64,000 bases of DNA from the NCBI GenBank assembly GCA_003116855.1, contig BEWT01000005.1:1-64000 (forward strand). The letters run 5' to 3'. Under the pieces are notes generated by a model that saw nothing but the letters and a program-made list of their open reading frames with translations, had not been told where the DNA came from and ran no database searches. Made by a program: the position numbers and the translations under genes. Source of the stretch: Desulfurococcaceae archaeon AG1 (GTDB lineage: Archaea; Thermoproteota; Thermoprotei_A; Sulfolobales; AG1). Positions 1-64,000 of this stretch are shown in pieces (position 1 is the stretch's first letter; each line of letters starts with the position of its first letter).

Positions 1-336
1 CCACCACCCCCACCACCTCCTACCCCCTACGTCCCTCCACACCAACCCACAACTCAGCAACCACAAGCCCAACAGGCACAGCAGCTACCTCCTGCTCCTT
101 ATACTCCCCCACCTCCACCACAGACCCAACAGGCACAGCCATCAACCCAGCCGGGGGTTGCATGCCCTGTCTGTGGATACCAGAACCCGCCTTCGGCTAG
201 ATTCTGCAGAAGCTGTGGATCCCAGTTACAACAGGCAGCACGGATTGGGGGGCAGAGGATATGTCCTCACTGTGGAACGTCTATAAGTTCTGCTACTGCT
301 AAGTTCTGTCCTAAATGTGGTTCCAGGCTATCCTAG
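1..336 (+). CDS. Zinc-ribbon protein, C-terminal part (truncated at window edge)
   Basis: The frame is open from base 1 to a TAG at 334-336, so the start lies outside the window. The visible part begins with a proline run and a Pro/Gln-rich linker. It ends with two short zinc ribbons, each with two CxxC pairs: CPVC/CRSC and CPHC/CPKC. Such double zinc ribbons usually mediate protein or nucleic acid contacts, but the missing N-terminal part would define the function. The stop overlaps the stop of the convergent regulator gene by four bases. Domain call is firm; function is unknown. Confidence 0.8.
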   Translation, partial: PPPPPPPTPYVPPHQPTTQQPQAQQAQQLPPAPYTPPPPPQTQQAQPSTQPGVACPVCGYQNPPSARFCRSCGSQLQQAARIGGQRICPHCGTSISSATAKFCPKCGSRLS

Positions 337-2834
337 AGGTTTTTACCCTTCCTGATACTTGATATCTGTTTTTTCAGCCTCTCTATGAAGAGGCGTGCTT
401 CTCCTTCTCTCCCCTTCGCGGCTTTTTCAAGCATATCTAGTGTTTGGGCTAGTATATCCTCGCCCCTCTTTTTCATACTATCTATACTCCACAAGATGGC
501 TCCACAGATAACCATCACATAGATCTTTCTATAAAAGCTACATTTATGGATATTACCAAGGCTCCATGCAACATCCTCCGAAGGATCTTCGCCCCTTAGA
601 TACCTAGCCAACGCCCTACCAGTTCTAGCAAGCACTAATGGCTCGCCCATCTTGATCTTGTTATTAGTCATGATCTCCTCGGCCTTGTTAAGATCTCTCT
701 CGCCAGCCTCCAGATCTCCTAAGAGGAGCTTTGATATTGACATATCTATATATATACTAGCCTCTAGATATGGGTAGCCAGGCCCTAGGATTGTTGCTGC
801 TTTTTCAAGCATCTCCACAGAGCCCTTAAGATCCGCTAACATGAAGAGGGTGCTAGCCATCTCTTTATACCCTATCGCCAGGCTGTGCTTTGCACCGAGA
901 TCCTCAAAGATCTTCATGGCCGTTTTAAGGGAATCGATGGAATCCCCATACCTAAGCATAACCCTATAAGCCATGCTAAGCCATCCCCTAGCAAGTGCTT
1001 CTCCAAATCTATTCCCAAAGACCATGTATCTCTTCACAAGATGCTCAAGAATCTCTACTGCCTTCTCTAGATCCCCCATCTGCTGGTAAGTAGCTGCAAT
1101 GTTATAGAGGACGCTATCACGGGCCTCACGATCCCTGAGTTCCATTGACATCCTTAAAGCTTGGTTGAGCTCTCTAAGCGATTCTTCATATCTATCTAAA
1201 TGTCTGTATATAATACCCATCTCGATCTTAACGCGGAGCAGGAGTCTCTTGGAATAAGCCTCACCTATCTCTCTAGCCCTTTCAAGATGATCCAGACTGC
1301 TCCAAGGATCCCCTCTAAGCTTCTCAACAATAGCTAGGGCAAGCTCAAACCAGCCGAGGTTTGTGGGACTTTTCCACCTAATCGTATTTCTCGAAATCTT
1401 GTTGAGCACTTCGTTATAGAGATGCAGACCGATCTTTCCTTGACTGATCGACTCAACAAGTTTGGGGAGCATCTCAGCAGCCTCTTCATACATACCAGCA
1501 TCTACATAGTGTTTCATCGCTACCAGGTAATCCTCGACATATCCTCTAGATCTATGGTATGAGGCTATAATAGCATGAAGCTCCTCAGGATCCTCTGTAA
1601 CCCGTGCACATGTCTCTCTGATAAGCTCGTTAGCAGTATATCCTTCCCCTAACCTCTTGACCAGGAACATTCTCTCGAGCGTGCGGACAGCCTGTTTAGG
1701 ATCACTGATTCCGAGAAGCTTGATCATTGAAAAAGGCACGGGCTTTTCCGCTATCGAGATCAGCTCCAATACTCTACGCTCATCAGGCGATAATGAGTCT
1801 ATAACCTCGCTTACTATATATTCCATGGTTTTTGAGAGTGCCTCGGAACTCCTATGGCTCTTTAATAATGATGAGTATAGCAATAATAGATGGGGATGTC
1901 CGCCAAATACTCTATAGAACCTCTCGAAATCCTCTAGCGGTAATCCTACCTTTTCAGCCAGGTCTCTAGCCTCTCCATACCCCATGCCCCTTACCTCTAT
2001 TGATGCGCATCTTCCCAGACAGTCTCTAGGCATTGTTCTTGAGATTATGATCAGCTTGCTCTTGATCCTCCCGAGCTCTGATACCGACTTGACAAGATCG
2101 TGTATAACTGGATCGGTGTTTAGGTGATAGTCATCAATAACTATAACCAGCTCTCTTACCGAGAGCTCCTCAAGCAATAGGTTCATTAAGAGTCTCTCGT
2201 CAGTAACACCGCTATCAAGGGCTTCTAGTAGTCTTGAGTATCCCAGTAGGTTGAGGAAGAGCGAGATCCTTCTGAGAAGCTGTATAAACGTGATCCCCCT
2301 ATAGATCTGGTTCCAAAGCACAGGGATCTTAGAGTCACTTAGAGCCTTAGCTACTAGAGAGGTTTTCCCTATCCCGGCAATGCCTACTACAAAGATGGGG
2401 TTTCCAACAGCCTTTTTCAAAGCATCTATATAGCTCTCTCTACCCACGAAAACAGGTGTAGGGGGTGGGAGGAAATATAGGTCATGCGCAGCTTTACCGC
2501 CAGGCTTTCCAAGATCTATGCTAACACCCCCAGCACCTATCCTGATCAAGATCTCAGGAGATCTAGCATAGTAGAGCTTAACATTAACACCCTCCCTTCT
2601 AACCCATCTACCCTCTACCAAGCCGAGCTTCTCTAGCTTAGAGAGCCTCCTAGATACGGCTGTCTCGTCAGCACCCAGAACTGTGCTGAGCTTTCTGGGG
2701 TTAGACGGCATTGAGGAGAGTATAATTAAGATCTTTAGCGATAAATCATCGGCTAGCGTGGAAAGGATCTCACCGGATCTCGCGCGCTCCTCCTCGTTAC
2801 TGGAGTTGTCGCTAATCATATCGTCTGGAGCCAC
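333..2834 (-). CDS. wHTH-STAND ATPase-TPR transcriptional regulator
   Basis: An 833-residue protein. Residues about 22-95 form an ArsR-like winged helix (recognition part around TAVSRRLSKLEKLGLVEG). A STAND-type P-loop ATPase follows, with Walker A GIAGIGKTSL at 151-160 and Walker B LVIVIDDYH near 229. The C-terminal half is a helical TPR-like array. This is the MalT-like signal-integrating ATPase plan, but with the DNA-binding domain at the N-terminus; it probably senses a ligand or protein and controls transcription. The GTG at 2834 fits a TATA-like stretch near 2855-2870; the ATG at 2819 is an alternative. It is divergent from the AmrS gene. Target genes cannot be told from sequence. Confidence 0.8.
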   Translation of the reverse strand: MAPDDMISDNSSNEEERARSGEILSTLADDLSLKILIILSSMPSNPRKLSTVLGADETAVSRRLSKLEKLGLVEGRWVRREGVNVKLYYARSPEILIRIGAGGVSIDLGKPGGKAAHDLYFLPPPTPVFVGRESYIDALKKAVGNPIFVVGIAGIGKTSLVAKALSDSKIPVLWNQIYRGITFIQLLRRISLFLNLLGYSRLLEALDSGVTDERLLMNLLLEELSVRELVIVIDDYHLNTDPVIHDLVKSVSELGRIKSKLIIISRTMPRDCLGRCASIEVRGMGYGEARDLAEKVGLPLEDFERFYRVFGGHPHLLLLYSSLLKSHRSSEALSKTMEYIVSEVIDSLSPDERRVLELISIAEKPVPFSMIKLLGISDPKQAVRTLERMFLVKRLGEGYTANELIRETCARVTEDPEELHAIIASYHRSRGYVEDYLVAMKHYVDAGMYEEAAEMLPKLVESISQGKIGLHLYNEVLNKISRNTIRWKSPTNLGWFELALAIVEKLRGDPWSSLDHLERAREIGEAYSKRLLLRVKIEMGIIYRHLDRYEESLRELNQALRMSMELRDREARDSVLYNIAATYQQMGDLEKAVEILEHLVKRYMVFGNRFGEALARGWLSMAYRVMLRYGDSIDSLKTAMKIFEDLGAKHSLAIGYKEMASTLFMLADLKGSVEMLEKAATILGPGYPYLEASIYIDMSISKLLLGDLEAGERDLNKAEEIMTNNKIKMGEPLVLARTGRALARYLRGEDPSEDVAWSLGNIHKCSFYRKIYVMVICGAILWSIDSMKKRGEDILAQTLDMLEKAAKGREGEARLFIERLKKQISSIRKGKNL

Positions 2835-2949
2835 CGCCTGACTCTTTAATAACTAACCTTCTATATATATAACGAGAAATATATATGATAACACCGCTTG
2901 CTTGAAAGCGGGTTATAACTGTCCTAGCAATAGATATACTAGAGGATAT

Positions 2950-4080
2950 ATGAAGCAGGCAGAGCTATATAGAAAGCTTGAAGATAAGCGGGTTGAGTGC
3001 CTAGCCTGTGCGAGGAGGTGCAAGCTAGCCCCAGGACAGATAGGTTTCTGTGGGGTTAGGGGTAACAAGGATGGGGAGCTATATTTATTGGTATATGGTA
3101 AGGTTATAGCGATGCATGTAGATCCTATTGAGAAGAAGCCTTTAAGCCACTTCCACCCAGGATCGATGGTTCTCTCAATAGCCACTACAGGCTGTAGCTG
3201 GGCGTGTATGTATTGCCAGAACTTCGATATATCCCAAAGGAGGGTTGTAGAGGGTTTCGAGGTATCGCCAGAAGAGATTGTCGACATAGCCTTGAAGGTG
3301 GGCGCGCAGGGGATAACATATACCTATAACGAGCCAAGCATCTTCGCCGAGTTTGCCCACGATGTTGGGGTTGCCGCCCACAAGAGAGGTCTCTTTAACA
3401 ACTTCGTCTCTAACGGTTATCTAACGGACGAGGCTGTTGACTATCTATCAAAATTCCTCGATGCAATTACTGTTGATTTTAAAGGGAATGCTGATGATAC
3501 TTTCGCAAGGAAATTCATACTTATACCAAGCTATAAGCCTGTTTTCGACGCTCTCTTGGAGCTTAAGAGGAAGAAGATCCATATAGAGATCACAGATCTG
3601 GTGATCCCGAAGGTTGGAGACGATCTTGAGAAGGCTAGAAAGCTTGTGAGATGGATCCACGATAATCTCGGTCCCGAGACACCTATTCATTTCTTAAGAT
3701 TCCACCCCGACTACAAGATGATGGATTACCCCTGGACCCCTATAGAGACTCTTGAGAAGCATATTAAAATAGCTAGGGAGGAGGGGATGAAATATGTTTA
3801 TATAGGCAACGTACCAGGCCATCCAGATGAGCATACATACTGTCCAAAATGCGGTAACGTAGTAATAGAGAGATACGGCTTCGAGATAGTGAGTTGGAAA
3901 CTTACAAAGGATAATAGATGTAGATTCTGCGGTGAGAAAATACCAATAGTAGGAACGCTCCACGAGACATATAAAGATAATAGATTCTTCCCAATACCGA
4001 TCTATAGGCTTAAGAGATTCGAACGAGTTGATGCCAAAAAGATCTTGACATCGTCGAAGGAGCAAAGCAAGAGCAACTGA
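2950..4080 (+). CDS. amrS: AmmeMemoRadiSam system radical SAM enzyme AmrS
   Basis: A 376-residue radical SAM protein of the PflA-like AmrS family. The cluster motif is CSWACMYC (CX3CX2C, Cys 82, 86 and 89), preceded by a Cys-rich N-terminal stretch ([10 protein letters not shown]...GFCGVRG). A C-terminal zinc-ribbon-like part follows (CPKC...CRFC). The family is known from the AMMECR1-Memo-radical SAM gene set of archaea and bacteria, whose substrate is not settled; the other two partners are not in this window. The frame is open back to a TTG at 2902, but similarity begins at the ATG at 2950 ([10 protein letters not shown]). A TATA-rich stretch lies at about 2862-2872. Confidence 0.88.
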
Positions 4081-4120
4081 TCTACAAAAGCTTATAATCA
4101 AGCTAACACTATCACACAGT

Positions 4121-4462
4121 GTGATAAACTTGGTGAAAGTTTTGCTCTTAATCATGTCAGGCGATGAAAAAGCGGATCTTGGAGTTAGGTTTGCTTATAG
4201 ATCAATAGAGAATCAGAGGTTCGAAGACCTGAAAGTTATATTTTTCGGCCCTAGCCAGAAAAGGATCCTAGAATACAGCGGTGAGATGAAGAAAATGCTA
4301 GATGAACTCAAGAAAAGAGGAGCTGTCGATGCTGCATGCATAGGTGTAGCCAAGGATCTAGGGATCGAAAAACCCCTGGAAGATCTCGGGCTCACCTTAG
4401 TACCAGTGGGCAATAGAATCAAATATTTCTTAGAAAAAGGATATCAGGTTATATCTTTCTAG
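4121..4462 (+). CDS. DsrE/DsrF-like sulfur-relay family protein
   Basis: A 113-residue protein with the compact alpha/beta pattern of DsrE-like proteins: a first strand KVLLLIMSG, a helix, a second strand KVIFFGPS, then the AACIGVAKDLGI and LVPVGNRIKYFLEKGYQVISF segments. The active cysteine of some family members may correspond to the Cys in AACIG, but this is uncertain. The GTG at 4121 lies about 26 bases after a TATA-like CTTATAAT (4091-4098), giving a leaderless start. The GTG at 4133, with GTGAT upstream, is an alternative. It follows amrS closely and may be independently transcribed. The exact substrate is unknown. Confidence 0.65.
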   Translation: MINLVKVLLLIMSGDEKADLGVRFAYRSIENQRFEDLKVIFFGPSQKRILEYSGEMKKMLDELKKRGAVDAACIGVAKDLGIEKPLEDLGLTLVPVGNRIKYFLEKGYQVISF

Positions 4463-4464
4463 CA

Positions 4465-4755
4465 CTATTTAGCAGCAAGCTCCTGCTCGGTTTTTCTCCT
4501 CTTAACAGCGGCATCAAACACTATCCAGTTTCTATACCACTCCTCATTTTCCCTCCTCAAGAGCTCTAGAACCATTCTAGTAAGATCCTTTGCAGACACC
4601 TCCTTAACACCTTGATCGAGAAGCCTTCCCTCAATTATTTTAGCGATCTTTCTAGCAGCATCAGGCGTAGCCCCCGCTTTCATACAGCTCACAACGATTT
4701 TTTCGAACACGAATTCCTCCTTACTCCCATCTCTTTTTACAACATATATGGTCAA
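4465..4755 (-). CDS. Standalone ATP-cone domain protein
   Basis: A 96-residue protein made almost only of an ATP-cone: VVKRDGSKEEFVFEKI, then helices with GATPDAARKIAKIIEGRL. ATP-cones bind adenine nucleotides and usually sit at the N-terminus of ribonucleotide reductases or in NrdR. Here there is neither a reductase domain nor the NrdR zinc ribbon. A charged C-terminal helix ending in RRKTEQELAAK follows. The TTG start at 4755 is preceded by the SD-like GGTGATC at suitable distance. A nucleotide-sensing role is inferred from the domain only. Confidence 0.75.
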   Translation of the reverse strand: MTIYVVKRDGSKEEFVFEKIVVSCMKAGATPDAARKIAKIIEGRLLDQGVKEVSAKDLTRMVLELLRRENEEWYRNWIVFDAAVKRRKTEQELAAK

Positions 4756-5119
4756 GACCCGATCACCATAACAATATCTTTAATTAAAAATATATCTATC
4801 ACACTAATGTATCATGGATCTGTGCCCATAATAACATAAATAAAACCATAATCCTGCGCTCTGCCCTAATAAGCTGGTTTCGATGTCAACCCTTGATCGT
4901 GTTGAAGGATACCACTCAGGCAGACAGGGCTTATCCTAAAGATCTCCATATCGCTTGGCTCAGCATCGCGCACAAACCACAGGATAGAGATCCCTGTAGA
5001 GTATATGGGAGTTTTTAGATGAGATGTAGAAGGACATAGAAGAAAAACAAATAATATCAACAAATATCAAGAGACAAACAGATAACAACATATATCTGAC
5101 TAGTATGAACTATATACTA
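4756..5119. other. Intergenic stretch, no confident gene
   Basis: About 365 bases between the ATP-cone gene and fixA. A minus-strand frame (4866-5063, up to 65 codons) has a protein-like second half (FVRDAEPSDMEIFRISPVC) but a poor N-terminal part and no SD; it could be a small gene or a remnant. I see no RNA gene or repeat. The promoter of fixA should lie near the 3' end, where the sequence is AT-rich. Confidence 0.4.
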
Positions 5120-5133
5120 GGTGGTTTGAAATA
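5120..5133 (+). promoter_or_regulatory. SD site and AUA start of fixA
   Basis: GGTGGT at 5120-5125 followed by a five-base spacer and ATA at 5131. The codons after it read ILVFALVKGVPANTARV, the conserved first strand and nucleotide loop of ETF-beta. No ATG, GTG or TTG is in frame before the GTG at 5149. Confidence 0.65.
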
Positions 5134-6324
5134 CTCGTATTCGCCCTCGTGAAAGGGGTTCCAGCGAACACAGCAAGGGTTGTGACTGTAGGCGGTATCT
5201 TGAGGAGGGAGGAGATGGATATAGTTCTGAATCCTTATGATAGGAAAACCATTGAGGCTGCTGATTATATGAGGAGAAGGGTTGGGGGAAAGCTTGTGGC
5301 AATGTCTATGGGTCCCCACCCAAAGATCATACCCATAATGAGGGAGATCTTCGATGCAGAGGTTTCTGGGATAGATGAGGCGTATATATTAAGTGACAAA
5401 AGAATGGCTGGTGCTGATACGTGGGCTACATCATATACACTCTCTAAAGGGATCTTAAAAGTATTATCAATACATAGAGAAGCGATCGAGACGCTGGCTA
5501 ACGCTATAGAGTCTGGCGAGGCTATAGATAAGGTTGAGGCTTTAGCAACAGATCTATATAGAAGAAACCTTATACCCAACAAGATCTATAGTGATAAGCC
5601 ATCAATAAGGGATACCCTTATTAACATGCTTAGAGAGGGAAAGATCTCTAGGAGCGATGCCGTAGAACTCCTCAGGGAGGAGGCAAAGAGAGTTACAACT
5701 AACTTCGTTATTTTCTGTGGGATGAAAGCAGCCGATGGAGAGACCGGTAACGTTGGCCCTCAGGTTGCTGAGGCCCTTTCACAGGAGCTTGGGCTCACGA
5801 TCCCCCATGCGTCCTTTGTGGTTGATTATGAGTATGTTAGTGAGAGGAACTCTCTTCTGGTAAAGAGGAGGCTTATAAACGTCATGCAGATCCTAGAGTT
5901 AGATCTCCCGTCGGTTCTAACAATCCATGTTGACTACTCAGCACCGCCTGTACCTCTGACTGGTAGGAGAGCTTCTCTTATGAATTCGTATAGGGGTAAG
6001 AACACTAATATAACCATATGGTCTGCTGACGATATAAAGGCTGATCCAAGGTATATAGGACTTGCTGGATCGCCAACGGTAGTTGGCCCGGGGATTGATA
6101 TTAGCAGACCCCATGTTAGGAAGATTGTTGGATTATCTATCATAGCTGCTAAGGATATCGATAAGATCAACTATGGTGATAAGACCTATGGTCCCTTCAA
6201 AAAAGGAGATCTCCTTGACAGCCTGCCCGAGGATCTTAAGAGGGATCTAGTGGCAAAGGGGCTGGCTAAGACCTTTGATTACGAGGATCTTGCTGAAGAG
6301 ATTATAAGCATATTGAGGGGGTAG
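5131..6324 (+). CDS. fixA: Electron transfer flavoprotein beta subunit (FixA)
   Basis: About 397 residues from the proposed AUA start. It contains the ETF-beta signature CGMKAADGETGNVGPQVAE and the family N-terminus ILVFALVKGVPANTARV. It is longer than the usual roughly 260 residues, with extra helical sequence around LRREEAKR and an extended C-terminus. In FixABCX this subunit binds the bifurcating-domain nucleotide together with FixB. The only standard start, GTG at 5149, would delete the first beta-strand. A GGTGGT SD precedes ATA 5131 instead. A one-base loss in the AAA run at 5128-5131 (restoring TTG AAA ATA) is the competing explanation. First gene of the fixA-fixB-fixCX operon. Confidence 0.9.
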   Translation: MLVFALVKGVPANTARVVTVGGILRREEMDIVLNPYDRKTIEAADYMRRRVGGKLVAMSMGPHPKIIPIMREIFDAEVSGIDEAYILSDKRMAGADTWATSYTLSKGILKVLSIHREAIETLANAIESGEAIDKVEALATDLYRRNLIPNKIYSDKPSIRDTLINMLREGKISRSDAVELLREEAKRVTTNFVIFCGMKAADGETGNVGPQVAEALSQELGLTIPHASFVVDYEYVSERNSLLVKRRLINVMQILELDLPSVLTIHVDYSAPPVPLTGRRASLMNSYRGKNTNITIWSADDIKADPRYIGLAGSPTVVGPGIDISRPHVRKIVGLSIIAAKDIDKINYGDKTYGPFKKGDLLDSLPEDLKRDLVAKGLAKTFDYEDLAEEIISILRG

Positions 6325-6332
6325 ATGGTTCT

Positions 6333-7484
6333 ATGCAGTCACAAAACCAGCAGACACAGACCCTCAACATGCTCCCACCAACGCCAGATATAGAGAGCTA
6401 TAGGGATGTCTGGACATTTGTCGAGATCTTTAGAGGAGAGCTGATAAGCTATAGCCTTGAGGGGATAGCTGCTGCTAGAAAGATAGCTTCTAAGGTTGGC
6501 ATGAAAGTAGGGGCTCTTGTAGCTGGCGATAAAGTTAGCGATGATATTGCTAAAACACTGATAGAACACGGTGCAGACTATGTGGTTGCTGTGGAGCACC
6601 AATACCTAGCTGATTACGAACCTCTCGCCTATACCGAGGCTTTGGAAGAGATCGTGAGGCTTAGAAAGCCATGGGCTCTTATATTTATGGCCGATGAGAT
6701 GGGCAGAGATCTAGCCCCAAGGCTTGCCTACAGACTTGTCACAGGGCTTGCTACAGATAATATTGATTTCGATGTTGAGGACTTCTTTCACGGGCTCTTG
6801 AAAGAAAAGTTCACAAACATACTGGCTCAGATAAGGCCTGACTTTGCTACTAGGATAGCTAAGATCTATACGCCGAGGCATAGACCCCAGATAGCGTCTC
6901 TCCGACCAGGCTCTTTTAAACCACTCCAGAGAGATCGATCTAGGGTTGGGGATATATATAGATACACACCATCACTTAAAAATTACCAGAAGAAAGTAAG
7001 GGTCGTGGATTACGAGAAGATCGAAGATAGAGGTGCTGAGCTTCTGGGTGCTAAGTTAATAGTGGGTCTAGGGCTAGGGATCTTGAGGGATGCCGAGGGG
7101 AATGCCAAGAACCCTCTAGAGGCTGTTGATATGGCTAGAAAGATCCTAGATCTTGTTAGAAGAAAACTCGGCGTTGAGACAGCGCTGGGGGCTTCTAGAG
7201 CACTTATACATGCAGATGTAAAGGAGCTGAGAGAGATCATAACACATGATATACAGATCGGGCAGACCGGAAAGACAGTATCGCCCAAGGTATATATAGC
7301 TGCTGGTATAAGTGGTGCAATACAGCATAGAGTAGGGATCCTAAGGGCTGGCAGTGTGGTTGCTATAAATATAGACCCCAGAGCACCGATACACGAGATA
7401 GCTCACTACTCAATAATAGAAGACCTATATAGAGCCTTGCCTAAGCTTTACGAGGCGTTGCAGAAAAAGCTTGAGAGTAGGTGA
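6333..7484 (+). CDS. fixB: Electron transfer flavoprotein alpha subunit (FixB)
   Basis: A 383-residue ETF-alpha. The N-terminal half is the Rossmann-like domain (VWTFVEIFRGELISYSLEGIAAARK). The C-terminal half carries the FAD-binding signature GQTGKTVSPKVYIAAGISGAIQH and ends with VAINIDPRAPIHEIAHYSIIEDL. It pairs with FixA, eight bases upstream, and its stop overlaps the GTG start of fixCX by four bases (GTGA), indicating translational coupling. A polar Gln-rich N-terminal extension of about 20 residues is unusual but contains no signal peptide. Confidence 0.93.
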   Translation: MQSQNQQTQTLNMLPPTPDIESYRDVWTFVEIFRGELISYSLEGIAAARKIASKVGMKVGALVAGDKVSDDIAKTLIEHGADYVVAVEHQYLADYEPLAYTEALEEIVRLRKPWALIFMADEMGRDLAPRLAYRLVTGLATDNIDFDVEDFFHGLLKEKFTNILAQIRPDFATRIAKIYTPRHRPQIASLRPGSFKPLQRDRSRVGDIYRYTPSLKNYQKKVRVVDYEKIEDRGAELLGAKLIVGLGLGILRDAEGNAKNPLEAVDMARKILDLVRRKLGVETALGASRALIHADVKELREIITHDIQIGQTGKTVSPKVYIAAGISGAIQHRVGILRAGSVVAINIDPRAPIHEIAHYSIIEDLYRALPKLYEALQKKLESR

Positions 7485-9208
7485 GGATAGTGGTAGACAA
7501 GCACGATGTGATAGTAGTAGGGGCAGGACTAGCTGGGAGTGCTGCTGCATATTATCTAGCTAAGAGGGGCTATGATGTACTGTTGGTTGAAAAAGCCAAG
7601 GTACCTGGGCAGAGGAACGTTACTGGAGGCGTTCTCTACGGATCCTTTATCCCGGGGTATGGGTTAATAGACCTCATACCGGATTTTGAAAGCGAGGCTC
7701 CGCTCGAGAGGAAGGTGGTTAAATACAGGCTTGCAATGATATCAAGCCCTACATATCCTGCTGAGTATAGATATAGGGCTGTCGCTCCTAACAAGAGATC
7801 ATATATGGTTCTAGAGATAGACGAGACATCCGTGCTCGATAGATTTATCCATAGAGGTATATCCACAGGACATGATTACACTGTGATCAGGGCTAAGTTT
7901 GATAGATGGTTCGCGAGAAAAGTTGAAGAGGTCGGGGGAATTGTGGTCACAGCAACAGCTGTCGAGGATCTCGTTATCGAGGATGATAGGGTCGTCGGTA
8001 TAAGAACCAATAAAGAGGAGATACACGCGGATCTTGTTATAGATGCTAGCGGTGTTACAAGCAAGCTTGTAATAAAGGCTGGGCTTAGAAAACCTCTAGA
8101 TCCTAGCCAGGTTTACCATGGTATCAAACAGGTTTACCAACTTAGCGAGGATGAGATCAACAAGAGGTTCGGGCTTAAAAACGGAGAGGGGATGGCTATA
8201 GCTATAATGGGTGATTTCCTCAGAGGAATGATCGGCGGTGGCTTCATATATACAAACAGGGATACGATCTCGGTAGGCCTTGTTGTTACAATGAGCAGCA
8301 TGCTCAAGAGTCTCAGAAAAAATGTCAAAGATATTGGGAAACCGTTGGACGTGCTAGAGGATATGATCTCACACCCGTATGTGAGCAGATTTATAGAGGG
8401 TGCAAAGCTTGTTGAGTACTCAGCACATAACATTCCTAAAGGACCCATGACTATTCTTGAAAAGCCTTTGAGAAGCGGCTTTCTAGTAGCTGGGGATGCT
8501 TTGGGAGCATTCGTAAAGATAGGAGGTCTTATAGACGGTATGAGGAGAGCTATAGCTACAGGGATCATGGCTGCCCAGGCTTATATATATGCTAGGAAGA
8601 ACAACGACTTCAGCGAGAAGACTCTCTCCATATACCTAGATCTCCTCCAACCGATCTATAGGGATATTAGAAGGGCTGCCAGAAACAGCATCCTGTCCGA
8701 GAGCAAACTCCTATATGGTCCCGGGTATAAGCTTCTCCTAAGATTTCTCGGGAAAAAAGTCTTGGGAACCGTGGAGGAGAGGATCAATAATAAGGATGCT
8801 TTACAGAAGATCCAGGAAAGAACAGGGCTCCTAGTATATGAAGAGGATAAGAACTACTCACACATAAAGATTGATTACGCCGCAGCTAATAGAGATCCGT
8901 ATAAGCTCTGGGTCCCAGCATGCCCGACCAACTGCTACACATTATCGGTTCCCGGAAAGGGTATATTCGCCTCGTATAGGGATCTATATAAGCATAACCT
9001 AGATAAGCTTAAGAAAACAGGATCTAGTGGTAAGGGTCTCGAGAAAAAAGCCCTTGAAGAAACATGGAGAGACGTTGCTAGGGCTGAGATCAGGTTTGAT
9101 CATGTTGCATGTGTCTCGTGCGGAACATGCTGGGTAATCGGTCCCCCAGATGTCATTTCATTCAACCCAGAGAGGAGCGGACATGGAGTTAAGTTTAGAT
9201 ACGGCTAG
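7481..9208 (+). CDS. fixC: FixC-FixX fusion: ETF dehydrogenase with C-terminal ferredoxin-like domain
   Basis: A 575-residue protein. The N-terminal FAD-binding motif is GAGLAGSAAAYYLAKRGYDVLLVEK; the middle is the FixC/ETF-quinone oxidoreductase fold (VAGDALGAF near residue 345). The C-terminal part, from about residue 475, is FixX-like: CPTNC (481-485) and CVSCGTC (544-550) can ligate one [4Fe-4S] cluster. In other organisms fixC and fixX are separate genes. The complex would couple NADH oxidation to reduction of quinone and ferredoxin by bifurcation, as known for FixABCX; use here is inferred. The GTG start overlaps the fixB stop. Confidence 0.9.
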   Translation: MRIVVDKHDVIVVGAGLAGSAAAYYLAKRGYDVLLVEKAKVPGQRNVTGGVLYGSFIPGYGLIDLIPDFESEAPLERKVVKYRLAMISSPTYPAEYRYRAVAPNKRSYMVLEIDETSVLDRFIHRGISTGHDYTVIRAKFDRWFARKVEEVGGIVVTATAVEDLVIEDDRVVGIRTNKEEIHADLVIDASGVTSKLVIKAGLRKPLDPSQVYHGIKQVYQLSEDEINKRFGLKNGEGMAIAIMGDFLRGMIGGGFIYTNRDTISVGLVVTMSSMLKSLRKNVKDIGKPLDVLEDMISHPYVSRFIEGAKLVEYSAHNIPKGPMTILEKPLRSGFLVAGDALGAFVKIGGLIDGMRRAIATGIMAAQAYIYARKNNDFSEKTLSIYLDLLQPIYRDIRRAARNSILSESKLLYGPGYKLLLRFLGKKVLGTVEERINNKDALQKIQERTGLLVYEEDKNYSHIKIDYAAANRDPYKLWVPACPTNCYTLSVPGKGIFASYRDLYKHNLDKLKKTGSSGKGLEKKALEETWRDVARAEIRFDHVACVSCGTCWVIGPPDVISFNPERSGHGVKFRYG

Positions 9209-9247
9209 GCTTTAGTATTTACCGACGCTGGTTATACCACGGTGTTT

Positions 9248-9958
9248 TCAGGTCTCTTCCTGGGATTCTTCGTAAACTTTTCTCTCGAGGGGAGGCGTCA
9301 TTACCCTCTCCCTGAGATAGTTAACTATCTTTCTAGCCTCTTCCTCAGCAACATGCCTACCTATCTTTTGGGCTTCCAGGATCTTCTGCGCCAACACACT
9401 CTCAGGCGACTCTCCCTCTTGGATAGAGATTCTTAGCCTCTCAAACACCATTGGACTTGGATGCAATATTGCCCCCTTCTTTATAAACAGCTCGTTATCA
9501 AGCCGGGTTACAACAAGCGAGCCAACTTCTTCATCGCCAAGCTTTAGAGTATATACTAGGTCGCCATCCAAGGTCTCGCCAAGCTTTACAACTTGGTACT
9601 CAACGCCTTTTCCAAAAGCCTCTTGCCAGAGTATTGCGCCACCAAGGGATCTGACGATATTATCGATCTCCTTATCCCTTCTGAATACTTCTATCGATAA
9701 TCTAGACGGATCCCATATGATTTTTCCACCCTCTATTTGATAGTCTATCCTTATCCTAACCACATCGCCCTTATCAACCTTAAACCTATCAACAAGAATC
9801 TTATATAGCGTGCTGTTAAGTTCACCAACAGCCCTCGCAACCTCTTGCGACGAGATGACTCCTCCCTTAATCTCGTCTCTGAGCTGAGCAAACGCTGTTC
9901 TCCTAAGCTTATCAGCATATCCACCAGCTATTACATAACCAGAGCTTAATGTTGGCAT
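9248..9958 (-). CDS. Conserved crenarchaeal protein, probably DUF2258 family
   Basis: About 236 residues from ATG 9958, whose SD GGTGAT ends three bases upstream; a longer frame starts at 9976. The N-terminus MPTLSSGYVIAGGYADKLRRTAFAQLRD matches my memory of DUF2258, a family of Thermoproteota with no firm function. The protein looks soluble, with alternating strands and helices and an acidic C-terminal tail. It is convergent with the fix operon, with about 40 bases between stops. The family assignment is from recall and should be searched. Confidence 0.65.
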   Translation of the reverse strand: MPTLSSGYVIAGGYADKLRRTAFAQLRDEIKGGVISSQEVARAVGELNSTLYKILVDRFKVDKGDVVRIRIDYQIEGGKIIWDPSRLSIEVFRRDKEIDNIVRSLGGAILWQEAFGKGVEYQVVKLGETLDGDLVYTLKLGDEEVGSLVVTRLDNELFIKKGAILHPSPMVFERLRISIQEGESPESVLAQKILEAQKIGRHVAEEEARKIVNYLRERVMTPPLERKVYEESQEET

Positions 9959-10039
9959 AGTATCACCATAGATCACTTATATATAAGGGGATAATAAATT
10001 GAACATACTGTTATTAGCAGTTTCATAATAGTAAGTTAA

Positions 10040-10245
10040 TAAGAGTTCGGGCTTCATGACAGTTAGTATCGTTTAATACCAATGGTTCTACCCTTGGTTT
10101 TAAGAGCACCAACACCTCTACCACTAGAACCCATATCATTATACCTCTATTCCTACTTATTCGGGGTTCCTCTATTCATTAGCTCACCTATGTCGAGCTT
10201 CTCTAGCTTGTTGCTGTAGGAGGCAGACGGGCTATGTAGTTAGAA
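10040..10245 (-). mobile_element. Decayed repeat, probably 3' remnant of an IS605-type tnpB (copy A)
   Basis: Read on the minus strand, this stretch shares words and order with the copy at 11940-12170: GAATA[AG]GTAGG, then GATATGGG[CT]TC, ending in CATGAAGCCCGAACTC-like sequence (TATGAAGCTTGGACTC there). A short in-frame peptide (SYSNKLEKLDIGELMNRGTP) resembles the VPHSNESE...GLP peptide of that copy. This position and style fit the C-terminal tail and right end of TnpB genes. No catalytic part remains. The relationship between copies is seen; the tnpB origin is inferred. Confidence 0.45.
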
Positions 10246-10249
10246 CTAA

Positions 10250-10672
10250 CTAAGGGTATGAGACTCTACAGAAGTAGCTGGCTCCCTCGTATAGGGTTAC
10301 CCTTATAATTATATCTTTTCTCCCAATCAGTTTGTATATATTCTCGGCTATCATTAGTGCCATATTCTCTAGGGTTGGGTTGCCTTTATCACATATTGTG
10401 ATCTTTCTAAATAACGTCTGGATCTCATTACTGATCGTATAGCCTTGAGGTACTATCAAAGATCTGTCGAGACTGCTTGCCACACTTTTCACGATTCTTT
10501 CAAGCTCTCTAAGATCTAGTATATAGCCCTCAGAACCCGGCTTTCCAGAAATCTCTACAGATAGCCTATAGGTATGTCCATGCGGTATCAAGTCTATATC
10601 TAGAAAACCATGTGTTATATGCATAGCCTCAAAGTATATACCATCAACCCCAATGCTGATCTCTAAAGCAAT
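10250..10672 (-). CDS. 6-pyruvoyl-tetrahydropterin synthase / QueD-family protein
   Basis: PTPS-fold protein with the zinc-binding His pattern: a His in YFEAMH, then HGH in PHGHTYRLSVEI. The typical YILDLRELERIVK segment and late glutamate region (LYEGASYFC) are present. Family members make 6-carboxytetrahydropterin for deazapurines or act on folate/pterin precursors; the choice cannot be made here. No cysteine lies between the zinc histidines, where QueD carries its catalytic one. The first ATG (10624) falls inside the zinc motif, cutting off the first strand (ALEISIGVDGIYFEA). That strand is in frame upstream, where the only plausible start is ATT at 10672, one base after GGGGGTG. The start is therefore unresolved. 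Confidence 0.72.
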   Translation of the reverse strand: MALEISIGVDGIYFEAMHITHGFLDIDLIPHGHTYRLSVEISGKPGSEGYILDLRELERIVKSVASSLDRSLIVPQGYTISNEIQTLFRKITICDKGNPTLENMALMIAENIYKLIGRKDIIIRVTLYEGASYFCRVSYP

Positions 10673-10889
10673 ACACCCCCTAATATGAATAACAGTCCCG
10701 AATTAATAGCGAAGCCTATCTCCCACTATGATCGGCTAAGCAACATATAGAGAGGTTTAGAGATAGAAACGTTTTAGCCAAGATCGTCTTAATATTATGA
10801 TCGAAAACGATCGCTTTATTTAGAAGAGAGAACCGAGACTATTTTAAGCTCCATCTCTCACTTCTTTTAGCAATTCTGTCTGTCGAGTC

Positions 10890-11501
10890 CTAGGGTAGAG
10901 ACAGTGTTACAAGAACCATATAGCCTCTGGAGTCGGTGATCCTTAAGCTTATCATTGTACCACTGGTGAATCTCTTATCGCTAAATACTATAGCATCGCT
11001 ACCCACAGTTTGGGGATCATTGTAGTTGATGATAACTATCCTAAGAACCTTTAACTCACCTGGCATAACCGCTAGTGCAGGAGTCCTTGTATTGGGAAAT
11101 CCCGCAGGTGTAACAATATCATCGTTAATCACTATATCTATGTAGGGGATCTCGAAAGCCAAGCCACCATTATTCCTTATGCTAAGCACCAGATCCCACA
11201 TAACCCTATCTTCTACAACAGCAACCCTAGAGATCCTCATAACTCTTACATCGATCATAGGCTGAGAAGCGCTTCCTTGGAAGACTCCAAGGATGAGTGA
11301 TGCAAACAAAGCGGAAAGCAGTGTAGCAAGCAGAGTGAGGCCTGTTACAACTATGACTTGACTATTAGTAGCATTCTTAAGAGCCTTACACCACAGACGG
11401 GTAGGCAAATTAGAAATAACCAGATAATGACTATATATATTACCTTTAGAAGATCTACCACAACCCATATGTCTTACCCTCTCAACCACCATATAGATCA
11501 T
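10890..11501 (-). CDS. Membrane-anchored extracytoplasmic protein, unknown
   Basis: About 203 residues. One hydrophobic helix (VIVVTGLTLLATLLSALFASLILGVF) follows a basic region, then a beta-rich domain (VRVMRISRVAVVEDRVMWDLVLSIRNNGG...) ending in RITDSRGYMVLVTLSLP. The plan is like archaeal type IV pilin-like or FlaF/FlaG-like proteins: one N-terminal anchor and an external beta-sandwich. I do not see a clear prepilin cleavage motif. The first start is ATG 11501; a start nearer the hydrophobic segment is possible. No partner genes are adjacent, so function is unknown. Confidence 0.6.
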   Translation of the reverse strand: MIYMVVERVRHMGCGRSSKGNIYSHYLVISNLPTRLWCKALKNATNSQVIVVTGLTLLATLLSALFASLILGVFQGSASQPMIDVRVMRISRVAVVEDRVMWDLVLSIRNNGGLAFEIPYIDIVINDDIVTPAGFPNTRTPALAVMPGELKVLRIVIINYNDPQTVGSDAIVFSDKRFTSGTMISLRITDSRGYMVLVTLSLP

Positions 11502-11939
11502 TTGTTATTGATCTGTGGAGGAATATATTAAGTAACCGTGCAAAAATTATAGAATATCATATGAAAATATTTTAAGTATTACCGAGAAAAATAGAATCAA
11601 TTTCACATCACTCCTCATAATAATAGACTAAAGCGTAAATAATAATTTATCATTGCCTACCATATTGCTTTCTTTTTTTGCTAAGTATCCCAGCCTCTCT
11701 ATGCTTGTTAATTTACATGGCTATAATAACGCTAAATCGGATCGCGGCTACCACACGCAATCACCGCGCAGTAATGGCAACAAGAATAACAGCAGACTTT
11801 GGATCGATACTTGTCATTCATATCCTATTGAGAGAATCTCACAGCATATGGGTTGTTAACGTTCAATTCAAGATACACAACCGCATAAAAACAATTAAGG
11901 GTTAGGTGGGATGAGCTATTAACTAAATAGGACAGAAGC
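11502..11939. other. Long stretch with only a weak small ORF
   Basis: Most of this AT-rich stretch shows nothing recognisable. A plus-strand frame at 11678-11905 would give a 75-residue peptide with two hydrophobic parts (LCLLIYMAIITLNRIA and ILVIHILLRESHSIWVV). It has no SD and poor codon use, and it overlaps another frame, so I treat it as doubtful or a remnant. Confidence 0.35.
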
Positions 11940-12170
11940 TACTTGCACAGAGTCCAAGCTTCATAGTAGTTGGTATTTTGGTACTAACTGCTCTTCAACA
12001 GGCTTCAATGCTCTCAGAGCCCTTTTCATTGGAGCCCATATCCTTGGCCCCTACCTATTCAAGGCAACCCCAACCCACAGCTCCCCCTCATAGCATGCTC
12101 TGATTCATTGCTGTGAGGAACCCACATCCTGGCTCTACCATAAAATAACAGACTTCTACTACGTTCTAAA
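11940..12170 (-). mobile_element. Decayed repeat, probably 3' remnant of an IS605-type tnpB (copy B)
   Basis: The best preserved of four related non-coding copies. On the minus strand it begins with TTTTATGGTAGAGCCAGGATG and continues in frame as FYGRARMWVPHSNESE...RGSCGLGLP, then passes GAATAGGTAGGGGCC and GATATGGGCTCC to a TATGAAGC-containing end. Upstream bases ACGTAGTAG.AGTC fit the VVAV that ends the last zinc-finger segment of TnpB proteins. The catalytic part is absent. The remaining 12171-12265 shows nothing recognisable. Confidence 0.5.
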
Positions 12171-12265
12171 ACAAAACTACAAGTCCATTATCAATCCATA
12201 TAAACTCTCATGAAAACCGAAACCGTTAGCTATTGCTAAATGAGACTCTATCGGGAGATTCGAGT

Positions 12266-12802
12266 TTAGCTGCACGAAACCAGTACCATTCCATCTATTA
12301 TTGGTAGAAGCTCCTCTAAAGGTTTCTGATTGCAAGTCTCTACCAGGATCCTTCCAGCTGCTGCTCCAGCATATATTTTGAGATCTCTTGCCATGGATCT
12401 TGCTCTTAATGGGATGATTGTTATGTCGGGGACTAGAAGGGCTATTATGCCTAGATTGTATTGCAAATGACCCTCGTGGATTCTTATAGCTATGCTCCTA
12501 TACGCCTCCTGAGCGATCCTCAGCGTCTCCACAGTTTTAAGCAGCTTTAGGTCTAGTGCTACTACGAGGTTCCAGAGAGATGCTATGAGATCTAGGCCTC
12601 TTGGTGGTTTCTCTGGATCTATGAGAGCTATGATCTCGAGATCCCCCACGGGCTCTTTAGGATCGACTCCGCAGCTCTTCATAGCATCAACAATCATGGC
12701 TGGAGATACAGAGTCCACATCCCTCAGATCTATGTATATACCATCAACCCTAGAGGGGCGTTCACCCGCATGTGGCTCCATATACATCTTCAAATGCTTC
12801 AT
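12266..12802 (-). CDS. Conserved hypothetical soluble protein
   Basis: A 178-residue protein that I do not recognise. It has alternating strands and helices (GIYIDLRDVDSVSPAMIVDAM, LEIIALIDPEKP, GIIALLVPDITIIPL, GRILVETCN) suggesting a Rossmann-like or DHH-like fold. There is no membrane segment and no clear metal motif. The ATG start at 12802 is preceded by AGGTG as SD. The next gene upstream, a phosphodiesterase, is 15 bases away in the same direction, so the two are probably co-transcribed. Confidence 0.6.
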   Translation of the reverse strand: MKHLKMYMEPHAGERPSRVDGIYIDLRDVDSVSPAMIVDAMKSCGVDPKEPVGDLEIIALIDPEKPPRGLDLIASLWNLVVALDLKLLKTVETLRIAQEAYRSIAIRIHEGHLQYNLGIIALLVPDITIIPLRARSMARDLKIYAGAAAGRILVETCNQKPLEELLPIIDGMVLVSCS

Positions 12803-12817
12803 AAAAACACCTTAGTG

Positions 12818-13327
12818 CTAAATCTCAACTATCCTTGCTTCCATCCTGGTTATGTCAAGAACCGCGACTGTAGATCTCCCAGTAAGGATTCCATAAACCT
12901 CTCCCGGATTTATGATCAGAGTTCCTTTCTCAACCCTTACATCTGGTTCATGCGTATGTCCATAGAGAACCAGATCATAATCACCGCTTTTGGCAATACT
13001 GTTAATAATAGCCCTAGTCTTTTCCTTAGAACCATATCCATGAACCATGAATACCCGTTTACCCCCAATCTCTAACTCGAACGGTGGTTCATAGAGCTCC
13101 TGACCAGCCCTCAACACTATCTCCCTTAAACCCAATTTCTCTCCATCATTGTTACCAAGGATCCCGACAAACCTAACCCCGCTCTTCAGTATCCTTGCAA
13201 GCGAAAACGGTGCCACATAATCTCCTAAATGTATTATCATCCTAACCCCGCTGCTAGAGAAAAAGCTCATAGCAGCATCTATTTTGGCAATATTATCATG
13301 GCTATCACTCATAATGCCTATGAGCAT
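12818..13327 (-). CDS. YfcE/MJ0936-type metallophosphodiesterase
   Basis: A 169-residue calcineurin-like phosphoesterase. The metal motifs are in order: SDSHDN at the N-terminus, GDY, GNND, then MVHGYG and YGHTHEPD. This matches the short YfcE/MJ0936 family, which hydrolyses phosphodiesters such as bis-p-nitrophenyl phosphate in vitro; natural substrates are not known. GGTGGT three bases before the ATG at 13327 is a clear SD. It probably heads a two-gene unit with the downstream hypothetical gene. Confidence 0.88.
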   Translation of the reverse strand: MLIGIMSDSHDNIAKIDAAMSFFSSSGVRMIIHLGDYVAPFSLARILKSGVRFVGILGNNDGEKLGLREIVLRAGQELYEPPFELEIGGKRVFMVHGYGSKEKTRAIINSIAKSGDYDLVLYGHTHEPDVRVEKGTLIINPGEVYGILTGRSTVAVLDITRMEARIVEI

Positions 13328-13589
13328 AGAACCACCATCGATCCTCTACCACTAACGCTTTTAAGCAGAAACCCGTAGCCAACGTTTCGGATTTTACGAG
13401 GGTTTATAAGAGCTAATACTAAATCCGTGGTTCTACGAGAACATAAGACTCGGTGAAATATTTTGCAGAGACACCCGCCCACGATTTATTTCATAAAGAC
13501 CTAAACAATAAGGAATAAAGGACTAGCGTGATAGAAGTTCGTATCAAAGCTTTCTACCGGTCAAAAGTCTAAAGTGTGGTGGCTACGTT

Positions 13590-14489
13590 TTGAAGGTTAT
13601 TCTTGACATGGATCCTGGTATAGATGATGCGGTGGCACTCATAATGGCGCTAGGGTCTAGAGATGTAGAGATCCTCGGAGTAACAGTTGTCTCAGGCAAC
13701 GTTCCTGTGGATCAGGGTGTTAGGAACGTGTTCAGAATAACCGATTACCTAGGTAGGAAGGTTGATATCTATAGAGGCTCTGAGAAACCCCTCATAAGAG
13801 ATTTGGTGACCTCTGAACATATACATGGTTCCGATGGTCTTGGAGACTCTGACTTATCTCTTAGAGACGGGATTACTGCTAGAGAGAATGCTATTAAATT
13901 TATCGTCGAATCGATCCTTGGTGAGAGGGTCTCTATAGTTGCTACAGGTCCCCTCACCAACATAGCTAAAGCCATCCTTATCGAGCCAAACATCTCCTCT
14001 AAAGTCGAGGAGATCGTGGTTATGGGCGGGTGCTTTGGATTAACAAGATACGCTAAGGGTAATGTAACGCCATATTCAGAATATAACTTTTACGTAGATC
14101 CCGAAGCTGCTAAGATTGTGATCAGGTCAGGGGCTAGGATCAGAATCGTAGGTTTGGACGTAACCCAAAACCCCTCATCAGTGCTCACCAGAGAAAGGGC
14201 CGAAGATCTCAGGAATATTGGTAAAGGTGGAGAGCTTATATATAGAATAACCCGCAAACCACTTATCGAGAGAGGATATTTCGAGCTCCACGACGCCATT
14301 GCTATGGCGTCGAAAATAGACCATGGCATTGTTGCGTTCAAAGAATTGTATATTTCGATAGATACATGTTATGAAAGGGGTAGAAGCTATGTATATACAG
14401 AGCCTTCTAACTCTGATGGGAAAGCGCTGGTGGGATACGACATCGATTCGGAGAGGTTCTATAGCCTGCTCAGAGAGACACTAAAATAA
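13590..14489 (+). CDS. Inosine/uridine-preferring nucleoside hydrolase family protein
   Basis: A 299-residue protein with the calcium-binding family motif DMDPGIDDAVA at residues 6-16 and a second motif region VSIVATGPLTNIAKAI. ELHDAIAM near residue 230 gives the late aspartate ligand. These enzymes cleave the N-glycosidic bond of ribonucleosides for base salvage. The TTG start follows GGTGG by seven bases. Length and motifs are complete. The base preference cannot be read from sequence. Confidence 0.88.
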   Translation: MKVILDMDPGIDDAVALIMALGSRDVEILGVTVVSGNVPVDQGVRNVFRITDYLGRKVDIYRGSEKPLIRDLVTSEHIHGSDGLGDSDLSLRDGITARENAIKFIVESILGERVSIVATGPLTNIAKAILIEPNISSKVEEIVVMGGCFGLTRYAKGNVTPYSEYNFYVDPEAAKIVIRSGARIRIVGLDVTQNPSSVLTRERAEDLRNIGKGGELIYRITRKPLIERGYFELHDAIAMASKIDHGIVAFKELYISIDTCYERGRSYVYTEPSNSDGKALVGYDIDSERFYSLLRETLK

Positions 14490-14628
14490 TATATCCAAGC
14501 AGCACCATGAAAAAATAATTATTATTCTTATGTCCCGCTTAGATGGAATAATAATTTTTATCGGAACAATATGGACCACAGTATCCCTTAAAACAGCCTG
14601 CGAAACATACTATAGTGAAGGTGAGAAG

Positions 14629-15237
14629 ATGCAGAGCATGAAAAAGATCCTAGTAATAGGACTTCTGCTGGCGATATCGATAGGACTCGCATATCCACTA
14701 GCAGTCTCAGCTCTCTCTATAGCGACCGGTAACATTAGTAAGCAAAGCCCTCATAACTATGCCGCGATCTCGAACGACGATCTGGAGGATGGTTATTACG
14801 CATTCGCTAAACATATTGCTACTCAGAAGCGTGGTGAAGGCCATGATGACGATCATGATGATCGTTACCATCATTCACGCGTGCTTGGAAGAACAGTGCT
14901 TTCAGCATTCATCAACATAACCGATACAAATATACCCAACACCTCAGTTGGTGATAAAGCCTCATTAGTGCTTCTCAAGAAAGGAGGCAACTACAGTCTG
15001 TTATTGATTGTAAAAGCTAAGAGTAGTAAGCATGTGTACCTAGCTATGGTGAATGTGACAAGCCTCACGGTGGACTCTGATAAAATTTCGATAAATGGTT
15101 CCATAAGTAGAAGCAACATACCAGGGTTCAATGCCGACTCTCAGATATCTATAGAGGTTAAAATAGGGTTTGCCAGCGTTACCTCAGGATCCTACCAGCT
15201 TAGCGGCAACGTTCTAAGCCTTGTATTTAAGAGATAG
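14629..15237 (+). CDS. Exported protein with His/Asp-rich segment
   Basis: About 202 residues from ATG 14629, chosen because GGTGA precedes it and a signal peptide starts there (MQSMKKILVIGLLLAISIGLAYPLAVSA). After the signal comes a segment rich in Asp and His (GEGHDDDHDDRYHH), then a beta-rich domain (KASLVLLKKGG, SLLLIVKAK, VYLAMVNVTSLTV, SISIEVKIGFASV). The His/Asp run probably binds divalent metal outside the cell. I do not recognise the family. A longer frame back to 14530 lacks sense as a signal peptide. No neighbours suggest a pathway. Confidence 0.65.
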   Translation: MQSMKKILVIGLLLAISIGLAYPLAVSALSIATGNISKQSPHNYAAISNDDLEDGYYAFAKHIATQKRGEGHDDDHDDRYHHSRVLGRTVLSAFINITDTNIPNTSVGDKASLVLLKKGGNYSLLLIVKAKSSKHVYLAMVNVTSLTVDSDKISINGSISRSNIPGFNADSQISIEVKIGFASVTSGSYQLSGNVLSLVFKR

Positions 15238-15307
15238 AATAAGATTTTTTATAAACTATAAATACAAATGTTTTTTAATACTCTATCACAGAACTAACAA
15301 TGATTTA

Positions 15308-15592
15308 TCATTTAGCCAAACCATAACTACCGATCTTGCTGTCATCAAAGCCTTCCAGACTCTTTATAGCACTGTCTATTAACATTAGTATCTCATCAGC
15401 CGTTGATCTGCATGTGAGTATCCTATCCTCGTGGCATTCGAAAACTATATATATAGATCTATTTCTCTTCTCCATACGTATAACAACTCCCTTGGGTATA
15501 TCTATGTTATCAGGCTCTAGAGATCTGATCACAATATCCGGGTCTAGACCTTCTGTACTTATCTCTACCTCAATCCTAATGATTACTGCAAT
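15308..15592 (-). CDS. pcc1: KEOPS complex subunit Pcc1
   Basis: A 94-residue protein from the proposed AUU start. The order matches Pcc1: first strand AVIIRIEVEIS, then IVIRSLEPDN, a strand pair (VVIRMEKRNRSIYIVFEC) and the final helix ADEILMLIDSAIKSLE. Pcc1 is the dimerising subunit of KEOPS, which with Kae1 makes t6A on tRNA. The first standard start (GTG 15532) would delete the first strand. GGTGGT (15604-15599) and a six-base spacer precede ATT at 15592. The reading overlaps the end of the RecJ-like gene by ten bases, as expected for an rps15/recJ/pcc1 operon. No kae1 or bud32 is in the window. Confidence 0.78.
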   Translation of the reverse strand: MAVIIRIEVEISTEGLDPDIVIRSLEPDNIDIPKGVVIRMEKRNRSIYIVFECHEDRILTCRSTADEILMLIDSAIKSLEGFDDSKIGSYGLAK

Positions 15593-16761
15593 AAGCTAAC
15601 CACCTCAGCAGCCCCTTGAACGCTCTCAACAATGGCTAGCCCGCCTGGTGTTATTCTCAGCCCCTTCATGGATACAGGGTCTATTGTTTTATCAACAGGT
15701 ATGGCGTAGCCTTCCTCTATCTCGTAAACAGCATAGCCATTATAGTGTGAAAGCAGTGCTAGTATTCTATGCACGGGCCATATTATGTTTACAGAGATCC
15801 TCGGATATATAGTCACCACCCTGCCCTTTACTGAGTACGTTGATACTCTCTTACTCTTATCAATAATATCCTTTAGATAGTCGATAATCATTTTTTTATG
15901 ATCTAGACACCTATATGCTATTCTGGATAGCCCTGGCATACCTGTTGATATATAGGATGAAACCTCCGGGGACCCGCTGGCTATAGAGGCTAATAGGCAT
16001 ATGTGGAGCTCGTAAGGATCTACAAAAGGATATTCATCCCAGTATATAGGTTTTAACCCTACTGAGACGAGCTCCAACCCTGTCAGATCGTTGATAGCTT
16101 TTGAGAGCCTCTTAAGCGCCTCCTTATCACTCTGCTGTATAGAACCAACGATCTCTGAAACTTTGGAGGGGTTGCCTGTGACTCCTGGTATATAGGGATC
16201 CAGAGTGTTTTCAAAGACATATGATAAGCTGTCCCAAACCCCAAAACCCATGACCTTCAACCCTTCCTTTATATGGCTAGAATCCGAGCCAAAGACCTCT
16301 CCAAGGCCGGAGATAATTTTATCATCAACACTTGATAGGAGATTTTTTGAAAAGGAAGCCATATGACCAGCTACAGCAGCGCCTCTAAGCTCTCTTGGGA
16401 CTTGATAGAACTGTGAGACCGCTTCTAAGACTTCTTGAGATATAGATCCCGACGCATATATGATAATCCACTCACCGATCTTCGGACCTTCATCCCTCCT
16501 CCTGAGGATAGCTAGGCCTCCTCCACCTCTAGGGGGTTTTGAACCTATTATGAGCGAGGTATCAGGAGGTGTTGTTGTTAATAGTGTCGATGCTGATGAA
16601 ACCCCTACATCGATCTTATGTGCACCCATTAACCTTATAATTATAGATGCCGCTATCACGGAATCTATATCATGCGAAACATAGATCTCACAGTACTTCT
16701 TATCAAGAAGCTTTTTAAGAAATTCACCGATAATACCTCGACTACTGCTCTGCTGATCCAA
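15583..16761 (-). CDS. RecJ/Cdc45-like DHH-family protein (probable GINS partner)
   Basis: A 392-residue protein with a degenerate DHH phosphoesterase plan. The DHH motif region is SHDIDSVIAASIIIRLMG near residues 29-46, and a C-terminal DHHA1-like part includes SVKGRVVTIYPRISVN. Key aspartates and histidines of active RecJ are mostly lost. In Sulfolobus the inactive RecJ-like RecJdbh binds GINS as the Cdc45 counterpart in the CMG helicase, and its gene lies beside rps15; this gene has the same neighbours (rps15 upstream, pcc1 downstream). Role assignment rests on context plus weak motif similarity. Start TTG 16761 follows GGGAG. Confidence 0.65.
   Translation of the reverse strand: MDQQSSSRGIIGEFLKKLLDKKYCEIYVSHDIDSVIAASIIIRLMGAHKIDVGVSSASTLLTTTPPDTSLIIGSKPPRGGGGLAILRRRDEGPKIGEWIIIYASGSISQEVLEAVSQFYQVPRELRGAAVAGHMASFSKNLLSSVDDKIISGLGEVFGSDSSHIKEGLKVMGFGVWDSLSYVFENTLDPYIPGVTGNPSKVSEIVGSIQQSDKEALKRLSKAINDLTGLELVSVGLKPIYWDEYPFVDPYELHICLLASIASGSPEVSSYISTGMPGLSRIAYRCLDHKKMIIDYLKDIIDKSKRVSTYSVKGRVVTIYPRISVNIIWPVHRILALLSHYNGYAVYEIEEGYAIPVDKTIDPVSMKGLRITPGGLAIVESVQGAAEVVSLLQ
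15590..15604 (-). promoter_or_regulatory. SD site and AUU start of pcc1
   Basis: On the minus strand GGTGGT at 15604-15599, spacer TAGCTT, then ATT at 15592-15590. The overlapping TTG one base away is in the frame of the upstream gene and meets a stop within two codons, so it cannot start pcc1. Confidence 0.6.
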
Positions 16762-16764
16762 TAG

Positions 16765-17244
16765 CTAGCTCCCAGCCCTTCCGACGGTTACCTGCTGCGC
16801 TACTAGAAGCTTCGCTCTTTCCCTATCATACTCCCAATCCGGTGGTAGTTTCCCGACTCTTTTGTAATACTTAACCAGCCTCCTTATCTTTGACTCTATT
16901 TCTACTAAACCCCTCTTCGAGTGAATATCTTTGGGGTGCTCTTCAAGATGTCTTAAGAGGTTCACAGCACGTTTTATAAGGTTGAACAGATCCTCTGGAA
17001 TTTCGGGGGCAAGTCCATGCTTCTCAAGAACCTTTGTTAGCTTCACACCAAGAACCGATTTTGTGAGGGGAACGCCATACTGATCCCTTAGTATGAGGCC
17101 TATCATTGAGGGCGGATACCCCATCTTGCTAAGCTCAACAATAATTGTTTCTATCTCCTCTGGCCTCATCTTAACCCATTTTGGCGGCCCAGCTCTCACA
17201 GGCCTTGTTGAGTGCGATTGCCCCTTATCCCTCTTTCTATTCAA
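16765..17244 (-). CDS. rps15: 30S ribosomal protein S15 (archaeal type)
   Basis: A 159-residue S15. It has the archaeal N-terminal extension ([24 protein letters not shown]) and [19 protein letters not shown], then the S15 helical core with [35 protein letters not shown]15 binds the central domain of 16S rRNA early in assembly. Start is TTG at 17244. It is followed after three bases by the RecJ/Cdc45-like gene, a conserved crenarchaeal arrangement. Confidence 0.95.
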
Positions 17245-17357
17245 ACAAACACCAAAAGAAGAATAGTGTGGAGAAATATAAAAATTCTCTATGAAGCAGG
17301 GTAAAAAGATGACAGTGCTATTTTTAAGGAGCTTTGCTTGTGCTCTATTTTATAATT

Positions 17358-18011
17358 CTAGGAAACCTTCGTTTCAGCTTTACTCTCGGTTGTAGATACA
17401 GAGGGTAGTTCTGGGAAGCTCTCTTTCATCCTCTGCTCAGCAACAATCCTGGCTTCCTCGAGGATCTTTCTAGCCTCTGGCGATGAGTATGTAGCCTCTG
17501 TGAAGCCTACGCTGAGACCCTCACCGCTCTCTGTCACTACTTCTCTCAGGTTCTCTTCGAGCTCTATCATCTCGTATGAGAACTCAGGCATTATTCCCCT
17601 AACAAGGCCTCTGAGCTCTCTAACAACACCTATTACTGGTGCTAGTTGCACGAAGGCCTCACCCATTAGAACCACTGTCTCTATCCTCATCGAGATCTGC
17701 TCGAGCGCGATCTGAACCACTGTTAGCTGTTTAACAGCCTTCCTTATCTCAGCTATCTCGTTGGCAAGCATAGTGGCTCTCGTTGTATCCTTAGATATGA
17801 GGGCATCAACCACTCTCTCGAATAACACTCTATCCCTCTCCTTCATCCTCTCGAGCTGGATTCCTATCCTGCTAACCAACCCCTTTATCTTATAATTAGC
17901 CATGAGGAGCTTGTACTTTATAGGCTCTTTCTTAGCAAAGGCCTTCTTAAGCTTCTCACCAACACTTTCTCCGCCCTCCCATCTCTTGGCAATGTCGACT
18001 ATGTTTCCCAC
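17358..18011 (-). CDS. ESCRT-III-like cell division protein (CdvB family)
   Basis: A 217-residue, highly charged helical protein with the Snf7/ESCRT-III core: helices GEKLKKAFAKKEPIKYKLLMANYKI, RIGIQLERMKERDRVLFERVV and a central ANEIAEIRKAVKQLTVVQIALEQISMRIETV. In Thermoproteota, CdvB and its paralogs form constricting filaments in cytokinesis and vesicle budding. The C-terminal tail is short and has no clear winged helix or MIM motif, so it fits a CdvB1/B2-type paralog better than CdvB proper. No cdvA or cdvC is adjacent. The GTG start is seven bases after GAGGTGTG. Confidence 0.85.
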   Translation of the reverse strand: MGNIVDIAKRWEGGESVGEKLKKAFAKKEPIKYKLLMANYKIKGLVSRIGIQLERMKERDRVLFERVVDALISKDTTRATMLANEIAEIRKAVKQLTVVQIALEQISMRIETVVLMGEAFVQLAPVIGVVRELRGLVRGIMPEFSYEMIELEENLREVVTESGEGLSVGFTEATYSSPEARKILEEARIVAEQRMKESFPELPSVSTTESKAETKVS

Positions 18012-18141
18012 CTATCTACACACCTCGAATAGTATGCTTTTACCCTCTGGGGTATTTAAGACAAACCCCCAATTGCGTTGCTAATTACTCACTATACCTT
18101 AACAGACAACTAGCAGATCTCTAGAAAAACCTATAGATCAT

Positions 18142-19143
18142 TCATGGTAGAATCATTATTTTACCGTCTCTCTCACTAGAGAAGAGGTTTTTAAGAGCAT
18201 CAACCCCGTGGTCTAGATCATAGCTCCTCCACACTTTCACCCTAAGCTTTCTCTCCTCAGCCATTCTAACGAGATCCAGCATCTCTCTTCTCGTACCACC
18301 TGTCGACCCTATTATCCTCAATTGTTTTGAGAAAACCTCTCTTATCGAGATCCTGAGCTCGTCGCCTGTTAGAGCGCCAAAAGTTACGACCCTTCCATTT
18401 GTTCCCAAGAGTTTAATGCTCTTTGATATCGTCTGGGTTCCCTGAGGATCTATCACTACATCAGCCATAGAACCGCCCGAGATCCTCTCCACAGCTTTAT
18501 ACGCATTATCGAGATCAACAACCTCATCAGCTCCAAACTCTCTCAACCACTGCTTCCTAGTCACTGCAACCACTTTAGCCCCCATGATCTTAGCGAGCTG
18601 AACAGCAAACAAGCCAGTATTGCCTGAAGCACCAACCACAACAACAACCTCTCCAGGTGATACCGAGGCTAGTCTAAGGGCGTGATACGCTGTTAAAGCC
18701 CCGATCGATAGACTTGCAGCAAGCTCCCACTCAATATTATCACTAACCCTAAACACATTCTTGGCAGGGACTACAGCATATTCAGCATAACCACCGTTGG
18801 AGACTATCCCTATAAGCCCTCCCTTTCTGCACAGCATCTCCTGACCTGCGAGGCACATATCACACGAGCCATCAAATAGTCTACTATAAACAGCGACTCT
18901 ATCCCCAGGCTTTACTTCTTTAACATGGTCACCAACAGCCTCCACGACTCCTGCAAACTCCGCCCCTGGAATGTGGGGAATCGGTGTTACATTCCTTATA
19001 CTCACCACAGTAGCATAGTCAACAGGATTAACACTAGCCGCCCTCACTCTTATGAGAACAGAATGTGGATCTAGCTGGGGTTTCTCAACATCCATTACTT
19101 TTAGATTCTCTAACCCATTCTTATCAAAAACCAACGCCCTCAT
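18142..19143 (-). CDS. Zinc-type alcohol dehydrogenase / quinone reductase-like MDR protein
   Basis: A 333-residue medium-chain dehydrogenase/reductase. The N-terminal GroES-like domain has IPGAEFAGVVEAVGDHVKEVKPGDRV and a structural-zinc-like lobe DGSCDMCLAGQEMLCRKGG. The NAD(P)-binding Rossmann part has GASGNTGLFAVQLAKIMGAKVVAVTR. At the usual first catalytic zinc position (CG.D in ADHs) it has NPVDYATV, so the catalytic zinc may be missing and activity may resemble quinone oxidoreductases. Substrate unknown. Complete length; ATG start. Confidence 0.82.
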   Translation of the reverse strand: MRALVFDKNGLENLKVMDVEKPQLDPHSVLIRVRAASVNPVDYATVVSIRNVTPIPHIPGAEFAGVVEAVGDHVKEVKPGDRVAVYSRLFDGSCDMCLAGQEMLCRKGGLIGIVSNGGYAEYAVVPAKNVFRVSDNIEWELAASLSIGALTAYHALRLASVSPGEVVVVVGASGNTGLFAVQLAKIMGAKVVAVTRKQWLREFGADEVVDLDNAYKAVERISGGSMADVVIDPQGTQTISKSIKLLGTNGRVVTFGALTGDELRISIREVFSKQLRIIGSTGGTRREMLDLVRMAEERKLRVKVWRSYDLDHGVDALKNLFSSERDGKIMILP

Positions 19144-19191
19144 TGTAAAACCCTCTATATATCGTCTCTCGAGAAAAATAAATATAGCCTT

Positions 19192-19608
19192 CTATTTACC
19201 TGACGAGATGAGCTCTATGATCGTTGATAACAGCTTCTCCGACGCTGATACCCTCTTTTCGAGACTAGATATGCTTCTATTAATGCTCTGCATATACTGG
19301 GACTCAACGCTCCTCTTAAGATCCTCTACCTCTCTATTAATATTGTTAAGAACAACCTGATAGGCGTCGACCAGACTTCTAAGCCTTTTTAGATCCTGAG
19401 AGATGACTTTGTACCTCGCATCTAGATCGTGTGTTAACATATAACCCAGTACCAAGAACGGTACAAGGATCGATATATAGAGAGAGACAAGCGATCTAGG
19501 ATCACTGAAAACCACACCTATAGATGGGATACCCAGGAACTCCCACGAGATATAAAGCATGGCAATAGCTGAGAACGACGACACCAGTGATGAGATAAGC
19601 CACCTCAT
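19192..19608 (-). CDS. Small membrane protein with coiled coil, unknown
   Basis: About 138 residues from ATG 19608, which directly follows the SD GGTGAGG; a longer frame begins at 19635. Two hydrophobic helices (LISSLVSSFSAIAMLYISW and LVSLYISILVPFLVLGYML) come first. A heptad-rich coiled coil follows (ISQDLKRLRSLVDAYQVVLNNI...SISSLEKRVSASEKLLSTI). The coiled coil should face the cytoplasm. No family recognised. It lies about 50 bases upstream of the alcohol dehydrogenase in the same direction. Confidence 0.6.
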   Translation of the reverse strand: MRWLISSLVSSFSAIAMLYISWEFLGIPSIGVVFSDPRSLVSLYISILVPFLVLGYMLTHDLDARYKVISQDLKRLRSLVDAYQVVLNNINREVEDLKRSVESQYMQSINRSISSLEKRVSASEKLLSTIIELISSGK

Positions 19609-19817
19609 CTCCTCACCAGTACCGCAGTATCCCAAAGGCTAATAAGGATTAAGGCTCAAACCACATATCCCTACAGATCCAAACCTACCCACATATAGAT
19701 ATGCCCTTAACATCTATTCCACACTCAGACCTCCTAGCCTCCCAGATCACTCTAGCCCAGAGCACTCAGCTGAATATTTAAAATATTAAAAGTTAAATCG
19801 CCACAAGCGCTATTAAC
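19609..19817. other. Intergenic, nothing recognised
   Basis: About 210 AT-rich bases upstream of the C/D sRNA. I see no coding pattern. TATA-like AT runs near 19773-19795 (AATATTTAAAATATT) may serve the sRNA that follows. Confidence 0.4.
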
Positions 19818-19878
19818 AAACGATGATGAGTGTAGCCCGCAATAACGAGCCGATGAGTAAACTTGATCCCACTGAACC
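19818..19878 (+). ncRNA. C/D box sRNA
   Basis: Box C ATGATGA at 19823-19829, a 15-base guide, a D'-like ACGA (19845-19848), three bases, a C'-like GATGA (19852-19856), a second 15-base guide, and box D CTGA at 19872-19875. Size and order are those of archaeal 2'-O-methylation guides. The first guide (TGTAGCCCGC) is complementary to GCGGGCUACA, which I recall in the 3' part of crenarchaeal 16S rRNA. D' is weak, so that target is only a suggestion. An AT-rich promoter-like run lies upstream. Confidence 0.72.
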
Positions 19879-20356
19879 TAAATTTAAGGTTATTTCATCT
19901 CTAAAATAACCCTTTAAAGCTTTATTTGATATTGACAAGAACAGCGATCTAAGCAGTCCAGAGCTTATATTTGTGGAAGTCCTATTCTCGGATACCTATA
20001 GACTAAGCAGAAGTTACTAAATATGAGAGAGCATTAATACCCAGAATAAACAGTGGATAAACAGTTGTGGATCCATGTTTTACACGATTAAAAACAGGCT
20101 TTCTCCACAACAGCAAGTCAAAGGCATTCTATGAAGGAAAATCAGTTATATCAAAAAATAACCGTAATGAAACCCGAACCTCAGGATGCCTCTAGCTAAT
20201 TGATATTTATGTGGTGACCACGCCTATTTTATATAGCTCCTTGCCTTTAATAGTATGAAAAGTGTGACTGAGATGGGATGGTCTCATCTGTTCGAGATCT
20301 ATAGTGGCTGCTGGCTTTTCACAACGATCTCTGACACCAGCTGGGGGTGTTAATGG
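19879..20356. other. Intergenic region upstream of coiled-coil gene
   Basis: About 480 bases without a credible ORF. GGTTATTT...AAATAACC near 19888-19913 can form an eight-pair hairpin just after the sRNA. CTGAGATGGGATGG...CTCATC near 20268-20290 can fold as a small stem. The SD GGGGGTG of the next gene is at 20343-20349. No repeat or RNA gene beyond these was recognised. Confidence 0.4.
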
Positions 20357-21250
20357 GTGGAGGAAGCCATCTATGCTGAGCTTGATAGGCTAAGGGAGGA
20401 TCTTAGGATTCTTATGGAGAAGAGGGATAAAGCTGGAGAGAGTTTTTTAAAACTAGTTGAGGAGAGAAGGAGACTCATATCAGAGATTAGAGAACTAAGA
20501 GGAAGCTTAAGAGAGGTTAGAGAAAGCAAAGCTAGGCTTATAGAGATGGTGAAGGATCTCAGGGAAAGGCTTAAACAGGCTAGAGAGAAGCTGAGGAGCA
20601 GTGTTGCTAGGCTTGAAGAGATTAGGAGAACATACCCGGATCTTGAGAGGATCGCGGGGGTCTCTATATCTTCCCTTAAGAGGAGGATAGATTCTCTGGA
20701 ATGGAAGATCATCACAGGCCAGGTAGATCCTGAAGAAGAAGAGGAGATCATTAGACAGGTAATGAGGCTTGAAACACAGCTTGACAAGATCTTGAAGGCT
20801 AAGAATGTTAAGAACATGGTTACCGAGATAAGGGCTGAGATAGCATCCTCAAGGCTAGAGATAGACGATATAAGGAGATCCATTGCCGAGGTCTCACGAG
20901 GCATCGACGAGATTAAGAAGAAGGAGAGTGAGCTTATAGAAGAGATAGGGAAGAGAAGTGCAAGGATAGATGAGATCTCAAAGGAGCTTGACAGGCTAGC
21001 CGCAGATAGATCAAGAATCTCTGAGGAGATCAGAAGAAAGAGGGAGGAGATACAGGCGCTTAGAAGCAAGCTAAGAGAGATCAAGACAAACCAGGATAAG
21101 AAATCTAGGATCGAAAGACTAGAGATCCTGAAAAAGAAGGCAGAAGAGAAGCTATCCTCGGGAGAGAGGTTAACATTCGAGGAGTTACAGGCGCTCTATG
21201 GAGGGCTAGACGGAGAGAGCAATGGTACGAGTGGTGGAGAAAACCCCTGA
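20357..21250 (+). CDS. Archaeal coiled-coil protein (COG1340-like)
   Basis: A 297-residue, almost entirely charged coiled-coil protein (heptads from EEAIYAELDRLREDLRILMEKRDK to RRKREEIQALRSKLREIK), with a short middle part (RTYPDLERIAGVSISSLKRRIDSLEWKI) and the C-terminal motif SGERLTFEELQALYGG. The pattern fits the COG1340-type archaeal coiled-coil proteins of unknown function. The GTG start follows GGGGGTG. The next gene, DUF373, starts inside its last 29 bases, so they are co-transcribed and likely work together. Confidence 0.7.
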   Translation: MEEAIYAELDRLREDLRILMEKRDKAGESFLKLVEERRRLISEIRELRGSLREVRESKARLIEMVKDLRERLKQAREKLRSSVARLEEIRRTYPDLERIAGVSISSLKRRIDSLEWKIITGQVDPEEEEEIIRQVMRLETQLDKILKAKNVKNMVTEIRAEIASSRLEIDDIRRSIAEVSRGIDEIKKKESELIEEIGKRSARIDEISKELDRLAADRSRISEEIRRKREEIQALRSKLREIKTNQDKKSRIERLEILKKKAEEKLSSGERLTFEELQALYGGLDGESNGTSGGENP

Positions 21251-22343
21251 AAAAATACTGATAGTCGTTATAGATTACGATGATGACCTAGGAGGGGTAG
21301 GAATAGATACCCCAGTAGTTGGTGTAAAGAGAGTATCCGAAACGGCTTTTAACTATGCCCTAGAGAGACCCGAGGATCCCGATGTCAATGCGCTCTTCAC
21401 AGCTATAAAGATATATAGAGACATGATAGATCAGGGGTATAGGGTTGAGGTAGCAGCGATCTCAGGCGATCAGAGAGGAGGGTTGAAAGCTGTCGAGAGG
21501 ATCAGGAGCCAGCTAATAGACGTGATCAATTTAACAGGCTCTAAATCGGTTATAGTGGTATCAGACGGGGGCGAGGATGAAAAGGTTATCCCCGTAATAG
21601 AATCCATAGTACCGATCTTCTATGTCAAGACAGTGGTTATAGAGCAGGCAAGGGCTGTCGAGCAAACATATATTCTCATCTGGAGATATATTAAAAAAGT
21701 ACTCAGCGAGCCCAGACTCTCGAGGCTCGTTATAGGATACCCAGGACTTCTTCTTATACTCATAGGTCTCATGCTTTTCTTCGATCTACTCCAACAAGCG
21801 CTAATGGTATCGCTGATCTTTCTTGGCATCGTAATGATAATCAAGGGCTTTAACCTAGAGGATGCTTTGATAAACATGTGGAAAAGAAATCCCAGCGGAA
21901 CTATACTAGCCGCTGTAGGGGCTATCGTTATGGGCATAGCAGTAATGCTTACATGGTTCAGCCTAGCCCAGGCCTTACAACATCCCCAAAGGGATTTCAA
22001 GATCGTTGGTAACATACTTGAGAATGTCTCATGGCTATATGGCCTATCCATATCAGTCCTTCTCCTAGGACCCTTGATAAAAAGAATTCTCTCTAGATCT
22101 ATTAGGGCGTGGAGATATGCAGTTATCTTAACAATGGTTGCTATGTTCACATTACTACTAAGAGATATAGGATTAGTGCTCCTCTCACTCCCCGACACGG
22201 CTACTGCCAGGGATATAGTGGATGCTATGTGGAGCAGCAACACGTTCCAAGGGCTTATAACAATAGTTGTGACAGTAATAATAGCATCCTCTCTACTCCA
22301 ACTCGTAGAGGTCACGATAACTAGGAGGAGAAAAAGTAAATAG
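21222..22343 (+). CDS. DUF373 family membrane protein
   Basis: A 373-residue protein. The cytoplasmic N-terminal half carries DUF373 features: ILIVVIDYDDDLGGVGIDTPVVG, EDPDVNALFTAIKIY, VIVVSDGGEDEKVIPVIESI. After RYIKK come about six to seven membrane helices, starting LVIGYPGLLLILIGLMLFF. The family is conserved across archaea with unknown function. ATG 21222 is preceded by GGAGAGAG and overlaps the coiled-coil gene, a strong sign of coupling. Confidence 0.82.
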   Translation: MVRVVEKTPEKILIVVIDYDDDLGGVGIDTPVVGVKRVSETAFNYALERPEDPDVNALFTAIKIYRDMIDQGYRVEVAAISGDQRGGLKAVERIRSQLIDVINLTGSKSVIVVSDGGEDEKVIPVIESIVPIFYVKTVVIEQARAVEQTYILIWRYIKKVLSEPRLSRLVIGYPGLLLILIGLMLFFDLLQQALMVSLIFLGIVMIIKGFNLEDALINMWKRNPSGTILAAVGAIVMGIAVMLTWFSLAQALQHPQRDFKIVGNILENVSWLYGLSISVLLLGPLIKRILSRSIRAWRYAVILTMVAMFTLLLRDIGLVLLSLPDTATARDIVDAMWSSNTFQGLITIVVTVIIASSLLQLVEVTITRRRKSK

Positions 22344-22573
22344 CTATAACAATAAGCTATAGATCGCTGCTACATATTTGCCTAGAGACGATTTAAATAC
22401 CGACTAGCAAGAGTCCAGACGTATAATAAGCTGAAAACAGTTAAGGAGAAGAATATTTTCCTAGGATCGGGCTATTATCTGGGATCACTATTTACTAATA
22501 GAACTGAAGAAATAAGAGATACAGACTCAGAGCCTATCTCGAAACAACCATAGTGATAAGCAATGAAACACGA

Positions 22574-23422
22574 TTATGGGGGTTCTACTCTATAGAACCT
22601 GGCTATGTTTTCTACATGTATCTTGTATATGGCTTCTTCGTTTAGAAAGCCTTCTTTAACAGCCTTCAATGTGTTTTCAGAGATTTCCCAGGGGTATAGG
22701 ACTTTTCCTGGTCTTGCTGGATCATCTATATAGTCGCTTTCGAACATATAGAATCCTTGATGCTTACTCGCAATCTGGATCACCTGGTAGATTGCTGGCA
22801 CAGTAGCTGGAATCCCCATTGATATAGCGTGTTCTAGAAGCCCTGGTTTTGCGTGGTGCATTGCGACCTTGTCCTTACTAATCCCTATTCTTCTGATCCT
22901 GTCCTCGATATCCTTGGCAGTGATCCACCCGCCTTCTTCTAGGTGTAGGTGCACAATAGCTCCAAGATCCTTGGCTCTTGTTAGGGCATAGTCGAGAACC
23001 ATTTCGGCGAGAACCACATAGTGGGGTTTAACCTGGTAGTGAGGTCTCCCAACCTCGGCGATTCCGTGTAAAAGTCCTTTCTCTATATAGGTGCACGCGA
23101 GATCTATGATCTTGATGGAAGATCTATAGGCATCCTCAGGCTTCATCCCAAGCTTATCTATCATCTTATCAATCATAGCTGGGTGGTATCCGCCTAGACA
23201 CACCACCCTTAACCCTGCCTCTCTAGCAGCTCTGCACTCGGATATAACCAACTCTATGGATCTTTCAAAACCTTCTGGGCTTGGGTTAAGCCCAAGGCTA
23301 GTTGGAGGTAAAGAGACAAGTGCTATGAACCAGCCCCCGGATTCTCTGAACCTCTTGGAAACAGTCTTCGCTCCTAACCCCTTAAGAGGGTTTGTGTGGG
23401 CATGGGCGTCTGCAAATATCAA
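22574..23422 (-). CDS. TatD-like metal-dependent hydrolase
   Basis: A 282-residue TIM-barrel hydrolase with TatD-type metal ligands: FADAHAHTNP (HxH) at the N-terminus, GIAEVGRPH (Glu), HLHLEEGG (His), AMHHAKP (His) and FESDYIDDP (Asp). TatD-like enzymes are nucleases or phosphodiesterases; this member is of an archaeal subgroup with no defined substrate. The TTG start at 23422 follows GGTGAGG. It lies downstream of ndk and a hypothetical gene in the same direction. Confidence 0.8.
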   Translation of the reverse strand: MIFADAHAHTNPLKGLGAKTVSKRFRESGGWFIALVSLPPTSLGLNPSPEGFERSIELVISECRAAREAGLRVVCLGGYHPAMIDKMIDKLGMKPEDAYRSSIKIIDLACTYIEKGLLHGIAEVGRPHYQVKPHYVVLAEMVLDYALTRAKDLGAIVHLHLEEGGWITAKDIEDRIRRIGISKDKVAMHHAKPGLLEHAISMGIPATVPAIYQVIQIASKHQGFYMFESDYIDDPARPGKVLYPWEISENTLKAVKEGFLNEEAIYKIHVENIARFYRVEPP

Positions 23423-23431
23423 CCCAGATCC

Positions 23432-23869
23432 TCACCTTATATATCCAGCCCACTCGCTAGGAGGCTTTATCCCGAGCTCCTCGAGGATCTTTATCACTCT
23501 TTCGGATGGTGCTAGATAGTATAGGGGCCAGTCCCTCAGCTTTGAGAGGAGGGTCTTGCTCTGAATACCCTCGATCCCAGCTATCCTTCTAAACCTAAAG
23601 GTAGGCTCCCCCTTATCATTCACAACAACATCGTCAACCACTAGAAAGCTTGGGGGGAGCGATGTATAGTCAACTCTATCTGTCCTAGTACCCCTCCTGA
23701 TAGGCCCTTTACCATATATACCTATAGCTGGTATTGGCAATAATCCCCTTATTTCCTGCAATAACTTCTCATCAATACTTGTCCCCTGGTAATGAACCTC
23801 GCCATCCTTTTCCCACTGGCTTGGATTGAAATGTGTGTTTAGGATTAGTATAAAGCCCATAGAGATCAT
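23432..23869 (-). CDS. Conserved hypothetical protein between ndk and the TatD-like gene
   Basis: A 145-residue soluble protein that I do not recognise. Notable parts are the N-terminal strand GFILILNTHFNPSQW, PIPAIGIYGKGPIRRGTRTDR, SFLVVDDVVVNDKGEP, and a C-terminal helix SERVIKILEELGIKPPSEWAGYI. Codon use matches the neighbours. It starts two bases after the ndk stop and ends nine bases before the TatD-like gene, so it is part of the rpl24e-ndk transcription unit. Confidence 0.6.
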   Translation of the reverse strand: MISMGFILILNTHFNPSQWEKDGEVHYQGTSIDEKLLQEIRGLLPIPAIGIYGKGPIRRGTRTDRVDYTSLPPSFLVVDDVVVNDKGEPTFRFRRIAGIEGIQSKTLLSKLRDWPLYYLAPSERVIKILEELGIKPPSEWAGYIR

Positions 23870-23871
23870 CT

Positions 23872-24300
23872 CTAGACAAGCTCATCTTTGTCGAAAAAGA
23901 GGGAGATCTCGTATTCGGCTGCTTCAGGGCTATCAGATGCGTGGGCTATGTTCTCGCTAACCGACAGAGCATAATCTCCTCTTATAGTACCCGGGGGAGC
24001 TTTTCTACCATCTGTAGGGCCTAGGAGATTCCTCACAACACTTATAGCCGAGTCGCCCTCTATCACCATGAGCACAACAGGCCCTCTTGTGACGAAACTC
24101 ACAAGCTCCTCAAAGAAAGGCTTACCCTTATGTACAGCGTATAGCTTCTCTGCCTCCTCCCTCGATAGCTTTTTAAGCTTCATACCAGCGATCCTTAGAC
24201 CTTTTCTCTCTAATCTAGATATTATCTCACCAACAATTCTCTTCTCATAGGCATCTGGCTTTAGCATGAAGAATGTTCTCTCAACCGGCAATAGCGTCAC
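23872..24300 (-). CDS. ndk: Nucleoside diphosphate kinase
   Basis: A 142-residue Ndk with [21 protein letters not shown] at the N-terminus, the [20 protein letters not shown] segment, [18 protein letters not shown], and the active-site histidine in [16 protein letters not shown]. It transfers the gamma phosphate between NTPs and NDPs through a phosphohistidine. Its start overlaps the rpl24e stop by four bases, the usual archaeal rpl24e-ndk arrangement. Confidence 0.96.
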
Positions 24301-24485
24301 CTCCTCTGCCTACCCATATAGCTTGAAGTCCATGGAAGCTTCTTCGGATCCCTCCCCATTCTATAGTATTTAAAACACTTAGAGGAGCAGAACCTGAGTA
24401 TGCTTCCATCGTTCCTCACAAACATGATCCCGGTACCGGGGGATACCTGGCCGCCGCAGAAGCTGCACCTATGGATGCTGACCAT
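24297..24485 (-). CDS. rpl24e: 50S ribosomal protein L24e
   Basis: A 62-residue zinc-ribbon ribosomal protein: [21 protein letters not shown] followed by [22 protein letters not shown]. The frame is open much further upstream, but that part is the reverse of rps28e. The true start is ATG at 24485, immediately after GGGGAG. It is translationally linked to ndk. It is divergent from rps28e with 58 bases between starts, whereas these genes are usually collinear in crenarchaea. Confidence 0.95.
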
Positions 24486-24543
24486 CTCCCCACACCATGC
24501 ATAATTATGTCTAAAGCTCTTTAAAGCGTCCACAAATATATCT
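24486..24543. promoter_or_regulatory. Divergent promoter between rpl24e and rps28e
   Basis: A 58-base spacer. The TATA-like CTTTAAAG at about 24517-24524 is roughly 25 bases before the ATG of rps28e, consistent with a leaderless mRNA. A TATA-like ATAATTAT at 24500-24507 may serve the opposite strand. Confidence 0.5.
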
Positions 24544-24804
24544 ATGGGGCTGCGATTGTCACAGCAGGCTGAGAAGGCTTCGAAATCGATAATAGAGGAG
24601 ATAGGAATACCAGCCGAGGTTATACAGATCATAGGAAGGACAGGCGTCACTGGAGAGATAACCCAGGTCAGGGTAAGGGTTCTTGAGGGAAGGGATAAGG
24701 GTAGGATCATTACACGCAATATTAAGGGTCCTGTGAGAATAGGGGATATAGTGATCTTGAGAGAGACTGAGAGAGAGGCTAGAAAGCTCACAACAAGGAG
24801 ATAG
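24544..24804 (+). CDS. rps28e: 30S ribosomal protein S28e
   Basis: An 86-residue S28e with the family core [49 protein letters not shown] and C-terminal [11 protein letters not shown]. It has an OB-like fold and binds near the decoding region of the small subunit. The N-terminus is slightly longer than usual. It is followed closely by a small unknown gene and ileS, so these probably form one operon. Confidence 0.95.
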
Positions 24805-24821
24805 CTCTATAGGTGCTGCTA

Positions 24822-25055
24822 TTGACGATGTACAATGTATATATAGTTTCTTATAGTGAGAAATCTATTGAGGAGGTGGAGAGAGAATTATCCAGGATAG
24901 CCAGGATCGTTCAAAAGGTTAGGAGTAGTGTTGTCCATAGCTTCTACTACTATAGAATAGAGTGTAGTTCCGAAGACAGCATTAACAATATATTGAAAAG
25001 CTATATAGATAAAGGACTCATCTCTTGGGCGAAGGTTGAGAAAACTCTGGGGTGA
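24822..25055 (+). CDS. Small hypothetical protein between rps28e and ileS
   Basis: About 77 residues from TTG 24822 (SD AGGTG at 24811-24815); GTG 24813 is an alternative. Sequence pattern: strand YNVYIVSYS, helix EEVERELSRIARIVQKV, strand VVHSFYYYRIECSS, helix INNILKSYIDKGL, strand ISWAKVEKT, like a ferredoxin-like beta-alpha-beta fold. Family not recognised. Its stop overlaps the SD of ileS (start ATG 25060), indicating coupling. Confidence 0.6.
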   Translation: MTMYNVYIVSYSEKSIEEVERELSRIARIVQKVRSSVVHSFYYYRIECSSEDSINNILKSYIDKGLISWAKVEKTLG

Positions 25056-25059
25056 GAGG

Positions 25060-28000
25060 ATGGCTCACCTGGGGTCTAGATATAACCCGGAAGAGGTGGA
25101 GACAAGAATCAAGAGGTTCTGGGAGGAGAACAAGATCTACGAGAAAGTAAGGTCTAGGAAAAGGGACAAAATATTCTTCTTCCTAGACGGTCCACCATAC
25201 CCCAGCTCCCCCACATTCCACCCAGGAACAGGATGGAACAAGGTGATCAAGGATGCTGTTCTCAGATACTACAGGCTCAAGGGATACTATGTAATGGATA
25301 CGCCAGGATATGATACACATGGCCTTCCAATAGAATACCAGATCGAGAAGAGATTAGGGATATTAAGTAAGAAGGAGATAGTTGAGAAGATAGGGATCGA
25401 TAGGTTTATACATATGTGCAAAGAGTTCGTGTTAAACAACGTAGAGTCTCTGTCCAGAGGTTTCAAGGATCTTGGCGTGATGATGGACTGGTCCAACCCC
25501 TACATGACCCTGAACAACAGCTACATAGAGGAAGCCTGGAGACTAATAAAAGCTGCAGAGACTAAAGGTCTCCTCGACATAGATATAAGGGTTCTCCACT
25601 GGTGCCCCAGATGCGAGACAGTTCTAGCTGACTATGAGGTTACGCAAGAGTATGTGGATCTAGAGGATCCATCGATATACGTTAAACTACCCGTAAGAGG
25701 GACTAGGAACGAGTATATAGTTATATGGACCACAACCCCATGGACACTCCCTGCAAACACCTTTGTCATGGCCAGGAGTGACGCGATCTATGCTAAGGTG
25801 GAATATATGGGCGAGATCCTCATCATTGCTGAGAGCGCTATCGAGAGAATCGCTAAGGAGATTGGTATGGAGAACTATAAAGTGATCGCAAGGATCCCTG
25901 GTAGAGAGCTTGAGGGGCTTGAGTACGACCACCCATTAGAGGACATAATACCTCTCCAAAAGATCTTGAAGAGCTATCACAAAATAGTTCTCGCCGATGA
26001 GTATGTGAGTCTCGACGAGGGGACAGGGTTTGTCCACGCCGCACCTGGGCATGGACCTGAGGACTTCGAAGTGGCTAGGAAGAAAGGCTTCCCAGTATAC
26101 TCCCCGCTAGATGATTCAGGAAGATTCACTGAGGAGGCAGGTAAATATAGGGGTAAGGGTGCTAGAGAAGCTAACCAGGAGATCATAGAGGATCTAAGAG
26201 CCAGAGGGGCACTCCTCTCACACTCAAAGATCACCCACAGATATCCTGTGTGCTGGAGGTGTAAAACACCTCTCTTACTCAGAGCAACTAAACAGTGGAT
26301 CATAAGAACCTCGAAGCTATCCTCAAAAGCCCTCGAAGAAGCCTCCAAGGCTAAATGGATACCCAGATGGGGACTAGATAGAATAAAACCACTCCTCGAG
26401 AACATGCAGGACTGGGTCATATCGAGACAAAGGTTCTGGGGAATACCCCTCCCAATCTGGATTTGCAAGTCATGTGGGCATAGAATAGTGATTGGGGATC
26501 TTGAGGAGTTAAAGGCATATGGCGCCAGCGAGCTTCCAGAGGATCTCCACAGACCCTGGATAGATCGTGTGATTCTCAAATGCCCCAGATGCGGTGGGGC
26601 TGCCGAGAGAGTACCAGATGTAGCTGATGTGTGGCTCGACTCAGGAGTCGCTTTCTACGCATCTCTAGGCAAGGGTGGGTTGGAGAGGTTCAAAGAACTA
26701 GGGCCTGTTGATTTCGTCGTAGAGGGGCATGACCAGACCAGGGGTTGGTTCTTCAGCATGCTGAGATCCGGGGTTATAGTCCTGGGATCCGTGCCCTACA
26801 GATCTGTCCTCGTACATGGCTTTGTTCTCGATGAGAAGGGTAGGGAGATGCATAAATCCCTTGGTAACTATGTTGAAGTATCGCAAGTTGTTAACATGTA
26901 TGGGAGAGACGCCTTCAGGCTGTTCGTGTTATCCAACACCACCTGGGAGGATCTCAAGTTCTCTATGAAGAAGCTTGATGAGGTAACAAGAGACCTTAAT
27001 ATAGTCTGGAACGTTCTCCTCTTCGCTAAATCCTATATGGAGATAGATGGATATAAATACTCAGAAGACGACCTGGAGAAACTTTCAGACCACCTGAGAC
27101 TAGAGGATAGATGGATACTCTCAAGACTAGCATCGCTGGTAGACGGTGTAACAAGGGCTATGGATGAATATAGAGTGCACGAGGCTGTCAACATGTTGAG
27201 GGACTTCTTAATCGAGGATCTATCGAGAACATATCTAAAGATAGTAAGAAGAAGGGTGTGGGAAGAGAAAAACACGCCCGACAAGATAGCTGTATATGCA
27301 ACACTCTTCAAGGTGCTCAAAACATGGAGCATTATGGCCTCGATAGCAGTACCCCACATATCAGAGCTAATCTATCAAGAGCTTATCAGGAGCCTATACG
27401 AAGGCGCGATGGAGAGCGTCAACCTAGAGAGATGGCCAGACCCTCTGGAACTAGCGAGGTTCAGGGATCAGGAGTTAGAGAACGTGTTTGAAAAGCTGAG
27501 AGAGATATTCGAAGCCCTAGCCTCGGCCAGGATGAATGCTGGGATAAAGCTCAGAAGACCTGTAGAGCTCTGTGTAATAGCAAGCAGCGACAAAGGTTTC
27601 CTCGATGCTGTTGCAAAGGCTTCCAACGTTATCAAGGAGATGCTCAACTGCCAGCAGACAATCCCAATGGATCTTAGTGAGGCTGTTGGTAAGATCTTTG
27701 TGAGGAGGGCTAAGCCTGTTCTCTCATCAATAGGTAGGGAGTTCAAGAGCCTTGCCAGAGAGATCATATCATATATAGAGGCGAGGAGCGAAGATATCGC
27801 AAAAGACCTCGAGACAGGTGTTATAAAGATCCCTGTGCAGGGCGGTGAGGTAACACTCACAAGGGATCACGTGGAGATCGTTGAAGAACCGCTCCAGGGA
27901 TACTCGGTAGTAAAGAGGGATTGGGGATATGCTGCTATATCCACAAGGGTTTCTGAAGAGCTAGCCCTTGCTGGACTAGCGAGAGAGATAATAAGAAGGA

Positions 28001-28248
28001 TCCAGGTTATGAGGAAAGAGCTAGGTCTAAGCCTCACCGATGTCATCTCGGTTGAGATCTATGCTGAGGAGGATGTTGCAAGATCGATCGAGAAAGTGAG
28101 GGATTACATAGCGAGGGAGACTAGAAGCGCGTCAATAACGATCAAGAGATCTAGCGGTGAGGTCGGAGGATCTTTAGTGAGGGAGTGGGAGATCGATGGA
28201 GAGGTTTTTGTGATAGGAATCACACCAACCAGTAATACTGCCCAATAG
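25060..28248 (+). CDS. ileS: Isoleucyl-tRNA synthetase
   Basis: About 1062 residues, full length for archaeal IleRS. Class I features: FFLDGPPYPSS then HPGTGWNK at the HIGH position, the editing-domain segment WTTTPWTLPANT, WISRQRFWG-like VISRQRFWGIPLPIW, zinc pairs (CWRCKT; CKSCG; CPRCGG), and MHKSLGNY at the KMSKS position. It charges tRNA-Ile. Both signature motifs deviate from the common archaeal forms (HIGT; KMSKS). The frame is open to a TTG at 25036, but GGTGAGAGG directly before ATG 25060 sets the start. Confidence 0.95.
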   Translation: MAHLGSRYNPEEVETRIKRFWEENKIYEKVRSRKRDKIFFFLDGPPYPSSPTFHPGTGWNKVIKDAVLRYYRLKGYYVMDTPGYDTHGLPIEYQIEKRLGILSKKEIVEKIGIDRFIHMCKEFVLNNVESLSRGFKDLGVMMDWSNPYMTLNNSYIEEAWRLIKAAETKGLLDIDIRVLHWCPRCETVLADYEVTQEYVDLEDPSIYVKLPVRGTRNEYIVIWTTTPWTLPANTFVMARSDAIYAKVEYMGEILIIAESAIERIAKEIGMENYKVIARIPGRELEGLEYDHPLEDIIPLQKILKSYHKIVLADEYVSLDEGTGFVHAAPGHGPEDFEVARKKGFPVYSPLDDSGRFTEEAGKYRGKGAREANQEIIEDLRARGALLSHSKITHRYPVCWRCKTPLLLRATKQWIIRTSKLSSKALEEASKAKWIPRWGLDRIKPLLENMQDWVISRQRFWGIPLPIWICKSCGHRIVIGDLEELKAYGASELPEDLHRPWIDRVILKCPRCGGAAERVPDVADVWLDSGVAFYASLGKGGLERFKELGPVDFVVEGHDQTRGWFFSMLRSGVIVLGSVPYRSVLVHGFVLDEKGREMHKSLGNYVEVSQVVNMYGRDAFRLFVLSNTTWEDLKFSMKKLDEVTRDLNIVWNVLLFAKSYMEIDGYKYSEDDLEKLSDHLRLEDRWILSRLASLVDGVTRAMDEYRVHEAVNMLRDFLIEDLSRTYLKIVRRRVWEEKNTPDKIAVYATLFKVLKTWSIMASIAVPHISELIYQELIRSLYEGAMESVNLERWPDPLELARFRDQELENVFEKLREIFEALASARMNAGIKLRRPVELCVIASSDKGFLDAVAKASNVIKEMLNCQQTIPMDLSEAVGKIFVRRAKPVLSSIGREFKSLAREIISYIEARSEDIAKDLETGVIKIPVQGGEVTLTRDHVEIVEEPLQGYSVVKRDWGYAAISTRVSEELALAGLAREIIRRIQVMRKELGLSLTDVISVEIYAEEDVARSIEKVRDYIARETRSASITIKRSSGEVGGSLVREWEIDGEVFVIGITPTSNTAQ

Positions 28249-28300
28249 GCTATCTATAAATAGATTTATAAGCATATAATCAACTGATCTTTGATCCACG

Positions 28301-29113
28301 TTGAAAGTCTTGGGGGAGGATATAGCCAAAGATCTGGAAGAGATCAGGAGGAAAAGACCCCTGATACACCATATAATGAACTATGTTGTCATGAACGATG
28401 CTGCAAACGTTGCCCTAGCAATAGGAGCCTCACCAATAATGGCACATGCGATAGAGGAGGTTGAAGAGCTTGCAGCAATTGCAGATGTGATCTACATAAA
28501 CATAGGAACCCTTGACAATCACTGGATACCGTCAATGATAATCCTAGCCAAAGCCGCTACAAAGAATAACAAACCCCTAGTCCTAGACCCTGTAGGCGCC
28601 GGGGCTACAAAGCTAAGGACAGAGACAGCTATAAAGATACTTAGAGAAGCTGAGGTAACAGTGCTTAAAGGAAATGGGGGAGAGATCGCGGCACTCGCAG
28701 GAAGTCAGGGGCTTGTTAAGGGCGTCGACTCCCTCGGCAAAGCCTCCGTGGAGATTGTTGAGAGGGTTGCTAGCGAGTTCTCAACCACGGTCTTTGCAAG
28801 CGGTGAGGTTGACATCATATCAGACGGCTCTAGATATGCAGAGATCGGTGGAGGCTCCTACCTCTCTAAATATGTTACGGGTATGGGCTGCATGTTGGGA
28901 ACCATAGTCTCGGCTTTCACAGCTGTTAATAAAGACCCCCTGAGATCCTCGATCCACGCTTCAGTCTTCTTCAAGAGAGCTGCAGAGCTAGCATCTAGAA
29001 AAGCCTCAGTACCAGGAAGCTTTAAGGTTGAGCTTATAAACGCCATCTATAGTATAGGTCGCGAACACCTAGGAGATGTTGAGGTGCCTGTGATACAGGT
29101 TCGCAAGTCTTAA
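28301..29113 (+). CDS. thiM: Hydroxyethylthiazole kinase
   Basis: A 270-residue ThiM: PLIHHIMNYVVMNDAANVALAIGASPIMAHA at the N-terminus, LVLDPVGAGATKLR, VLKGNGGEIAAL, and the anion-hole/catalytic region TGMGCMLGTIVSAF. It phosphorylates 4-methyl-5-hydroxyethylthiazole for thiamine salvage. No other thiamine gene or TPP riboswitch is seen nearby. The TTG start at 28301 is about 30 bases after an AT-rich TATA-like run (28257-28272). Confidence 0.92.
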   Translation: MKVLGEDIAKDLEEIRRKRPLIHHIMNYVVMNDAANVALAIGASPIMAHAIEEVEELAAIADVIYINIGTLDNHWIPSMIILAKAATKNNKPLVLDPVGAGATKLRTETAIKILREAEVTVLKGNGGEIAALAGSQGLVKGVDSLGKASVEIVERVASEFSTTVFASGEVDIISDGSRYAEIGGGSYLSKYVTGMGCMLGTIVSAFTAVNKDPLRSSIHASVFFKRAAELASRKASVPGSFKVELINAIYSIGREHLGDVEVPVIQVRKS

Positions 29114-29128
29114 CGAAGCCATAATTTT

Positions 29129-30061
29129 CTAGGATCCCCTAACCGCTTTTAGAAATATCTCGTCAATCGTTACCGATTTAATCCTCATATCAATAATGAT
29201 CCCTCCTCTACTTTGGATCGTTTCTGAAATATTTTTTCTCACAATCCTATCTTTATCCTCGTCTCTCAAGATAATTTTTATAATGTTCCCTGTGGAGCGT
29301 GCCTCCAGAACACCATCGATCCCTTTGATAAGCTCCTCTATGCCAGGGATATCTCTGAAGAGCTCTATTTCAAGCACCCTTCCTCCACCAAGGAGTTCTG
29401 AGAGCTCTTCTTTGGAGCCGCTTGCAACTATTTTCCCCTTGTTTATTATAGCTATATGGCTGCTAACCCTTTCAACCTCTTCCAACACGTGGGAAGAGTA
29501 GAGGATAGTCTTTCCCTTTGATGCTAGATCTATGAATAGATCTCTAAACTGTATCCTAGCCTCGGGATCTATGCCCATGAGAGGCTCATCAAGTATTAAG
29601 AGCTCTGGGTCTGGGAGGAGGGCCTGGGCTATGGCGAGTCTCTGAACCATACCCTTACTATAGGAGCCTATCTTCCTCCTGGAAGCTTTCTGGAGACCCA
29701 CGATCGAAAGCATCTCTGAGATCCTCTCCCTAGAACCCCTCCCGAGACCATATAGATCTGATACTAGTTTCAAATATTCTTCACCAGTCATGAACTCGGG
29801 AAAGGACGGTGTTTCAGGAACATACCCTACCCTATAGAGGATCTCCTTGTGATTGGATACAGGGTCAAGACCGAGAACCTCTATAGATCCTTGATCCTGT
29901 CTCAAAAGCCCTACAGAAATCCTTATAAATGTGCTCTTACCAGCACCATTAGGGCCGAGGAGTCCGAAGAGAGAGCCTCTAGGCACCTCGAGACTCACAT
30001 CATTGAGAGCCACTATATCTCTATATCTTTTAACAAGCCCTGAGGCTTTGAGAACTGCCAT
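29129..30061 (-). CDS. ABC transporter ATP-binding protein
   Basis: A 310-residue ABC ATPase: Walker A GLLGPNGAGKST, Q-loop-region YVPETPSFPEFMTGEEYL, signature SYSKGMVQRLAIAQAL, Walker B LLILDEPLMGID, and a C-terminal extension. This length and plan are typical of CcmA/Nat-type exporters (ABC-2). No permease gene is adjacent, so the partner must be elsewhere. It is convergent with thiM, 15 bases apart. Confidence 0.88.
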   Translation of the reverse strand: MAVLKASGLVKRYRDIVALNDVSLEVPRGSLFGLLGPNGAGKSTFIRISVGLLRQDQGSIEVLGLDPVSNHKEILYRVGYVPETPSFPEFMTGEEYLKLVSDLYGLGRGSRERISEMLSIVGLQKASRRKIGSYSKGMVQRLAIAQALLPDPELLILDEPLMGIDPEARIQFRDLFIDLASKGKTILYSSHVLEEVERVSSHIAIINKGKIVASGSKEELSELLGGGRVLEIELFRDIPGIEELIKGIDGVLEARSTGNIIKIILRDEDKDRIVRKNISETIQSRGGIIIDMRIKSVTIDEIFLKAVRGS

Positions 30062-30140
30062 CTATTTCTCCCTATTAAATATGGTTATCCATGGAGATGT
30101 ATAAAAGGAGAATAAGGATAGCTAGACTAAGGGGTCATTA

Positions 30141-30980
30141 TTGTGTAGAATGTTTGTAATGATCGGTGGTTCAGAGGCTGTGAGTAGGGCTAGAGATAGC
30201 ATGATTGCAAGCCTCGTGAACGCAGCTAAGAAAGACCCACACGGACAAGCCCTTTTTGGCAATGCGGAAATAAGCCATAAGGACGGGTGGGGTTGGGTTG
30301 CTCTACATCTAGATAGTAAGGGAGCGGCTCTCCATTTTGGTAGATCAACTATATCCATATACGAAGATCCCTCTATAAATGCCCCTAGGCTCGTGCATCT
30401 CCCGCCAGGTGGGAAAGCAGTACTCATGATCCATGCCAGAGCTGCTAGCAAGGGCATGCCTATAAACGTTTTCTCCACCCACCCGGTAGAGGCTATTACA
30501 AGCAATGGTTATAGATTATTCATAATCCATAATGGGACCGTTGATAAGGAAGAACTATTAAGGATTCTTAATATCGATGCTGAGAGTACTGAGGCAAAGA
30601 TCTATAATGATACGTATTTCTTAGCGCAATATATGGCGAAAAAGATCTCTAAGAGTATTGATCTCAACATTATCCGTGAGGCAGTGAGGCTTACAAAAAC
30701 AGCTCTCAACATAGGTGTGGTTTTGATAAAGGAGCAAGAAGCCTGGGTGGCTGCAGGGAGCTTCTACAAAGCCAGAGATGATGAGGTAAGGAGGAAGTAT
30801 TATAAGATATATAGAGGAGAAACCCAGGATCTGGTTATATATAGCTCATCAACGCTAATAGATTTCTATAACCCAAACATAGATATAGAATGGAAAGAAC
30901 TCGAAAACGGCCGCTTCGAGATCTATAGGATAAGCGGGGAGAAAATAGATATGGTAGAGAGTGGGATAATAAAAATATGA
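30141..30980 (+). CDS. Class II glutamine amidotransferase
   Basis: A 279-residue Ntn-type amidotransferase. The start TTG is followed by Cys2 (MCRMFVMIGG), the expected catalytic nucleophile. Further motifs are DGWGWVALHLD, MIHARAASKG and FIIHNGTVDKEELL. It matches the YafJ-like stand-alone class II amidotransferases rather than GlmS or PurF; its acceptor is unknown. A tRNA-Arg gene follows 21 bases downstream. Confidence 0.82.
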   Translation: MCRMFVMIGGSEAVSRARDSMIASLVNAAKKDPHGQALFGNAEISHKDGWGWVALHLDSKGAALHFGRSTISIYEDPSINAPRLVHLPPGGKAVLMIHARAASKGMPINVFSTHPVEAITSNGYRLFIIHNGTVDKEELLRILNIDAESTEAKIYNDTYFLAQYMAKKISKSIDLNIIREAVRLTKTALNIGVVLIKEQEAWVAAGSFYKARDDEVRRKYYKIYRGETQDLVIYSSSTLIDFYNPNIDIEWKELENGRFEIYRISGEKIDMVESGIIKI

Positions 30981-31001
30981 TGTGTAGAGTAACACCTACA
31001 C

Positions 31002-31076
31002 GGGCCCGTAGCTCAGCCAGGATAGAGCACCGGCCTTCGGAGCCGGGGGTCGGGGGTTCAAATCCCCCCGGGCCCG
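31002..31076 (+). tRNA. tRNA-Arg (anticodon TCG)
   Basis: Seven-pair acceptor GGGCCCG/CGGGCCC, D arm GCTC..GAGC, anticodon stem CCGGC/GCCGG with loop CTTCGGA (anticodon TCG, codons CGN), and T arm GGGGG-TTCAAAT-CCCCC. The discriminator is G; no CCA is encoded. No intron. Confidence 0.96.
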
Positions 31077-31191
31077 CTATAGCGAAATGAACGCCAATTT
31101 AACTCTAACAATATCTGGAACCCTATTCCAACATGGTAGATGGAACAGTTATTATTTAGTCCCTACACCATATTAATCTGGTGAAATCTTT

Positions 31192-32973
31192 TTGACAGCG
31201 GATCTTACCGAGATTTCTAGAATAGTTAGCAAGATAGTATCTATTCCGAGATACAATGTTGAAGGTGTTGCCAGAGATCACCTCATCTACAGCTCCACAG
31301 AGAGAGGCGATTACAGCGTATATGCAATAAACATTAAAAGTGGTGAGAAGAAGCTGGCCGCACCAAATATACACATGCTGGTAGCTGCTCATGAGGCATC
31401 GAGCAAGGTTGTGTTTGTTAGAGATGTTAGCAAGGGTTTCGAGCTCTCTAAGGTCATGATGGCTGATATAGATGAAGGCTATGAGATCGATGTGGCTGAA
31501 AATATCGAGCCCCAAAGAATAGCCGGGCTAGCCTTTGATGGCGAAAGGATCGCGTGGTCAGGTGCCACTAAAGCCTCTGGGGGCGTCTACCTAGCAGAGA
31601 TATCGGAGAGAAGGGCTGAGAGGATCGCTGTTACCAGGGGTAGAGAGTTTGTAAGTGATGTTAATGATAAATATATCGTAGGCTATGGTCGTCTCAGGGG
31701 AGATCCCTACTCTACAGAGATATTTATAATTAATATCAATGAAGGGAGCTTCGAGATCTATACTCCGAAAGAGGGTTCCAACAACACATCGCCAAAGCTA
31801 TACGGAGACAAGATGCTCTTCATAAGCAACTTCGAGGATGGTGATAAAATGAAACCCTATATACTCAACCTCTCGACTAGAGAGTTAGAAGAGGTGAGGT
31901 TTAAATACGATGACATCTATAGATTCGATCCCGTGGAGTTTATCAGCATCGGCTGGACTAGTGATGGAAGAGTATGGGGTATAGGTAAGAAACGCGGTAC
32001 CTCAAGGCTATTCCTAGATGGGCGTGATCTTGGTATAGGCTTTGGAATGATATCATCAGCAGCGATTAAGGATAGCATAGCCTTTATATCCCACTCAAGT
32101 CTCAAAACACCGCCGAGAATACTGGCGATAGATATCAATAGAGGAGATGTTAGAGAGATTGTAGGAAGCAGACTCCCAAGAGATATAGAGGAGAGGCTGG
32201 GCGACGTAGCCTTTATAGAGGTTGAGTCGTTTGACGGACTCAAGATACCCACATTTGTACTAGAATCTAGAGCCGCCTCTAAACCCGGACCCACAGTAGT
32301 ATATCCCCATGGGGGTCCGTGGAGTGAGGTTGCAGACTCTTGGTCACCTATAATAGTGTCGTTAGCAGCGCTAGGATACCATGTAGTGGCGCCAAACTAT
32401 AGGGGATCAACAGGCTATGGTGCAATGTTTAGGAAGATGGATATAGGAGACCCAGGTGGGGCTGATATGGAAGATGTAGCAGCGGCTAGAAACTGGGCTA
32501 TAAAGAATGGACTAGGAAAAGAAGGTCTTATATCTATAGTGGGCTATAGCTATGGAGGCTATACAACACTGATGCAGCTTACTAGAAAGCCAAAGCTATG
32601 GAGATGCGGTGTAGCCGGAGCACCTGTAGCCGACTGGGAGAAGATGTATGAGTTAGCAGACGCGTATTTCAGATCGTTTCAGGAAACCCTCTTCGGAGGG
32701 AAGAAAGAGCTGTTTAGAGAGAGATCACCTATAACATATGTAGAGAACATAGAGGCTCCTCTATGTATAGTAGAACCTCAGAACGATTCGAGAACACCTA
32801 TCCAGCCAGTTCTCGACTTCGTTGAGAAGCTTGTCAAGCTTGGCAAGAGCTTTGAGCTACATGTTATACCAGATATGGGGCATAGGGTCTCACTCAACGA
32901 TGAGGCGCTGGCTAGATTTCTCCTATATACGGCTCTCTTCCTAGCTAGATGTTATAAAGGAGACCAGAGCTGA
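31192..32973 (+). CDS. S9 family (prolyl oligopeptidase/acylaminoacyl-peptidase-like) serine peptidase
   Basis: A 593-residue protein with an N-terminal beta-propeller region and a C-terminal alpha/beta hydrolase. The oxyanion region is VVYPHGGPWSEV, followed by APNYRGSTGYG. The nucleophile is Ser453 in GYSYGGY, the acid lies in PQNDSRTPIQP and the histidine in DMGHRVSL. Family enzymes release N-acylated or N-terminal residues from peptides. No signal peptide, so it is cytoplasmic. TTG 31192 is seven bases after GGTGA. Confidence 0.92.
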   Translation: MTADLTEISRIVSKIVSIPRYNVEGVARDHLIYSSTERGDYSVYAINIKSGEKKLAAPNIHMLVAAHEASSKVVFVRDVSKGFELSKVMMADIDEGYEIDVAENIEPQRIAGLAFDGERIAWSGATKASGGVYLAEISERRAERIAVTRGREFVSDVNDKYIVGYGRLRGDPYSTEIFIININEGSFEIYTPKEGSNNTSPKLYGDKMLFISNFEDGDKMKPYILNLSTRELEEVRFKYDDIYRFDPVEFISIGWTSDGRVWGIGKKRGTSRLFLDGRDLGIGFGMISSAAIKDSIAFISHSSLKTPPRILAIDINRGDVREIVGSRLPRDIEERLGDVAFIEVESFDGLKIPTFVLESRAASKPGPTVVYPHGGPWSEVADSWSPIIVSLAALGYHVVAPNYRGSTGYGAMFRKMDIGDPGGADMEDVAAARNWAIKNGLGKEGLISIVGYSYGGYTTLMQLTRKPKLWRCGVAGAPVADWEKMYELADAYFRSFQETLFGGKKELFRERSPITYVENIEAPLCIVEPQNDSRTPIQPVLDFVEKLVKLGKSFELHVIPDMGHRVSLNDEALARFLLYTALFLARCYKGDQS

Positions 32974-33056
32974 GCATGGATCGTGTGAGAAGAGATCCTT
33001 ATTTTATTTTATACTATGGTGGTGTAAAGCACTAAAGAACGCTAGCTACTTTATTA

Positions 33057-33437
33057 GTGGTCGTGTTAATGAGGCTAGACGAGTTTAAACAGGTCATAGT
33101 TGTGAGAACAGATCTCAGGATGAGCCCTGGAAAGCTTGCTGTCCAGGTCGCCCACGCTTCTGTAGATGCTGCTTTGAGATCTTTAAGGAATGAGAGATGG
33201 AGAAGATGGCTTGACGAATGGATATCCCAGGGTATGAAGAAAGTTGTTGTTAAGGGCGGTAGTGAGGAGGATTTGCTGAAGATCTATGACGAGTGTGTTA
33301 GGAGAGAACTACCATGCTCTATGGTGAGAGATGCTGGGAGAACAGAACTCGAACCAGGAACCCTTACTGCGGTCTGTGTAGGGCCTGCCCCCTCAAACAT
33401 TGTGGATGAGATCACTGGGAAGTTGCAATTATACTAG
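33057..33437 (+). CDS. pth2: Peptidyl-tRNA hydrolase (Pth2)
   Basis: A 126-residue Pth2: FKQVIVVRTDLRMSPGKLAVQVAHASVDAAL, KKVVVKGGSEEDLLKIYDECV, and LPCSMVRDAGRTELEPGTLTAVCVGPAP. It recycles peptidyl-tRNA released from stalled ribosomes. GTG 33057 is the first start; ATG 33069 is an alternative closer to the conserved part. It is followed by truD after eight bases, a frequent archaeal pair. Confidence 0.95.
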   Translation: MVVLMRLDEFKQVIVVRTDLRMSPGKLAVQVAHASVDAALRSLRNERWRRWLDEWISQGMKKVVVKGGSEEDLLKIYDECVRRELPCSMVRDAGRTELEPGTLTAVCVGPAPSNIVDEITGKLQLY

Positions 33438-33445
33438 GCTGGGGA

Positions 33446-34663
33446 ATGCCTGTGGGGGCTAAATGCATTGAGACAAGATCTCGTTTAGATACTATTCTGG
33501 GTATGGAGTGCTATCTCACAGCCTCCGAGCCGGTAAAGCCTAAAGAAGTTCTTAACCATGATAACTTCTATGTATATGAATATATCGAAAGCATAGGCGT
33601 TTTAAAACCACCCATAGCTTTTCACGGAACCCGCGGAGATCTATATGCTTATCTTCTGATCAAAAGAGGGGTTGATACCTATAGAGCTATAAATAGGGTT
33701 AAAAAGATCCTGAAGCCTAAGAGGATCTCATACTACGGACTTAAAGACTCTAGATCTACATCATACCAAATAATATTTGTAGAGAAACCCGAGAATCTTG
33801 AGACCTATGTGTTTGACAGGAATATCGAGGCCATAATGCTAGGGATTTCTGGTAGGCATGCAAAGAGGGGAGGTAATGTTGGAAACTGCTTCAAAATCCT
33901 TCTAGAGTCCCTTATTAACTATAACGATATACAGAAGATCTCTGAAATTTTGGACGAGATCGAAAAAACCGGGTTTATACCAAACTATTACTCATACCAG
34001 AGGTTCGGGGTTAAGAGACCCATAACCCATGTTGCTGGTATGGGGGTTCTGTGCGGCTCTTATGAGAATGCTTTGAGGGCCATAGTTACCGGAGACCCCT
34101 ATGCTGATCCCAGCATAGATCTTGTAGAGAGATGCAGTGAGATAATTACAAAGGGGCCGGCGTGGATGAACATAGAGAGGATCGTGTGTAGGAAGTATAT
34201 AGAGACCAGAGATCCTGAGAAGGCTGTCAAGAGTCTTCCGGAAAACTATCTAGAGCTCTACATATCAGCCCTATTATCATATATCTTCAACCTATACCTA
34301 AGCCTCAGGTGGAGGGATTATGGATTAAGTTTAGAGCCTGCCAGGGGGGAGGTTCTTCTGAGATCTCGCGTACATGGGGTAAAGATCCCAGGCGTTAGGA
34401 TCTCTATAAGCACTGGTGGAGAACCTAGCTATGTTGTTATAGAGGCTCTGGGTAGATACGGGATAAAAGATTGTAAACCAAGAACCGGTGGATCTATAAC
34501 AAGATCACTGGTACTCCCAATAGACTTTAAAAACAGAAGAGAGATTTTGGAATTTTGCCTAGATAGTGGTGGCTATGCCACCAACCTTTTAAGGGAGGTT
34601 TTTAAGGAATACACTCCTGTTCTACTCTCCCCTGATCTGAACCTCGGATCCTGCTATCATTGA
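33446..34663 (+). CDS. truD: tRNA pseudouridine synthase TruD
   Basis: A 405-residue TruD: catalytic Asp in ISYYGLKDSRSTSYQ, then SGRHAKRGGNVGNCFKI and NYYSYQRFGVKRPITH, with the inserted TRUD domain between. It makes pseudouridine 13 in tRNA. The last 42 bases overlap, on the opposite strand, the end of the KH-like gene. Confidence 0.94.
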   Translation: MPVGAKCIETRSRLDTILGMECYLTASEPVKPKEVLNHDNFYVYEYIESIGVLKPPIAFHGTRGDLYAYLLIKRGVDTYRAINRVKKILKPKRISYYGLKDSRSTSYQIIFVEKPENLETYVFDRNIEAIMLGISGRHAKRGGNVGNCFKILLESLINYNDIQKISEILDEIEKTGFIPNYYSYQRFGVKRPITHVAGMGVLCGSYENALRAIVTGDPYADPSIDLVERCSEIITKGPAWMNIERIVCRKYIETRDPEKAVKSLPENYLELYISALLSYIFNLYLSLRWRDYGLSLEPARGEVLLRSRVHGVKIPGVRISISTGGEPSYVVIEALGRYGIKDCKPRTGGSITRSLVLPIDFKNRREILEFCLDSGGYATNLLREVFKEYTPVLLSPDLNLGSCYH

Positions 34664-35137
34664 GAGTATCTTCTCAGCAGCATCGAGGGGGAGAGAGAGG
34701 TATTTGAGATCCCTCTTGGGGATCCTGAGTATATGGAAGCTAGTCCCGTCTGGTAGCCATACGATATTTATACCAAGGATCCTTGCTGGGAATAGGAGTT
34801 GCGATGCAATGCTCTTAAGATCCCTAGAGGATCCGTTGATAACCCTTACCTTAGCGTTAAGGCTCTCGCTAAGGTATCTCGAGATCCTCTGATATATATC
34901 GTAGGGAACCTCACCCACCCTCTGCATAAGAATAACTATAGAGTCCCTGAACCTATATGCCTTCACATAACTCAGATTCTGCATATATTTCTTCAGATCC
35001 TGATTCTCCTCAAGATCTATCAAGCTCCTCATAACCTCTATCTCAAACTCCTCAACAACCCCCGAGGAGACCAAACGCTCGCACCTGGGGCAAAGAATCC
35101 CTGTTTTCACACACACATGATCCAGGGGGAGCCTCAA
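34622..35137 (-). CDS. NusA-like/KH-type RNA-binding protein with N-terminal zinc motif
   Basis: About 171 residues from TTG 35137 (RLPLDHVCVKTGILCPRCERLV); a frame from 35164 adds an unlikely hydrophobic run. One Cys plus a CPRC pair suggests a half zinc ribbon. A helix, a KH-like part (KVRVINGSSRDLKSIASQLLFPARILGINIVWLPDG) and a final RIPKRDLKYL segment follow. I recall similar archaeal proteins annotated as NusA-like or KH-domain. The role in transcription or ribosome work is inferred. Confidence 0.55.
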   Translation of the reverse strand: MRLPLDHVCVKTGILCPRCERLVSSGVVEEFEIEVMRSLIDLEENQDLKKYMQNLSYVKAYRFRDSIVILMQRVGEVPYDIYQRISRYLSESLNAKVRVINGSSRDLKSIASQLLFPARILGINIVWLPDGTSFHILRIPKRDLKYLSLPLDAAEKILSMIAGSEVQIRGE

Positions 35138-35428
35138 TAGCAACACCACTACTACTAGGAGCACTAATTCATAGATACTTTGAACGCTTTTAAACGAAGC
35201 ATGCTCTAGGACTTCTACCTTAAATTATTAGCCTATAGAGCAAACATGCTAGACATATATATCAAGCTCAAAGCTTATATGCGATATAGCTTTTCATAAC
35301 CCCAGACTATTAATGGCCTTTGATGCTCTTCTATATCGATGCCTCCTTAACCTGATCAATAGGGATCCCCAAGGCCCCTATGGATCCATAGTATTGCTAG
35401 AGTAAACCACAAGATCTTTATGGATATA

Positions 35429-36331
35429 TCAGGAGCTTTCTGATCCAGGGCCTATATCTTTCCTCTTCAGTCTATATAGCTTTCCCTTTCCAGGTCCCTC
35501 GAATTCCTCAACCACGCCTTCTTCTACCAGTTTTCGTAGTTTTTTCCAGATACGTTGTTTTGGTATATTGAGAGTCTTAGAGATCATAGAGAGTGACATA
35601 CCCCTTGGGTTCTTTGATAGTAGTAACACTATTTCTTTCTCTATATCTCTTCCTCTGAACCTAGATCTGGCTATTGATAAGAGCTTTACACATATACCGC
35701 CCACCAGTACTCCGACGGCTAGGAGGGTTACTTGATAGACTAGATCGCTATATGTATTACTGCTACCCATCTGCTCCTTCTGGATCGCTTGTGTGGGTAT
35801 GATCTTACCTGTGATATATATGGTGCCCCTCGTGTCAAACTCGAAAACATAGCCCCCATCATTGGATGTAGAGATCCTTATTGGGTTTGGTGTTGTCGAT
35901 ATGTTTGTAACATAGTATGGGAACCAGATCTTCTTTATAGTAGCAGCACTACCATTAACCAAGGGGGGTGGTATAACGGCCTCTAGAGAGTTGTTATAGA
36001 TAGATATTGTTGATATTGCTACACACGTCACAATACCAGAAGCTCCGCTAATCCTGACTATATATGTTGATGCCGAGATCTGCTGAATCCTGACATCCCC
36101 ATTGGAAGAGCATATAGCTATGGAGTCCGGGATCCTTATCTCGAGCTCTACAAGAGCCCCACTCCAGCTTATATCTATATGGTATTTTATAAGAGGTATC
36201 TCGAACCTCACATTAACCTCTATGTCACCCATTTTCTGGGCGTATAACGATCCTGCGAATCCTATCAATACGACATGCAGCAGGAGTAGTGATAATATCG
36301 AGTGCAATATATAGAGCGTTCTTAGCTTCAA
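35429..36331 (-). CDS. Membrane-anchored wHTH regulator with extracytoplasmic sensor
   Basis: A 300-residue protein. It has a signal-like N-terminus (LHSILSLLLLHVVLIGFAGSLYA), a beta-rich external part of about 160 residues, one membrane helix (VYQVTLLAVGVLVGGICVKLLSI) and a cytoplasmic winged helix (IVLLLSKNPRGMSLSMISKTLNIPKQRIWKKLRKLVEEGVVEE). This is a one-component transmembrane regulator plan seen in several archaea. The TTG start lies after GGTGAG and overlaps the M20 peptidase stop by four bases. Ligand unknown; the peptidase may be linked to it. Confidence 0.72.
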   Translation of the reverse strand: MKLRTLYILHSILSLLLLHVVLIGFAGSLYAQKMGDIEVNVRFEIPLIKYHIDISWSGALVELEIRIPDSIAICSSNGDVRIQQISASTYIVRISGASGIVTCVAISTISIYNNSLEAVIPPPLVNGSAATIKKIWFPYYVTNISTTPNPIRISTSNDGGYVFEFDTRGTIYITGKIIPTQAIQKEQMGSSNTYSDLVYQVTLLAVGVLVGGICVKLLSIARSRFRGRDIEKEIVLLLSKNPRGMSLSMISKTLNIPKQRIWKKLRKLVEEGVVEEFEGPGKGKLYRLKRKDIGPGSESS

Positions 36332-37704
36332 GACCTTTTCTCACCGAGTGCTGCAACTCCTAGGAGGAGGTATGCTGTGTATCTAGCTATACCCGGTATA
36401 GTGTCTATCGTTATATACTCATTTGGCGCATGGGCCCTCCCACCATGCCCAGGGCCTGTGGCTATCATTGGGATGCCTATTTTTCTTGTGAAGAGATAGC
36501 TTGGCGCAGATCCTGGGATTATTGGTACTATGTAGGGCTTGAGCCCCATATCGCTATAGACTTTCCTAGCTATATCTACATATGGGGATCTAGGGTCTGT
36601 CTTGCTCCATGTATATGAATCCATGACCCTGATCTCAACAAGATCTGATAACCCGAGCCTTTTAACCAGATCCCTTAACCCTTCGATCACATCCTCAGGC
36701 TCTATGTTTGGAACAAGCCTGAAGTCAAGCCTCATAACAGCCTCACCAGGGGTTATGGTCTTAGTTCCAGGGCCTGTATAGCCTGAGGAGAAGCCATCTA
36801 TATTAACAGTTGGTTTGAAGTGGACAGCAATATACCAATCCCTCCCCCTAAGCCTTGGTCTCTGAACCCCATAGAGCTCTAAAAGCTCCTCGAGGGGTGT
36901 AGCCTCCTCTATGTCGCTTAGATACTTGAGATCCTCTTCAGTTGGTCCTACAGTCTTCTCCTCGAGCCACGGTATCCTGGGCCCCTCAAGAGGATCTATG
37001 AGGTGCGATGCTATTCTTGCTAGCACAGCCGCTGGGTTATAGAGACCCCTGCTATAGCTGCTATGAACATCGTATTTAGAAACCCTGCACCTAAGCTCTA
37101 CAAAAACTATCCCCCTATTACCCAGTATTATTGTCGGTTTACCCCTAACCCTCTCGGAGGGGAATGGAAAGAAGGCTAGATCGGCTTTCTTTAACTCTGA
37201 GAGCTTGTCCTCAACGAGCTTTGGCATTGAGGGACTTCCAAGCTCCTCCTCACCCTCTAAGATGAAGATCAGGTTTACTGGGAGTCTATCTGCTCTGGCT
37301 AGAATCTCGATGCCGAGAAGGCTGCTCATCAACGCGCCTTTTGTGTTGAAAGCACCTCTAGCTATGATCCTATCGCCAACGATCCTTGCTTCGAAGGGAG
37401 GCGCCTCCCAAAGTTCTAGCGGCTCTACAGGTTGGACATCGTACATGTTATAGATAATAACAGTTTTCTCAGCACCAACATCTAATACACCATACACTAT
37501 GGGGTGTCCACCATATCTTAGGAGAGACACTCTAGCCCCAAGCCTATTCTCAAGCCACTCCTTGAGGTAGGAGGCTGTCTCTTCGATACCCTCGCCACTC
37601 CCGGATATACTGGGCATCCTAAGGAACTTTCTAACCTCCTCAACCAGATCGTTTTTCTTTTTATTAACAATATCATCGATCATAACACGAAGATCCCTGG
37701 ACAT
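36328..37704 (-). CDS. M20 family metallopeptidase-like protein
   Basis: A 458-residue M20 protein (carboxypeptidase/dipeptidase/deacylase clan). It has the family sequence YDVQPVEPLELWEAPPFEA, FILEGEEELGSPSMP (catalytic Glu region) and a late His in GHGGRAHAPNEY. At the usual first ligand position (GHxD) it has NMYDVQP, and the usual bridging Asp site (DDKG) reads FNTKG, so metal binding may differ. GGTGGTTCT before ATG 37704 is a clear SD. It is coupled to the membrane regulator downstream. Confidence 0.8.
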   Translation of the reverse strand: MSRDLRVMIDDIVNKKKNDLVEEVRKFLRMPSISGSGEGIEETASYLKEWLENRLGARVSLLRYGGHPIVYGVLDVGAEKTVIIYNMYDVQPVEPLELWEAPPFEARIVGDRIIARGAFNTKGALMSSLLGIEILARADRLPVNLIFILEGEEELGSPSMPKLVEDKLSELKKADLAFFPFPSERVRGKPTIILGNRGIVFVELRCRVSKYDVHSSYSRGLYNPAAVLARIASHLIDPLEGPRIPWLEEKTVGPTEEDLKYLSDIEEATPLEELLELYGVQRPRLRGRDWYIAVHFKPTVNIDGFSSGYTGPGTKTITPGEAVMRLDFRLVPNIEPEDVIEGLRDLVKRLGLSDLVEIRVMDSYTWSKTDPRSPYVDIARKVYSDMGLKPYIVPIIPGSAPSYLFTRKIGIPMIATGPGHGGRAHAPNEYITIDTIPGIARYTAYLLLGVAALGEKRS

Positions 37705-37832
37705 AGAACCACACCAAAAATATTGGTGGAAGAGCTATATAATAAAGCAACCGTTACGAGCCTACCATACCCCCTCTCAACATGGTTAAAAATATAAGTA
37801 TGCCCTCACTTGAGAGAAATATGTGGGTTTAG

Positions 37833-39131
37833 GTGCCCAGAGGCTCGTTCGACCAAGCTGTGGCTCTTGCTGTTCTATTATTCCTGATCTCGGCGCTGAT
37901 CCTTAGAGCTAGAAAGCCCGGGATCCCTGTGTGGTCTATAATGGCCATGACCTCTTTCATAATCGTTGTGAGCGGTATTGTACCTATAGACGAGCTCGGC
38001 TCGGTCATAGATCTCAACGTTATCCTTTTCCTAGTAGGTATGTTTAGCCTTGTATCGCTTGCAGAATCCTCAGGACTCCTTGGAGCCATCGCCTCTAAAT
38101 TCATATCCAGGTTTAGGAGCGTCTCTCCGCTAATCTATGCCTCCTCGATACTCTTTGGATTTTTATCAGCGGTGGCTGTTAATGATACCATAGCCCTTAT
38201 GGGTCCTCCTATAGCGTTCTCTATAGCCAGGACAGCCGGGATCCATCCTGAGGCTATGTTTCTCCTCCTAGCATTCTCAATAACGATAGGGTCTGTAATG
38301 ACACCTATAGGTAATCCTCAGAATGTTCTAATAGCTATACAGTCGGGTATGAGCGCACCATTTATCCAGTTCATGAAATACCTAGCCATACCAACGCTGG
38401 TTAACCTTCTCCTAACGGCTTATATAGTTAAAAAGATCTATGGGATAGGATCCTCAAGGCTTGAGTTATCAGCAGTCCCTAGAGAGGAGATCATCGATAG
38501 AAGGGACGCGATACTAGCTGGGACAGGGCTTGTCGCAGTGATCTCCTCCCTCGTGATCAACGACGCTCTAGAGCTCGCCGGCCTCCCCCATATAAAGGAG
38601 AGGGGTTTTATACCCTTCATCATAGCCGCAGGGATCTATATGCTCTCAAGCAACCCTAGGAGAACACTTGCAGGTGTAGATTGGGGAACCATTGTTTTCT
38701 TCATAACAATGTTCATAACAATGGAAGGGATATGGAGAAGCGGGATCCTCCTACCCCTCTTATCAATAGTCCTTCCAGAGAAGCTGGGCGAGATCCAAGG
38801 GATACTCTCTATCTCGCTCCTCTCACTAGCACTCAGCCAGATCCTTAGCAACGTACCCTTCACAAAGCTATTCATACAATATATGCATCAACTCGGCTAC
38901 AGCGGGGCTGATACATCGAGCTGGATAGCCCTAGCCATGGCATCAACCATAGCCGGGAACCTCACTCTCCTCGGAGCTGCATCAAACATGATAATCCTCG
39001 AAGCGCTTGAGACCAGGATGGGGGTTACTATCTCTTTCATCAGATTCGCCAAGATAGGCTGTATAGTGACGGCTACAAACATAGCGATCTACATACCATT
39101 TATACTTGCAATCAACGCACTTTACGGATAA
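37833..39131 (+). CDS. ArsB/NhaD-type ion transporter
   Basis: A 432-residue integral membrane protein with about 11-12 helices of the ion transporter (IT) superfamily. It has NDTIALMGPPIAFSIARTAGIHPEAMFLLLAFSITIGSVMTPIGNPQNVLIAIQSG and, in the second half, NVPFTKLFIQYM and LTLLGAASNMIILE. These two re-entrant NxxA/T-like signatures are typical of arsenite, dicarboxylate or Na/H transporters. The substrate is not determined. GTG start at 37833; no ars regulator nearby. Confidence 0.82.
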   Translation: MPRGSFDQAVALAVLLFLISALILRARKPGIPVWSIMAMTSFIIVVSGIVPIDELGSVIDLNVILFLVGMFSLVSLAESSGLLGAIASKFISRFRSVSPLIYASSILFGFLSAVAVNDTIALMGPPIAFSIARTAGIHPEAMFLLLAFSITIGSVMTPIGNPQNVLIAIQSGMSAPFIQFMKYLAIPTLVNLLLTAYIVKKIYGIGSSRLELSAVPREEIIDRRDAILAGTGLVAVISSLVINDALELAGLPHIKERGFIPFIIAAGIYMLSSNPRRTLAGVDWGTIVFFITMFITMEGIWRSGILLPLLSIVLPEKLGEIQGILSISLLSLALSQILSNVPFTKLFIQYMHQLGYSGADTSSWIALAMASTIAGNLTLLGAASNMIILEALETRMGVTISFIRFAKIGCIVTATNIAIYIPFILAINALYG

Positions 39132-39197
39132 CCAGATCCTAGCGATAACAACCATCTATTTATTAGCCCAGTAACCCTCCACATGACGGGAGGCACC

Positions 39198-39485
39198 ATG
39201 GCTAGTGAGATAACTTTGAACACTATAGCGGATGCTATTATAAGCGCCTATAACTGGCTAACAAACTTCCTAACACAGATCCTCCAACAAACAATACTCA
39301 AAGATAATCCATCAATAGCGCAGGATTACGGTTCTGCGATAGCTATGCTAGTATCCCTCACAGCAGTCTACATACTCCTCGTGCTAGTATCAGCATTTAA
39401 GAAAATCCTGGGAATAATACTAGCCCTGGGATGGGTCCTCCTAATAGTAGCATTGATCATGAGGACCTTCTCAGGCACGGGATAA
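39198..39485 (+). CDS. Small membrane protein, unknown
   Basis: About 95 residues from ATG 39198, preceded by GGGAGG with a four-base spacer; ATG 39183 is an alternative. An amphipathic N-terminal half (ASEITLNTIADAIISAYNWLTNFLTQI) is followed by two membrane helices (AIAMLVSLTAVYILLVLVSAF and ILGIILALGWVLLIVALIM). No family recognised. It ends 78 bases before tRNA-Ser. Confidence 0.65.
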   Translation: MASEITLNTIADAIISAYNWLTNFLTQILQQTILKDNPSIAQDYGSAIAMLVSLTAVYILLVLVSAFKKILGIILALGWVLLIVALIMRTFSGTG

Positions 39486-39563
39486 TCGAAACAACAATCG
39501 TGAGGGCAGAGACAGAAACCCTCGAGATAAAGTTAATAAAGCTAGACGCATAGATAAGATAGG

Positions 39564-39647
39564 GCCGGGGTCGCCTAGCCTGGTAGGGCGCCGGCCTGCT
39601 AAGCCGGTGGGGGAAACCCCGCGCGGGTTCAAATCCCGCCCCCGGCG
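39564..39647 (+). tRNA. tRNA-Ser (anticodon GCT)
   Basis: Acceptor GCCGGGG/CCCCGGC, anticodon stem GCCGGC/GCCGGT with loop CTGCTAA (anticodon GCT, codons AGC/AGT), a long variable arm GGGGGAAACCCC, and T arm CGGG-TTCAAAT-CCCG. The discriminator is G at 39647 and CCA is encoded at 39648-39650, unlike the other two tRNA genes of the window. Confidence 0.96.
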
Positions 39648-39650
39648 CCA

Positions 39651-40017
39651 GGCCGAAGATTCACTGCTCCAAGATCCATAGATATCCACAATCAGAGGCT
39701 GGCTACTTGCTGATATTCGTAGAAGATCCGTATACGTTTTTAACATATATCGATCTCAGTACAGATTCTGGATTATAGTAGAAGCATTATACAAACCACC
39801 GGAGAATGATCTAATTGGTAGATGGAAGCCATATAGTTGGGCTAGCAGCAGCCATAACCCGTAGGAAAAGAGATCCCTGCGAACTAGGTGAAGATCCCTA
39901 TATAGAGAGCATCAACAAAACCAAGCAATGATCACACATAATGGAATGATCGGGTTTGCAGTTATCTGCAAACCCGGGATATATAATGCCGCTAATTTTT
40001 TCCTGCCCCGAGGTGTT
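39651..40017. other. Upstream region of the giant surface-protein gene
   Basis: About 365 bases without a credible gene. It contains a perfect hairpin (39951-39976) and a TATA box (39979-39987) placed about 30 bases before the SD of the next gene. A weak minus-strand ORF over the tRNA-Ser end is a shadow. Confidence 0.5.
39951..39976. repeat. Perfect inverted repeat upstream of the giant gene promoter
   Basis: CGGGTTTGCAG, loop TTAT, CTGCAAACCCG: eleven perfect pairs with a four-base loop. It ends two bases before the TATA-like ATATATAAT at 39979-39987, where TFB would bind. It may be an operator or the end of an upstream transcript; no U-tract follows. Confidence 0.7.
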
Positions 40018-43000
40018 ATGGTGAGTCTGGCTAGTGCGAGGCCCAAGATCTTCTCTATAGTCTTTCTAGCCCTTTTAATAATATCATTCTCATATAACCT
40101 GGGCTTTGCAACCATATCAGCAGCAGACACACTCATAAGAGAAACCTTAAGGGTTAGAAAAGAAGTTATAATACCCCTCGGGAGAGAATCATACAAACCA
40201 CTCGACTACGTCCACAGGATCCTTTTCCACCTAGAAGATCGATCTAGAAACATATCATCCCTACTAGGAATAATAGGCAAACAAGATCCCCTAGGAAAAA
40301 GACTAGGATGGGACCTAGCAATACCCCTAAAAGACAGAAAACTAATAATCATAAGAACCGAGATCCTTGAAAACAAATGCTACATATATTATATCCTCTA
40401 CAACGACTACACAGACGAGGTCGAGAGAAGCTATGTATACCAAGCAGACCCAGTACTATGCTCCTACGACTATGGTTATGGCGGCATTGAAAGGTTTCAT
40501 AGATCAGGGTTATCGTATGTCGTGCTAAACAACTATACCGTGGCTTTGATAACCAGGATGCCGGCTTTTATAGGGGTTGTAGAGCCTAGCTGGAATAACA
40601 ACTCCGACTTTAAAAAGTATTTCAACGAGCGTAGCGTCTTCGTAGTACTCAGAGTGGGTGATGAGAATCCAAGTGCTAGGGTCATTATTCCAGGGTATCT
40701 TTGGGACGCGTATGGTACTCGTTCAGGTACGGCTAGTGAGAACATATACTACTCCAGCCAGCTTGGCTACTCAGCCATATCTGTTGCTCTTCTATCCCCC
40801 CATATATGGACGGAGAGCTATTGGTATGGCTCTTACTATGTCGATATGGTCTCGAATGCGAGGGTGGATTTGTCAGGGGCTAGAAGACATGCAGGTGTAG
40901 GTCTCTTCAGGGTTTATGATAGCCTGGACATCAAAATAGATCTTTTCAGGCTTGTTAGAGAAGACACACAGGAGTTTAGAGGCAAAGTTGTGAGGACTAG
41001 TGATGGTGGCTACCTACTAGTTGGCGGTGGCGATGGTGATTCGAGTAGGTGTAGGTTCTATGCTGCTAAGATCAACAGCTCCATGGGGCTTGAATGGCTT
41101 AGGAATTACTATGTGAATCTAACAACATACTATGAGGATCTGATGGATATAGCTTCAAAGACCTGGGGCAATAATAGCGAGGCATACCGTCGTGCCAACG
41201 GATCCTACCAAGAGATCCTCAAGCTCCCTCCAAGCGCGAGGGCTAAGCTGTGCGGCAGCTTCCTGTTCGAAGAAGGCATAGTACAACGCACATTGATCCC
41301 GGCGGATGTAAACCTTCCCCACGTCTCAGAGGTTAGAGGGAGTAATGGATCTATACTGGGGTATTTGATAGGCACCAAGCTAGGCGGGACACCATATGGT
41401 GGGGGTGGATATTACTATGGATATGCAACCTTCATGCTAGATCCCAGAGGCAATGTGGTCTGGAATGTTCTTCTAAGCAATGCTGCAGGAGGCCAGGCTT
41501 ATTATCTGGAGAGGTTGGGGAGCGATCTGACTGTGATGGGTATCACGGGGGCTACTGCCTATGGTCCCTACGGCCAGTTCGGCTTGATCAATCTGAGCAG
41601 TGGTGTTTTCACATCACCATGGTATGATCCTGCTGTATGGAATTCTATTGATTTCAGGGCTGCTGCCTCAATGATCCTTTGGGGCTATGGTAGGGCTGTT
41701 GAGACCGAGGATGGTGATGGCTATCTATACACAGATCTCGGTGCATGGGAGTTTAGCTATATCTTTAGTGGTCATGGTCTTGAGATTGGCTATGCTAGGA
41801 AGAACGATCTACTAGCGATCTTCTCAAACGTGAAGAGCCTCTCCTTCAAGAAATGGGTTTTGAGCGAAGAGATCCCTGAAAGTGTTGCCAACATAAGTAT
41901 TAGAAGCTACACACCCCTGGTAGTCGGGGAGGATGGTGTCACAATACCCAACACATCGTATAAAATAACACTATCCAACCCCAATATATTGAAGATAAAA
42001 CACCTAGGAGGAGGCTTCAAACTAGAATCTATATTCAGATACCCACAATACCTCATGCCAGGCTATGGGAGATTCGGATCCCTCCCAACAGGGGCTAGTA
42101 TAGATACTGGGGATGCCACTTTTAGCATTGGCAGTGGTCCTAGCGGGGCTTCTAGCCTATTCCTAACAACAGTAGATCTAGGATCTGTTAAGGTGGGAGA
42201 CGAGATTACCTATAAGATCGAGGGTATAAAGCTAACCAAATTGGGCAGGCCATTATCAGAGAAAATACTCTCGGGAGGTTTTAGAGATATACAATACTCT
42301 TCTGAGGGCTTCACAATCCTTGGAGGAAACCTCTCAAAAGCGGGGTATAAGGAGAGATTCATCCTCGAGGTAAAGCTAAAACCAAACATACCAGGACCAA
42401 GAGCCTACACAGTAAGACTCCCAGCCGAGAACCTCTACCCACCAAACAATCCCCGCGAAGAAAGTCCGGTAACAGTATTATACGGCTATAGGATCCTGTT
42501 TATGGGTCAGGTAACAAACTATGTAGCTATAACAAACCACAGCTCCTATAATATCAGCATAAAATACGCTGTCTCAACAGCAATAACAAGCCCCCCACCA
42601 ACTGCAAGAGTAGGCGTACCAACACCATATAACTTCTACATAACAAACATAGGTAATATAGAGGCCGTTTTCATATATGCATTTCTAATGCCATTCTACA
42701 TAAGAGCCCAAAGTGTCCTAGGAGCAGACCTCTACCTAATCCCAAGAGAGGTTGAAGACGGCGATATGGTTGCCTTAGCAGCAATTAAAATACCCCCAGG
42801 AGGTATGAGAACAATCCAAGTAATAGCAGTAGCACCAAGCAACTATATATATGAATTCAACCCACAGGGATCCTGGAAAGGATTCTCAATATCAATACGT
42901 GGTGCAGGCTTCGCGAACGGCTACAACCCACTTCCAGTCCAAGTAGCAACTTTATCCCCAGATCTATGGAACAACTTAACAAAGAAGCATAGAAACAATA

Positions 43001-46000
43001 TACCAGCACTATTCAACGAATCAATAGAGATAGGGCTAGATCTTGAGGAGAAGTTCTTCGACGACCTTATAGATAGGTGGTGGAGTAACGGCTCAGAAGC
43101 CTCAAAAATAGTGAAAGACCTAGCCATGTTGGAAGACTCAGGCACCTTTGGGAAAAAACTAGCTGAAGCTATAACAAGCAAGTTTTATAGAAAACAGATA
43201 TGGAGCTACGTAGAGGATTTTAAGAGAAATGGGAGACCCGGCGGCTTCTACACCTCCCCCCTCGATATAGCGCATGAAGAGACTGTGTATAGATATAACA
43301 AGATGCTTGACAAAAACCCAGAGCTCCTTACAACAAGCAGAGGATCCAAGTTACCGATAAACATAGAGATGATCGTAGAGGTGTCTCAGAGCTATAGCTT
43401 TATGCAGCTACTCTCAAAAGCAGTAAGCCCTAAGTATAGCTACATACCAGTAGCTATCGAGAACACACCACAGTCAGCATCCCTCCAAACACCACAACAA
43501 GGAGCAGGATCATCATCCACAATCCAACACCTCTCCCTCGGAAGCGCATTCAAATCCCTTTCCTCCATCGCGCTCCAAAGCCAGGGCCAGGGATCCACGG
43601 TGATAGGCTATATGGATGCAATGACAAAGAACTGTCTAGACCTCTATGCAATGTTCGGGATAAAAGCAGCCCTACTCAGCCCCGAAGAAATCCGCAAACT
43701 CAACGAGGCCCTTAAAAACCTACCCATATACAAAGACCCCGACGCCCTTGCCCGCTACCTAGTTGACAAGATCCTCTCAGCCATTTTCTCCAAGAGAGCA
43801 AAACTGGTCGAGAAATACGGCACAGCGGACCCCTCACTGATCCTCCAAATGGCTCTAGAGAGGTTAAAGACCAACCCCAACGACCCAGTGGCGCGGGATA
43901 TGGTGAACGAAGCCATCGACCTTCTGAAAAGCACAAGCCTAGAGAACCAGTTATACTACTTACTCAAAGGCACCCCTATTTTTGTCCAGGCTACTGCCCA
44001 GGGCTTGGATGAAGCCGCCAAGACTCCCCTGATGGGCCTGTTAACAGGCATACTATCAAGCGCACTCGACACAGTACTAGTTAGTTATCTCGATAACAGC
44101 GGTGTCTCAGCAGTCCTAGCCAGGTACGGGATCTATGTAGGGGGTTCTGAGTACGCCTATAAGGGAGACCCAGGCGTTATTCTCTATAATATGGCTAGTA
44201 TCGGTATAGCATTATACGACCTAGGCAGCTTCGCCAAATCACTACCCGAGGATCTGGTGAAAGCGGGCACCATGTACACGGCTAGCACTAAGGGTATCGC
44301 TGTGCAGTTTGGTAAGCTCGCAGACGAGCTTGATCTCAGCAACACCAGGATCCTTTCGGTGAACGAGATCTCTATAAACAGCCTGGAGGACTCCTTGATC
44401 AAAATACTCTCACAGCGTAAGTGGGGAGAAGGTAGCGAGGATATCTTGAAAAGCATCTTCAGCGAAGCCGCCGCTACAAGCCAGCTCAAGGATCTAAAGA
44501 AGGTTGGCGATAAGAAGGTTGTGAGTAAGAATGGATACGAGATCTTCGAGCAGAGCTTGAAGAAGGCTAAAGGAAACATTATCATAGATGTTAGAAGTTC
44601 CGGCGGTGTTGAGTCCGCAGGAGGCTTCACGATCACCCTGTCCAGGCAGGCTGGCGATACACCAACCATCTCCATAGTATCGAGCTCAAGCGTTGCCAAA
44701 ACCGTTGAGATCAATGGCGATACGATCAAGCTCTCCGACATTACTATCTACAAGAGCATCCTGCCCGGTCCGAAGAAACAGATTATCCCCTACGCATACT
44801 CCCAGAGCGCGGATACCTTCTTCATCAGTGCCGAGGAAGTGAAAAACTATGTGAAGTATATAAAATCCAGCGACCCCAGCTACGACAATGTTAAACGTCT
44901 CATAAACAAGCTTGGAGAGAATGGTATGACTGCGATCTCCCAGTACCTAGATTTCCTAAGAAAGGAGGGTAAGGTTGATAACTATGCCATAGAAGCCCTT
45001 AAGTTCTATGGCTTCTATAAAAAACTCCTCTCCCTCGATCAAAGCATGATCTCTCCAGAATTGTTGAAAGCATTTAGAGATAAATATGGCGACAAGGGTT
45101 GGGAAGAGGTTTTCCAGAACCTTATGAAAGAGGGTAATTTCAAGGAGATCCTTGATTGGGGAAGTAGGCTTGGCCTCAGCCCCGACAAGATCAGTGTAAA
45201 GACGCTTAGTGATAAAGATATCGGTAACCTTGTCAAAACTCTAACTTCGGGCAACGATCTAGGCAGCATTGATGCCCTAGACTCTGCAGAATTAGCGAAA
45301 AAAGCCTATGAAACTCAATCCTCCCTCGATCAGCTTGGATCATCGCTAGAAGCTCTCACCAATAATCCATTACTATCAGGCGGTGATGTGAATGCATATA
45401 TAAGCCTCCTCAAGGCTGCTGCAAACTATAGAGGTAAAACCCTAGAGGATTGTGCAAAACACAAACAAGTTGGGAAAGAGGGGGATACTGTTAACCTTAG
45501 AATAGGTGATAACATCTACACACTCAAAATCACCAGAGATCCCGACAAGACTCCTATGAGATCCTCCTCCGTGAGGATTATAGCCTCTATAGATCCCAAC
45601 CAAGTCTCCGTAACCCCCGATAGGTTTATAAGGCTTCCCGGTCAGGAACTCGGTATACTTGCCGAGTTTGAAAACTATGCCAATGCCAGTGCCGAGGCTG
45701 TTAATGTTACTGTGAACCTCGTGATCAAGGGTCCGATAGATCCAAAATCCGTAGAGGTTGTTGACGTTAGTAGGAGGGATGCATATATATCATGGTCCAT
45801 GAACACTTCCAGCGGATCTATAGTGTACAGGATCCTCTTCGAAAACATAAACCTACCACCCAATAAGAAACCTCCAGAGGGCCAGGGCTGGGTCCTGTTT
45901 AAGGCAAAAACACTAGATAATATAAAAACAGGAGACACAATCGAGATCTATGCAGACATAGTCTTCGACTACAACCCACCCCTAAGAACCAATATAGTCA

Positions 46001-46527
46001 ACCTCCTAGCAGATCTAGAACCTCCTAGAACAACCCTTAAAAACGCCGTGGTTGATGGAAGAACACTAACAATAGAAGCCCAATGCACAGACACAGGATC
46101 AGGATGTCACGAAACCCTAATAACCCTCAGAAATACACGGGGCCTTGAAAGGAACTTCGCAACAAACACATCAACAGGATCTATAGGACTAGCAATAGAT
46201 CTAAGCGATATAGAGCCAGGAAGCTACACAATAACAATAGTATCAAAAGACGTAGCAGGAAACGTAGAGAGTAAGAACACGCCAGATACTACAATAACAA
46301 TACAGAAACAAGAAGCAATAACAACAACAACAATAGCAACAGAAACTATAATACCAGCACCTACAATAACAATAGCAACAACACAGACAACATCGCAAAC
46401 AACAACACAGACAACAAAACCTGAGGATGGGAAACCGTCAATAGATATAATGCCAGTAATAATAGCGATAATTCTGGTAGCAGTTGGTATCGCCATATAT
46501 ATGGTTAAGAGGAAGAGGGTAGGGTAG
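40018..46527 (+). CDS. Giant exported, C-terminally membrane-anchored surface protein
   Basis: About 2169 residues from ATG 40018, with SD GAGGTG two bases upstream and a signal peptide (SIVFLALLIISFSYNLGFATISAA). The N-terminal third is beta-rich and Tyr/Gly-rich. The middle is largely helical and Lys/Asp-rich. The last 350 residues have beta-sandwich parts (PGQELGILAEFENYANASAEAVNV; GDTIEIYADIVFDYNPPLRTNIV; TIEAQCTDTGSGCHETLITL) of a DUF11/Ig-like kind. A Thr-rich linker, one membrane helix (IMPVIIAIILVAVGIAIYMV) and basic residues close it. This plan fits an S-layer-associated or adhesive protein; the function of the middle is unknown. It is flanked by tRNA-Ser and tRNA-Leu. Confidence 0.8.
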   Translation: MVSLASARPKIFSIVFLALLIISFSYNLGFATISAADTLIRETLRVRKEVIIPLGRESYKPLDYVHRILFHLEDRSRNISSLLGIIGKQDPLGKRLGWDLAIPLKDRKLIIIRTEILENKCYIYYILYNDYTDEVERSYVYQADPVLCSYDYGYGGIERFHRSGLSYVVLNNYTVALITRMPAFIGVVEPSWNNNSDFKKYFNERSVFVVLRVGDENPSARVIIPGYLWDAYGTRSGTASENIYYSSQLGYSAISVALLSPHIWTESYWYGSYYVDMVSNARVDLSGARRHAGVGLFRVYDSLDIKIDLFRLVREDTQEFRGKVVRTSDGGYLLVGGGDGDSSRCRFYAAKINSSMGLEWLRNYYVNLTTYYEDLMDIASKTWGNNSEAYRRANGSYQEILKLPPSARAKLCGSFLFEEGIVQRTLIPADVNLPHVSEVRGSNGSILGYLIGTKLGGTPYGGGGYYYGYATFMLDPRGNVVWNVLLSNAAGGQAYYLERLGSDLTVMGITGATAYGPYGQFGLINLSSGVFTSPWYDPAVWNSIDFRAAASMILWGYGRAVETEDGDGYLYTDLGAWEFSYIFSGHGLEIGYARKNDLLAIFSNVKSLSFKKWVLSEEIPESVANISIRSYTPLVVGEDGVTIPNTSYKITLSNPNILKIKHLGGGFKLESIFRYPQYLMPGYGRFGSLPTGASIDTGDATFSIGSGPSGASSLFLTTVDLGSVKVGDEITYKIEGIKLTKLGRPLSEKILSGGFRDIQYSSEGFTILGGNLSKAGYKERFILEVKLKPNIPGPRAYTVRLPAENLYPPNNPREESPVTVLYGYRILFMGQVTNYVAITNHSSYNISIKYAVSTAITSPPPTARVGVPTPYNFYITNIGNIEAVFIYAFLMPFYIRAQSVLGADLYLIPREVEDGDMVALAAIKIPPGGMRTIQVIAVAPSNYIYEFNPQGSWKGFSISIRGAGFANGYNPLPVQVATLSPDLWNNLTKKHRNNIPALFNESIEIGLDLEEKFFDDLIDRWWSNGSEASKIVKDLAMLEDSGTFGKKLAEAITSKFYRKQIWSYVEDFKRNGRPGGFYTSPLDIAHEETVYRYNKMLDKNPELLTTSRGSKLPINIEMIVEVSQSYSFMQLLSKAVSPKYSYIPVAIENTPQSASLQTPQQGAGSSSTIQHLSLGSAFKSLSSIALQSQGQGSTVIGYMDAMTKNCLDLYAMFGIKAALLSPEEIRKLNEALKNLPIYKDPDALARYLVDKILSAIFSKRAKLVEKYGTADPSLILQMALERLKTNPNDPVARDMVNEAIDLLKSTSLENQLYYLLKGTPIFVQATAQGLDEAAKTPLMGLLTGILSSALDTVLVSYLDNSGVSAVLARYGIYVGGSEYAYKGDPGVILYNMASIGIALYDLGSFAKSLPEDLVKAGTMYTASTKGIAVQFGKLADELDLSNTRILSVNEISINSLEDSLIKILSQRKWGEGSEDILKSIFSEAAATSQLKDLKKVGDKKVVSKNGYEIFEQSLKKAKGNIIIDVRSSGGVESAGGFTITLSRQAGDTPTISIVSSSSVAKTVEINGDTIKLSDITIYKSILPGPKKQIIPYAYSQSADTFFISAEEVKNYVKYIKSSDPSYDNVKRLINKLGENGMTAISQYLDFLRKEGKVDNYAIEALKFYGFYKKLLSLDQSMISPELLKAFRDKYGDKGWEEVFQNLMKEGNFKEILDWGSRLGLSPDKISVKTLSDKDIGNLVKTLTSGNDLGSIDALDSAELAKKAYETQSSLDQLGSSLEALTNNPLLSGGDVNAYISLLKAAANYRGKTLEDCAKHKQVGKEGDTVNLRIGDNIYTLKITRDPDKTPMRSSSVRIIASIDPNQVSVTPDRFIRLPGQELGILAEFENYANASAEAVNVTVNLVIKGPIDPKSVEVVDVSRRDAYISWSMNTSSGSIVYRILFENINLPPNKKPPEGQGWVLFKAKTLDNIKTGDTIEIYADIVFDYNPPLRTNIVNLLADLEPPRTTLKNAVVDGRTLTIEAQCTDTGSGCHETLITLRNTRGLERNFATNTSTGSIGLAIDLSDIEPGSYTITIVSKDVAGNVESKNTPDTTITIQKQEAITTTTIATETIIPAPTITIATTQTTSQTTTQTTKPEDGKPSIDIMPVIIAIILVAVGIAIYMVKRKRVG

Positions 46528-46574
46528 GGCTATTCTTACAATGCTTTTTCTCTCCCTATATATTATTTTATTTG

Positions 46575-46658
46575 GCGGGGGTGCCCGAGCGGGTCAAAGG
46601 GGGCGGACTTAAGATCCGCTGGCGTAGGCCTGCGTGGGTTCGAATCCCACCCCCCGCA
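46575..46658 (+). tRNA. tRNA-Leu (anticodon TAA)
   Basis: Acceptor GCGGGGG/CCCCCGC, anticodon stem GCGGA/TCCGC with loop CTTAAGA (anticodon TAA, codons TTA/TTG), long variable arm TGGCGTAGGCCTGC, and T arm GTGGG-TTCGAAT-CCCAC. Discriminator A, no CCA encoded. It starts 47 bases after the giant gene. Confidence 0.96.
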
Positions 46659-46766
46659 CTTAGAGCTAGCTAAACCTATAGTGTTCTGGATCGGATCTCC
46701 GCCCTTGTAGCTTTCCGGTGTTATATGTTAATATGGCTTCTTACACTATATAGTCTCCGGTGAGGC

Positions 46767-48191
46767 TTGCTGAGGCTCTATAACACTCTTACCAAGCGTG
46801 TCGAGGAGTTTGTTCCATCTTCTAGGGGTTATGTTAAGGCTTATTTCTGCGGTCCTACTCCTTATGATTATTTCCATCTAGGCCATGCTAGGGCTTATGT
46901 TTCGTTCGATATTCTTAAGAGGTTTTTGATGGTTAAAGGCTACAATGTTATTCATGTACAGAACATAACGGATATTGATGATAAGATTATAAATAGATCC
47001 AGAGAGCTTGGGATCTCTTGGAGAGAGCTTGCCGATATCTATACGAAGGATTATCTAGATGCTATGAGGCTTCTCAGAATCTCTATAGATCTTCACCCGA
47101 GGGTTACGGACCATATAAGCGATATCATAACATTCATCCAGGGACTTATAGAGAAGGGACACGCATATGTTGCTGAAAGCGGTTCGGTCTATTTCGATGT
47201 ATCAACATACCACGATTATGGGAGACTGAGTGGTAGGGGCTATTCTGAGGAGTGGAGGCAGGAAGAGGAATACTTGGCTGAGAAGAGAAACCCGTATGAC
47301 TTCGCATTATGGAAGGCTGCAAAACCTGGAGAGCCTTACTGGGATTCGCCGTGGGGGCGTGGAAGGCCTGGGTGGCATATTGAGTGCAGTGTTATGAGCT
47401 CTAAATATCTTGGAAACGAGATCGATATACATGGTGGAGGTCAAGATCTAATATTCCCACATCACGAAAATGAGAGGGCTCAGAGCGAGGCTTATTTCGG
47501 AAAATCCCCTTGGGTTAGGTATTGGTTCCACGTAGGCTATCTAACGATCTCTGGTGAGAAGATGAGTAAGAGTCTTGGTAATATAGTTACATTCAAAGAA
47601 GCATCTTCTAAATGGGGTGCCGAGGTTATAAGGCTATGGATAGCCTCTGCAAGCTATAGGAAGAGCCTTGACTATAAGGAGGAGGCTCTTGAACAGGCAA
47701 GAATAATATATAGAAGGATGGTTGAAGCTCACCAGCTCCTCAGATCCATAGTTAGGGAGAAGGGGATTGAGCATAGCCTGGGGGAGAAGGATATAGAGGT
47801 TTGGATGGGGTTATCGAGAACATGGGAGGGTTTTCTAACAGCGTTAGAGGATGATCTAGACACGCCAAGGGCTATGGCAAGCCTCCACGAGCTATTATCG
47901 ATAATCTATAGTAATGTGATCCGAAGGGATAGCGGTTCCCTAGCCCTCAAAGCCCTCTCGGTGCTTGAGACAATGGATAAGATCCTAGATGTGCTGCCAA
48001 AGCCTGAGCAGAGGCCTGTGCTTGCAAATATAGATCCTGAGGATCTTGTGAAACTCCTGGTAGAGGTGAGACAGAGGCTTAGGCAGAAGAAGATGTATGA
48101 GGAGTCAGACTGGATTAGAGAGCAGATGATGAGGCTAGGCATAAAACTCCTTGATGAAAAGGATAAGACTAGGTGGGTTTATACTTCCTAG
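46767..48191 (+). CDS. cysS: Cysteinyl-tRNA synthetase
   Basis: A 474-residue CysRS: YFCGPTPYDYFHLGHARAYVSFD (zinc Cys and HIGH motif), IECSVMSSKYLG, DIHGGGQDLIFPHHENERAQSEA (zinc His/Glu), and KMSKSLGN. It charges tRNA-Cys. The TTG start at 46767 follows GGTGAGG closely. Its last 23 bases overlap the convergent hypothetical gene. Confidence 0.96.
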   Translation: MLRLYNTLTKRVEEFVPSSRGYVKAYFCGPTPYDYFHLGHARAYVSFDILKRFLMVKGYNVIHVQNITDIDDKIINRSRELGISWRELADIYTKDYLDAMRLLRISIDLHPRVTDHISDIITFIQGLIEKGHAYVAESGSVYFDVSTYHDYGRLSGRGYSEEWRQEEEYLAEKRNPYDFALWKAAKPGEPYWDSPWGRGRPGWHIECSVMSSKYLGNEIDIHGGGQDLIFPHHENERAQSEAYFGKSPWVRYWFHVGYLTISGEKMSKSLGNIVTFKEASSKWGAEVIRLWIASASYRKSLDYKEEALEQARIIYRRMVEAHQLLRSIVREKGIEHSLGEKDIEVWMGLSRTWEGFLTALEDDLDTPRAMASLHELLSIIYSNVIRRDSGSLALKALSVLETMDKILDVLPKPEQRPVLANIDPEDLVKLLVEVRQRLRQKKMYEESDWIREQMMRLGIKLLDEKDKTRWVYTS

Positions 48192-48477
48192 TCCTCTTCT
48201 CCTTAGTGGTTTTCCTAACACTCTCCTCTAGATCGGGGTTTTCACCCATGATCTCTAGGGGGGAGTTATCCTCAGAAACTAGGTTCTTTTCTCTCAAAAA
48301 CTCAACCATATATTTTATATCAACGGAATCCAGCTTGACAGGATCCACATGTCCCCCAAGCCTTGTGCTGAGCCATCTTATGAACTCGTCCAAAAGACCA
48401 GCATCAACTATGATAGAGATCAGATCCTCCTTAACCATGCCCCTAAGCCCGCCATCGTCTGGCAATATGGGCACCAA
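48169..48477 (-). CDS. Hypothetical protein convergent with cysS
   Basis: A 102-residue soluble, acidic-helical protein. It shows VKEDLISIIVDAGLLDEFIRWLSTRLGGHVDPVKLDSVDIKYMVEFLREKNLV followed by a charged, probably disordered C-terminal tail (SVRKTTKEKRTRKYKPT). Codon use is gene-like on this strand and poor on the opposite one. GTG start at 48477 (VPILPDDGG), or the later ATG in GGLRGMVKED. No family recognised. Confidence 0.55.
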   Translation of the reverse strand: MVPILPDDGGLRGMVKEDLISIIVDAGLLDEFIRWLSTRLGGHVDPVKLDSVDIKYMVEFLREKNLVSEDNSPLEIMGENPDLEESVRKTTKEKRTRKYKPT

Positions 48478-48529
48478 CCTTTAAGATAAAGGCTTAGGGG
48501 GATAAATAGGTTTCTGAAAAGTCTTCTAT

Positions 48530-48787
48530 CTATCCAGGGATCAGTGACGATATGAGGACAAGAACCAATCCGAGTGAGAACATAACCAAGGCGAAATAGT
48601 GTGGCTTTAACTTCAAGGCATATACACCAAACTTATACGCACCATAGATTGTATATGCGATCACAACAGCCCCAACTATGACCAGTCCTGTATATAACAT
48701 TATATCTCTCGCACTAGATATCGCTTTAACAAACAATCCCAGTATGTTTATTACCTCGGACGACATCAATAGCAATACTTCCACCAA
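48530..48787 (-). CDS. Small two-helix membrane protein, unknown
   Basis: Up to 85 residues with two membrane helices (LYTGLVIVGAVVIAYTIYGAY and YFALVMFSLGLVLVLISSLI) after a short amphipathic start. TTG 48787 is the first start. A TTG four codons later (48775) has GGTGG as SD and is at least as likely. A TATA-like run at 48810-48819 could serve this gene and, on the other strand, the C/D sRNA. Family unknown. Confidence 0.6.
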   Translation of the reverse strand: MVEVLLLMSSEVINILGLFVKAISSARDIMLYTGLVIVGAVVIAYTIYGAYKFGVYALKLKPHYFALVMFSLGLVLVLISSLIPG

Positions 48788-48841
48788 CTATTGATATCAA
48801 AGAGAGATCTGTATAAAAGCTCGCCCCCACATACTATTCAT

Positions 48842-48896
48842 GGGATGATGAGGGTTAAAAGCGGTGAGCGGTGAGCTAGCCCAGCATCCTGATAAA
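48842..48896 (+). ncRNA. C/D box sRNA
   Basis: Box C ATGATGA at 48845-48851, guide GGGTTAAAAGCG, D'-like GTGA, two bases, C'-like GGTGAG, guide CTAGCCCAGCATC, and box D CTGA at 48889-48892. The spacing of 37 bases between C and D is typical of archaeal dual-guide sRNAs. TATAAAA at 48812-48818 lies about 28 bases before the expected 5' end. Targets were not identified. Confidence 0.72.
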
Positions 48897-48919
48897 TAAT
48901 AACATATTGCAAATATTAT

Positions 48920-49045
48920 TGGGTAAAGGTAAAGAGCCACATGATGGGGAGAGTTCCTCACAGCGAAACGAAGCTGTAGGCTAAAGCTATGTATAAAGAG
49001 TTCCGAGAGACACGAAGCTAAGGGAGGAACAGCCGGTATCAAAAG
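48920..49045 (+). mobile_element. Decayed repeat, probably 3' remnant of an IS605-type tnpB (copy D)
   Basis: Contains AAAGAGCCACATGATGGGG and GTTCCTCACAGCGAAAC, matching the order TAGAGCCAGGATGTGGG / GTTCCTCACAGCAATG of copy B. One frame reads MMGRVPHSETKL, near the RMWVPHSNESE peptide of copy B. It is more degraded than copies B and C; the assignment is tentative. Confidence 0.35.
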
Positions 49046-49048
49046 ATA

Positions 49049-49234
49049 TTAATCAATATAGAGAGTAGAATACCGTAACACTAATATCTGCCTCGACCAT
49101 GTAAATTCCTTGTGAAAGAAACCTAGGGTTATGAAAATTAATGCCAATCCGGAGCCATATAACTCATTCTTCAACAGCTGGATCATGATCAATATATAGA
49201 TCCCGATACATGTGTTCCACCATGTTCCATTCAC
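49049..49234 (-). CDS. Possible small membrane protein or fragment
   Basis: A 61-residue frame with two hydrophobic stretches (TCIGIYILIMIQLL and GLALIFITLGFF) and GGGTGGGTGA just before its ATG, which is SD-like. There is no recognised family. It could equally be a fragment of a decayed membrane protein, because the surrounding 1.1 kb holds no intact gene. Confidence 0.35.
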   Translation of the reverse strand: MNGTWWNTCIGIYILIMIQLLKNELYGSGLALIFITLGFFHKEFTWSRQILVLRYSTLYID

Positions 49235-49908
49235 CCACCCATGGTCCCTGAGAAAACCTTTCAGTATAACCGTTTATCTCTCAATATAATGAGCTAATAT
49301 CCAGAGACTTCAGCCTTGCTACATAGGGTATGATATATGGAGATCCTTATTGATTCACGAATCGTAGCTAAACCAGCTGTGTAGGTCTCTTATCTACCAG
49401 GAGATAATCCTTGATAGATTGAAACAATGCCCACAATACTCAGAGGAGTAGGGGATTCAATATCGAGATCAGCCCGTCTCTAAAGCACCATCAAAAAGCT
49501 ACCAAGTCTTTCCAGGATATTAAAAATAAACGGCTCCATAGCATATTGTTATTAGAGTGGTGTATGAGGAGGAATCCGGGATCTGAATATGTGATGAGCA
49601 AAAATACTCGCTGATCGTCTTATTGTTGTCGGAAACATGATCTAACGCTCCGTTAGGTTGATAATCCGGTCTTAAGGAAAAGCTGTGTCCAGTACTATGA
49701 ATCGCATGTAAGGCTCTTATGAGTGCAAAGCTGGATATTATTTTATTGGCTCACTACAGGATCTATTCAATGATCTATGATGTTAGAACGATCTGAGATT
49801 TATTAACGGATCTTGTGAGCTTGAGAGTCTATATTGATACACCGGTCAAGAATATATTGAGCTATAGTCTTTCATATATTTGGGCAGGCTTTGTAAGGGT
49901 GTGTTTTC
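49235..49908. other. Intergenic upstream of the MscS-like gene
   Basis: About 670 bases with no credible ORF. It includes a possible C/D RNA start (GTGATGA at 49591-49597, 13 bases, CTGA at 49611-49614), but no good second half. AT-rich promoter-like runs occur near 49517-49530 and 49850-49870. Confidence 0.4.
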
Positions 49909-50631
49909 TTGGATGTTCAGGTGTATATAACATATATTGTTGCTACGGCCGCATCGATAATGCTCTATGTAATATCTAGTGTAACTCTGTTTAAGCAGCT
50001 GGCAAGGGTTCTTGGGAGGGAGATGCTGATCGTGCTGAGGATAGCCATGATCCTACTCTCGATCTCGGTTTTCTTAGCATTCACGTCATATCTCTACGGA
50101 GCACACGAGATCTTTGTCCTAATATTTACCCTATTCATAGTAAGCTTCCTCGTGATCGTTATGGGTGCTAGGCATGTTCTCGAAGAATATGTTACCGGGA
50201 TCTTTGCATCAAAAGCCTATGACCTGAGGGTTGGTGACTATATAGAGGTAGGCAGTATAAAGGGGTATATAACTGCTCTAGATGACACCTCAATAATAGT
50301 AAAGGACTCCAGGAAAGGTCTTATCCACATACCATACACGATGCTTACCCACACACCATTTAAGAGGGTTAAGCCTGAAGAGGGCTATGAGATCAGGATC
50401 CAAGTGTTCTTACCACACGAGGTTGATGTAGAGAGGATCTTAGAGGATGCTAGGAAGATAGCAAGAGAACTAGGGCTCGATGATGCGAAGGCCGATATAG
50501 AATCTATAGAGAGATCCGGTGTGGTAATACTAGTGAGGGGGCTTACAAGAGACCCTAGAAGAGAAGACGAAATCAAATACTCAATCCTAGATAAGCTATA
50601 TAGAAGTCTTAGTCAACCTCGGACTTCATGA
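49909..50631 (+). CDS. MscS-like mechanosensitive channel family protein
   Basis: A 240-residue protein with three membrane helices (ITYIVATAASIMLYVISSVTLF; MLIVLRIAMILLSISVFLAFTSYLYG; IFVLIFTLFIVSFLVIVMGARHVLEEYVTGIFA), the last resembling the MscS pore helix. The cytoplasmic beta domain follows (LRVGDYIEVGSIKGYITALDDTSIIVKDSRKGLIHIPYTML) and then an alpha/beta C-terminus. It probably opens under hypo-osmotic stress. TTG 49909 lies after GGTGTG. Confidence 0.82.
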   Translation: MDVQVYITYIVATAASIMLYVISSVTLFKQLARVLGREMLIVLRIAMILLSISVFLAFTSYLYGAHEIFVLIFTLFIVSFLVIVMGARHVLEEYVTGIFASKAYDLRVGDYIEVGSIKGYITALDDTSIIVKDSRKGLIHIPYTMLTHTPFKRVKPEEGYEIRIQVFLPHEVDVERILEDARKIARELGLDDAKADIESIERSGVVILVRGLTRDPRREDEIKYSILDKLYRSLSQPRTS

Positions 50632-50684
50632 GAGGTTATATTGATTGATATTGAATTGTAGTTCTGTGAGAACTAGTATGAAAC

Positions 50685-50850
50685 TCTATATATTTTACGG
50701 TAGAGCCAGGGTGCAGAGGGTCCCACCACGACAGTGAGCTAGAGCAATACTATGAGAATGAGCTGTGGGCCGGGTTGCCACAAACGAGCGGAGCCCAGCG
50801 ATAAAGATCCCAATGTAAGGAGCCCTGAGATTAAGGAAACCAAGGAAAGA
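50685..50850 (+). mobile_element. Decayed repeat, probably 3' remnant of an IS605-type tnpB (copy C)
   Basis: Starts with TTTTACGGTAGAGCCAGGGTG (50693 on), nearly the same as TTTTATGGTAGAGCCAGGATG of copy B. It also shares GAGCTGTGGG followed by GGGTTGCC, and CCAATG.AAGG..CCCTGAGA. Frames read FYGRARVQRVPP and, after a shift, HDSELEQYYENELWAGLP, matching the peptide of copy B. The frame shift and early stop show decay. It lies between two genes and ends near the APC permease stop. Confidence 0.5.
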
Positions 50851-50870
50851 TCAGCTAATATCTTTCGATA

Positions 50871-52199
50871 TCAACCACTATGAAGCCTGAACCCCTTGGA
50901 CTCTCTGCGCCTCATATAGATAATAAGCCCAAGGAGGAGCCAGAGACCAAGAATCCATAGGAAACTCCACTTGACAATAATGTTAAAAACTAGTCCGACA
51001 AAGGTTAGAGGTATACCGAAGAGAGCAGTTAACGGGATCCCTCTAACCCTAGGGCTTGTGAAACCCCCATATAGCTCCCCTTTCCTTGAGATCATCAGAA
51101 GCGATATAGAGACCACAAGGTAGTTGAATAGAGATCCTATTGCGTATACCTCAAGTATAAAGCTGATCTCTCCTGGTAGTATAAAGAGGAGGGATATTAT
51201 GAAGACTATTGTGAGGGATATATAGGGAGTTCTGAACCTCGGGTGGAGCCTTACCATAGGCTCTGGTACTAGGTTTTCGTGTGATAGTATATATGCTAGC
51301 CGTGAGAAAGATATATATCCTGCGAGAGATGCTATGAGCATTATTACTGCTATGTTTAGAACTACAAGCGGCTCTACAAACCATGATATGTAGGGAGTCT
51401 CTCTAGCTATTAATAGCAGGGCTAACGATGGTTCTTCCACGAGCTCTTCATAGGAAATCCTACTCATAAGTATAGCTGTAAGTGGCAGGCTATAGAGAAC
51501 ACCTATAGTTGCCGTGAGGAACGCTGCTCTGGGGACTTGTACTAGTGGTTTCCTAGCCTCCCCAGCTAGCTGGCCTATCGCATCCACGCCCGTGAACCCC
51601 CTTGACGCAAGGGATAGGGCTACTAGGAGATCCATGGGTTCTACACCTTCCCACCTATAGTGAGGAGGCTCTGCAACCGTGCCGGCAATAATGTTAAAGC
51701 TTATCAATAATGCGCCGATCACTGTGAAATCTATAATAACTATACCTAGGGCGACCTTAGCACTCTCCCTTATACCGATCAGTGTTAATATATATAGCAT
51801 TAGTGATAGTGCTATCGCTAGTATTTGTGGGGGTATGTGGGAGACACCTAGATATGTGAGTACATAGTTTGAGGCGTCCAGCGTACCATAGCTAACCATT
51901 ATCGCCTGGTCTATCATTAATAGCCATGATGAGAGAAATCCCAAGCCTCCTCCAATAGCATGCTTAGCATATAGGAAAGAGCCGCCAGCTTCAGGGAATC
52001 TCGAGCCTATCTCGCCATAAGCTATCGCTATTGCTATCATTAACGCAACAGCATAGATAACAATGAAAAAAGCCTCCCTACCGCTGTAAAGCGCTATAAA
52101 GCCCAAGGTTAGATAGAACGTTGACTGGAAGTCAGCATGGACCAAGGAATACATATCAATGGTTCCTAGCTCTCTTCTAAGCCACTCCCTCTTACTCAC
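50871..52199 (-). CDS. APC-family amino acid (or cation) permease
   Basis: A 442-residue membrane protein with about 12 helices. The family start is TIDMYSLVHADFQSTFYLTLGFIALYSGREAFF, followed by AYGEIGSRFPEAGGSFLYAKHAIGGGLGFLSSWLLMIDQAIMVSYG, the APC substrate region. The substrate is not known. Its GTG start overlaps by four bases the stop of the upstream RCK-domain gene, so the two are coupled and the RCK protein is probably its regulatory subunit. Confidence 0.85.
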   Translation of the reverse strand: MSKREWLRRELGTIDMYSLVHADFQSTFYLTLGFIALYSGREAFFIVIYAVALMIAIAIAYGEIGSRFPEAGGSFLYAKHAIGGGLGFLSSWLLMIDQAIMVSYGTLDASNYVLTYLGVSHIPPQILAIALSLMLYILTLIGIRESAKVALGIVIIDFTVIGALLISFNIIAGTVAEPPHYRWEGVEPMDLLVALSLASRGFTGVDAIGQLAGEARKPLVQVPRAAFLTATIGVLYSLPLTAILMSRISYEELVEEPSLALLLIARETPYISWFVEPLVVLNIAVIMLIASLAGYISFSRLAYILSHENLVPEPMVRLHPRFRTPYISLTIVFIISLLFILPGEISFILEVYAIGSLFNYLVVSISLLMISRKGELYGGFTSPRVRGIPLTALFGIPLTFVGLVFNIIVKWSFLWILGLWLLLGLIIYMRRRESKGFRLHSG

Positions 52200-52834
52200 T
52201 GAACCAACAACTCTCTCAATTTATCAATAATACCGACAGCTATGAACATATCACCCTGCTGGATTTCTTGCTCGGGATCTGTGATCGTGTTACCACCTCT
52301 AATGATAGTCACGCCAACACCGTATTCACTCTCAACCTCTTTGAGCGTTTTTCCCAGTAACCTTGAATCAGATGTCACATGGAGCGAGAGAACAGCCACA
52401 GGACTCTCGAGCAATACGATCTTGGTAAACCTTAGCTTTAGTATTCTAACGAGCTCTTCAAAGATCTTTCTAGCAACATTGATAGGGATCATACCATCAC
52501 TCTCAGCCTTCTTCTCAGCCTCAGAACTCCTCACGATAGCTAATACTATGGGCACCCCCCTAGATCTAAGGATCTTACCAACACTGAGGTTGAGATCTTC
52601 GTTTGGCGACATGGCTACTGCTAACTCGACCTCGCCTAAAACACTCTCGAGGTCTTCTCCGATGAGTTCATCAGCCAGTAAATGTATATAGACAGGTTTT
52701 CCGAGATACTTCTCTGCATCATTTTTATTTGTAAGTATGTGGACTATATAACCATTGTTTACTAATAGATCTATCAAATGATCCGAAGATTCATCACCGC
52801 TGCAAAGAATCAAAGCCCTGCGAGTTAGACCCAT
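52196..52834 (-). CDS. RCK/TrkA-type regulatory subunit
   Basis: A 212-residue protein. The N-terminal RCK/TrkA-N part resembles a Rossmann fold (RALILCSGDESSDHLIDLLVNNGYIVHILTN), though the glycine-rich nucleotide motif is degenerate. The C-terminal TrkA-C domain reads LGKTLKEVESEYGVGVTIIRGGNTITDPEQEIQQGDMFIAVG. TrkA-type subunits gate K+ channels and some transporters in response to nucleotides. The GTGA overlap with the APC permease gives the partner. Confidence 0.82.
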   Translation of the reverse strand: MGLTRRALILCSGDESSDHLIDLLVNNGYIVHILTNKNDAEKYLGKPVYIHLLADELIGEDLESVLGEVELAVAMSPNEDLNLSVGKILRSRGVPIVLAIVRSSEAEKKAESDGMIPINVARKIFEELVRILKLRFTKIVLLESPVAVLSLHVTSDSRLLGKTLKEVESEYGVGVTIIRGGNTITDPEQEIQQGDMFIAVGIIDKLRELLVQ

Positions 52835-53102
52835 TAGCTCTTTTTCCCATAGTAGTTTTTATAGAACTGTTATATGAGCTTTTATAGCTAAGAATCGGCT
52901 TAACGTAGATTAACAATATATTGTGAGAGGTGTAGTAGGAAAACACTATGCAGCTTACGACTTGAGGACTTCTTACACAGCTTTGTAATAGGCCTGCTCC
53001 TTGGTAGGATTTTATAATCTAGAGATCTTTTTACACCGTGATTCAATAGGGCTGTTTTCTTTTTGACATCCATAGGGAGGATTAATAGGTTTTGGAAATT
53101 TT
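52835..53102. other. Intergenic, doubtful 34-codon ORF
   Basis: A plus frame at 52916-53017 encodes a short Cys-containing peptide (YCERCSRKTLCSLRLEDF...) if an ATA start is allowed. A TTTATA lies about 33 bases upstream. Without homologs this is not enough to call a gene. The rest is AT-rich with nothing recognised. Confidence 0.3.
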
Positions 53103-53388
53103 CATGGGTATTGGGGTATGCCTGGAGGCTGCTTCCTCGCCAACACCCAGGGTATTTATGAGCTTTGAAAGATACTGCCCTCGGTGTGGGTCTCCCCACA
53201 CAAACCCTGGATGACGATGGAAGCAGTGCTCCAAGCTATCTGGGGAGTAAGCTAGATGGGAGCCACGTGCCGTTTGGCTCGATGGCCGCCCATGACCCCG
53301 CAGGGTTAGAGACCCTGCGGGTATAGGTGGAAGTCCCTGGATATGACCATGAATAAAAATAAAGTGAGTGGAATGAACATCCAGGGAC
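53103..53388. ncRNA. Structured GC-rich RNA candidate, class unknown
   Basis: A GC-rich island with many exact inverted repeats. CATGGG 53103-53108 pairs with CCCATG 53289-53294. GCCTGGAG-CTGCTTCC (from 53120) pairs with GGAAGCAG-CTCCAAGC (53219-53236). CCAGGGT 53147-53153 pairs with ACCCTGG 53204-53210. GTGTGGG/CCCACAC is at 53184-53201, GAGCCA/TGGCTC at 53260-53280, CCCGCAGGGT/ACCCTGCGGG at 53297-53321, and GTCCCTGGAT/ATCCAGGGAC at 53333-53388. In AT-richer hyperthermophile DNA such islands usually mark functional RNAs. I could not match it to SRP RNA, RNase P RNA or 5S rRNA. The strand is uncertain: a TATA-like run at about 53400-53416 could drive the minus strand, and a T-rich end favours plus. 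Confidence 0.55.
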
Positions 53389-53451
53389 AAACGGTTCTTT
53401 ATTAATACTTTATTAATAGATAGGGCTAGCATAGAAATGGTGGGGAGGATT

Positions 53452-54075
53452 TTGAACTCCGGATTCGATGTGGTATCGATATTATATAGAGTGAGGAGAG
53501 AGATGCGTGAGGAGAGGAAGCGGGAGCCTCATATCTATTGGATCACGGATCTTGTTAGATGCCCGCTTAAAAGAGAGTACGAGGAGATCTACCCGGAGAT
53601 CTCTCTGAGCTCTCTTTTCTCACCAAGTGCTATAATGGGTGATCTAATACACATAGGGATCGAGGAGATCTTTAGGAGGGAGCTTAGCAACGCTGTTGTA
53701 TTAACAGAGGTCGAGGGCTCAAGAAGGCTTTCAGTACCCGAGAAGGGGGATGTTGAGGTGAGGGGAAGAAGCGATGTCATCATAGAGATCGGGGGAGCCA
53801 GGTTTGGGGTTGAGATAAAGAGTGCCCGGAGTGATACTAAGATCCCGTTGGAGCACCATATAGACCAGGTGCGTCTCTATAACTGGCTTTTCAATCTTAA
53901 TCTAACATATCTAGTGTATATCACCCATGAGAGGATAACCCAATACCCTATAGATCAAAGAGCAACTGAGGAGGAGGTTATATCGAGGATAATGTCCAAA
54001 ACTTATCCTAGATACCAATGGGAGTGTAAGTACTGTGACTACGCTGTACTATGTCCCTTCAAAAAGACATGGTAG
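53452..54075 (+). CDS. Cas4-like RecB-family Fe-S nuclease
   Basis: About 207 residues from TTG 53452, chosen because GGGGAGG precedes it; ATG 53437 gives five more. It has a Cys in the N-terminal helix (DLVRCPLKREYE) and three in the C-terminal motif ECKYCDYAVLCPF, the four Fe-S ligands of Cas4. The PD-(D/E)xK core is visible as GRSDVIIEIGGARFGVEIKSA followed by HHIDQVRLYNWL. Cas4 makes 3' overhangs in CRISPR adaptation, but no CRISPR or cas genes are here, so a general repair role is as likely. It follows the structured RNA candidate. Confidence 0.82.
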   Translation: MNSGFDVVSILYRVRREMREERKREPHIYWITDLVRCPLKREYEEIYPEISLSSLFSPSAIMGDLIHIGIEEIFRRELSNAVVLTEVEGSRRLSVPEKGDVEVRGRSDVIIEIGGARFGVEIKSARSDTKIPLEHHIDQVRLYNWLFNLNLTYLVYITHERITQYPIDQRATEEEVISRIMSKTYPRYQWECKYCDYAVLCPFKKTW

Positions 54076-54102
54076 AAAGATTCGCGAAGCCCGGAGAACC
54101 CT

Positions 54103-54462
54103 CTACTGGACACCCTTAGCCCTTTCCTCAGCAAGTCTCTCTTCATAATACTTCTGAAGCTCCTCATCACTCATACTTCTGTATGGCTCGTCAAGCAACC
54201 CTCTAGTCTCCTTGTTCTTGATGAAATAATACGTCGCGTAAGAGCATATGGGTACGATCTTTAACCCTCTATCTTTAGCAACCTCTATAGCTTTCTCCAC
54301 AAGCTTTCTAGCAGCACCCTTACCCCTATGCTGTGGCGGTGTGTATGTTGATATAAGAAACATCTTACCTTGATCTACTTTGTATGTTAGGTAGGCCTTC
54401 GAACCATCACCGAACTTTATATAGAATACCTCAGAAGTATATTTAACCTCTTCTTCGCTCAA
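54103..54462 (-). CDS. GNAT-family N-acetyltransferase (YjdJ-like)
   Basis: A 119-residue small GNAT-like protein. The core is KAYLTYKVDQGKMFLISTYTPPQHRGKGAARKLVEKAIEVAKDRGLKIVPICSYATYYFI, where HRGKGAARKL is the acetyl-CoA loop. It matches the short GNAT group without a full N-terminal part. The substrate is unknown. TTG 54462 is preceded by GGTGGTG. Convergent with the Cas4-like gene. Confidence 0.78.
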   Translation of the reverse strand: MSEEEVKYTSEVFYIKFGDGSKAYLTYKVDQGKMFLISTYTPPQHRGKGAARKLVEKAIEVAKDRGLKIVPICSYATYYFIKNKETRGLLDEPYRSMSDEELQKYYEERLAEERAKGVQ

Positions 54463-54545
54463 CTACACCACCGGTTTACTAGTGCATTGGAGGCTAAAAA
54501 CCACAGACCATGGCGAATTATTAATCTCTATATAGATATGATCTT

Positions 54546-54560
54546 GGTGGAGGCTCTATA
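54546..54560 (+). promoter_or_regulatory. SD site and AUA start of the wHTH/substrate-binding regulator
   Basis: GGTGGAGG at 54546-54553, spacer CTCT, then ATA at 54558. The frame is open from here through a complete winged helix. No ATG/GTG/TTG lies in frame between the upstream stop (54522-54524) and TTG 54678. Confidence 0.65.
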
Positions 54561-55574
54561 ACTGAGAACGAGAGGAAAATAATAGAGATCCTAGAGAGCG
54601 CAGGACCCAAGGGAGTTATCCAGGCAGAGATCTACAAAACCCTGGGTCTCTCGAAGAGCTGGGTTTCAGAGATATTATCATTGATGGAGAAGAGAGGCCT
54701 TATAGTGAGGACAAAAGGCCCTGGAAAAACACTAGTGGTTAAGCTCTCAAAATATGCCGACCCGGCTAGCGGGAGAACCATAGTGGTGGGGCTTGTCCCC
54801 TCAATAGAATACCTCCCTCTACCCGTAATGATGAAAAAGCTAGGGGATCAAGGATATAGGGTTGAACCTTCTCTTAGAAGAAGCGTTGTCGACGTTGCGA
54901 TCGGGTTTATGAAGGGAGAGTTCCACATAGCATACCTCCCCATATACACACTAGCCGTGATGAGACAGCTTGGAGCCGAGTTCAAGATCCTTGGTGCTGT
55001 TGCTCTTGGAGGCGCTTCCATTGTTGGGCATCGCACCCCCGATGTTGATAAGATCTTCACTAGCATGCTATCAACCATGGAGGTCTTGGCCATGGCTTAT
55101 CTGAGAACCCATGGGCTTGACCATACATATACGAAGTATTATAGAGATCCTAGGGATGTCGTGGAAACAATATCTAAGGATCACAGATCCGTGGCAGTTT
55201 TGTGGGAGCCATACTCGCTTATAGCTGAGGCTGAGGGGTTGAGGAGAACCCCTCTAACGAACATTATTGGTGACTACCACTGCTGTCTCCTTATAGCCAG
55301 AGGAAACATGCATCCAGATATCATCGAGCTTATTGCAAATGCACATAGAGAATCTATAGAAACTCTGGGGAGAAATATAGAATTCGCATCCCAGATATTC
55401 TCAAGAATCGTTGGGATCGAGCCCCACATAATAGTGAAAGCCTCCAACGAGTATAAATATACATATCACATAGAGAAAGGACTCTTGAGAAACATAGCTA
55501 GCCATGCAAAAGGCCCTCTAACAAACATAGAGATCTTAGAGAACCTCGTCTCACAAAATGTGATCAACACATAA
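54558..55574 (+). CDS. wHTH regulator fused to a substrate-binding-protein-like sensor
   Basis: About 338 residues from the proposed AUA start. Residues 1-55 form a complete winged helix (ENERKIIEILESAGPKGV...SKSWVSEILSLMEKRGLIVR). The rest resembles the NMT1/SsuA-type periplasmic binding fold (IVVGLVPSIEYLPLPVMMKKLGDQG; GEFHIAYLPIYTLAVMRQLGAEFKILGAVALGG; HCCLLIARGNMHPDIIEL) but has no signal peptide, so it should bind a small molecule in the cytoplasm and act on DNA. Standard starts (TTG 54678/54681) would remove most of the winged helix. Ligand unknown; no transporter nearby. Confidence 0.75.
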   Translation: MTENERKIIEILESAGPKGVIQAEIYKTLGLSKSWVSEILSLMEKRGLIVRTKGPGKTLVVKLSKYADPASGRTIVVGLVPSIEYLPLPVMMKKLGDQGYRVEPSLRRSVVDVAIGFMKGEFHIAYLPIYTLAVMRQLGAEFKILGAVALGGASIVGHRTPDVDKIFTSMLSTMEVLAMAYLRTHGLDHTYTKYYRDPRDVVETISKDHRSVAVLWEPYSLIAEAEGLRRTPLTNIIGDYHCCLLIARGNMHPDIIELIANAHRESIETLGRNIEFASQIFSRIVGIEPHIIVKASNEYKYTYHIEKGLLRNIASHAKGPLTNIEILENLVSQNVINT

Positions 55575-56036
55575 CAGATCGGTAGCTCTGAGAAACAGCT
55601 ATAAGATCCGGCTCCCGCCCGTCTTATAGATATACCATGCCATAGCAGTAAGTCTAATTATTAATGTATAATACATTATACTAGAAATAGCACGGCTACT
55701 ATACCTCCAACAAACTATTCCTAACAAGACTTGGTTTCCTGAGAAAACCGGGAATAGAGAACAGGTTGCTTTAAGCCCAACAATGCACTATAGTATCAAA
55801 AGCAATTCTATGGGTAATATTAGCCCTAACCAATGGGATAAATATGTTATGGGTATGAGTGTAAGATATAACGGATCTAAAGATCTAATGCAACAGATCT
55901 AGAAGATCAAAATAAGCCGACAAAGCCCCAGAATCCTAATAACCCAGGATCGAGAAAAACGCTTTGCGTAGCATAGGGCAAACAAAAAGGACTATACAGA
56001 TGCGACAAATGCTATACAGATCAAAACTCTAGCCGG
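55575..56036. other. Intergenic, no confident gene
   Basis: About 460 bases. Small frames exist, such as one from ATG 55810 (31 codons) and a Cys-pair peptide near 55977 (GKQKGLYRCDKC), which could be the decayed zinc part of a transposase. Neither has an SD or adequate length. I see no RNA gene. Confidence 0.35.
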
Positions 56037-57206
56037 CTAGCCAACTATGTAAGGGAGCCCGTTTATAATCACATATGCTCCTATAGAGACTAGGATAACG
56101 CCCTGCATGTATTTGAAGATCTTAGCGCTCTTTCCTGTGGATAAGGCCCTAATAGTCCTTGAGGCTTTTCCTGAGGACATGCTTGCCACTATATATGGGG
56201 CTGAATAGCCTATCGAGAACACCAATGCCTGTATGGATGCGTCAACAGGGTTCTTGGGGATCATTGATAGTAGCGCTAAGAGGAACGGGAATGAGCACTG
56301 CATACCAAGGATTGGGAGTAGTAGTGAGACTCTCCCACTGGCGCTGATCATGGGTTCTCTATCGATGAACGTTAGAGCACCCCAAAGCAGTGTTACAACC
56401 CCTATGTATGTTATAAGGGAGTAATAGAGGCTTACCCCGAGGAGTCTTCCAGAAGTGAATAGGAGCCCGAGGCCTAGCGATGCAGGTACAAGAACCACGA
56501 TCATAGATACAAAAGTCTTCACAATATTGATAATACCTCTACCAGGGTTTTTCGACACTACCATGAACAATGCAAGCATTGGTAATGAGCATGGGGATAT
56601 TGCCGCCAAGAATCCAAGGCTTAGCGGGAGTAGTGGTGAAAGAATAGTGCCTCCATCGCTGTTCCTTGATCTCAAACCATCTTCTATAAATTTCTTTAAA
56701 CCCTCATATTGATCGCCTCTAAAAACACCTATATGCCTCGCAACCTCGGCACCGTTGTGGAACAGTATAAGAGTAGGCGTACCCAGAACATTGTATCTTG
56801 ATATGAGCCTGAATGCTGCATCCTGATTCGAGTTAAATATATCGTCTATATGTATTCGCACTAAAGCAACCTCAGCGTTATTATTCGAAAAATATCTCTC
56901 TATGGCTGGAGATACTTCTTTACATCCGGGACAGTCTTTCTGTTCGAAATAGAGTAAATAGTACCCAGACATATTATTGAGTATATCGAGCTCTCTATAA
57001 TCACTTATATCTATAACACGGGCTGTAATGTTCGTACTGCTAGGAGTTCCTGTCTGTTGCTGGGGTGTTGTGGTAACCATCGATCCTGGATTATCTATAT
57101 ATATAACTGCCGCTACTAGGATTGCCCATACTGCTAGTGATACGATAAGCATACTCGTAAAGCTAAGCCTATGCCGTCTAGATGTTTTAATCCTGATAGC
57201 CGACAT
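56037..57206 (-). CDS. Thioredoxin domain fused to DsbD/CcdA-type transmembrane electron carrier
   Basis: A 389-residue protein. An N-terminal anchor (SMLIVSLAVWAILVAAVIYI) and a short linker are followed by an external thioredoxin domain with DCPGC near residue 93. Then come six or seven membrane helices of the CcdA/DsbD type, with the paired cysteines in ISPCSLPML and GMQCSFPFL. It should carry reducing equivalents across the membrane to external thiol proteins. It is divergent from the Sco gene, with which it shares about 120 bases of upstream sequence; both fit cytochrome oxidase assembly. Confidence 0.82.
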   Translation of the reverse strand: MSAIRIKTSRRHRLSFTSMLIVSLAVWAILVAAVIYIDNPGSMVTTTPQQQTGTPSSTNITARVIDISDYRELDILNNMSGYYLLYFEQKDCPGCKEVSPAIERYFSNNNAEVALVRIHIDDIFNSNQDAAFRLISRYNVLGTPTLILFHNGAEVARHIGVFRGDQYEGLKKFIEDGLRSRNSDGGTILSPLLPLSLGFLAAISPCSLPMLALFMVVSKNPGRGIINIVKTFVSMIVVLVPASLGLGLLFTSGRLLGVSLYYSLITYIGVVTLLWGALTFIDREPMISASGRVSLLLPILGMQCSFPFLLALLSMIPKNPVDASIQALVFSIGYSAPYIVASMSSGKASRTIRALSTGKSAKIFKYMQGVILVSIGAYVIINGLPYIVG

Positions 57207-57325
57207 TGTCTTCTTCCTCTATTATTAATCAGTAGTGGTATTTAACTACTGGTATGCTACTATATACATCTATATAGAGATGTATACACACCTATACGTG
57301 GCCTTATATTTCTCCCAGGGCTATC

Positions 57326-58063
57326 ATGGTAGGGCTACATATGAAGCATCTCTATATATACGTTGGAGTGATCCTGGTGGTGATTATATCGCTCCTAGCA
57401 TTATCATTAATAACAGGGTTCCCTCTAAAGCTGGGAGGCCCCATAAGCTCTAGTGAGGCTGGCTATAGCACATCAACAATATCACCAAATACCTTGGTAA
57501 TAACATATGGGAGAATCAATCTAGCCTATGTAATAAAGCCCGACTTTTCTATAAGAAGCATGGTTGTTAATTCCACCACCGGTGGTGTAACGATACCAGT
57601 ACCTGGTAAGATAACGGTTATGACGTTCCAGTATATAAGATGCCCGGATATATGCCACTGGGAGACATACGTCTTTGTCTATCTCATGAACAAAACAGCA
57701 TCCTACGGACTCTCGGGAGATATAGTATTTATAACACTCGATGTAGATCCTTGGAGAACCACGTTAGAAGATGTAATGGCTTATCAAAAGAGCAGGGCTA
57801 GAGAGCTTCTCAACAAAGTAGACTGGATATGGGTTCTCGAGAACGTCGACAACATGACCAAGATATGGGAGAACTTCAGGGTCTTTGTCGCAAGAGACCC
57901 AAACACTGGATTAATAACCCACTCAGTCGGCTTCTATATATTCAATAGAAACGGGGAGATCGTATATATAGTACAGCCTACTGAAGATGGATGGAAGAAT
58001 CTAGATAAACTCGCACCAAGCATCTGGGAATTGCTCTATAAGGTTGCTAAAATGGGCGCATAG
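57326..58063 (+). CDS. Sco1/SenC-family copper chaperone
   Basis: A 245-residue membrane-anchored thioredoxin-fold protein. The N-terminal helix is LYIYVGVILVVIISLLALSLI. The Sco motif is RCPDIC in QYIRCPDICHWE, VFITLDVDPWRTT follows, and the ligand histidine lies in THSVGFYIF. Sco proteins deliver copper to the CuA site of heme-copper oxidases or act as thiol reductases. ATG 57326 or 57341 start. The pairing with the Trx-DsbD gene suggests an aerobic respiratory chain. Confidence 0.85.
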   Translation: MVGLHMKHLYIYVGVILVVIISLLALSLITGFPLKLGGPISSSEAGYSTSTISPNTLVITYGRINLAYVIKPDFSIRSMVVNSTTGGVTIPVPGKITVMTFQYIRCPDICHWETYVFVYLMNKTASYGLSGDIVFITLDVDPWRTTLEDVMAYQKSRARELLNKVDWIWVLENVDNMTKIWENFRVFVARDPNTGLITHSVGFYIFNRNGEIVYIVQPTEDGWKNLDKLAPSIWELLYKVAKMGA

Positions 58064-58093
58064 ATATTTAAATAGTACCGCACATATATAAAA

Positions 58094-58180
58094 TGGGACC
58101 CTGGGCCTGCGCAACACTCCCGCGTCCTCGGGGTTGGAATGAGCGCGGGACGGGTCACCCCCGGCACCAACATCATTCAT
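58094..58180 (+). ncRNA. Short GC-rich RNA candidate, class unknown
   Basis: TATTTAAAT at about 58067-58075 lies about 25 bases before a GC-rich start GGGACCC (58095). TCCCGCG (58118-58124) pairs with CGCGGGA (58144-58150) and GACCC (58097-58101) with GGGTC (58152-58156). The GC-rich part ends at about 58165, followed by ACCAACATC, which has an ACA as in H/ACA RNAs, but the guide pocket is not convincing. No tRNA or 5S rRNA fold was found. Confidence 0.5.
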
Positions 58181-58619
58181 TAATAAGATCAACTGTACCG
58201 TCCTTTGAAGAGATCTCATACCAACTTCATTGCTCTTTTACCCAGGATGTAGGAGTAATGTTCCAGATTGTCCAGATGATCTATAGATAAAAGCCGGTGC
58301 TATTTGGATTAACAATCTGAACGGGTTATCTTATGTCTAATTAAGTTTTAATCGCGATAACGTGTTCTCCTATAGATCAGATCCTAGCAATTTATAATAT
58401 ATAAACCAACAGTTTCTGGAATACTATTGCTGAGCATGCCAGTCTACAACGTAAGTATACTATAAATCATCGAGCGAGCTTATAGAAAGACTAGAATATT
58501 TGTTTCTATCCATGATAAAAAAGATAGCTGTAAGCTGGGGCTTTTGCGGATCCTTATCATATGTATCATATGCTTTATGCTTATAAGACTTGTTGTTTAT
58601 TATCTCTGAGGTATATAAA
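58181..58619. other. Intergenic upstream of the exported Ca-loop protein
   Basis: About 440 bases, AT-rich, with no credible ORF or RNA recognised. The SD GAGGT of the next gene is at 58607-58611. Confidence 0.4.
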
Positions 58620-59321
58620 TTGACGTCAAAAAAGCTTAGGGTAGTGGCTCTGAGTGTAGTACTATTAATAGTCCTGGCATCAGCCTCATTCGCCTTAACC
58701 CAGATCCTCAAGGCCCAGAGCCCAGAAGCATCCACAATCGTGCAGTTCTACTCACCTCTACCTAGATCCTCTGTTGGTGTTGGAGGCAGGTTCTACCTAG
58801 TAGTAATAAATGTGATAACATCCGATCCAGGTGTTATCGCCTACCCAGAGGTATCTATAAACCCAACCGTGAGGATCAATGCAACAACACTTGTAGCTTT
58901 CACCGCTAACTATACAGCTAGAGGACCTGTCGACGGTGTATCTATAGGTGCTGGGCCGCCAGTCTTTAGCCCGGGTAGAAATGAGGCTCTCCCAGGACTT
59001 GTAGTTATATTTAATAACACACCAGCAGCTCTTGGCGGGCCTGGAAGAAATCTTGCTAATCTATTCCAGTTCACTGGTTTCCAAGATAGACTTGATCTTG
59101 GCGGAAAGACTGTCTATAGATTCATACAGACTGTCTGGATAGTTGGTGCACCTACATGGTGTGGATGGACCAAGGCGCTTGCTGCCATGGTTAGTGGTAA
59201 CAACGCACCAGATACTGTGCCTGATGCTAATGGCGATGGTGTTATAGATGAGAGGGATCTAGTAGCACTAGGGCTCACGTCAAACATAGCCAGCGTTACC
59301 TTCTACGTTGCATGCCCTTGA
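58620..59321 (+). CDS. Exported protein with Ca-binding EF-hand/dockerin-like loop
   Basis: About 233 residues from TTG 58620, which begins a clear signal peptide (VVALSVVLLIVLASASFALTQI) and has GAGGT upstream; a frame from 58590 adds ten residues. The mature part is beta-rich with many Asn-x-Thr/Ser sites. Near the C-terminus lies DANGDGVIDERDL, a textbook calcium loop as in dockerins and EF-hands. Two Cys (WCGW and VACP) may form a disulfide. I do not recognise the family. It is downstream of the sco gene, past the RNA candidate. Confidence 0.65.
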   Translation: MTSKKLRVVALSVVLLIVLASASFALTQILKAQSPEASTIVQFYSPLPRSSVGVGGRFYLVVINVITSDPGVIAYPEVSINPTVRINATTLVAFTANYTARGPVDGVSIGAGPPVFSPGRNEALPGLVVIFNNTPAALGGPGRNLANLFQFTGFQDRLDLGGKTVYRFIQTVWIVGAPTWCGWTKALAAMVSGNNAPDTVPDANGDGVIDERDLVALGLTSNIASVTFYVACP

Positions 59322-59338
59322 TCCTTGTCTAGCTTGAT

Positions 59339-59584
59339 CTAACGATCTTTTTTCCTCAGAGATGCTTTTACAGCTATATAACCTATAAACCCCTTTATAG
59401 CTAGATACATACCTGCTAGAGTTACTCCTAAACCAATGATCGAGACTGCAGCTCTAACTATATCTGGAGACTCGGCTAGAAACGATATGATAGACAATGC
59501 TAAGCCGATAAGCATGGTTACGATACCAACTATTATTGCTCTCAACCAGATGCCTGTATCCTCCACCGTTATCATTATCACCAA
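59339..59584 (-). CDS. Small two-helix membrane protein, unknown
   Basis: About 81 residues with two membrane helices (AIIVGIVTMLIGLALSIISFLA and AVSIIGLGVTLAGMYLAIKGFI) and a basic C-terminus KASLRKKDR. TTG 59584 is the first start. ATG 59575 has GGTGAT as SD and is as likely. Convergent with the Ca-loop protein gene. Confidence 0.6.
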   Translation of the reverse strand: MVIMITVEDTGIWLRAIIVGIVTMLIGLALSIISFLAESPDIVRAAVSIIGLGVTLAGMYLAIKGFIGYIAVKASLRKKDR

Positions 59585-59791
59585 TCTATACAGTTAGGCA
59601 TTATTATTAAGTCAATCCAACCAATCCTAAGAGTGATCTGGGAATTTGTATGTAACACAACCGTTTCTAGTTTTTGTTATTGAGAATACTAAGGCAGCCG
59701 ATCGGCCCATTATTTTCAGGGTTACACGTGTTAGAGGGCTTAACTTAAAATATTATCCAGCCCGGTCATATCATCAAGAGGGTTGTAGGGA

Positions 59792-60358
59792 TTGGTGGTA
59801 AGGATCTCGATAGCTGCTAGCAGCGATGAACCCTCGGAAGAGATTATAAGAGCCTCAAAGATCTTTATAGATTCTCTAAAAGAATGTCTGGGTAGCTTTA
59901 TAATTTATCTCGGTGGCTATTGGGGTCTGATGAAACACATCGCAGAATACTCCTGCAGCCTCGGAATACCATGTGTCTTCATACTCCCAGAGAAGCCGAG
60001 GGAAGATCCCCCGAGAAAGGAGTGTTTCTACCCAGTATATACAGGGCTCTCCATGAGACAGAGATCTGAGACCCTTGTTCTCTCAGGAGATGTATTAGCA
60101 TCCCTGGGAGGGGGCGTTGGGACGGAGATAGAGATTCTCATGGCATATGCTAACTCGATCCCAGCTTATGTCCTCACAGGATTTGGAATGGATAGCGATG
60201 TGTTTGAGAAAGCATTATCACCATATGCCGATTCAAGGAAGCTATCTGTGATCAGGGTTTTTAGAAGAGATCCGTCAGGCATGGCTAAAGAGATATGCCT
60301 CGACATATTGAAAAGAAACAAAGACAGGAATCTTACCACTGCACGTAAAATAGGTTGA
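59792..60358 (+). CDS. SLOG/LOG-like Rossmann protein (TIGR00725-type)
   Basis: A 188-residue Rossmann-like protein: strand RISIAASSD, LGSFIIYLGGYWGLMKHIAEYSCSLGIPCVFILPE, and the phosphate-binding GGGVGTEIEILMAYANSIPAYVLTGFG. This GGxGTxxE pattern is typical of the LOG/SLOG superfamily, whose members bind nucleotides or hydrolyse nucleotide-ribose bonds. The first PGGxGT-like site here is GGGVGTEIE. The substrate is unknown. TTG 59792 or GTG 59795 start. Confidence 0.62.
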   Translation: MVVRISIAASSDEPSEEIIRASKIFIDSLKECLGSFIIYLGGYWGLMKHIAEYSCSLGIPCVFILPEKPREDPPRKECFYPVYTGLSMRQRSETLVLSGDVLASLGGGVGTEIEILMAYANSIPAYVLTGFGMDSDVFEKALSPYADSRKLSVIRVFRRDPSGMAKEICLDILKRNKDRNLTTARKIG

Positions 60359-60422
60359 TACCAGCCTTGTCTAACCATAACCAGTCCAGCGAGGATTTAT
60401 CCATAGGGGCCAGTATTATTTA

Positions 60423-60842
60423 CTATATTACTGGGAGGCTTTTTACAAAATCCTCTATCTCCCTCTCATCCATGTATCCTTCTACTCTCTTGATCTCCTT
60501 ACCGTCCTTGAACGCTATGGTGGTTGGAACAGCTATTATAACATAGTCGCTAGAGACTCCCTGGACATCTTTAGTGCTTATTCTAGCAAACCTAATACCT
60601 CTATAGCTGGATGACTTCTTTTTAACAAATTCCTCGTAGACGGGTAGATATCTCTTACATGCAGGGCAGTTGGGGTTATAGAACACGATCACTGATAATC
60701 CCTTAGATATGAGATCCTCGAGCTCTTTCTTACTCTTAATCTCAACAGGCTTAGCCTCTCTTTCTCTAGCCGTTCTCTCATATATATCCTTAGCCATTTG
60801 CTCGATAACGCTTCTCACATCAGGATCTATATTGCTAGCCAT
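60423..60842 (-). CDS. Thioredoxin-like protein
   Basis: About 139 residues with an N-terminal helical extension (RSVIEQMAKDIYERTAREREAKP). The thioredoxin fold has the active site CPAC in FYNPNCPACKRYLPVYEEF, the cis-proline region IIAVPTTIAFKDGKEIKRVEGY, and a final helix. It is cytoplasmic. ATG 60842 is preceded by GGTGG. It probably reduces or oxidises disulfides; partners unknown. Confidence 0.85.
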   Translation of the reverse strand: MASNIDPDVRSVIEQMAKDIYERTAREREAKPVEIKSKKELEDLISKGLSVIVFYNPNCPACKRYLPVYEEFVKKKSSSYRGIRFARISTKDVQGVSSDYVIIAVPTTIAFKDGKEIKRVEGYMDEREIEDFVKSLPVI

Positions 60843-60992
60843 AACCACCCCGGTAATTCATATTTAAAACGCTTAAAAGTGTTGTAAAGAAGCTATTAAT
60901 AACCTCCTATGACAAAGTTTATACCACTACCCATTCTATTGAAGGTGAAACGTATAGGTATATAAATGGCTATGTGGCTCGAAAATCTTGAT

Positions 60993-61796
60993 CTAATTGA
61001 TTTCAAGGAGATCCGATAATATAGTACTAGGCTCCTCAACATCTACCCCAGCCTTGGAGAAAAATCTCGTTATATTATATATGTCTTGTTTAAGGAACTC
61101 CCTAGAGTTTGGATGATCAATAGATACGGCTTGTGAAACATCTATAATTACTGGACTCTCCTCAAAGATCATTATGTTATACTCACTAAGATCTCCGTGA
61201 ACCAGTCCTGCGTCTTTCACCATTTTTCTAATAGCTTCAATAACCCACCAGTAGATCTTCTCGAGATCATCTATACTTAGCTCTCCCATTTCGTAAGCCT
61301 CCTTAAGCAGAGGAGCCCTTTTACCATCATAGCCTATAAACTCCATAACAAGGACATTCTTCTCGAGGCATAGAGGCTCTGGCACCCTTATCCCTGCTGA
61401 AAACATTCTATTCAGGTTGGAGAACTCTTTTCGAGCCCATATGTATATCAACTTCTTAGGCGATAAACCTCTATACTCATCAAACCTAGGGTCGCCTGCG
61501 AGGTATTTTATCATAGACCTCCTGAACTCTGATGTGAGTGTGAGGTATATCTTAACAGCCAGATCCCTGTTATCCTTACCCTTACCCCAATAGACCCTCG
61601 CCTCCTTACCTGACGATACAACACCCTTTAATGATTTCAGACACCCTCTGGAGCTTAGCTCAATTACACTCATAACAGTGGATCTATCGAATACTTCCTC
61701 AACTATCTCGAAAAGATCGCTGTCTTTGATCCTTGGCTCCTTATCCCTTCTCGAGATTCTGTCAACAAGCCTGTCTATATCAAAATCCCTGCTTAT
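60993..61796 (-). CDS. rio1: RIO1-type serine protein kinase
   Basis: About 267 residues from the proposed AUA start. The family N-terminal segment DLFEIVEEVFDRSTV precedes the ATP loop GVVSSGKEARVYWG, then LAVKIYLT, the catalytic loop LVHGDLSEYNIMIF, and the metal site IIDVSQAV. RIO1 acts in late 40S/30S ribosome maturation. The first standard start (ATG 61673) would delete 41 residues including this conserved segment. GGTGAT (61808-61803), a six-base spacer, and ATA (61796) supply the start. It lies 27 bases downstream of the glycosyltransferase in the same direction. Confidence 0.88.
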   Translation of the reverse strand: MSRDFDIDRLVDRISRRDKEPRIKDSDLFEIVEEVFDRSTVMSVIELSSRGCLKSLKGVVSSGKEARVYWGKGKDNRDLAVKIYLTLTSEFRRSMIKYLAGDPRFDEYRGLSPKKLIYIWARKEFSNLNRMFSAGIRVPEPLCLEKNVLVMEFIGYDGKRAPLLKEAYEMGELSIDDLEKIYWWVIEAIRKMVKDAGLVHGDLSEYNIMIFEESPVIIDVSQAVSIDHPNSREFLKQDIYNITRFFSKAGVDVEEPSTILSDLLEIN

Positions 61797-61808
61797 TAGG
61801 GAATCACC
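61794..61808 (-). promoter_or_regulatory. SD site and AUA start of rio1
   Basis: Minus strand GGTGAT at 61808-61803, spacer TCCCTA, ATA at 61796-61794. Between an in-frame stop just upstream and ATG 61673 there is no other ATG, GTG or TTG. Confidence 0.7.
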
Positions 61809-61823
61809 AAATAGTTATCTGCT

Positions 61824-63269
61824 CTAGAGCTTTTGAGGCTTTCGATCATAGATAGTGTTGTTATAGATAATAAGCGCTACAGTGTATATGAATGGCAATA
61901 GTAGTATTGAGAGCCATAGCAACGATAACACATATCCTCTAAGAATAGATATAGCGATACCCAGCAGTAACACCGATATAGCCAAGATCTCGGGCGCCTC
62001 TGCCCTTGTAATACCGCTTGTCGTCAGTTCTCTAGCACCTTTAGGAGTTATTGGGTATAGATATTTATCGATCACTAGAGCCCCTAGCTGGTTGATAGCT
62101 ATATGAGGTGCTAGAGAAGCTGTAACAGCAGAAGATGCTCCCAATCGCTTGAGAGCCTCTAGCACAGATAACCCCTGCCTCTTGGAGATCATGGCTATAT
62201 ATACTGCGATATACGCTATAGATACAGCGATCCATAGTAAGAATATAAGTAGCACCTCTAAAAGGGGATCCCTCCCGCTATGGAGGGTTAAGAGGATTGG
62301 GTATGAATATATGGAAAAAGCTATAGCTATTGTTGGTGTGTACTGAAGCCCATAGAGTGCTAGCTCCACCTTTTGTGCAAAAGATATACTGGATCGTATT
62401 ATATGGGCAAGCCCCCTCCTTACAGCCTGGACTGCTCCGAAGCTCCATCTCATCTGCTGGATCTTAAAAGCTCTATATGTGGATGTTACCAAGACCTCTA
62501 CATACTCATCATCACAGTAGCAAACGTTAGCCCCGACTCGTGAGAGCTTTATACCCATCCAATAGTCATCCTGAATAATATTGTTATCCCAATAACCAGC
62601 TCTAGCTATGATCTCTTTCTTATACATAGTACCGCTGCCCAGCGGAATTATGCGAAAACCGTGACCAGCTCGCCCCCTATACAGGGATCCCACTATAAAC
62701 TCCATAGCCGTCGAGAGAGCCTTGGCTAATCTAGTGTTGTAGTAATAATACCCTTTCCATCTAAAAACCACAGCATCACAGCCGCTGTTAATAAGCTCTA
62801 CAGCCCTTCTAACAAGCCCTGGCGATGGTTTTGTATCAACATCGAGGAAAAGTATCGCATCGCCCCTAGCAACCTTTGATGCCAGGTTAAGGGCACCGAT
62901 TCTTCCATCAAGCGGGGAATCCCTATAGATCACCCTCACATCTAAGCCTGAAAGAGACGATACTCTATCAACCACCCTCTGGATCCCTGGCCTAGCACTC
63001 TCTGGATCATCTGATATTACAAGTACCTCTAGTTTCTCTTTATCCCACTCTATTAAGGCGCAGGACATAAGTGTTCTCTCAAGTATCTCTGGATCCTCAT
63101 TCTTTATAGGAATAGCTATGGAGATGTAAGGATCGTTTATACCAAAGGTGTTGGTAGAATTACTAAAAATCTTTCGAGCGTACTTACCATAACCAGCTGC
63201 ATAGAATACGTGTAGAGCCTGGATAAAGATCGATGCCACCATCGAGATCACAGCAATAGACTCTATCAA
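61824..63269 (-). CDS. Membrane-bound family 2 glycosyltransferase
   Basis: A 481-residue cellulose-synthase-like GT2. It has an N-terminal membrane helix, a GT-A domain with IAIPIKNEDPEILERTLMS, AILFLDVDTKPSPG (DxD), and QQMRWSFGAVQAVRRG (QxxRW), then about four to five C-terminal membrane helices. It should polymerise or transfer a sugar at the membrane; the acceptor is unknown. It is the first gene of a unit with rio1. Confidence 0.86.
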   Translation of the reverse strand: MIESIAVISMVASIFIQALHVFYAAGYGKYARKIFSNSTNTFGINDPYISIAIPIKNEDPEILERTLMSCALIEWDKEKLEVLVISDDPESARPGIQRVVDRVSSLSGLDVRVIYRDSPLDGRIGALNLASKVARGDAILFLDVDTKPSPGLVRRAVELINSGCDAVVFRWKGYYYYNTRLAKALSTAMEFIVGSLYRGRAGHGFRIIPLGSGTMYKKEIIARAGYWDNNIIQDDYWMGIKLSRVGANVCYCDDEYVEVLVTSTYRAFKIQQMRWSFGAVQAVRRGLAHIIRSSISFAQKVELALYGLQYTPTIAIAFSIYSYPILLTLHSGRDPLLEVLLIFLLWIAVSIAYIAVYIAMISKRQGLSVLEALKRLGASSAVTASLAPHIAINQLGALVIDKYLYPITPKGARELTTSGITRAEAPEILAISVLLLGIAISILRGYVLSLLWLSILLLPFIYTVALIIYNNTIYDRKPQKL

Positions 63270-63474
63270 CCTTGTCCCATTTCACATTATCCAAGGCCCT
63301 ATTAATAAACCACCCTATTGAGAGTATAGCTACAATCTATTTGAAAGATCCATAAGCCCGCAATTCTTCTTTAATACTAAGAAAATCCTTTATCACTCTA
63401 GACTGGGTAAAAATCATCAGATATGGGAACATCAAAAGAAACCAACTAATATCGGGATTGATGGTCGGGAAAAG

Positions 63475-64000
63475 CTACCTCTTAGAAAGTCCTAAAGAGA
63501 TATAGGTCTCAGCATTGAGTACCGTGTTCCCAGCAGCACCCCTTATAGTGTTATGCCCAAGCGCAACCAGTTTAACAACACTGCCCCCACGCTTGGCGGC
63601 TATTCTTATTCTTCCTATAGATACCGACATCCCGTTCCCAAGATCCCGATCTAGTCTTGGTTGAGGTCTATCCACAGCCCTGTGGAGGATCAATGGCTTC
63701 TCAGGCGCTGTAGGCAATCTCAGCTCTTGTGGATAGGATCTAAAGTTCTCATACGCCTTCAATACCTCGTTAATATCGACAGACCAGCTATAATGGGCAT
63801 GGATCACAACTGTATGTCCGTCTAGCACGGGTACCCTGGTGGTTGTTGCATCTATATATAGTGATTCGTTTGGCTCGATCGTCATGTTAGATACCCTTCC
63901 ATAGATCTTCCTCGGCTCTTCAAGCATCTTCTCCTCCTCATTCTTTATATACGGTATAACGTTATCCTGAATAGCCATCGATGGTAAGCCGGAATACCCA
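63475..64000 (-). CDS. asd: Aspartate-semialdehyde dehydrogenase, C-terminal part (truncated at window edge)
   Basis: The frame is open to the window end, so the start and the N-terminal NADP-binding part are missing. The visible part has SMAIQDNVIPYIKNEEEKM, the catalytic-domain sequence TTTRVPVLDGHTVVIHA, DRPQPRLDRDLGNGMSVSIGRIRI and the C-terminal LVALGHNTIRGAAGNTVLNAE. This is the archaeal/fungal type of Asd, making aspartate semialdehyde for Lys, Thr and Met synthesis. The ATG at 63978 is internal. Confidence 0.93.
   Translation of the reverse strand, partial: GYSGLPSMAIQDNVIPYIKNEEEKMLEEPRKIYGRVSNMTIEPNESLYIDATTTRVPVLDGHTVVIHAHYSWSVDINEVLKAYENFRSYPQELRLPTAPEKPLILHRAVDRPQPRLDRDLGNGMSVSIGRIRIAAKRGGSVVKLVALGHNTIRGAAGNTVLNAETYISLGLSKR

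Follow-up and report, generated by a model that had tools for sequence, protein, structure and literature searches.

The window analysed here, a stretch of 64,000 nucleotides from Desulfurococcaceae archaeon AG1 (GCA_003116855.1, contig BEWT01000005.1, positions 1 to 64,000, forward strand), has a structured segment lying between a gene pair encoding a TrkA-C/RCK protein and an amino-acid permease, and a gene for a PD-(D/E)XK (Cas4-like) nuclease. These are the neighbours that the initial annotation had named when it proposed a large GC-rich RNA of unknown class at 53103-53388. The composition it had noted was borne out, the GC content being 0.52-0.57 in the structured stretch vs about 0.44 around it. 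The strength of the structure was borne out also: the fold of 53083-53408 has z scores of -4.0 on the (+) strand and -7.0 on the (-) strand relative to dinucleotide shuffles, none of which folded as well, and the z scores for 53178-53397 and 53182-53388 are -5.3 and -6.2, respectively. As annotated, the stretch matches no known class; no Rfam family reached its gathering score and none was meaningful at E<=10. The weak scores of snR57, mascRNA and Bacilli-1 are at chance level, and the RAGATH-18 reRNA gave no cmscan match up to E 10. Neither SRP RNA nor RNase P RNA, the two classes that had been considered as possible names for it, matches here. SRP RNA is further discounted because the genome has its own at C16:184638-184946, an Archaea_SRP match that normally represents a single such locus. 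Elsewhere in the window, 39928-46527 encodes a predicted surface protein of 2199 residues, with a Thr-rich stretch and then a C-terminal membrane anchor, between two tRNA genes.

What had been overlooked is that the segment is repeated. In the 2.0-Mb AG1 genome, blastn found 34 matches to the window repeat. Aligned with their flanks, the copies have sharp common ends and unrelated DNA outside: they begin with GGCTGTTTTC, at 53050 in the window, and finish with ACAAACGG, at 53394. Comparison of the copies indicates that the feature is one copy of a dispersed element, not a lone RNA gene, and the repeat unit, a whole non-autonomous MITE-like element of the IS607 type, spans 53050-53394 (+) in place of the boundaries first annotated. 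A search with a covariance model gave 49 hits for the genome, and the 28 strong copies, which exceed 90 bits, comprise one complete IS607-type element encoding TnpA and TnpB, four elements with tnpB only, and 23 gene-less ones including the window copy. Two very weak matches to the model in the window (about 20 bits), at 49270-49447 (-) and 4892-5081 (+), are possibly old remnants and possibly due to chance. The left end occurs in two forms, the long one of the window copy and one shorter by about 90-100 nt. The CATGGG/CCCATG pair that was thought to close the structure does not survive the comparison: its 5' side reads CATAAG in copy L012, TATAAG in L013 and CATGAG in L025 while the 3' side stays GCCCATGAC, and the 5' segment is absent from the short-form copies.

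The setting that the annotation gave for the RNA, with the RCK operon on one side and the nuclease gene on the other, turns out to be that of an insertion. In the nearest relative, a congener (G001), the permease, RCK and nuclease genes are conserved; the RCK and nuclease genes lie about 280 nt apart, and no element was detected between them. Because this orthologous site is empty, the window copy is most simply a lineage-specific insertion, rather than the result of a loss in G001; this insertion difference is the one sign of transposition seen at the locus. The base 5' of the element is G in 20 of 23 copies, and GG is found at both termini. This preference agrees with the (G)GG target reported for the IS607 family, whose members insert without target duplication (PMC6188088). 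Frame arguments suggest that the core bases of the target number 0 or 3, not 2. One copy (L011) interrupts a gene for a PLP-dependent-enzyme-like protein, and there is no long target duplication, since a homologue in another genome spans the joint with one codon to spare. A tnpB-only copy (L054) interrupts an MFS transporter gene that is intact in G001 (L182), and about 44 codons beside the insertion are missing.

The proteins of the complete copy (L051) identify the parent. Its first ORF is TnpA, which scores 232.8 bits with the IS607 transposase model NF033518 (cut-off 110), the Pfam domains being in agreement. Among solved structures the closest is the catalytic domain of ISC1926 TnpA (E 5e-61) and ISC1904 also matches, both from Sulfolobus IS607 elements, of the family that targets GG without duplication (PMC6188088). 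The second ORF is TnpB, scoring 111.4 with the guided_TnpB model (cut-off 100). No serine recombinase besides this TnpA was found in the genome, nor was a Y1 (IS200/IS605) transposase, which had been considered as a mobiliser. Both LE and RE are common to L051 and the window element. In the latter the left end (53050-53100, +; GGCTGTTTTCTTTTTGACATCCATAGG...) has its first 18 nt as in L051 and 54-65 nt as in the tnpB-only copies L053 and L054. Sequence comparison has thus shown the window element to have ends and target preference in common with the complete IS607 element of its own genome. The TnpBs of the four tnpB-only copies (L052-L055, on C15, C13, C4 and C11), whose RNA is the nearest, keep RuvC-like motifs and have an atypical zinc finger, CPxH...C...H in place of two CxxC, in which the L051 TnpB differs from them; L054 (95.6) and L052 (89.1) score just under the guided_TnpB cut-off of 100. 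Two more tnpB-like genes, L056 (C5:129560-129760) and L057 (C6:5096-5275), lie in surroundings that match neither the family ends nor the RNA.

In the gene-bearing copies, five in AG1 and about 30 other tnpB-linked ones, the RNA segment and the 3' end of tnpB overlap. The RNA is there encoded at the right end and finishes where the element does, so that the flank would serve as the guide. The fold covaries and is common to gene-bearing and gene-less copies. In an alignment of 73 sequences from AG1 and its relatives, extending from the first scaffold stem to the right end, 89.6% of the cells of a 52-pair structure pair, vs 79.4% after shuffling, with 0 of 500 shuffles as high; when the structure was slid along the alignment as a control, pairing went down to 38-45%. 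Covariance across relatives had been proposed as a check on the candidate, and compensatory changes were found, 33 of the 52 pairs having changed on both sides.

On the (+) strand, the structure begins with a 5' hairpin at 53184-53201 (GTGTGGG-TCTC-CCCACAC), which is present in most gene-less copies of AG1 and absent from tnpB-linked ones. Scaffold helix 1 (53205-53245), with many compensatory changes, pairs 53205-53213 with 53237-53245 and has an inner stem. The alignment next gives a core hairpin (53260-53280) with a GAGCCA/TGGCTC stem and the pseudoknot strand CCGUUU (53270-53275) in its loop. The two long stems of the annotation are present and covary across relatives. One is a GC-rich hairpin (53297-53321) in which CCCGCAGGG (53297-53305) pairs with CCCTGCGGG (53313-53321), closed by an outer GCCGCC/GGTGG helix. 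The other is the right-end stem (53333-53388), with GTCCCTGGAT (53333-53342) paired to ATCCAGGGAC (53379-53388). The right terminus (53387-53394) closes the element with AAACGG (53389-53394), complementary to the CCGUUU of the core-hairpin loop 114 nt upstream, with which it pairs as a pseudoknot adjoining the predicted guide. Five of its pairs (CCGUU/AACGG) are kept in most of the 73 sequences, and covariation support for it is thin because the pairs are mostly invariant, copy L018, changed on both sides, being the one compensatory case. The ISDra2 omegaRNA has a similar arrangement: its bases immediately 5' of the guide are paired to a segment farther upstream, and this pseudoknot is said to be shared by Cas12-type guide RNAs (PMC10097598). 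The predicted guide itself, assigned from its position, is the host flank at 53395-53414 (TTCTTTATTAATACTTTATT), which is unlike at each copy.

The right-end position, the overlap with tnpB, the variable flank and the pseudoknot, taken together, mark the RNA as the TnpB guide RNA of this IS607 lineage. We put at about 0.85 the probability that the window element is an IS607 MITE carrying a TnpB guide-RNA (omegaRNA) scaffold. The structured RNA of unknown class therefore stands in so far as it lies outside Rfam and shows compensatory changes; as a free-standing gene it does not, being instead the right-end part of a non-autonomous IS607 element. Guide loci without an adjacent nuclease gene have a reported precedent: Altae-Tran et al. 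in 2021 are said to have described trans-encoded IscB omegaRNAs in Ktedonobacter, which differ in belonging to the IscB/Cas9 lineage and to a bacterium.

Among known systems, those close by description include the IS607 elements of Staphylothermus marinus, where one two-ORF and four one-ORF elements were found in 2009 together with 14 copies of a related gene-less repeat of about 260 nt (PMC2678158). The order and the population structure are the same as in AG1. However, those MITEs were described as DNA repeats resembling the region upstream of the transposase genes, and the guide RNA was not recognised (PMC2678158). The reRNA of bacterial IS607 TnpB, derived from RAGATH-18, is likewise a right-end guide RNA with a pseudoknotted scaffold and a 20-nt guide, but it lies wholly outside the coding sequence (PMC11061315), whereas the window-family RNA overlaps the end of tnpB. 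In that overlap, and in having several stems and a guide-adjacent pseudoknot, the latter resembles the ISDra2 omegaRNA and the haloarchaeal sotRNAs (RF02656, RF02657) (PMC10097598; PMC12558985). Those elements are nevertheless IS200/IS605, with a Y1 transposase and A/T-rich TAMs, and their RNAs have no sequence or model match to the window RNA. Other types of omegaRNA have been described from archaea (PMC12558985). No paper identifying IS607 MITEs as guide-RNA carriers was found in a search of mostly open-access literature, and it appears that these MITEs, known since 2009, have not been described as such in the literature searched.

In the gene-less copies the RNA has been separated from its gene. 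The annotation saw no plausible protein frame, yet 53207-53326 (+), by frame comparison, is the decayed final coding part of tnpB (LDDDGSSAPSYLGSKLDGSHVPFGSMAAHDPAG...), closed by an in-frame stop. Upstream, at 53155-53162 (+), is a TATA box that reads TTTATGAG. The consensus for the family is TTTATAAG, and L051 has that box before tnpA. Transcription is predicted to start at about 53180-53187. The loci fetched were 35 tnpB-linked and 87 not, a ratio that is no census because the loci were drawn from the best matches. With a strict anchor in place of a looser one, 31 of 34 linked copies were found to have an open tnpB-tail frame, vs 20 of 80 gene-less ones. A TATA box precedes the scaffold in 12 of 22 gene-less copies of AG1 (expected 1.7) and 22 of 58 in other genomes (expected 5.4), vs 1 of 34 tnpB-linked copies. 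About half of the AG1 gene-less copies thus have it some 100 nt upstream of the core; the internal deletion has in this way often brought a left-end promoter next to the guide RNA. By these comparisons, the window element is one without tnpA and most of tnpB, in which the left end with a putative TATA promoter and the right end with the candidate guide scaffold have been kept.

How such an element might persist can be outlined. The TnpA of the single complete copy would mobilise it in trans, and the left-end promoter would drive a standalone omegaRNA of about 215 nt, to which transcription into the flank would add the guide. This RNA may be loaded in trans by one of the TnpBs; a guide RNA supplied in trans has been found to work for a different TnpB, one from S. 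islandicus (PMC11043419). The loaded TnpB would cut an empty copy of the same site, on the sister chromosome or incoming DNA, and repair would copy the element back, favouring retention. With TnpA and TnpB both supplied in trans, the gene-less copies would be parasites of both. We consider the chances about even that the gene-less copies act as trans guides, and it is doubtful that they have been selected for doing so. Equally tentative is the broader proposal that the gene-less copies of a genome, some two dozen of them, may act as a scattered set of standalone TnpB guides, driven by promoters and each directed at the site of its insertion. A few TnpBs would be armed by them in trans, one nuclease gene thereby maintaining many non-autonomous elements across the order.

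The most serious alternative is that the gene-less copies are DNA parasites only, making no functional RNA. On this view the scaffold has persisted through the youth of the copies and the need of TnpA for some of the right end. This alternative has a real though somewhat less than even chance, and it does not compete with the identity given above because an inert MITE would have the same identity and differ only in function. MITE movement needs no RNA, and the first scaffold helix is gone from L015, L016 and L025, which have dispersed all the same. With structure taken into account in the alignment, linked copies have 94-96% pairing, gene-less copies from other genomes 91.9% and those of AG1 85.4%. 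The last value exceeds shuffled controls (81.6%) modestly, in an alignment that leans towards structure, and a sequence-only alignment of the AG1 gene-less copies gives no excess (81.6 vs 80.3%). In AG1, paired sites vary as much as unpaired ones and the subgroup L020, L022 and L024 decays freely; several copies are thus in decay. This lower pairing, variability and decay, together with the atypical zinc finger of the L052-L055 TnpBs and their scores below cut-off, count against guide function. On the other hand, the enrichment of TATA boxes before the RNA, seen only in gene-less copies, and the retention of about 190 nt of the right end across many genomes speak against inert copies. The window copy also keeps 49 of the 52 pairs, and pairing exceeds a neutral simulation of random substitution (mean z 2.2; window copy 3.1), a test that is optimistic because the copies may descend from different intact parents, which could inflate the excess.

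Other explanations fare far worse. A regulatory or housekeeping RNA domesticated by the host and spread as a repeat, with no role as TnpB guide, could account for the strong fold, the wide distribution and the lack of an Rfam class, but is highly improbable given the IS607 ends, the tnpB overlap, the presence/absence variation at orthologous sites, the gene disruption at L011 and the decayed copies. Nor is it at all probable that the pairing simply reflects tnpB coding sequence, with no RNA involved: helices 1-3 do overlap coding sequence in linked copies and 53207-53326 can be read as a TnpB tail, but 60 of the 80 gene-less copies lack an intact frame, the frame-lost set still pairs (86.4 vs 78.7% shuffled), and the right-end stem, located where the L051 tnpB frame ends or past that point, covaries just as strongly.

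The reading of the window element as an IS607 MITE with a guide-RNA scaffold names a large RNA family outside Rfam, present in at least 40 of the 61 sampled genera of the order, and offers an explanation of the IS607 MITEs of 2009 as elements that carry guides for an RNA-guided nuclease. Should the gene-less copies yield functional guides, a non-autonomous element would be exploiting both its parent's transposase and guide-directed retention; if true, the role of TnpB in transposon spread would become testable in hyperthermophiles, where many natural guides stand beside few nucleases.

Hits to the covariance model at E<=1e-8 were obtained for 80 of the 147 genomes and 40 of the 61 genera sampled from the order, some genomes having 15 copies or more, and IS607 TnpA is present in 35 of the 42 multi-copy genomes. 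A scan for the core motif gave no match in viral contigs, and in GTDB genomes it was found almost only in Desulfurococcales and other Thermoprotei. It also occurs in contigs labelled Thermoplasmata, Thermococci and Methanomethylicota (L136, L147 and L169), by horizontal transfer or binning error; L169 carries TnpA and TnpB. Two genomes have large expansions, with 54 (G071) and 22 (G135) IS607 TnpA matches, many of them truncated.
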